Virus record (IMG/VR): IMGVR_UViG_3300030329_001833
Span: 1 to 23,838 of that record
DNA length: 23,838 bases
DNA from: a virus
Reading direction: 5' to 3' (one strand)
The notes under the pieces are model-generated. The model was not told the DNA's origin. It made no database searches and saw only the letters and a list, made by a program, of their open reading frames with translations. Each line of letters begins with the position of its first letter. Position 1 is the first letter of the stretch. The translations under genes and the position numbers were made by a program. Shown piece by piece: positions 1 through 23,838 of this stretch.

Positions 1-90
1 ATATTGCAAAAATTTATCATCATCTAAATTTCCATTTACGCTTGTAAACTTTACTAGGTCTGCCCTAGTTATCATTAAACCTTCTGCCAT
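1..90 (-). CDS. Head-tail connector-like protein, N-terminal fragment (cut by window edge)
   Basis: An ATG at 90 opens a frame that runs off the left edge of the window; only the first 30 residues are visible. It starts two bases after the portal stop codon, so it is the next gene of the same transcript. The visible N-terminus (MAEGLMITRADLVKFTSVNG, then NLDDDKF) resembles the start of a Bacteroidota phage family (DUF6712-like) that follows portal or capsid genes and is thought to act as a head-tail connector. The assignment rests on this short stretch and on position, so it is tentative. The C-terminal part must be read from outside the window. Confidence 0.55.
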   Translation of the reverse strand, partial: MAEGLMITRADLVKFTSVNGNLDDDKFLQY

Positions 91-92
91 AA

Positions 93-1844
93 TTATCTTG
101 CTTTTACGTAACCTTTAGTTGGTGTATCTATTGGTCTTGTTGAAACTATTTTTGGTTCTTCTTTTTTTGATGGTGCTTTTATACCTGCTTTATTTTTTTG
201 ACTAGGTGTTAATGCTCTTGCCTTTGGGTTATTTGGGTCAGTTTTAATATTATTAACATCAAACCAAAAAGTTTTTCTTAACCAATAATGATGACAATTT
301 GCACCACCTTTATAAAGCCATAAATTATATGTTCTTTGTCCTTTAGCTGCCAATTCTCCATTTGCCCTGCTCTGTGTATCTAAATCTTCTTTCCTATATA
401 ATTTTCTAGCATTTACCATCATTTTACAAAAAGACCTACTATTTCCACTAACTTTTAAAGGAGCATATTGATACCTTACAATATATTTTCTTCCTGTATC
501 ACTTTCCCCATCCATTTTGCTTTCTTGTATAGATTTACCCCATTTAGGTACTCTTGCTAAATTTAAAGTTTGGTCTAAAGCATCTTCGGTCTCATAATTA
601 ACTTCTCTTTCGTCAATAAGTTTCCATCCTTCTTTTAATAAATCTTCTTCGCTTTCTCCTAAATTTTCAATTTCTTTAAATAAATCATCATCATCAAATT
701 CTTGCTTTGACATTTTAACCCCTGTTTCTTCTTCTTTTGCTTCTTTTGTTACAGCATTATCTGCATCTATAAAATCAAGAGGTTGTAATGTTCTAAAATA
801 TAGTTTTAAACTAATATTATTAATCGCTAAAATTTCGTCTATACAGGACGTAATTAATTCTTGGTAGGGTTTTATAGTTATGTTGTTAAAAAGTAGCGTA
901 GCGGTCTTTATTTCGTCTGCATTAGAGCCTAAACCATTATTCTCTGAACGTATTCCAAGAAGTAAAGGCGAAGTTACCCTGTGAGACAACATAATTTTCT
1001 TTGTACACTCGTTTGATAAATATTCATAATGAGCAGGTGCATCATTTAAAGGTATATCTTCAACAGTTGTTTTGCTTTCTTGATTATTATTAAATGCAAT
1101 AATCACTTTTTCGCCTCTTGCTCCTGTTAATTTACCCATAACATCAGATTTAATCTGAAGTTGTTTTTCTCTATCAGGTACTCCGTTGTTAAAGTTTACA
1201 ACTTTTGTCCCTGAAAAACCATTCTCTACATCATTGTTAAGGTAGTCTGCTATTTGCTTTTCCAATTCTGCATAAGCCAATCCGCCAACATAATCAACAG
1301 GACAATAGTAATCATATCCACTAACATATTTTTTTATTATTTTAATTTCAGGTTCGTTTCCATTACCGAAACCAAATGCAGGTATTCTTTTAGGTTTGTC
1401 GCTTGGTTTTAATTTAGCCCAATCGTGAAAATAATAATAAGCCCTTACTTCTCCATCTTCCATTTTTTCTGCTCTTAATGTTTGGCGTGGAAAATGTTCT
1501 GCCTTTACGACTTTTTTATTAGAATATAAAACTTGAAAAGAAGCCTCTCCAAGTAGTTTTAAATCTAAACAAATTCTTTTTAAATCTTCATTTGGAAATA
1601 TAGACCTTAATGCTGCATATTCTTCTGTTTTTGTACTACTATCTAAAGCATCTAATCCTTTTCCATAAATCATATTAGAAATACCATTTATTGTAGCATT
1701 GTTTGTAGTTGAAGAAATAAATAAGTCAATTAAATAAGAATAGTAATCATTGTCTATTCCGTAATTAACCCATTCTTTATTCTTTTGCTCAACAATTTCA
1801 GGTCTGTCGTAAGATGCTAAATTAACTATGTGTAAATTATCCAT
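93..1844 (-). CDS. Portal protein with an extra C-terminal domain
   Basis: 583 residues. Residues 1 to about 365 look like a phage portal protein, the dodecameric ring at the capsid vertex through which DNA passes. The stretch around residues 286-300 (LSHRVTSPLLLGI) matches the region that is well conserved in portals of Bacteroidota phages. Residues 366-405 are a very acidic linker. Residues 452-521 form a separate domain with conserved-looking SFCKMM (C473), YRKEDLD and GANCHHYW (C517, H518, H519); I have seen this arrangement in flavobacterial phage structural proteins but cannot name its function. The tail is basic and Pro-rich. The ATG at 1844 overlaps the previous stop by one base (TAATG). 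Unusually, this portal lies at the end of the head block rather than directly after the large terminase. Confidence 0.75.
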   Translation of the reverse strand: MDNLHIVNLASYDRPEIVEQKNKEWVNYGIDNDYYSYLIDLFISSTTNNATINGISNMIYGKGLDALDSSTKTEEYAALRSIFPNEDLKRICLDLKLLGEASFQVLYSNKKVVKAEHFPRQTLRAEKMEDGEVRAYYYFHDWAKLKPSDKPKRIPAFGFGNGNEPEIKIIKKYVSGYDYYCPVDYVGGLAYAELEKQIADYLNNDVENGFSGTKVVNFNNGVPDREKQLQIKSDVMGKLTGARGEKVIIAFNNNQESKTTVEDIPLNDAPAHYEYLSNECTKKIMLSHRVTSPLLLGIRSENNGLGSNADEIKTATLLFNNITIKPYQELITSCIDEILAINNISLKLYFRTLQPLDFIDADNAVTKEAKEEETGVKMSKQEFDDDDLFKEIENLGESEEDLLKEGWKLIDEREVNYETEDALDQTLNLARVPKWGKSIQESKMDGESDTGRKYIVRYQYAPLKVSGNSRSFCKMMVNARKLYRKEDLDTQSRANGELAAKGQRTYNLWLYKGGANCHHYWLRKTFWFDVNNIKTDPNNPKARALTPSQKNKAGIKAPSKKEEPKIVSTRPIDTPTKGYVKAR

Positions 1845-2209
1845 TAAATAAATATAAAGTCGTTATTAGAACTATTAGAAGTGTATTGACCACTATTAAC
1901 TGTATAGTTCGGTAATGTTTGATTTGTACAGAAAATTTTTCCTTTATAAATAATCTCACCTAAAGTTGTATCAGTAATTGTTAAAAGATAAAAATTATTT
2001 TCTTTTAAAGCTGATGCTGCACTTTTTAATATAGTAGATGAGTACTGGTTATAATATAAATTTTCCGTTATACTTGTTGTACTTGCACTATAAACTTCTG
2101 TTCCTGTTGATTCACTAACTATCTTAACTGTACAAGTATTACCACTTGTAAATTTTCTAGGTATAAATTTAATTGTTTGGGAACTTGTCGTTTCTTGCAA
2201 TACTATCAT
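1844..2209 (-). CDS. Small phage structural protein, unknown
   Basis: 121 residues, rich in Ser, Thr, Asn and Tyr and predicted mostly beta by eye, with no hydrophobic segment or signal peptide. The C-terminus (KIFCTNQTLPNYTVNSGQYT) resembles short proteins found beside capsid and portal genes in Bacteroidota phages, where the role is unknown. It is the first gene after a terminator and a promoter-like element, and its stop overlaps the portal start by one base, so the two are almost certainly co-translated. A neck, decoration or Ig-like virion protein is possible, but nothing in the sequence decides this. Confidence 0.6.
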   Translation of the reverse strand: MIVLQETTSSQTIKFIPRKFTSGNTCTVKIVSESTGTEVYSASTTSITENLYYNQYSSTILKSAASALKENNFYLLTITDTTLGEIIYKGKIFCTNQTLPNYTVNSGQYTSNSSNNDFIFI

Positions 2210-2219
2210 AATAATACAA

Positions 2220-2242
2220 TAAAGATAATGTAATTTTGTTAA
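2220..2242 (-). promoter_or_regulatory. Promoter-like module ahead of the portal operon
   Basis: On the minus strand TTAACAAAA is followed after 6 bases by TATCTTTA, then directly by TTGTATTATT and the ATG at 2209. It is one of eight matching modules in the window. It lies between a terminator-like hairpin and the gene, which is where a promoter is expected. If TATCTTTA is the -7 box, the leader would be only about 8-12 bases long. Confidence 0.6.
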
Positions 2243-2251
2243 ATTTTAGAT

Positions 2252-2278
2252 AAAAAAAAGAGGGCTATAAAGCCCCCT
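2252..2278 (-). terminator. Intrinsic terminator after the major tail protein gene
   Basis: On the minus strand AGGGGGCT pairs with AGCCCTCT (8 bp, one G-U pair) around a TTAT loop and is followed at once by eight T. It lies about 30 bases beyond the stop codon of the gene ending at 2307 and just before a promoter-like element. The T-tract fits minus-strand use only. Confidence 0.85.
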
Positions 2279-2306
2279 AATTTATCAAACAAAAAAGAAT
2301 ATTCTT

Positions 2307-2870
2307 TTAGAAATCACTACCGCTTACAATAGTAACAGTTGCACTAGGCATATCATCAAACGGATATTCAGAAGCATCTATTCCTGCATTGTTTTGTGCT
2401 AGGAAGTTAGCAGGTTTTTCTTCTTGTGCAGAAAATGTTAAAGTATAACCAGCTAGGTCGCCCATTGCTGCTCCTGTAACAATAGTTCCACCTGAAACCT
2501 CTGCTCCATTTTCTAATCCCATTACAAAAAATTGCTTGTTATTATCCTCAACAACAATATGCGGTCTTCCGTATGCTAGTAATTTAATTTCTTTGTTATC
2601 TTCTTTAGATAATTTCTTAAGAGTAAGATTTAAAGTTTGCTCAAAAAAAGTAGTCCCATTTTCTCTTGAAGAATTTATAGTTTGCTCAAATGAACTATTA
2701 CCTTTTAATTCATATTTATAAGCTGAAAAAGTACCAGTCATATCGGTAACCTCATCATCTGTTTGAGTTACAGTACCATAATCTCCAAAATTAGTGAAAT
2801 ATACAGCTTTAAGACCTCCTTGTATATCCTTACAAGGTTCAATCCTACCTTTAGTTAATGTACACGCCAT
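2307..2870 (-). CDS. Putative major tail (tube) protein
   Basis: 187 residues. The sequence (YELKGNSSFEQTINSSRENG, FFEQTLNLTLKKLS, GRPHIVVEDN, GAAMGDLAGYTLTFSAQEE) matches a widespread Bacteroidota phage family found next to the capsid gene and usually taken as the major tail-tube protein. The function is inferred from abundance and position, not from a catalytic motif. Terminator hairpins stand on both sides (2897-2934 upstream, 2252-2278 downstream), so it can be made as a single-gene transcript, as expected for a protein needed in many copies. The ATG at 2870 is the only sensible start. A capsid decoration protein is the main alternative. Confidence 0.65.
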   Translation of the reverse strand: MACTLTKGRIEPCKDIQGGLKAVYFTNFGDYGTVTQTDDEVTDMTGTFSAYKYELKGNSSFEQTINSSRENGTTFFEQTLNLTLKKLSKEDNKEIKLLAYGRPHIVVEDNNKQFFVMGLENGAEVSGGTIVTGAAMGDLAGYTLTFSAQEEKPANFLAQNNAGIDASEYPFDDMPSATVTIVSGSDF

Positions 2871-2896
2871 AATTTTTTAGATTTAAAAAGTTAAAC

Positions 2897-2934
2897 AAAA
2901 AAGGGTGAGTAGGTTTACGGACTTACCCACCCCT
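2897..2934 (-). terminator. Intrinsic terminator after the major capsid gene
   Basis: On the minus strand AGGGGTGGGTAAGT pairs with ACCTACTCACCCTT (14 positions, two G-U pairs and one mismatch) around CCGTAA. The right arm runs into six T. It starts 5 bases after the capsid stop codon. Confidence 0.8.
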
Positions 2935-2939
2935 ATTAA

Positions 2940-3866
2940 TTATGCGTACCAAACAATATCAGAACCAATTCCGTGTTGTATTCCTGCTTGGAATCTCATC
3001 ACTACTCTTACATTCTGAGAGCCATCAATATCACTCATATCAATCACCTTCACTTCGTTAGTATCTGACATTAAGCCAGTACCAAAGAAAAGGTTAGATT
3101 TTTGAGCAGCAATAGCTTGTTCGTTTGCTAATCCTGCAGCATATACTACTTTGATACCATCAAAAGTAAGTGGCGCACCATCAAACCATTGAGTACCTTC
3201 ATTTCCATAACCTGCAGCACCTAGACCACTTGCTCCAAATCCACCTAATGCTCTAATATAAGCTTTATAGATATTTGAAGGAACATAGATACATAGGTCT
3301 TCGGAACCATAAACGGCAGAAGGGATAGCATCAACTATCTTACCTAATTCTGTGATTACATTTGAAGCTGTTACAGGAGAACCTGAAACATCAACAACAT
3401 CACTATCTGCTGCTAGTGTTACATTAAATCCGTTAAATTCACCTGCTGTTCCATCTGCACCATTCCAAATATTATTTTCAATCTTTGCAGCTACTTTAGA
3501 AGCAACGTGTGCAATTAAGAAATCAGAAAATTTAGGAGGTAAATTATCGTGAGCAGAATAACCCATTTGAATAGCTTCCCAGTCACTTACGAAATCCTTT
3601 TTACATAGTTGTAAGTTAACCTGAAATTCTTCCATTGTAAGAACTCTTTCAGTTAACGTAATTGTTGAAGTCGCATCGAAGTCGCAAGTTGCATTTTTTA
3701 CAATACCATCAGTTGCTACTTTTTTAAGCACTTCTTTGTGTTTTACATTTGGCTTAATTGTAATTAAATTATTTGCCAAAGTGCTTCCAGATAATAGGGC
3801 TGCTGATATATATTCACCAGCAAATTCACCAGCATACGTGGAAGTTATTGAAGTTGTTGTTGCCAT
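2940..3866 (-). CDS. Major capsid protein, HK97-fold type
   Basis: 308 residues with no signal peptide or membrane segment. The Thr/Ala-rich N-terminus, the central MEEFQVNLQLCKKDF and SDWEA segment, the glycine-rich loop GGFGASGLGAAGYGNEG and the closing VVMRFQAGIQ / GSDIVWYA are typical of major capsid proteins in Bacteroidota siphophages. It lies directly after an acidic scaffold-like gene and two genes after an XkdF-type protease, the usual head-maturation order. The strong terminator behind it suggests the transcript is insulated for high expression. No copy of the recurrent promoter module precedes it; it probably depends on the scaffold transcript, 24 bases upstream. Confidence 0.85.
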   Translation of the reverse strand: MATTTSITSTYAGEFAGEYISAALLSGSTLANNLITIKPNVKHKEVLKKVATDGIVKNATCDFDATSTITLTERVLTMEEFQVNLQLCKKDFVSDWEAIQMGYSAHDNLPPKFSDFLIAHVASKVAAKIENNIWNGADGTAGEFNGFNVTLAADSDVVDVSGSPVTASNVITELGKIVDAIPSAVYGSEDLCIYVPSNIYKAYIRALGGFGASGLGAAGYGNEGTQWFDGAPLTFDGIKVVYAAGLANEQAIAAQKSNLFFGTGLMSDTNEVKVIDMSDIDGSQNVRVVMRFQAGIQHGIGSDIVWYA

Positions 3867-3890
3867 AACTTATTTTTATTTATTTATTAA

Positions 3891-4499
3891 TTATTTTCTA
3901 TACTTTGCCATATTTGCTAAAACCCTATCAAAACTATTTTCACTTCCTCTTGGCTTAAAGAAGTTCAGGTCTTTTTTTGAATCTGCTTCAGGGCTGTGTT
4001 TAATTTTTACAGGCTCTTCAGCAAGTTCTTCTTTTTCTTGAATATCAGCTTTACTCTCTAAAAGAGTTTTTAATTCTTCTATTTTTAAGCTTAATTCATT
4101 AAGTTCTTCTTTTGAAGCATATACTTCTTCAGTAATTTCGCTTACAATTTTTTTCTTTACAGGAGTTTCCTCTGTAGCTTCCACTTCTTCCTCTACTTCT
4201 TGTTCTACTTCTTCTGAAGCTTCACCAATAGAGGCAATCATTCCTTCTTCTTCTACTTTAAGAATACGTCCATCTTCAAGTTCGTAATCACCCATTGGAA
4301 GTGCAACTTTTTCATCTTCTGTTACAATAAATACTTCTTTGCCTGATTCAAATGATTCGGCTTCTAGAATAGTACCATTAACTAAAGATTGTTGTTCAAG
4401 TTTTACTTCTTCTTGTGGATTTTCTTGAATATCTTCACTTTTAGTAGCCTCGCCACTTAAAAGGTCTTTTACTTTATTTAACATTTCAGTTGCTTTCAT
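3891..4499 (-). CDS. Scaffold-like acidic head assembly protein
   Basis: 202 residues from the ATG at 4499. A longer frame beginning with TTG at 4541 would remove the spacing from the promoter-like element and is rejected. Residues 41-92 hold a conserved-looking segment (GTILEAESFESG, VFIVTEDEKVALP, GDYELEDGRIL), residues 93-110 are almost entirely Glu/Val/Ala, and residues 127-160 look like a coiled coil. Strong acidity, a coiled coil and position between protease and capsid gene point to the scaffold that guides procapsid assembly and is later removed. The C-terminus is basic (FFKPRGSENSFDRVLANMAK), as in scaffolds that bind the capsid protein. Function is inferred. Confidence 0.7.
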   Translation of the reverse strand: MKATEMLNKVKDLLSGEATKSEDIQENPQEEVKLEQQSLVNGTILEAESFESGKEVFIVTEDEKVALPMGDYELEDGRILKVEEEGMIASIGEASEEVEQEVEEEVEATEETPVKKKIVSEITEEVYASKEELNELSLKIEELKTLLESKADIQEKEELAEEPVKIKHSPEADSKKDLNFFKPRGSENSFDRVLANMAKYRK

Positions 4500-4509
4500 A
4501 ATTATACAA

Positions 4510-4532
4510 TAAATTAAGTTTCTTGTTGTTAT
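4510..4532 (-). promoter_or_regulatory. Promoter-like module ahead of scaffold and capsid genes
   Basis: A divergent copy, ATAACAACA, is followed after 6 bases by TTAATTTA and then TTGTATAATT before the ATG at 4499. The spacing and the TTGTATNATT leader match the module at 2220-2242. It falls in the short gap after the 46-aa gene. Confidence 0.45.
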
Positions 4533-4537
4533 ATTTT

Positions 4538-4678
4538 TCAATTTACATTTCCTACTCCTTGTGCTAGTAAACTACCATCACAACATTTTCTTGAGTAAGT
4601 TCCATCAGGACAGAGACAAGCCCTTTTGTCGTTTTTTGGACTTGTTCTGCTTGGAATTTTTTCATCTTGTTTACGCAT
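4538..4678 (-). CDS. Small Cys-rich protein, 46 aa
   Basis: A short frame from the ATG at 4678 to a TGA at 4538, overlapping the protease gene by 8 bases. The middle of the protein reads ACLCPDGTYSRKCCDGSLLA, with four cysteines (CLC and CC) in a compact pattern that suggests a metal knuckle or disulfide-linked turn. Very similar small proteins (CLC-DGTYS-KCCDGSL-AQG) occur between capsid-region genes of other flavobacterial phages, which is the main reason to call this real. Function unknown; a minor virion or assembly protein is plausible given its place between protease and scaffold. Confidence 0.7.
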   Translation of the reverse strand: MRKQDEKIPSRTSPKNDKRACLCPDGTYSRKCCDGSLLAQGVGNVN

Positions 4679-5258
4679 CCTTTAAAATCTCTTTTATCTT
4701 GTTTATTATTTCTTGAGACTTTAAATCTTGAACTGGCTCTTTAGGTCTTTCTAGTTTGTCAGCAAAATAACCTTCAATAGAAAATCCTTTTATTTTACCA
4801 GTCTTTACATAATCATTCCAAATTTCATCATTATTGACTTTCATAGACACCATCCAAGTTCCTACTGGTACTTCTAAACCATAGTGTCTAGTCTTGTCTT
4901 TTTTACCTTCTACAATCCAACTTTCTACTGCTGTCATTCCTTTTAACTTTTCTTCGTGTTCTAGTGTTGAGTTGTTTTGGTTGTTTCTTATGAAAAATAA
5001 TTCACTTGCTTTTCTTACTGTGTCTCTAGAAAAATAAATATAATATTCTTTATCTCCACTTTGTCTGTAAATAGGTTTATTAGGTATTAAAGCAGCACCC
5101 ATTAAGATACGCTTTTCCTTATCTATTTCTGCAAGTTTAAATTCTTGGTTTTTTAATGCGATAAAATCTTCTTCAATAGCTGGGTTTTCAACTACGCTTA
5201 TTGCTTCAATTCCAGAGACTTCATCTTCCTCGTTTATAAAAAGTTCTATAATGTCCAT
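4671..5258 (-). CDS. XkdF-like prohead protease (Peptidase_S78_2 type)
   Basis: 195 residues. The segments IPNKPIYRQSGDKEYYIYFS, LEHEEKLKGMTAVESWIV, VPVGTWMVSMKVNN and GKIKGFSIEGYF match the XkdF-like putative serine protease family common in Bacteroidota phages. H101 (in LEHEE) and S160 (in GFSIEG) are the likely catalytic residues by analogy with the herpesvirus-assemblin/U35 fold. Such enzymes cleave the scaffold and the capsid N-terminus during head maturation, which fits the scaffold and capsid genes that follow. It is preceded by a promoter-like element in the gap behind the tape measure gene. Confidence 0.8.
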   Translation of the reverse strand: MDIIELFINEEDEVSGIEAISVVENPAIEEDFIALKNQEFKLAEIDKEKRILMGAALIPNKPIYRQSGDKEYYIYFSRDTVRKASELFFIRNNQNNSTLEHEEKLKGMTAVESWIVEGKKDKTRHYGLEVPVGTWMVSMKVNNDEIWNDYVKTGKIKGFSIEGYFADKLERPKEPVQDLKSQEIINKIKEILKDA

Positions 5259-5267
5259 ACTAATACA

Positions 5268-5291
5268 ATTAAAATGTTAGTTTTTTGTAAT
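5268..5291 (-). promoter_or_regulatory. Promoter-like module ahead of the head gene block
   Basis: ATTACAAAA is separated by 13 bases from TTGTATTAGT, which runs into the ATG at 5258; the other modules show the same 13-base distance to TTGTAT. The -7 box is poorly conserved here. It lies in the 38-base gap after the tape measure stop codon. Confidence 0.4.
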
Positions 5292-5296
5292 ATTTT

Positions 5297-7045
5297 CTAA
5301 ATTGCACTACTTTTAATTATGTTTCTATCCATACTTTGTGCAGTAGTTACATCATTACTAACTACAAAAGCTTTCACAGGTTTTTGAGTTTGTTCTGCTA
5401 TTGTTTGAGCAACTTGGTTTCCTGATGAAGCACCTACGACATTGAAAGAAGCAGGTTGCGGAGACGACACACTACCTGCACCTGCACTCATTCCTCCCCT
5501 ACTTCCTCCACCTTTACCTCCAAAAGAAGGAGTTGGAGTTGCAACTATTTTTTTAACAGTCGCTAAACCTGAAAGCATTATACCTGCTCCTGCTATAAGT
5601 TTTTGAGTACTCCCTGCAGGTTCCGGTATTGTTGTAGTATTTGCTAACACCTGTGTATATGCCAAATAAGAATTAATTATTGCTTGAGCTATTGCTGCAG
5701 CTTTTCCTGCTACTGAATTTTCTCCAAATAATTGAGCTACACTTCCAAGCGTGTTTGCTGTCAAAGCGACAGTTTGTTGGGCTATTATTTTATCTCTTTC
5801 TAATCCTGCTAGTTTAGATGCAATTATATCATCAGTTAATTGATTTTGAATTTGTAATTTTTGGTCTGCCACAGTTTGTGAAACAGTTATTTCAGCTTCT
5901 CCTAATTGTATAATACCACCTAATCCCTCTCTATTAATAGTCCCTACAGCTACAACTGCTTTTCTAGTTCTGTTTTCTGTTATTTCAGCAGATGCTTCTA
6001 ATGATTTATTTGTTGCTTCTGAAAATTTTTCATTTAAGGCATCAATTATAGTTTGATTTTTCTCTAATGCTTCGCCTTGATTTTCTAAAGCACTATCAAC
6101 CTGTAAACGTGCAAATTCTGCACTATTACCAAAACTTAAAACGGAATTTTTTATTGTGTCCCAGTAACCAGTCTGCTCTGTTAAAGCCTCATTTTGTAAT
6201 CTTATTTGTTCCGCTTCAGCTTCAGCAATTAATTTAGCAAATGCCTCTGCTTTTGCCCTAGCTTGTACCTGTTCAATATAAAGTTTTGTATTTTTGGTAA
6301 CTTTATCTAAGGCATCTGCTTGGTCTAAAGTAACACCTTCTAACTCAGGCATTATTTTTTGTAATTCTTTTAATGCTTCTTTTCTTACCCCTTCTTCTTT
6401 ATTTGTGTCTAAAACTATATCTCTATAAGTTTCTAAGCTTCTTGAAGAATTATTTGCTGCAATTTCACCATCTATTAGCCCTTTTCTAACTCTGTTTTGA
6501 GCTTCAGAAACTCCTAATAATGATTCTTTTACTTTATCCCAATTTTCAGCTAAATAACCAATAGCAATAACTGCAGCACCTATACCAGTTGCTAATAAAG
6601 CACCTTTAAGTCCTCTTAATCCCTTACTTAATCCTGTTACTGCTGTATAGGCATCCCTATATCTAGAAACCAACCCACCTGTTAATTGATTTAATGTTCC
6701 TGTTACTCCATAATTTCTAGACATTTCATCAACCAATCCTCCTGTAGCTTTTGATTGGCTTCTTATTATTTTGTTTGCTGTAGTTCTTTGGTTATTTAAG
6801 TCTTTTAAAGCTACTTTTTGTTCTCTTATAGCAGATTTTACTTTTACTATTTCTTCTCTGTATTTAGCTTGTCGGTTTAATGCTCTCGCAGGGGTTTGTG
6901 CTAATTGTCTTTCTAACTTTATTAACTCTTGTTCAAACTCAATAGTAATATCTTTTTGTTCGGCAATCGTTTTTTCAAGCCTTTCAAATTCCTTTTGTGC
7001 TTGTTTAGCATCTAATTTTAATTCAACATTTACTACCTTTCCCAT
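5297..7045 (-). CDS. Tail tape measure protein
   Basis: 582 residues. Residues 1-95 are a long charged coiled coil. A single strong membrane segment lies at about 148-166 (GALLATGIGAAVIAIGYLA), followed by further alpha-helical, Ala/Glu-rich sequence. A weakly hydrophobic region near 440-500 is followed by a Gly/Ser-rich stretch. This is the architecture of phage tape measures, which set tail length and help DNA cross the host membrane; the motif GLRGLKGALLATGIGA is typical. It is short for a tape measure, suggesting a short tail. It follows the tail tip genes and a 49-aa gene that it overlaps by 13 bases. Confidence 0.82.
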   Translation of the reverse strand: MGKVVNVELKLDAKQAQKEFERLEKTIAEQKDITIEFEQELIKLERQLAQTPARALNRQAKYREEIVKVKSAIREQKVALKDLNNQRTTANKIIRSQSKATGGLVDEMSRNYGVTGTLNQLTGGLVSRYRDAYTAVTGLSKGLRGLKGALLATGIGAAVIAIGYLAENWDKVKESLLGVSEAQNRVRKGLIDGEIAANNSSRSLETYRDIVLDTNKEEGVRKEALKELQKIMPELEGVTLDQADALDKVTKNTKLYIEQVQARAKAEAFAKLIAEAEAEQIRLQNEALTEQTGYWDTIKNSVLSFGNSAEFARLQVDSALENQGEALEKNQTIIDALNEKFSEATNKSLEASAEITENRTRKAVVAVGTINREGLGGIIQLGEAEITVSQTVADQKLQIQNQLTDDIIASKLAGLERDKIIAQQTVALTANTLGSVAQLFGENSVAGKAAAIAQAIINSYLAYTQVLANTTTIPEPAGSTQKLIAGAGIMLSGLATVKKIVATPTPSFGGKGGGSRGGMSAGAGSVSSPQPASFNVVGASSGNQVAQTIAEQTQKPVKAFVVSNDVTTAQSMDRNIIKSSAI

Positions 7046-7182
7046 AACTCTTTTTTAAATAATGAATATGCCTCTCTGATTGATTCAGGAAGTTTGTTTT
7101 GTCCTAATGCAATAGCAGTATATTTGCCACTTATTTTTTTTTCTTTAACTATTTTCAGTAATTCAAATATATTTTCTAACAT
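7033..7182 (-). CDS. Small protein between tail tip and tape measure genes, 49 aa
   Basis: A short frame from the ATG at 7182 to a TAG at 7033. It starts one base after the stop of the tail protein gene and overlaps the tape measure start by 13 bases, the tight spacing seen throughout this operon. The sequence is soluble, basic and likely helical (ELLKIVKEKKISGKYTAIAL, then LPESIREAYSLFKKELW). No known motif is seen. A tape measure chaperone is conceivable from position only. Confidence 0.55.
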   Translation of the reverse strand: MLENIFELLKIVKEKKISGKYTAIALGQNKLPESIREAYSLFKKELWER

Positions 7183-7183
7183 C

Positions 7184-9253
7184 TTATTTATTTAATAGTT
7201 CTAAAGTTGCATCTCCAGTTACTAAATTTATTTTCATACTATTTATTAAATATAATCTATCAAATATCTGAACCGTAGAATTTAATTCTATTCTTTGTAT
7301 TAATGAAGAATTAAATTTTGCTTTGTATTTATAAAGTCTTGTCCTCTTATTAAACAATCTTGAAATATATGTTTTGTAATACTTTTCATATAAAGAATTA
7401 TTGTTTTGAGTTAAATTAAATTCATCTATTTCAGCACCAAAATTTAAAGTAATAGTCCCAGCATTATTTACGTTTGAGGGTCTGTTATAGGTTGCATCTA
7501 AATCGTCGTGTGAAGTTGTAGTCCAACTTATTGGATTTGCTGAACAAGCACTATTTACATTAAAAAACATTAAAGGATTCGTAACTATACTATCAACACT
7601 TTCAATATCATCTTTAAAATCTACCATCCATCCCCATCCTAATTGAGTATTTGCTCCTCCTGTTACATTTGTCATTCTTTCATATAATAATTTTTCAAAT
7701 CCTGATTTAATAGTATATTCCCCACCATCTAAATCTTGGTCAGCTTGATAACTTAAACTACCAAAAGGAGTACCACCTATAATTTCAGCCCTCTTTTTTG
7801 TTAAATATGTTTTTGATTCAGGAAATTCAAATTTTATACTTTTAAAAGGCAAAGCCCTATCAATACTTACATCATTTGTATTTGTAAAGTCTGTTATGTT
7901 TATTGTTGAACCTGCATTATAAAAAGTATCTAAAGTTTCTACATAAATCTCACCTGTATATTTAACGTAAGCAGTTAAGTTAAAAGTCTTAAAAATATAA
8001 CTCATAAAATCCATCACTTTAACATCAGGTACATTTTCTGTTATAACTACTTTGTCAAGTAATTGATTCGTATTACTTCCAAATACATTAAAAGGACTTG
8101 CATCACCTACGCCTGGAGTATTATCCGTTGTTTCTCTATATATAGTTACTTGTGCATCATATTGACTAATACCCCCTGTTGATTCTATTTCATAATATAA
8201 GTTATGTGAATCTGATTCGCCTACCTGTGATTCAACTAGCCTACTTAAAGTTTGATTACTTGTAACCTCCATAGCAGCAAGAACTTCAACACCATTATCA
8301 TACACTTTAATATTATACTTTCCACTACCTGTAATGTTATCTATAAAAAGATTAAACCTAAATGCTTGGGTTCTCCAGCCATAATTAAAAGTCGTAAAAG
8401 TAAACCTCTCTCCATCTATTAAAAAATTACCACTATTTCCATCAAAAAAATTACTTGCATCTCCACTTTCAAAAGCCCAGTCAGTAATTCTATCTTTTAT
8501 TTCATCTCCTGATTGAGACATTAACCTACCTTTATATCTATGAAGCCATAAATACAATTCGCCAAAATCTGAACTATCAAAAAAGGTGCTACTAAATGTT
8601 AATGAATAATGAGATGCAATTTTATCTATTATATTTTTAACTTTTAAAGCAGGTTTTAAATCTGCATAATCTAAACCTCTATTTGCTTTAGCAGCATCGT
8701 AGAATAAATTGCCATCTGTTGTTGTAGAGCCTGAAGAATCATAATAAAGCCTTTTAGTATGAGTAAGTAAAGGATATACTATTGAACCACTTAATAAGTT
8801 TGTTACAAGTCCTGTTTTAACATTCGCAGGGCTATATAAATGGTCATAAGCACTTAATTCACTTATATCTGAAAGTCTATCGTCTCCAAATAAATCAGGG
8901 AGTTTAATTGTGTTGCCAAAAAAAGTTATTTTATAATCTTTTGGCTTATTGTTTTCCATTGACACCCCATCAATTCTTACTTTTCCTTTTTTATAATCTA
9001 CATAATTTATAGAAAGTAAAGCATCAATTCTTTTTCTTGCATCTAATACATCTGCTAAAGAAATATCGGGGTTGTAATAGTGTTTTAATATCTTGTTATT
9101 TGTTGGGGTAGCTGGTATTGTAAAAGTCTTTGTAAACTCTGTAAATATCTTTGCAGGGTCTTTAGAGTTTTGAATAGATAAATTAATGCTAATGACTTCA
9201 TCATCAAATAAATCTATTCTTTGATTTTGTATAAATAATTGAACTGTATTCAT
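7184..9253 (-). CDS. Large tail tip / hub-like structural protein
   Basis: 689 residues, mostly beta by eye, with no signal peptide. The N-terminus (VQLFIQNQRIDLFDDE) and the segment FTEFTKTFTIPATPTNNKIL match a family found near tape measure genes in Bacteroidota phages; by position and size it should form part of the tail tip or hub. A central region (residues around 420-470) reads as a compact beta domain including LTAYVKYTGEIYVETLDTFY. The gene overlaps the previous one by a single base (TAATG at 9253). No peptidoglycan hydrolase motif is apparent. A distal tail protein or baseplate ring is the alternative. Confidence 0.6.
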   Translation of the reverse strand: MNTVQLFIQNQRIDLFDDEVISINLSIQNSKDPAKIFTEFTKTFTIPATPTNNKILKHYYNPDISLADVLDARKRIDALLSINYVDYKKGKVRIDGVSMENNKPKDYKITFFGNTIKLPDLFGDDRLSDISELSAYDHLYSPANVKTGLVTNLLSGSIVYPLLTHTKRLYYDSSGSTTTDGNLFYDAAKANRGLDYADLKPALKVKNIIDKIASHYSLTFSSTFFDSSDFGELYLWLHRYKGRLMSQSGDEIKDRITDWAFESGDASNFFDGNSGNFLIDGERFTFTTFNYGWRTQAFRFNLFIDNITGSGKYNIKVYDNGVEVLAAMEVTSNQTLSRLVESQVGESDSHNLYYEIESTGGISQYDAQVTIYRETTDNTPGVGDASPFNVFGSNTNQLLDKVVITENVPDVKVMDFMSYIFKTFNLTAYVKYTGEIYVETLDTFYNAGSTINITDFTNTNDVSIDRALPFKSIKFEFPESKTYLTKKRAEIIGGTPFGSLSYQADQDLDGGEYTIKSGFEKLLYERMTNVTGGANTQLGWGWMVDFKDDIESVDSIVTNPLMFFNVNSACSANPISWTTTSHDDLDATYNRPSNVNNAGTITLNFGAEIDEFNLTQNNNSLYEKYYKTYISRLFNKRTRLYKYKAKFNSSLIQRIELNSTVQIFDRLYLINSMKINLVTGDATLELLNK

Positions 9254-10395
9254 TATCTAATTTCATTAATTTCATCATAAGCGTACTCAAACTCAACTTG
9301 AAAATCTATTAACCTATCATTTACCCTTGTCTTATATTGTAAACTTTGTGTTACTGGTATAATTGGATAAACCTCGCCTCCTTCTTGAATCCAAGCTTGT
9401 TCAGTTAATAATATTTGTTGTATTACTTCGTTAAAGCTTTCATCTACAAATCCTGTATTTAATTTTAATTTCTTTTTACCTTTTACATTAAAGAATTTCT
9501 TTGTTGGTGCATTTAAAGAATAACTAACTGTTGCCCCTTTTACAGAGGTATCTGTTGTTGCTGTTGTTGCATCTGAACTTGTTATTGTATTTGCTTCATA
9601 ACTATCTTTAGTTACATTAATACTTTCGTCTCTACGTTTAAAAAAATAGACATTTTGAGCAACACCAAACTTATTCATAAATGTTACCCTGTAAGGTGTA
9701 AATTTACATTCTTCAGTTTCATATACAGTACAAGTTGTTGTGTTTCCTTCTATATCTGTAATAGTAACTGAACTAGGTACACCATCATAATATAATGTAT
9801 CAATAGTTTCTTGTGAGTCTGCTACATTTATACTTTCCATATCTGCAGTATATTTTCCTCCTGAAGGGTCGCAATCTTTACAGTCATCAACAGTCCACTC
9901 GGCATCAACAGTTAATTTTTTCACTTTATAACCTAGCGTTGTAGTTTTGGTTAAAGAAGCACCTTCATAATATTTAACAGAAAATGCTCCACCTTCACCT
10001 GTATAAACTGGTATATAAAATGGGTCTCCTTTTTTATGGTAAATTATAGTATTTGATTGTAAAAGCCCTTTAGACAATTCAGGATTTATTCCATCTTCAA
10101 AATATCCGTAACCATTAAAACAAAGAGCAGCATTTTTAACAACATCTGTTTTACTATCACTAAATGTTCTTGTTATTTCCCATTCAGCCCAAGCAGTTTG
10201 GTTAATAGTTGAAAAATCCCCTGTGAAAGTTACAGTTGTATAATCTCTTATTAATTCACTTACTTCAAATACTATTGAATTTTCTGTTGATATTCTTTCC
10301 TTATATAAAGTATATGTAGGGTCAGCAGTTCTAGAACCAAATTGTCCTTGATAAATCCAAAGTCTTAATGTTGCGTTACTTATTGTTTTTGCCAT
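9253..10395 (-). CDS. Tail protein, probable distal tail or baseplate component
   Basis: 380 residues, rich in Thr, Tyr and Val and probably mostly beta. The N-terminus (NATLRLWIYQGQ) and C-terminus (PVTQSLQYKTRVNDRLIDFQ) look like a virion protein family that precedes the tip protein in flavobacterial phages. A CKDCDPSGG motif in the middle may bind a metal. The gene sits 10 bases after the fibre gene and overlaps the hub-like gene by one base, so all three are made together and likely assemble at the tail end. No enzymatic motif is visible. Confidence 0.5.
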   Translation of the reverse strand: MAKTISNATLRLWIYQGQFGSRTADPTYTLYKERISTENSIVFEVSELIRDYTTVTFTGDFSTINQTAWAEWEITRTFSDSKTDVVKNAALCFNGYGYFEDGINPELSKGLLQSNTIIYHKKGDPFYIPVYTGEGGAFSVKYYEGASLTKTTTLGYKVKKLTVDAEWTVDDCKDCDPSGGKYTADMESINVADSQETIDTLYYDGVPSSVTITDIEGNTTTCTVYETEECKFTPYRVTFMNKFGVAQNVYFFKRRDESINVTKDSYEANTITSSDATTATTDTSVKGATVSYSLNAPTKKFFNVKGKKKLKLNTGFVDESFNEVIQQILLTEQAWIQEGGEVYPIIPVTQSLQYKTRVNDRLIDFQVEFEYAYDEINEIR

Positions 10396-10405
10396 CTTTT
10401 ATTTT

Positions 10406-12208
10406 TTAAGGTGTACCTCCTGCTATTTCATTTCCTGAACTATCTCTAAACCCAAGAGCATTTATATAATCAATAACTTTATAAGTTAAATTTGTTGCAC
10501 TTATATTTTTATAAACACTTGTATTTGAAGTATCATATAATATTCTTGGTGATTCAGTAGTACCGCCATAAGAAACTGAATTTGTATATCTATAATTTCC
10601 TTTTGTATTTAATTCTGTTTTATAAGCACCATTACATTCCCCTGAAGTATTTGAATAATACCCTTGTTTTGCTAATTTCATAAAATTAGGTAAAAATCTT
10701 CCTCCATATGGTATATCACTTGCCCCACTAATAGAGGGGATATTAACAACATAAGCATTCATTCTTCCATAGTCGGCTTGACCATACATCATATGAATTT
10801 GGTTAATATCATATTCGTATTGGTCTGTTACATTACAATATTCTCCGTTTGTATTATAATAATACCCTTCTGCACTATTAACAAAAACAATATTTATAAC
10901 CTTAACTCCCCCTGTTGCGTTTGCAGGATTTAAACTAATGCTACTGTTGTGATTTCTCCAAACATCTTCTAGAAATGGATAAACAAAACTTTGCTGCCCA
11001 TTAAAAGAGCCTGAACCACCTGTAATTCTGGAATTATAATGAATTAAAACCCTATTCGCATAAGTTGTTAAGCTTCCCCCATAATAACTTAATAGAGCAG
11101 CTCTTAAATGGTCTCCTGTTGTATTAACTGCATCATATAAAGAACCTGCACTACCAGTATAAAAATTACTATCATTACCAGTAATTAAATTAACATAAGT
11201 ATTTGAATCAAATTCCAAAGGATAACTACTATCACTTGGAGGTATTACAGGAGGGTTAGGGCAATCAAATGTTATATCAAAATAATCGTTTACAAAAGGT
11301 GTAAATGCTGTTATATTTACCCTGCTTGGATGTGGCAAGTTTTTATCTGTTAAAGTTAATGTTTTAGTTGCTTTTGTAGATGAAGCTGCTAAATCAACTA
11401 AAGAAGCACTAATACCCATATCATTTACCAATTCACTATAATAAGAATTACTTCCAATATATTTACTTGAAACTGCAGAAGAACCACTTTTAACCCATTG
11501 AGCAGAAAAAGTTACAGGTACATCCCCACCGTTTGTTATTTTAATTTCTAAAGGGTCAGCAGAAGAGGTTACTTGAAAAGTGTCTAAAGTAAAATTTATA
11601 GTTCCTGTAAAACTACCTATTTCATAAGTTTTACCACATTGAGCATTTATTTGAGTTGTAGTTAATGGAGGATATTCAGGGCAATCTAAATTTACTTTAG
11701 TTACTTTTGTTACAACGCCTGAAGCTATTGTATAGATGTAATAAAATCTATATCTAAATCCTACACCATTACCTGAACTTGCATTACATACTGCAGGGTC
11801 TTTTCCTTGCGTATAAGTTGAATATTGTTCAATAGTATTTGAAGCAAATACAGACGATACTCCTGTTTGATGGCTAGGTGCATCTACATTATTATATAAT
11901 TTATCTCCTACTTCCATAGGAATCTGCTTAACTTTATATGTTACTTCAGTTTTATCTTCATAACAAGGTGGGTCAACACAGTCATCTTGCGTACCACCCT
12001 CCATTTTACGACCATCAGTCCATCCATATTGACATTTTTCACAAACATAAGCTAAAAGACCTGATTCAGTAGTTGGTAATGTTTCGCCATAAAGAACACT
12101 AATTGTATTCATTATAAAATATGCTCCCGTTTCATTTGGTGCATCAGCAGGAGGTAATACATTATCTGCTACTATATAATATGGACTTCTTACGTTTATT
12201 TTTTTCAT
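10406..12208 (-). CDS. Large tail fibre or receptor-binding protein candidate
   Basis: 600 residues. The N-terminus (MKKINVRSPYYIVAD) resembles the attachment end of tail proteins in this phage group. Residues around 60-90 contain paired cysteines (CEKC, CVDPPC). A central region (LEIKITNGGDVPVTFSAQWV) reads like an Ig-like fold. The C-terminal third is rich in Gly, Ser, Asn and Tyr and contains two related motifs, GYYYNTNGEYC and GYYSNTSGEC, suggesting an internal repeat. This modular beta-rich composition, together with its place between the HK97 gp10-like gene and the tail tip genes, suggests an adhesin or fibre that meets the host surface. No direct evidence of receptor or sugar binding is seen. 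Confidence 0.55.
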   Translation of the reverse strand: MKKINVRSPYYIVADNVLPPADAPNETGAYFIMNTISVLYGETLPTTESGLLAYVCEKCQYGWTDGRKMEGGTQDDCVDPPCYEDKTEVTYKVKQIPMEVGDKLYNNVDAPSHQTGVSSVFASNTIEQYSTYTQGKDPAVCNASSGNGVGFRYRFYYIYTIASGVVTKVTKVNLDCPEYPPLTTTQINAQCGKTYEIGSFTGTINFTLDTFQVTSSADPLEIKITNGGDVPVTFSAQWVKSGSSAVSSKYIGSNSYYSELVNDMGISASLVDLAASSTKATKTLTLTDKNLPHPSRVNITAFTPFVNDYFDITFDCPNPPVIPPSDSSYPLEFDSNTYVNLITGNDSNFYTGSAGSLYDAVNTTGDHLRAALLSYYGGSLTTYANRVLIHYNSRITGGSGSFNGQQSFVYPFLEDVWRNHNSSISLNPANATGGVKVINIVFVNSAEGYYYNTNGEYCNVTDQYEYDINQIHMMYGQADYGRMNAYVVNIPSISGASDIPYGGRFLPNFMKLAKQGYYSNTSGECNGAYKTELNTKGNYRYTNSVSYGGTTESPRILYDTSNTSVYKNISATNLTYKVIDYINALGFRDSSGNEIAGGTP

Positions 12209-12211
12209 ATC

Positions 12212-12754
12212 TTATTTATCTTGCACTTTAAACATTTCTTTTTTATAAGTAAACTCCATAAATTCATCAACCTCTAATTGAAAATCATTAATCAATGTCT
12301 CTGGTAATTTTTTAAATGCCCTTTCAAAAGGTTTAGTAAAAAACATACTTGCTCTTAAACCCTTTTCCATTATACTTCTTGCAAATAAAAAGCCTATTGT
12401 CTTGTAATTCCCTTTGGCAAATCTTCCTTTTTTGTCTCTTAATCTAATATTTTTTGACTTTGCCCAACTTCCTATTGTTTGAGTAGGTGGCATTTTGTCT
12501 CTATAACTAAATGGTGATTTTTTACTTTCAGGATATGTTCTTTTACTTCCCTTTACTCCTTCATCTTGAAACCTTCCATAATCTTCCATTAAAAATTTAA
12601 GTGAGAACCAATTTCTTCCTGTTGATTCTTTATACGTTAAGCTTTTAGATAAATTTCCTGAATTATTTTTTTTCGTTAAATTTTCTCTAGCCTCTGCAAT
12701 AACTTTTTTTGCAAAAACTTCTAATGCTTTTTTTAAATGTTTAGCTTTTTTCAT
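12212..12754 (-). CDS. HK97 gp10-like tail completion / neck protein
   Basis: 180 residues, basic and helical at the N-terminus (KKALEVFAKKVIAEARENL), with GRFQDEGVKGSKR and a C-terminal helix ending FMEFTYKKEMFKVQDK. Length, charge pattern and motif match HK97 gp10-like proteins of Bacteroidota phages, which act at the head-tail interface or in tail completion. The start overlaps the previous stop by one base (TAATG), and the fibre gene follows 3 bases later. Confidence 0.65.
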   Translation of the reverse strand: MKKAKHLKKALEVFAKKVIAEARENLTKKNNSGNLSKSLTYKESTGRNWFSLKFLMEDYGRFQDEGVKGSKRTYPESKKSPFSYRDKMPPTQTIGSWAKSKNIRLRDKKGRFAKGNYKTIGFLFARSIMEKGLRASMFFTKPFERAFKKLPETLINDFQLEVDEFMEFTYKKEMFKVQDK

Positions 12755-13212
12755 TAATCACAAATTGTCATTTCGTTTTGCATTTCTACATCAAAAGTAG
12801 CAGTCCATCCTGCTAACTTATTTTCAAATCTATCCATAAAGGGTTCGCAAGTAACATCATCTACGACTTGATATAAACTAGAAAATAAATCTCCCCTTTG
12901 TAGTTTATTAATAATCCTAACTGCTGTTGCTAGTTGTGTATTTAAAACATCTTGCTCATCATCATTACCTCTAAATTTATCTGTCGTTTCTGAATTACTT
13001 ATATCAACAATACCCATAAATAAAATACTTATATTAAAAGTTAATGTGCTTGTTCCTACGCTACAATTATTAACCATAATATGAGATAAAGGAAAAATAT
13101 TTTGTTTATCTAAATCAATGTCATCAATATTACCAAAGGTTACAGTATTAACAAAAGGTTCTGCAATTAAGCTGTCTTTTAGTTGTTGAGTTATTTCGTA
13201 AAAACCTTTCAT
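12754..13212 (-). CDS. Tail terminator / completion-like protein
   Basis: 152 residues. The sequence (FYEITQQLKDSLIAEPFVNT, then LDKQNIFPLSHIMVNN, GNDDEQDVLNTQLATAVRII, and FENKLAGWTATFDVEMQNEM) matches a common Bacteroidota phage family located beside HK97 gp10-like proteins. By size and position it is a tail terminator or completion protein. Its ATG at 13212 shares an ATGA with the stop codon of the -1-frame extension of the previous gene, not with the zero-frame stop 77 bases upstream. This spacing is independent evidence that the -1-frame reading is used. Confidence 0.65.
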   Translation of the reverse strand: MKGFYEITQQLKDSLIAEPFVNTVTFGNIDDIDLDKQNIFPLSHIMVNNCSVGTSTLTFNISILFMGIVDISNSETTDKFRGNDDEQDVLNTQLATAVRIINKLQRGDLFSSLYQVVDDVTCEPFMDRFENKLAGWTATFDVEMQNEMTICD

Positions 13213-13463
13213 TTCCCTTTAATTAATTTTTTTTCTAATTCTATTTTTTCTTTTTCAAAAGTTAAGTATGTCAAACATTTATGTATTCCTAAAGCCGTAA
13301 CCGTATCGAATTTGGCAACATCTCCTTTAGAGAGTGCGTAAATTGATTGATAGAAACCCCATTTTCTTCCAAAATTTGCCGTTGAGGAATAGTCATTTCC
13401 TGCATCAACTCCTTCTGTAAATAATTCAGGGTAATTTGAAATAACTCCATCCCTAAATTGTAA
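13209..13463 (-). CDS. -1 frameshift extension of the tail assembly chaperone-like gene
   Basis: Reading in the -1 frame from the nine-T run gives 84 codons without a stop, ending with TGA at 13211-13209, which overlaps the next ATG as ATGA. The peptide is protein-like: VISNYPELFTEGVDAGNDYS, FGRKWGFYQSIYALSKGDVA, LGIHKCLTYLTFEKEKIELE. It resembles the C-terminal part of a chaperone-type family in Bacteroidota phages, including the FG-KWGFYQSIYAL core. The fusion with zero-frame residues 1-163 would be 247 residues. No start codon with convincing context lies in this frame, so it is probably made by frameshifting, as for lambda G/GT. The first 175 bases overlap the zero-frame coding sequence. 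Confidence 0.82.
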   Translation of the reverse strand, partial: LQFRDGVISNYPELFTEGVDAGNDYSSTANFGRKWGFYQSIYALSKGDVAKFDTVTALGIHKCLTYLTFEKEKIELEKKLIKGK

Positions 13464-13951
13464 AAAAAAACCAAGCTTCCAAAAACAACATCTAAAGGTG
13501 CTTTCTTCATTATATCAGCATATTTATCACCTTCATAATCTTCTATCTTATACCTATCCCCTGATTCCTCTATAATAGGTCTATATAAAACTGCTAGAGC
13601 TTTATGCATTTGTTCCCAATCAGATATTGTAGAATCTAAATCTATATATTCCCCAAAACTCATTTCATCTAAAACAGGAATAAATCCAAATTTTTTATTA
13701 TCTAAAATAAATGTTTTAACTAAAGGTATATCTTCAGAAAATAATTTATCTAAATCTTCTGCAATATCTTTTACATAAGAATACTTTATTTTAGCTACAT
13801 TTTTTAATTCTAGATTACAAAATATTTCTACTAGCTTATGTAATAAAAAAGCACTATTTTGATTTTCTTTAGTATTAAGCCTTTCATACTTTTGGTATTG
13901 TTCTAAGTTTATTTCTTGTAAACTTGTCGGAACTAAAATATCTACTTTCAT
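13289..13951 (-). CDS. Tail assembly chaperone-like protein, zero-frame product
   Basis: 220 residues from the ATG at 13951; a frame starting with TTG at 13963 is less likely. The N-terminal part (VPTSLQEINLEQYQKYERLN) is typical of phage proteins that precede tail completion genes in this group, and the segment SLVFFYNLGMELFQITLNYL also fits a known family. The zero frame goes on for 58 codons after the slip site and ends at 13289. Two products of one gene, 220 and 247 residues sharing 163, would parallel the G and GT chaperones that load the tape measure in lambda-like phages. Here the tape measure gene is farther away than in lambda. It is preceded by a promoter-like element and, farther up, a terminator. 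Confidence 0.72.
   Translation of the reverse strand: MKVDILVPTSLQEINLEQYQKYERLNTKENQNSAFLLHKLVEIFCNLELKNVAKIKYSYVKDIAEDLDKLFSEDIPLVKTFILDNKKFGFIPVLDEMSFGEYIDLDSTISDWEQMHKALAVLYRPIIEESGDRYKIEDYEGDKYADIMKKAPLDVVFGSLVFFYNLGMELFQITLNYLQKELMQEMTIPQRQILEENGVSINQFTHSLKEMLPNSIRLRL
13462..13470 (-). other. Slippery nine-T run, probable -1 frameshift site
   Basis: Minus-strand nine T inside the zero-frame codons GTT TTT TTT TAC. It contains the heptamer T TTT TTT with the correct phase for a -1 slip, after which TTA is read. Seven bases later AGGG can pair with CCCT across a 19-base loop, a weak candidate stimulator. Polymerase slippage on the T run is an alternative route to the same frame. Confidence 0.75.
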
Positions 13952-13957
13952 ATATAT

Positions 13958-13986
13958 ATACAATAATTAAATTAAAGATTTGTATA
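13958..13986 (-). promoter_or_regulatory. Promoter-like module ahead of the tail operon
   Basis: A divergent copy (TATACAAAT) with the same 13-base distance to ATTGTAT, which runs into a TA repeat and the ATG at 13951. It lies just after a terminator-like hairpin, which supports a new transcript beginning here. The upstream half matches the consensus at six of nine positions only. Confidence 0.4.
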
Positions 13987-13990
13987 AAAC

Positions 13991-14025
13991 AAAAGAGGTA
14001 ACAAGTCCTGATTGCTACCCCTTTT
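13991..14025 (-). terminator. Intrinsic terminator between small genes and tail operon
   Basis: On the minus strand AAAAGGGGTAGCAA pairs with TTGTTACCTCTTTT over 14 bp with two G-U pairs around a loop of 7 bases. The right arm ends in four T, then G and four more T. The G-U pairs favour use on the minus strand. It lies about 60 bases after the stop at 14082. Confidence 0.75.
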
Positions 14026-14081
14026 TGAATAAACCAAATTAACTAATGAAAAAATTATTAAGTCATATCTAATTTACAAAT

Positions 14082-14327
14082 TTATTTTGTATTATAAAAA
14101 TTTCTATAAGCCCAAGTGTATATATCGTGTACTTTTTTTAATAATTCAGGACTATTTTGTACATACTCTATATTACCTCTTTTAAAATAACCAAAGTTCA
14201 TCGCTTTAAGTGTTAACTTAACTCTTGCTTTATGTCCTTTTCTAACTGGTGTTTGTATAACGTATATTTCATTATCAAAACACCAATCAATCATATCGGT
14301 TATAGTCTTATTTTCTAAAAAACCCAT
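14082..14327 (-). CDS. Hypothetical basic protein, 81 aa
   Basis: 81 residues, basic, with no membrane segment. The sequence (ITDMIDWCFDNEIYVIQTPV, RKGHKARVKLTL, LLKKVHDIYTWAYRNFYNTK) gives no family I recognise. The start overlaps the preceding membrane-protein gene by 13 bases. The gene ends before a terminator, so it is the last of a short two-gene transcript behind the terminase genes. Its position between packaging and tail genes says little about its role; a small DNA- or RNA-binding protein is possible from its charge. Confidence 0.55.
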   Translation of the reverse strand: MGFLENKTITDMIDWCFDNEIYVIQTPVRKGHKARVKLTLKAMNFGYFKRGNIEYVQNSPELLKKVHDIYTWAYRNFYNTK

Positions 14328-14464
14328 AGAAAACTAAATAAATGTAATGATAAAGCACATAGTGAAATAAATGTTATAAATAATACCATTCCATCTATAA
14401 TTGCTTCTTTTAAACTTTGTCTGTTTTCTTTACTTGTGATTTGTTTTATTAATTTGTATTTCAT
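14315..14464 (-). CDS. Small single-span membrane protein, 49 aa
   Basis: From the ATG at 14464: a basic N-terminus (MKYKLIKQITSKENRQSLKE) and one hydrophobic segment (MVLFITFISLCALSLHLFSF). A longer TTG-started frame from 14512 reads through a tandem repeat and overlaps the promoter box, so it is rejected. A short one-span protein of this type could be a holin or other membrane effector, but lysis genes are not otherwise visible and no motif settles it. It is the first gene behind the most canonical promoter in the window. Confidence 0.5.
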   Translation of the reverse strand: MKYKLIKQITSKENRQSLKEAIIDGMVLFITFISLCALSLHLFSFLWVF

Positions 14465-14469
14465 AATTA

Positions 14470-14505
14470 AAAATTTAGTTAAACATAAAAAATTAGTTAA
14501 ACATA
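14470..14505 (-). repeat. Two tandem 18-bp copies in the leader of a small gene
   Basis: Two adjacent 18-bp units share 17 of 18 bases; the minus strand reads TATGTTTAACTAA followed by T-rich sequence, twice. They lie between the -7 box at 14510-14517 and the ATG at 14464, so they would be transcribed as leader RNA or could bind a regulator. Confidence 0.6.
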
Positions 14506-14509
14506 ATAA

Positions 14510-14538
14510 CAAATATACATATATTTTGTTAATAACAA
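14510..14538 (-). promoter_or_regulatory. Best promoter candidate: TTG, 18 bp, TATATTTG
   Basis: On the minus strand TTG at 14538-14536 is followed by an 18-base spacer and TATATTTG at 14517-14510. This fits the Bacteroidota vegetative consensus TTG-N17-23-TAnnTTTG. The spacer contains the phage module TTAACAAAA (14532-14524), 6 bases before the -7 box. It drives the two small genes behind the large terminase. Confidence 0.7.
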
Positions 14539-14548
14539 CTAATTTATT

Positions 14549-15718
14549 TTAATAAATATGATATTCCCCTCTATTTGGGTTCTCTAAAATTGAACTTAAA
14601 ATATATCTTGCAGCATCTATGGCGTGGTCTCCACTTGTAGGATTTGGCTTTTGTAAAGTGTTGCCTTGTTTATCTTCTAGCCATATATAGCCTCCTAGTT
14701 CTTTTATTAGGTTCTTGCTTCTTCTTGTTACATATATCTTGTTTTGGTTAATTAGATTAATTCCATAAACTATACTATCCCTACCTTTAGTAACTGGTAA
14801 AACCTTATGTCCGTATGTGTTAAGTTCTGCTATTGATTTAGGTTCTGCACTATCAGCATAGATATAATCATCAATATCATTGTTCTTTAAAAAATTACTA
14901 ATGTCTCTGTTTAGCATTTGTTTTCTATAAAGTATTTCATCAAAAACGTAAGCATCATCCCATTTATATAAAGCTATTAAAGATGAACTGTCTATACTAT
15001 ATCCAAAATCCATTCCATAACCAAGCAACCTTGCCTGTGTTGGTACTTGTTCTATCTCTTGCCAATCAGGAATACATACCCCCTCTAAACTACCTACTTC
15101 GCCAAGCCCATATACTTTCCACCAATTTCTCCAATAAGTTGAATCTTCACCCTTGTCTCTAGCTGATTCAATTTGTTTTATAATAGCCTTATTTAAAGCT
15201 TCATTGTCTTTATAGGTTAATTTAACAAAAGAAGCATCAGGCGTTCCTATTAATTCCTTATGAACCCAAAAGGTGCTTGTAGGGTTATAATCTAAATAGA
15301 TAAATTTATTTGTTCTTACTGATAATTGTTGGTATGATTCAAAGCTTATATTATTTGCTTCGTTTATAAATAAAATATCGCGTCTTGCCCCTCGGAGTTT
15401 GTCAGGTTGGTCAACTGAAAAAAATTCAATGTAACTTCCATTTGTAAAAGTATATTTAGAGTTTGATAAATTAAAAGATTGTGGAAAATAATTATTAGTC
15501 CATTCCATAATTTTGATAAAATCTTTTATTGCACCTCTTTTTAAATGAGGTATTGATTCTGATACTATACTTATTTCGCTTTTAGGATTTTGAACTGCGT
15601 GATTAATTAAAAGAGGAATAATACTAAATGTTTTAGAGGAAGAAGTTCCCCCTTGTACTATTCTTATTCTAGTCGTTAACTTCAGAATTTTCTTCTGTGC
15701 TGTCGTCTTCTGGAACAT
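14549..15718 (-). CDS. terL: Terminase large subunit
   Basis: 389 residues; the DNA packaging motor that pumps DNA through the portal and cuts it. The ATPase part has Walker A GGTSSSKT at residues 23-30 and Walker B DILFINEA at 114-121 with E120 as the likely catalytic glutamate. The RNase H-like nuclease has acidic residues in GYGMDFGYS (D237), YADSAE (D289) and GDHAIDAARY (D364, D368). All motifs are intact and in order. The start at 15718 overlaps the small subunit gene by 50 bases; a later start would come too close to Walker A. The length is slightly short for the family. Confidence 0.95.
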   Translation of the reverse strand: MFQKTTAQKKILKLTTRIRIVQGGTSSSKTFSIIPLLINHAVQNPKSEISIVSESIPHLKRGAIKDFIKIMEWTNNYFPQSFNLSNSKYTFTNGSYIEFFSVDQPDKLRGARRDILFINEANNISFESYQQLSVRTNKFIYLDYNPTSTFWVHKELIGTPDASFVKLTYKDNEALNKAIIKQIESARDKGEDSTYWRNWWKVYGLGEVGSLEGVCIPDWQEIEQVPTQARLLGYGMDFGYSIDSSSLIALYKWDDAYVFDEILYRKQMLNRDISNFLKNNDIDDYIYADSAEPKSIAELNTYGHKVLPVTKGRDSIVYGINLINQNKIYVTRRSKNLIKELGGYIWLEDKQGNTLQKPNPTSGDHAIDAARYILSSILENPNRGEYHIY

Positions 15719-16052
15719 TTAAATCAATTTCTTTAAATATAGGTCTTTCTTGGAAATTCATATCTTGCTCTATACGTTCTACATACCCTCTTTTTTTCCC
15801 TTTTGTTTTTAAATGAAAAATAATTGCAGTAGGGTTTTGTTCCTCTATTAATTTAAAGAGTTTACTTTCTGTAAAATCTAAAGCAACATTATTTATTTCA
15901 TCTACTTTCTTTTTAAAATCTTCATCTTCTTTTAACCAATCATAAAAAGTAGTTCTACCAATTCCAACTTGCCTACAAGCAGTTGTTACTATTCCTAGAT
16001 TTTTTTCTAAAGCTTCTAATATTGCTTTTTTATGCTGTTCGGTTTTGTTCAT
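15669..16052 (-). CDS. terS: Terminase small subunit
   Basis: 127 residues. An N-terminal helix-turn-helix (ACRQVGIGRTTFYDWLKEDE, residues about 25-44) and a central helical region (FTESKLFKLIEEQNPTAIIF) followed by HLKTKGKKRGY match the phBC6A51-like small terminase family. The C-terminus is acidic. Small terminases recognise the packaging site and regulate the large subunit, whose gene follows with a 50-base overlap. The ATG at 16052 shares one base with the stop of the glycosyltransferase gene (TAATG). Confidence 0.85.
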   Translation of the reverse strand: MNKTEQHKKAILEALEKNLGIVTTACRQVGIGRTTFYDWLKEDEDFKKKVDEINNVALDFTESKLFKLIEEQNPTAIIFHLKTKGKKRGYVERIEQDMNFQERPIFKEIDLNVPEDDSTEENSEVND

Positions 16053-16768
16053 TATAAATTTAATTTTATAGTAAATTCATTTGCTTTTCTTTTCACATTT
16101 GAAATCATTGAAGGATATAATTTTATTAATTTTTTAATTACATTTTTTTCCATTTCTATTGTTCTATAGTCTTTACACCCTCCATCTTTTCCCCAATGGT
16201 CATTTTCCCAATGTAAATATCTTATTGCTAAAATTCCTCCTTTTTCTTTTATATGTCGTAAACATATTTCATAATCTTCTTTAACAGGAAAATCTTCATT
16301 AAAATAATATTCTCCATCATTTATAATTCCCATTAAAGATGCTGTTACATAGCTTCTTGTTAAAAAAGGTTTATATGGATATGTACCTCTTGGTGAGCTT
16401 TCGGTCCTTGTTCCCCATATCTTATAATTCATTTGTTGGCAAACATCAAAATATTTTAAAAATTCTTCTATCCAAAATTCTTCTTCTCTTATTTCTATTT
16501 TTTTAGTATTTCTTTTATCTAAATAATTATATCCAACATTTTTAGCATCATCATCTAGCATTACAACCCATTTTTCATCTGAATTTTTTAAAATCCAATT
16601 TCTAGTTTTTGTTATTCCTTTTATTTCTTTAGGCACACAAATTATATTTTTAATTAACCCTTTATATTGGTGGTATTCACTATCAGGAATAAAAAAAGTA
16701 CAATTAGGTAATATTTTATTTGTACTTGTAAGCCCTGCTCTTCCTTTACTCGGTACTGCGATTAACAT
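16052..16768 (-). CDS. TET-associated-type (TAGT/GREB1-like) glycosyltransferase
   Basis: 238 residues with a GT-A glycosyltransferase pattern: AVPSKGRAG at the N-terminus, GITKTRNWIL (51-60), VVMLDDDA with the metal-binding acidic cluster at 72-74, and VKEDYEICLRH (162-171), where an acidic pair may hold the base, followed by HWENDHWG. The GI-TR-WIL and VVMLDDD sequence is typical of TET-associated glycosyltransferases, which Iyer and colleagues linked to glycosylated, hydroxymethylated bases in phage DNA. A GT-A enzyme acting on protein or cell surface cannot be excluded. It overlaps a ParB-like gene by 23 bases and is followed at once by the terminase genes. Confidence 0.7.
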   Translation of the reverse strand: MLIAVPSKGRAGLTSTNKILPNCTFFIPDSEYHQYKGLIKNIICVPKEIKGITKTRNWILKNSDEKWVVMLDDDAKNVGYNYLDKRNTKKIEIREEEFWIEEFLKYFDVCQQMNYKIWGTRTESSPRGTYPYKPFLTRSYVTASLMGIINDGEYYFNEDFPVKEDYEICLRHIKEKGGILAIRYLHWENDHWGKDGGCKDYRTIEMEKNVIKKLIKLYPSMISNVKRKANEFTIKLNL

Positions 16769-17369
16769 TTATTCTTTTTTTAAATTCATTCCAATATAAA
16801 ACTCTTTCTAAACTAACGGAATCAAAATTACTTCCTTTCTTATAACCACCTCGCCTTACCATTTTTAACTTTAAAGTTTCTTTTAATTCCTCCCATTCTA
16901 TTGAATTAGGTTCAGCCATTATCAGTATATATTCTTTTGGTGGTTCTAATTGAACTGATTGTGGCAATTCTATATCTTCATCTTCATTAAGTTTATCAAT
17001 TTTATCATCAATATTAATTTCCATTCCCCAACTTTCTAATTTAACAACATCCCATTCATTAGCTAATACATCCCAATCCCACTCACCATAACCTAAATTA
17101 TCTTTTACTATAAATTCTTTCTTTTGTTCTTCTGTTAATCCTTTTGCAATTTTTATAGGTGCTTGTTCAATTCCTGCTTCTATAATTGCTCTTAATCGCA
17201 TATTGCCACCAAGTACCATCATAGTTTCGTCAACTACAATGGGTCGTAATTCAAGCATTTCCGGAAAGTCTTTAATGCTTTGAACTAATTTCTTAAATTT
17301 TATTTCTTTTATTAATCGTGGATTATCATTGTTCGGTACAATGCTATCAACGGGAACTTTTTTATACAT
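16746..17369 (-). CDS. ParB-like nuclease-domain protein
   Basis: 207 residues. The ParB/sulfiredoxin fold is visible in VPVDSIVPNNDNPR (5-18) and the characteristic VLGGNMRLRAI (52-62, GGNMR motif). The C-terminal part (VRRGGYKKGSNFDSVSLERV, then LYWNEFKK) is an extension common to phage ParB-like proteins. ParB-fold proteins bind or hydrolyse nucleotides such as CTP; phage relatives often accompany DNA modification enzymes. The gene overlaps the glycosyltransferase gene, suggesting a shared pathway. It is preceded by a promoter-like module and starts a transcript that also carries the terminase genes. Confidence 0.8.
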   Translation of the reverse strand: MYKKVPVDSIVPNNDNPRLIKEIKFKKLVQSIKDFPEMLELRPIVVDETMMVLGGNMRLRAIIEAGIEQAPIKIAKGLTEEQKKEFIVKDNLGYGEWDWDVLANEWDVVKLESWGMEINIDDKIDKLNEDEDIELPQSVQLEPPKEYILIMAEPNSIEWEELKETLKLKMVRRGGYKKGSNFDSVSLERVLYWNEFKKRINVNRSTE

Positions 17370-17380
17370 AGTCTTATTAT

Positions 17381-17409
17381 TAACAATAAATTAAACATTG
17401 TTTTGTTAA
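17381..17409 (-). promoter_or_regulatory. Promoter-like module ahead of ParB, glycosyltransferase and terminase genes
   Basis: An exact TTAACAAAA is followed after 6 bases by TTAATTTA and then TTGTTAATAAT before the ATG at 17369. The -7-like box is identical to that of the scaffold module at 4510. The upstream half overlaps the last codons of nothing, since the previous gene stops at 17406 just inside it. Confidence 0.55.
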
Positions 17410-17846
17410 GACTGATTTATTATTGTTTGAGTTTCTTTTTTACAAGCCCTTAATTTTTGCTCTGCTAATCTTAATTTAATAAGTGTTTCCGCAAATCTTT
17501 GTCTGTAATATGTTTGTGGGTAATTATGTCTTTGGCTTTTGTGTAATTCTCTTTTGAGTATATTATTTATTTTGTTGTAGTATTCTATGTATTTACTTCC
17601 AAACGATTTATTTTTTTCTACCCCTAAAAGCACTTCATCAAACAAATGTCTTATGCCGTGTAATACTGTTGCGTGATTTTTCTTTAGTGGTTTAGCTATT
17701 TCAGATAAAGTTAAATTTGTATGCATTCTAGCAAGTTTATAATATACTGCTCTTGAATATACATAATGACTTTCTCTTTTTTGTTTCTTAATATCAATTC
17801 CTGATATTTGATTTACTATTTCTATTATTGTTTCTAAATCTTTCAT
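17406..17846 (-). CDS. DnaA domain IV-like DNA-binding protein
   Basis: 146 residues. Residues 28-70 (SRAVYYKLARMHTNLTLSEI, then AKPLKKNHATVLHGIRHL) follow the pattern of DnaA domain IV, including NHATVLHG at 57-64, the counterpart of the DHTTVLH signature that contacts the DnaA box. No AAA+ ATPase domain is present, so this is a stand-alone DNA-binding module. The C-terminus (residues 95-146) is basic and probably coiled coil. It could bind the phage replication origin, compete with host DnaA or act as a transcription regulator. It begins in an ATGA overlap with a 56-aa gene. Confidence 0.75.
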   Translation of the reverse strand: MKDLETIIEIVNQISGIDIKKQKRESHYVYSRAVYYKLARMHTNLTLSEIAKPLKKNHATVLHGIRHLFDEVLLGVEKNKSFGSKYIEYYNKINNILKRELHKSQRHNYPQTYYRQRFAETLIKLRLAEQKLRACKKETQTIINQS

Positions 17847-18013
17847 TTTATTCCTTTAAGTTCGTTAATTGCTTTTAATATTCCTGCACAAGCTTCATAC
17901 TTTTCTTGTTCTTCAAAATATTTTATTACTTTTTCTAAATCTTTTACTGGCAAACCTTCTTCAATATCTATCATCGCCATCTTATAATATCTATCAACTT
18001 CATCCTTGTCCAT
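17843..18013 (-). CDS. Small hypothetical protein, 56 aa
   Basis: A short frame from the ATG at 18013 to a TGA at 17843 that overlaps the next ATG as ATGA. The protein is acidic and helical (DEVDRYYKMAMIDIEEGLPV, DLEKVIKYFEEQEKYEACAG). No family is recognised. A canonical promoter-like module (TTAAACAAA, 6 bases, TATCTTTG) ends 4 bases before the start, and the coupling to the DnaA-like gene suggests the two are made together. Confidence 0.65.
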   Translation of the reverse strand: MDKDEVDRYYKMAMIDIEEGLPVKDLEKVIKYFEEQEKYEACAGILKAINELKGIK

Positions 18014-18017
18014 TAAA

Positions 18018-18040
18018 CAAAGATAATATTTTTTGTTTAA
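18018..18040 (-). promoter_or_regulatory. Promoter-like module with exact TAnnTTTG box
   Basis: TTAAACAAA is followed after 6 bases by TATCTTTG, an exact Bacteroidota -7 box, and TTTA then the ATG at 18013. The upstream half overlaps the methyltransferase stop codon. The leader would be only a few bases. Confidence 0.6.
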
Positions 18041-18636
18041 AACATTTTAAGTTGAGATTGATGTTGTTTTAATCGTTTTATTGCTGCTTCGTAATATTCT
18101 ATATCTATTTCATATCCTGTTAAGTCATATCCTAAATTATGACAAGCTATTGCTATACTACCTGAACCTAAATGTGTATCTAATATTTTATCACCCTCTT
18201 TAGCGTAATTTATTAATAGCCACTCGTAAAGATGTACAGGTTTTTGTGTTGGATGTATTTTATTTCCTATATCCTTTTGGTAGGCTCTATCGTAAAATTT
18301 AGTTTTTCCTAAAGAACTCCACGCTAATTCTCCTTCTGAAAAATTTCCGTTTTGGTGTTTATACCAAAACACACAAGAATCTGTGTTAGGTAATAGTTCT
18401 AAAAAATAATTAAAACCCCATATTATTTGTTCTTTAGAAACCCTGAAAAGTTCTTTTATATATTTTTTTGTTGGTGGTTTAGATAAAGTTTCATAATTAA
18501 ATTGACTTCTATTAAATCCTGCTTTTAAGCCATCTATTTCTTTTTTATAAGGTGGGTCAACAATAGCAAGGTCAAACTGATTATCTCTAAACCTTGCCAT
18601 TGCAACCATACAGTCTTTATTGTGTAACTTTATCAT
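18037..18636 (-). CDS. Orphan DNA methyltransferase (N6-adenine or N4-cytosine)
   Basis: 199 residues. The catalytic motif IV is AIVDPPY (DPPY at 27-30), followed by HPTQKPVHLYEWLL (from 128) and the AdoMet-binding motif I ILDTHLGSGSIA (151-162). Catalytic motif before the binding motif is the beta-class order. The DPPY signature and HPTQKP fit N6-adenine (CcrM-like) or N4-cytosine enzymes. It would modify phage DNA for protection from host restriction or for regulation. No restriction endonuclease is beside it. The gene starts inside the preceding ParB-like gene, overlapping by 20 bases. Confidence 0.9.
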   Translation of the reverse strand: MIKLHNKDCMVAMARFRDNQFDLAIVDPPYKKEIDGLKAGFNRSQFNYETLSKPPTKKYIKELFRVSKEQIIWGFNYFLELLPNTDSCVFWYKHQNGNFSEGELAWSSLGKTKFYDRAYQKDIGNKIHPTQKPVHLYEWLLINYAKEGDKILDTHLGSGSIAIACHNLGYDLTGYEIDIEYYEAAIKRLKQHQSQLKMF

Positions 18637-19381
18637 TTTGTATTTCCCTGTAAAAATTAATTTGTTTTTTTACTTCGGGTCTTATATACTCAACAGAAGA
18701 AAGTATAGGGTTATCTTGTTCTGCCCAAGTTTCAAGTTGATTAAAAATAAAATTCATTTCTTTTGTATTTCGCTTACAATGTGTGTGAGCAACAGCACAA
18801 ACCCTATTAACTGTAAACGCTTGTATTTTTAAACTACCATATTCTTTTCTTAAATCATAAAATCTTTTTAAAAGGTATTCGCTAAACACTCTGCTTTTTA
18901 TAGATGCTTTACCTTCTTTAAATGCGTCTGTAGACCCTCCGTTAAAATATATGTTAAGTACATTTCCAACCGAAAAAACATCTTTTGTATCTAAATATTT
19001 TTTATAGACATAAGCGTAGTCTTTTCTCGTTTGTGCGTAACTTTCTAAATAATCTAATGCAGTCCATCTTCTATTGTTATTATTGATAGTCATAATAAAC
19101 TTTTGGTATTCATCCTTATTTGTTATGTCTATCCAATCTACAATATATGCAGGTAAATTTTTTATTCCCATTTGCTTTGCACAATCTACTCTGTGATGTC
19201 CTTCTATAAGGTTAGCTTTATGGTCTACAATTATTGGTACTAAAAAACCAAACTCTACCATTTTATTTTTAAAATTATCTCTATGTAATTCTACAATTTT
19301 TCTGTTAATCGTTGCATAGTTTAGTTTGTCAATTTCATAGTATTTTTCAAAAGTTCCTGTTTTAATGTTTAATGTATTCAT
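18617..19381 (-). CDS. Second ParB-like protein, with long unique C-terminus
   Basis: 254 residues. The ParB/sulfiredoxin core is seen in VPIIVDHKANLIEGHHRVDC (48-67, with EGHHR at 60-64) and NLPAYIVDW (75-83). The C-terminal 170 residues are charged and helical and match no domain I know (IKSRVFSEYLLKRFYDLRKE, VNRVCAVAHTHCKRN). It overlaps the methyltransferase gene by 20 bases. ParB-fold proteins are often next to or fused with phage methyltransferases, so a joint role in DNA modification is likely, by association only. The sequence differs clearly from the ParB-like protein at 16746. Confidence 0.75.
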   Translation of the reverse strand: MNTLNIKTGTFEKYYEIDKLNYATINRKIVELHRDNFKNKMVEFGFLVPIIVDHKANLIEGHHRVDCAKQMGIKNLPAYIVDWIDITNKDEYQKFIMTINNNNRRWTALDYLESYAQTRKDYAYVYKKYLDTKDVFSVGNVLNIYFNGGSTDAFKEGKASIKSRVFSEYLLKRFYDLRKEYGSLKIQAFTVNRVCAVAHTHCKRNTKEMNFIFNQLETWAEQDNPILSSVEYIRPEVKKQINFYREIQNDKVTQ

Positions 19382-19429
19382 AATATTAATTTTATATTTT
19401 GCCTACTCTAAAAGGTTTTCAGCTTCCCC

Positions 19430-20197
19430 TTATAATATACCTCTCATTACATATTGGTCTAAATCATTTCCTTCTATAAAAAAGTGTTTATAAAGTCCTA
19501 CTGCTGTTTCAAATTTCTTTTTACCTCTTTCTATAAATTCTTCGCTTGTTTCATATATTGCTATGTCTGTGCTTAATTTGTCTATAACTAAAAAGCTTAC
19601 TCTTGAAGCATTAAATAAATTCATATAAATATATGCTTGTAAGTCATATCCATATTTATCTGCACTATATTTAAAAGTTTCTAATGAACTGGAACTTTTT
19701 AAATCTATAATATGATTTTCTTTTAATATATCTGCCTTTCCCCTAAAAGGTAAATTATTTATCATTTGTATTTCAGGTACTTCAAATTCTGCTCCTTGTA
19801 ATAATTCAAGTGCTGCTTCATTTCTTAATATTGCATCAGATAATCTGTCTATCATTTTTTTATCTTTTTCCAATACAACATTTTCTATTCCATATTTTTT
19901 TACTGCATCTTTATAAATATTTGTTCCAGTTGTTGAAGCGTTTACAATATGTAAAGGTTCTAATTTATGCGGTTCTAATATTGCCCAATGAATAAGTTTA
20001 CCAAGAATTAAAGCAGGTGTTTCTTTTTGACCATACTTTAATATGTTTCTATAAGTTTTTGGACTTTGTAAGATTTGTTTTAATGCACTACTGCTTAAAG
20101 CGTATTGTCCTAGATGACCATAGTAATAAGAATCATCATTCATTTTAGGAATTAATTCTTTTTTATTTAGATTTTCTCCGTTTAATAGTGTAATCAT
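19430..20197 (-). CDS. PD-(D/E)XK exonuclease, RecE/DUF3799-like
   Basis: 255 residues from the ATG at 20197; a frame from TTG at 20248 runs into the structured RNA and is rejected. The nuclease core has LGKLIHWAILEP (H70), RGKADILKEN (D156), HIIDLKSSSS (D165 and K167) and YDLQAYIY (Q187), the PD-(D/E)XK pattern of RecE/exonuclease VIII-like and DUF3799 proteins. Such enzymes resect double-stranded DNA for recombination, usually with a single-strand annealing protein that I do not see in the window. It is translated from the end of a structured leader (20215-20290). Confidence 0.82.
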   Translation of the reverse strand: MITLLNGENLNKKELIPKMNDDSYYYGHLGQYALSSSALKQILQSPKTYRNILKYGQKETPALILGKLIHWAILEPHKLEPLHIVNASTTGTNIYKDAVKKYGIENVVLEKDKKMIDRLSDAILRNEAALELLQGAEFEVPEIQMINNLPFRGKADILKENHIIDLKSSSSLETFKYSADKYGYDLQAYIYMNLFNASRVSFLVIDKLSTDIAIYETSEEFIERGKKKFETAVGLYKHFFIEGNDLDQYVMRGIL

Positions 20198-20214
20198 AAT
20201 AAAGCATCCGTTTA

Positions 20215-20290
20215 TTAAGGGGGCAACAGATATAGTCGAGTACGCCAAGCGAACCCCCTTAAAGGTGGATTAGACCTCTTATATTCGCTT
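20215..20290 (-). ncRNA. Candidate structured leader RNA with H-type pseudoknot
   Basis: On the minus strand AAGCGAA (20290-20284) can pair with TTCGCTT (20253-20247), and TTAAGGGGG (20262-20254) with CCCCCTTAA (20223-20215). The two helices (7 and 9 bp, both perfect) interleave, giving an H-type pseudoknot with adjacent arms that can stack. Inside the first, AGAGGT can pair with ACCTTT through one G-U pair, which favours the minus strand. The region is GC-richer than its surroundings, lies 18 bases before the exonuclease start, has no T-tract and contains no gene of its own. It does not match any riboswitch or ribozyme I can recall. Confidence 0.6.
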
Positions 20291-20300
20291 CACGTAATCA

Positions 20301-20453
20301 TTAATTATATTTTTTAAATCCATATCTTGATTCTAAAATTTGTCTGCATTTATCTCTATGTTTTTTTGAATAAACTTTACTTTTAATTATTTTTCTTAAA
20401 TAATCACTAGAATAAGTTTCAAGTAAAGTATTAAATTCTTTTTTACTCATCAT
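20301..20453 (-). CDS. Small basic protein, 50 aa
   Basis: From the ATG at 20453, sharing ATGA with the preceding stop; a second ATG follows at once. The protein is strongly basic and helical (KKEFNTLLETYSSDYLRKII, KSKVYSKKHRDKCRQILESR). No family is recognised. A nucleic-acid-binding role is possible from charge. It ends directly before the structured RNA region. Confidence 0.6.
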   Translation of the reverse strand: MMSKKEFNTLLETYSSDYLRKIIKSKVYSKKHRDKCRQILESRYGFKKYN

Positions 20454-20788
20454 ACTTCTAAATAAATATTTACTTCGTTTCTAACAAATTCATCCAAAGC
20501 AAAACGAGCAGCATCACGATAATCTTTAAAAGAACAAGTGCCATTTTCAAACATATCAAAGTCTCCTTCTTCTTCTAATATTTTAATAAACTTTTTACAG
20601 TTATATGTATAAATACACATTGTATCAATAGTTTGATGTAAACAATTATCTATTGTTTCGTGGTCTGGCTCTTTATATTCACCATTTTGTATATCGTATA
20701 CAATATCTTCTCTAACTGCATCTAATATATACTCTAATAATTCCCTCTTTGTTGTTATATCTTCTAAAGTAATCTGTTTTGTTTTCAT
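20450..20788 (-). CDS. Hypothetical acidic protein, 112 aa
   Basis: 112 residues, acidic and likely helical (KRELLEYILDAVREDIVYDI, DYRDAARFALDEFVRNEVNI), without membrane segments or known motifs. Its ATG lies 37 bases behind a promoter-like module, so it starts a new transcript. The next small gene overlaps its stop by four bases. Its role cannot be read from the sequence. Confidence 0.65.
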   Translation of the reverse strand: MKTKQITLEDITTKRELLEYILDAVREDIVYDIQNGEYKEPDHETIDNCLHQTIDTMCIYTYNCKKFIKILEEEGDFDMFENGTCSFKDYRDAARFALDEFVRNEVNIYLEV

Positions 20789-20810
20789 ATTCTGTTTTTT
20801 AAATTCAATA

Positions 20811-20834
20811 TAAAGATATTAAAAATTTTGTTAA
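20811..20834 (-). promoter_or_regulatory. Promoter-like module ahead of the exonuclease-region genes
   Basis: An exact TTAACAAAA is followed after 7 bases by TATCTTTA and ATTGAA, 22 bases before the ATG at 20788. It lies in the only gap between the tiny genes on either side. Confidence 0.6.
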
Positions 20835-20842
20835 TAAAAAAA

Positions 20843-21019
20843 TTACCAAGGTGTTATTTTGTATCCAAAAGGATTAAAGATTAAATTTAATATCCAAAAT
20901 ATAAGTATGTAAATAGGTATTTCAATTAAAAGTTGTAACCATAAAGGTTGCTTTAATTTCCATTTTCTAAATTTATTTTTACTTATTTTTTTTAAAAACT
21001 TATTATATATTTTTTTCAT
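20843..21019 (-). CDS. Small membrane protein, 58 aa
   Basis: The first half is very basic (MKKIYNKFLKKISKNKFRKW) and is followed by one hydrophobic helix (LWLQLLIEIPIYILIFWILN). It is too short for a signal peptide plus mature protein, so a membrane-anchored peptide is likely. It overlaps the preceding 38-aa gene by 17 bases. Holin-like or host-membrane-acting peptides have this form, but the early-gene context argues against lysis. No family is recognised. Confidence 0.55.
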   Translation of the reverse strand: MKKIYNKFLKKISKNKFRKWKLKQPLWLQLLIEIPIYILIFWILNLIFNPFGYKITPW

Positions 21020-21119
21020 CCCAAATATTTTCGAAATAATATCCTTCTTCTAGTGTTGTAGTGGTGTACCAACCTCCTTTTATACATTCCCTAAAATAAT
21101 CGTATTCTTCTTCACTCAT
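21003..21119 (-). CDS. Tiny acidic protein, 38 aa
   Basis: ATG at 21119 shares ATGA with the preceding stop codon; the frame ends at 21003. The peptide (MSEEEYDYFRECIKGGWYTT, then LEEGYYFENIWDEKNI) is acidic and rich in aromatic residues. Tight coupling to its neighbours and the protein-like composition support a real gene, but nothing indicates its function. Confidence 0.45.
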   Translation of the reverse strand: MSEEEYDYFRECIKGGWYTTTTLEEGYYFENIWDEKNI

Positions 21120-21430
21120 AAATTACTTAAGCTTTTAAGCTTTTTATTTTCTTTTTCTAGTTCTAATATATCTTGTTCACACTTTCTTGCTCTTTCAATA
21201 GCCCTGTTTTTATCTAATAAATGTTCGCTAATTATTTTCGGGTAAAATAAATCATTGTCATATATACCACTTACATAGATTCCTATGCCGTTTAAAGCCT
21301 CCATCATATCATTGATTTGACTTGTTGGATTCTTTTTATTTAATTCTAATAAATTCTTACCTAGTATTTCAAAGTTGTTTAGGTATTCTAGGTGTTTTAA
21401 GTTGCTGATTTTTTTATTTATTGTATTCAT
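21116..21430 (-). CDS. Hypothetical protein with C-terminal coiled coil, 104 aa
   Basis: 104 residues. The C-terminus (NRAIERARKCEQDILELEKE, then NKKLKSL) is a clear short coiled coil; the centre contains GIGIYVSGIYDNDLFYPKII. No domain is recognised. It follows the nuclease gene after a 16-base gap and leads into the run of tiny genes. Confidence 0.6.
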   Translation of the reverse strand: MNTINKKISNLKHLEYLNNFEILGKNLLELNKKNPTSQINDMMEALNGIGIYVSGIYDNDLFYPKIISEHLLDKNRAIERARKCEQDILELEKENKKLKSLSNL

Positions 21431-21446
21431 TTCTTTTTTGTTTTAA

Positions 21447-21842
21447 TTAAAATTTACATTTTTTACAATTCCATTCTGCCCCTAAATTATTAATAAATTC
21501 TTTAAAATTAGTTGGAAAAACTGGTTCCCAACGTTTGTCTAATGTATATTTTCTAGTTACTGTACATTCTTTTAAAGGTATATTTTCATCATCATTTTGG
21601 AAATTATGTTCAACTTTTATAGCTATTCCATACTCCCCCCATTTATCTATAATTCTTTCTAACAATAATTGTTGCCCCATTGGTATTGGATTATTATATC
21701 TTTTTACTTCACCTAAAATTAAAAATTTATTATCAAATTCAAAAACAAAATCAATATCTGATGGGTGTATCTTACCATTTTGTATTCCTGTAAAATCAAT
21801 TACTTGTTTTACTTGTTTACTATTTCTAATTAAACTATCCAT
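21447..21842 (-). CDS. PD-(D/E)XK nuclease-like protein with C-terminal CxxC
   Basis: 131 residues from the ATG at 21842, one base after the previous stop. A longer frame beginning at 21983 overlaps the upstream gene by 140 bases and is rejected. HPSDIDFVFEFDNKFLILGE (26-45), with D29 or D31, E45 and K47, forms a PD-(D/E)XK motif, and Q57 in the next helix completes the usual set. The C-terminus NCKKCKF looks like half a zinc knuckle. It may be a Holliday-junction or repair-type nuclease working with the nearby helicase; a restriction-type role is not excluded. Confidence 0.65.
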   Translation of the reverse strand: MDSLIRNSKQVKQVIDFTGIQNGKIHPSDIDFVFEFDNKFLILGEVKRYNNPIPMGQQLLLERIIDKWGEYGIAIKVEHNFQNDDENIPLKECTVTRKYTLDKRWEPVFPTNFKEFINNLGAEWNCKKCKF

Positions 21843-21843
21843 A

Positions 21844-22257
21844 CTATTGATATTGTTGATAAATTTGATACAACCTACTCCAAACTGTTGAAGCAAATGC
21901 ACAAGAATGACATTCAACTTTTGTTCTAAATATTCTTTCGTAAATAGCAATAAAAGGTTTTTGTTCTTCCCCTGTAAATACATTCTTTTTAGTTTCTACT
22001 GCCTCGTGTATTAAATTATATTCTTCTTCGTTAAGGCATTCAGGTCTTTGGTAAGTAAATATCTTGTTCATTTTATTTTGTCTTTCTTTACATCCACAGT
22101 CTTCACCTGCTATAAATTTAACTGCTTTACTTACTCCTGTTTTATCAAAAACTTTTTTTACTGTATCACCTAATCCTTTTGACTGGTTATCATATTTTGC
22201 TTTCCACTCTTTGTAAGCTTTAGTCCTTTTGTCTTTTGGTGGGTTTGATGCTTTCAT
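21844..22257 (-). CDS. Conserved phage protein with GEDCGC motif, unknown
   Basis: 137 residues. The central AVKFIAGEDCGCKERQNKMN (C54, C56) and PECLNEEEY (C74) match a protein that I recall from many Bacteroidota phages and prophages, always of unknown function. Two further cysteines (ECHSCAF, C116 and C119) make a metal site plausible. The N-terminus is basic (MKASNPPKDKRTKAYKEWKA). It overlaps the sigma factor gene by 38 bases. Confidence 0.65.
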   Translation of the reverse strand: MKASNPPKDKRTKAYKEWKAKYDNQSKGLGDTVKKVFDKTGVSKAVKFIAGEDCGCKERQNKMNKIFTYQRPECLNEEEYNLIHEAVETKKNVFTGEEQKPFIAIYERIFRTKVECHSCAFASTVWSRLYQIYQQYQ

Positions 22258-22804
22258 AATTTTCTTTTTTTAAGTTGTTATAATCTTGTTCAAATATTTC
22301 TTTTAATTCTTGCTTACAATTTTTTATTGTATTAAATATAGATACCCAACTGATTTTTGTTTCTTTAGCAATCTTGCGTATGCTCATATCCGTATCTCTA
22401 TAAAGTTTAAATAATTTAGCATCGTACCAATGCCAGTTATTTATATGTTCGTCTATTAATGCTGTGAAATTTCCGTGTGCTATTTCTTTACTCATTTTAT
22501 CAATTTCAGGTATTTGTACGTCAACATCTTCATCATCTAGGCTAATTTTAGTAATTTTTCTTTTAGAATTGTAATATTGAAAATATAATGAACGCAAAGT
22601 GAAAAACATATATCCACGATTAACAACACCATCTTTAATAAGCTTTTCTTCACTAGCATATTTATATAATACTATATAAGCTTCCTGTACAATATCTTCT
22701 GCCATATCATATTCTCCGAAGCTGTTTATTATTTTAATCCAAGTCTTATGTTGCTTGGCTACCAATTCCAACCACTTTACTGATTTGGTGCTATCTTGTC
22801 CCAT
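22220..22804 (-). CDS. Phage sigma-70-like (ECF-type) transcription factor
   Basis: 194 residues. Region 2 is seen in GEYDMAEDIVQEAYIVLYKY (30-49), the core RNA polymerase-binding helix pattern, and region 4 as a helix-turn-helix in MSIRKIAKETKISWVSIFNT (140-159). Regions 1.1, 1.2 and 3 are absent, as in ECF-type factors. It could direct host polymerase to the recurrent promoter module found before eight gene clusters here. It overlaps the preceding membrane-protein gene by 28 bases. Function as a true sigma factor is inferred; a related DNA-binding regulator is the alternative. Confidence 0.72.
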   Translation of the reverse strand: MGQDSTKSVKWLELVAKQHKTWIKIINSFGEYDMAEDIVQEAYIVLYKYASEEKLIKDGVVNRGYMFFTLRSLYFQYYNSKRKITKISLDDEDVDVQIPEIDKMSKEIAHGNFTALIDEHINNWHWYDAKLFKLYRDTDMSIRKIAKETKISWVSIFNTIKNCKQELKEIFEQDYNNLKKENYESIKPTKRQKD

Positions 22805-22989
22805 ACTACAGTCAAACTAACAATTCCAATTACGCATTGTAAAGTATATTCTTGAATAAACTTTTCTTGTTCTTTGCTGTAGTATATTTCGCTGTGGTAT
22901 AAACTTCCGAACATAATACCCTTGATTGGAGATATTATTATCTCGGCTTCTGCTATTTGTCCAATAGCTGTTGCAATTAAAACACTCAT
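22777..22989 (-). CDS. Small membrane protein, 70 aa
   Basis: From the ATG at 22989; a TTG start at 23025 would add 12 mostly hydrophobic residues and is possible. There are two hydrophobic segments (MSVLIATAIGQIA and LQCVIGIVSLTVVW) around a soluble centre (SLYHSEIYYSKEQEKFIQEY). Similar small proteins with an IKGIMFGSLY-like motif occur near replication genes in flavobacterial phages. Function unknown. Confidence 0.6.
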   Translation of the reverse strand: MSVLIATAIGQIAEAEIIISPIKGIMFGSLYHSEIYYSKEQEKFIQEYTLQCVIGIVSLTVVWDKIAPNQ

Positions 22990-23034
22990 AAAGAGTATTA
23001 TAAAAAATAGGTCGATAAAACTCAAAATCCTAAA

Positions 23035-23838
23035 TTAAAAATTTAACAATTCTTTAACTTGTGATTTTTCTGTGTGTAGTATATTTTTTCCTAAAAACTC
23101 AAATCCGACATTATTTAATGCCATTCTCAATTTGATTGGTTCTTCAAATGGTGTGCATCTTCCTCCTGTTTCATTCTCCTTAACTTTTAAAACGTGAAGG
23201 TGGCTAAACATCCATTCGCTTGGGTGGTTTGTGTAACGGTGAATACATAATACATCGTCAGCACGGTTGCTCCACTTGCCCCCTCCCTCTACGTCTCCAA
23301 GTCGTAAAGGTATGGTTAGATTTTCATAATCGTGTCCCTTTGGGTGTGTTCTTCTCATAGCCTCCGTAACTCCGTGAGCATTTAAATAAACAGTTACGTT
23401 GCTTTTTTTAGCAAATAATCTAAATTCACTTGCTACCTGATAGTCGTATTCGTGTGCGCCTACAGCTTTTAATAGCTGGTAATCTCTTGATAAACTATTG
23501 TAAGGGTCTATAAGAACAACTTGATAATCCCAAGCATCTTTGATTGCTGTTACTTTTTTTAACAAAACTTTATAAGTCGTTAATTCTTCTACATCTAAAA
23601 TCTTAAAATAAGTGTTACACCAATCAATAGCTTTTTTTATTTTATTTTCATTAGCCGTGTGTATTGGTTCACCCATTTTAAATTCAATAATTTTTCTTAC
23701 TAAACTTTCAGGAGTATTTTCTGATGACCAAATAACAGATTTCAACTTATGCTTTATAGCCCAAACAGTAAACAAAAAACACATTACCGTAGTTTTACCT
23801 ACGTTAGCGTGTCCAATTACTAGATTAAAATTATTTTG
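23035..23838 (-). CDS. RecA-fold replicative helicase (DnaB/Twinkle-like), C-terminal part
   Basis: The frame runs off the right edge; 267 residues are visible and the true start lies outside the window. The first ATG inside the window (23784) is not the start, because codons upstream of it encode the Walker A motif GHANVGKTT. The Walker B is YQVVLIDPYN, and LRLGDVEGGGKWSNRADDVL followed by CIHRY is typical of DnaB-like and Twinkle-like helicases in this phage group. It unwinds DNA ahead of the replisome; the missing N-terminus may carry a primase domain. A RepA-like ATPase is the alternative. Confidence 0.85.
   Translation of the reverse strand, partial: QNNFNLVIGHANVGKTTVMCFLFTVWAIKHKLKSVIWSSENTPESLVRKIIEFKMGEPIHTANENKIKKAIDWCNTYFKILDVEELTTYKVLLKKVTAIKDAWDYQVVLIDPYNSLSRDYQLLKAVGAHEYDYQVASEFRLFAKKSNVTVYLNAHGVTEAMRRTHPKGHDYENLTIPLRLGDVEGGGKWSNRADDVLCIHRYTNHPSEWMFSHLHVLKVKENETGGRCTPFEEPIKLRMALNNVGFEFLGKNILHTEKSQVKELLNF

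Follow-up and report, generated by a model that had tools for sequence, protein, structure and literature searches.

Does a run of nine T's in a late gene of a marine-type phage mark the point where one gene yields two proteins, and do both of the reading frames that stay open beyond it encode protein? The question is raised by a gene on the minus strand of IMG/VR record IMGVR_UViG_3300030329_001833, analysed here over positions 1 to 23,838 (the window, 23,838 nt in all). The start codon kept among its relatives is the ATG at 13951, the mechanical ORF start being the TTG at 13963, and the N-terminal domain encoded from there (13471–13951; MKVDIL...GSL) is common to both predicted products. The T9 run follows at 13470–13462 and is read in the zero frame as AGC TTG GTT TTT TTT TAC AAT TTA GGG (SLVFFYNLG), with T_TTT_TTT in phase. 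Past the run the zero frame stays open for 57 codons (TAC plus 56 codons; YNLGMELFQITLNYLQKEL...SIRLRL; 13289–13462) up to a stop at 13291–13289. The −1 frame (13209–13463) comprises 84 codons counted from the TTA at 13463; its peptide, LQFRDGVISNYPELF...FGRKWGFYQSIYALSKGD...LIKGK, begins with LQFRDGV and ends at the TGA at 13211–13209, which overlaps the ATG (13212–13210) of the next gene (12754–13212; 152 aa; phrog_30964) in an ATGA. Both frames are open over a shared stretch of ∼170 nt. An earlier note had reported the in-phase run, the −1 frame with its ATGA end and the long zero frame, and neither its coordinates nor its counts are off by more than a codon (58 zero-frame codons claimed, 57 found).

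Relatives were collected from IMG/VR by scanning with the zero-frame protein, which returned 80 loci, and with a profile of the −1 extension, which matched at least 599 stretches, 80 of which were fetched. Genome contigs of GTDB added five loci, mostly from Bacteroidetes MAGs. The main set consists of 156 homology-selected loci from viral and MAG contigs in which the region is complete, and a second set of 73 loci was picked by the DNA pattern of the slip site only. Among annotated phages, convincing matches were confined to Nonlabens phages P12024L and P12024S, at ∼27% identity. One relative (L167) comes from a contig assigned to an Epsilonproteobacteria MAG, probably a phage contig that was misbinned.

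The run is T9 or T10, in phase, in all 156 relatives as well as in Nonlabens P12024L. Its commonest form is T9 followed by TAC/TAT or TGG; one clade carries TTG TTT TTT TTT TAC and another CTT/GTT TTT TTT TTC TAC. Sense-strand runs of at least nine T's occur 156 times at the slip site versus 15 times elsewhere in 1.157 Mb, a roughly ten-fold concentration. When IMG/VR was scanned for DNA patterns encoding VFFY.L..N(D/E), the T9 form was matched at least 120 times, and variants in which either Phe codon is TTC or the third base of the Val codon is not T were never matched. TTC at the second Phe would alter neither protein, the −1 codon changing from TTA to its synonym CTA, and would retain T_TTT_TTC. 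Since these synonymous escapes are without a match although TTC accounts for 23% of the upstream Phe codons, the unbroken run is, judging from codon choice, under selection. RNA structure above that of shuffled sequences was found neither upstream nor downstream of the run, no hairpin abuts it upstream (mean z +0.38), downstream structure is not consistent among the relatives, and no Shine-Dalgarno-like element was found near the slip site. In the absence of a hairpin and of consistent downstream structure, the T run on its own seems to constitute the slip signal. Some relatives (L092, L094 and L100–L103, among others) carry, 12 nt past the run, another heptamer that looks slippery, T_TTA_AAC.

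The −1 frame is mostly 81–92 codons long and, with few exceptions, runs up to the next gene. In 23 of the 156 loci it is closed by a stop 2 nt ahead of the run, and in those loci the frame can therefore be entered at the run only. The core FG.KWGWYQSIY...GD...F..VT and a K/E-rich end are conserved, in part down to Nonlabens, and eight positions (F-W-G-Y-S-K-K-E) are invariant in the alignment of relatives. By this comparison the −1 frame is a real, strongly conserved protein, and it lacks a start codon from which it could be translated separately. An alternative without a frameshift would be a pair of ordinary overlapping genes with internal initiation of the second, and Nonlabens P12024L gp41 is indeed annotated in this way; gp41, however, covers no more than the final portion of the extension, and the first ATG of the extension lies at codon 55 or later, or is absent, in 152 of the 156 loci. 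On this distribution internal initiation of the extension was rejected, and the two-gene arrangement is hardly credible. The gp41 gene itself (L002 8522–8689), annotated as a separate gene of 55 aa, corresponds to the C-terminal part of the −1 frameshift extension of gp40. Searched alone against phage records, the extension had no match; against PHROG, the window's own extension retrieved nothing, and nine of 47 extension members weakly matched phrog_38404, a family of unknown function. In five loci (L201, L203, L212, L213 and L264) the core is diverged (KWGYFGIMYRL or KWGWYVSVRAL) and the zero-frame tails measure 24–38 codons, with T9 still kept.

The zero frame was open for at least 50 codons in all 41 representatives of the family, whereas 5.8 would be expected to have so long a zero frame after a reshuffling of synonymous codons that leaves the −1 protein and the initial 12 codons unchanged. 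Its tail measures 50–78 codons in all 156 homology-selected loci and 52–89 codons in 68 of the 73 pattern-selected ones (24–38 in the five distant members), and its stop usually falls within ∼65–90 nt of the next gene. A long tail is, as far as these sequences go, the rule within the clade and not universal. Chance is excluded as the source of the T run and of the open frames. Each substitution between related sequences, compared in disjoint pairs, was classed by what it does in the two frames; the upstream portion of the gene and the next gene served as single-frame controls. As neither the pairs nor the representatives are wholly independent of one another, the following figures indicate direction and strength of selection and not exact probabilities: in the first 12 tail codons, NN/SN was 0.16–0.18 versus 0.64–0.92 in two well-populated single-frame controls (first data set); the −1 synonymous rate within the overlap was 0.18–0.24 in most windows versus 0.32–0.56 in 19 control windows; and changes of the −1 protein that are silent in the zero frame were raised across the overlap. 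At codons 30–40 the −1 synonymous rate was control-like (0.394). At codons 40–60 NN/SN was 0.27–0.56, with one control window also reaching down to 0.34, and zero-synonymous change was again raised. These comparisons point to purifying selection in both frames beyond that of single-frame controls, clear over codons 0–12 and weaker further on. The dual coding suspected in the earlier note is thus borne out, most strongly at the start of the tail, and programmed slippage is supported by the persistence of the run, its phase and the −1 frame across ∼230 loci, with either the ribosome or RNA polymerase as the agent of the shift.

Structures of the zero-frame product were predicted with AlphaFold using 46 relatives. 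The N-terminal domain was predicted with confidence (pLDDT mostly 81–96), and a predicted helix spanning residues 153–184 crosses the slip site at residues 162–163. Beyond approximately residue 180 confidence drops below 60 and remains low for the rest of the tail; the extension is predicted to be helical, at lower confidence. With only a little less than an even chance, the far part of the tail may have no function as a peptide and may be kept open so that most ribosomes come near the next gene, for translational coupling or as a guard against loss of the transcript. The low confidence past residue 180, the control-like rate at codons 30–40, the variation in tail length from 24 to 89 codons within one family and the usual position of the zero-frame stop near the next gene are all compatible with this. 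The first 12 codons, however, are clearly constrained as protein and the low NN/SN at codons 40–60 speaks for some constraint there, subject to the one low control window; moreover, in lambda the unshifted ribosomes leave most of the T region untraversed.

Which machinery slips is a separate matter. Phage tail chaperone shifts are classically ribosomal (PMC5009743). Those known in lambda, P2 and HK97 are ribosomal, and this precedent favours the ribosome. The same two products would arise, however, if RNA polymerase slipped on T9/T10 and added one U to some transcripts, on which unshifted ribosomes would read the extension; transcripts with a deletion would put ribosomes into the third frame, where a stop follows within two codons. 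We regard this as a serious contender, somewhat short of even odds. The run is never shorter than nine nor longer than ten T's; TTC at the second Phe is missing even though the heptamer would be retained; and in the FFF clade the last Phe codon is always TTC, which keeps the run at T10 instead of T12. Slippage of bacterial RNA polymerase is reported to require at least seven T's, with T strongly preferred over A (PMC6260861), a minimum that T9/T10 exceeds. The search for structure and Shine-Dalgarno-like elements also bears on the choice, and counts against the ribosome, as no ribosomal stimulator was found. More efficient ribosomal frameshift sites often have a stimulatory RNA structure or a Shine-Dalgarno-like element. 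On the other hand, U_UUU_UUU explains the T's of the T9 class equally, UUC may slip less on ribosomes, and the hairpin that might abut the run upstream is lacking. The strictness of the run is accounted for by either demand, that of the ribosome for U_UUU_UUU or that of the polymerase for at least nine U's.

As to function, we consider it likely (probability of roughly 0.75) that the gene encodes the tail assembly chaperone of a tailed phage infecting Bacteroidota, made as two slip-site products with a shared N-terminal domain. Searches of curated families and solved structures gave no tail-chaperone match: Foldseek against the PDB returned nothing, Pfam and PDB sequence searches gave nothing reliable, and the N-terminal domain matches phrog_32199, which is of unknown function. 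Among predicted viral structures many uncharacterised phage proteins were matched, as was gp10 of Flavobacterium phage 6H (E 1e-5), and one annotated tail assembly chaperone was matched weakly (E 0.049). The gene lies directly downstream of the terminase large subunit gene (14549–15718, minus strand), its conserved upstream neighbour, which was present in all nine relative contigs tested; the tape measure gene (5297–7045, minus strand; phrog_1506, phrog_24676 and phrog_167) follows six genes further on. Because this operon position is unlike that in lambda and a curated family match is absent, the chaperone identity rests on the architecture of a shared N-terminal domain with an extension and on remote relatives in the Duneviridae, from which it is very probably correct. 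A two-product frameshifted gene of some other kind, for instance for a head-tail connector or another virion protein encoded beside the terminase, would suit the place of the gene directly after the terminase, at a distance from the tape measure gene, as well as the lack of chaperone family matches. We consider it improbable, as two products at a slip site are a hallmark of tail chaperones, two of the Duneviridae relatives are encoded shortly upstream of tape measure genes, and a fold match to a predicted chaperone, if a weak one, was obtained.

The late-gene order itself is unusual. On the minus strand of the window, between 93 and 15718, the terminase gene is followed by the chaperone-like gene, tail genes, the tape measure gene and a protease gene, and the block then ends with probable capsid and tube genes and, last, the portal gene. 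The 152-aa next gene possibly encodes a tail terminator, as judged by eye. Near the terminase, at 16052–16768, lies a gene for a TET-associated glycosyltransferase (PF20691); in Nonlabens P12024L a similarly annotated glucosyltransferase adjoins a 2OG-Fe(II) oxygenase, and the parallel suggests that the phage DNA is hypermodified.

In the tail chaperone reading, most translation would stay in the zero frame and give a ∼220-aa protein in which the N-terminal domain is followed by a long helix that spans the slip site and by ∼57 tail residues, mostly predicted to be disordered. A minority of translation would slip by −1 at U9 to give a ∼247-aa protein, the 84-residue helical extension of which may play the role of the lambda T domain. 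The two products would be nearly equal in length and differ at their C-termini. Ribosomal slippage on U_UUU_UUU would be the main mechanism, favoured by precedent, with RNA polymerase slippage nearly as likely. The zero-frame tail would be retained because its first 12–18 residues complete the helix; further on, the weaker selection may act on the sequence or merely on the openness of the frame. A stronger version, in which RNA polymerase sets the chaperone pair at the bare T9/T10 and the zero-frame product has a selected C-terminal tail of its own, the two proteins hence being alternative C-terminal forms and not a truncated and an extended one, appears doubtful at present.

The frameshift gene family is very widespread among phages that probably infect Bacteroidota, yet annotation misses its conserved 84-residue domain. 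The strict T9/T10 run offers a natural system in which ribosomal and polymerase slippage could be separated.

Of the known systems, lambda G/GT is the one to which the earlier note had likened the gene. The likeness in architecture stands: in both, a short and a longer protein share an N-terminal domain through a −1 shift, and the extension overlaps the next gene at its end. The same operon position does not, since the lambda chaperone genes lie between the major tail protein and tape measure genes, whereas the present gene follows the terminase. The slip heptamers differ as well (GGGAAAG in lambda, T_TTT_TTT here). P2 E/E+E' is similar in having a T-rich slip site and a −1 extension up to the next gene, but its heptamer is TTTTTTG as compared to the nine to ten T's of this family. 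The zero frame ends five codons past the slip in lambda and six in P2, as opposed to 57 here, and the length of the tail is therefore as unusual as had been supposed. Nonlabens P12024L gp40/gp41 shares the in-phase T9 and a homologous −1 extension with the KWGWY core, its zero-frame tail being only ∼25 codons long and the two parts annotated as separate hypothetical proteins.

The Duneviridae proteins, namely Flavobacterium 23T gp10, laban6-1 gp17 and Cellulophaga Ingeline gp05, have a homologous N-terminal domain, a similar overall length and a probable equivalent of the extension, but are encoded in one unbroken frame of 293–301 aa that needs no frameshift; in 23T and Ingeline a few genes separate this ORF from the tape measure gene downstream. 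The transframe profile matched the Duneviridae profile with a probability of 97.4 over 232 columns, with a slight edge only in score over the zero-frame profile (84.7 versus 79.4). The extension alone was not convincing against the family (P 0.029), and homology between the 152-aa next gene and the Duneviridae downstream gene was not detectable. As both profiles align across the junction, the Duneviridae were not accepted as proof of which frame is equivalent. Flavobacterium 6H, the Duneviridae member related to 23T, laban6-1 and Ingeline, was rejected as a frameshift relative, given that its −1 frame stops just after the heptamer and its relatives have one fused ORF. Compared with 23T, its gp10 (L168 10352–10927) is interrupted by a short stretch of scrambled sequence, a net 2 nt longer, which splits an otherwise single ORF of 293 aa and may be a real change or a sequencing error. 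With the unbroken relatives, the reason for retaining two products could be tested directly. In its long overlap under selection, the gene deviates from the textbook model of a short and a long form of the tail chaperone. As a tail-chaperone gene, the present one is not a new kind; it is a widespread unannotated variant of the known frameshift, set apart by a long overlap in which both frames are selected and by a bare run that is strictly T9 or T10.
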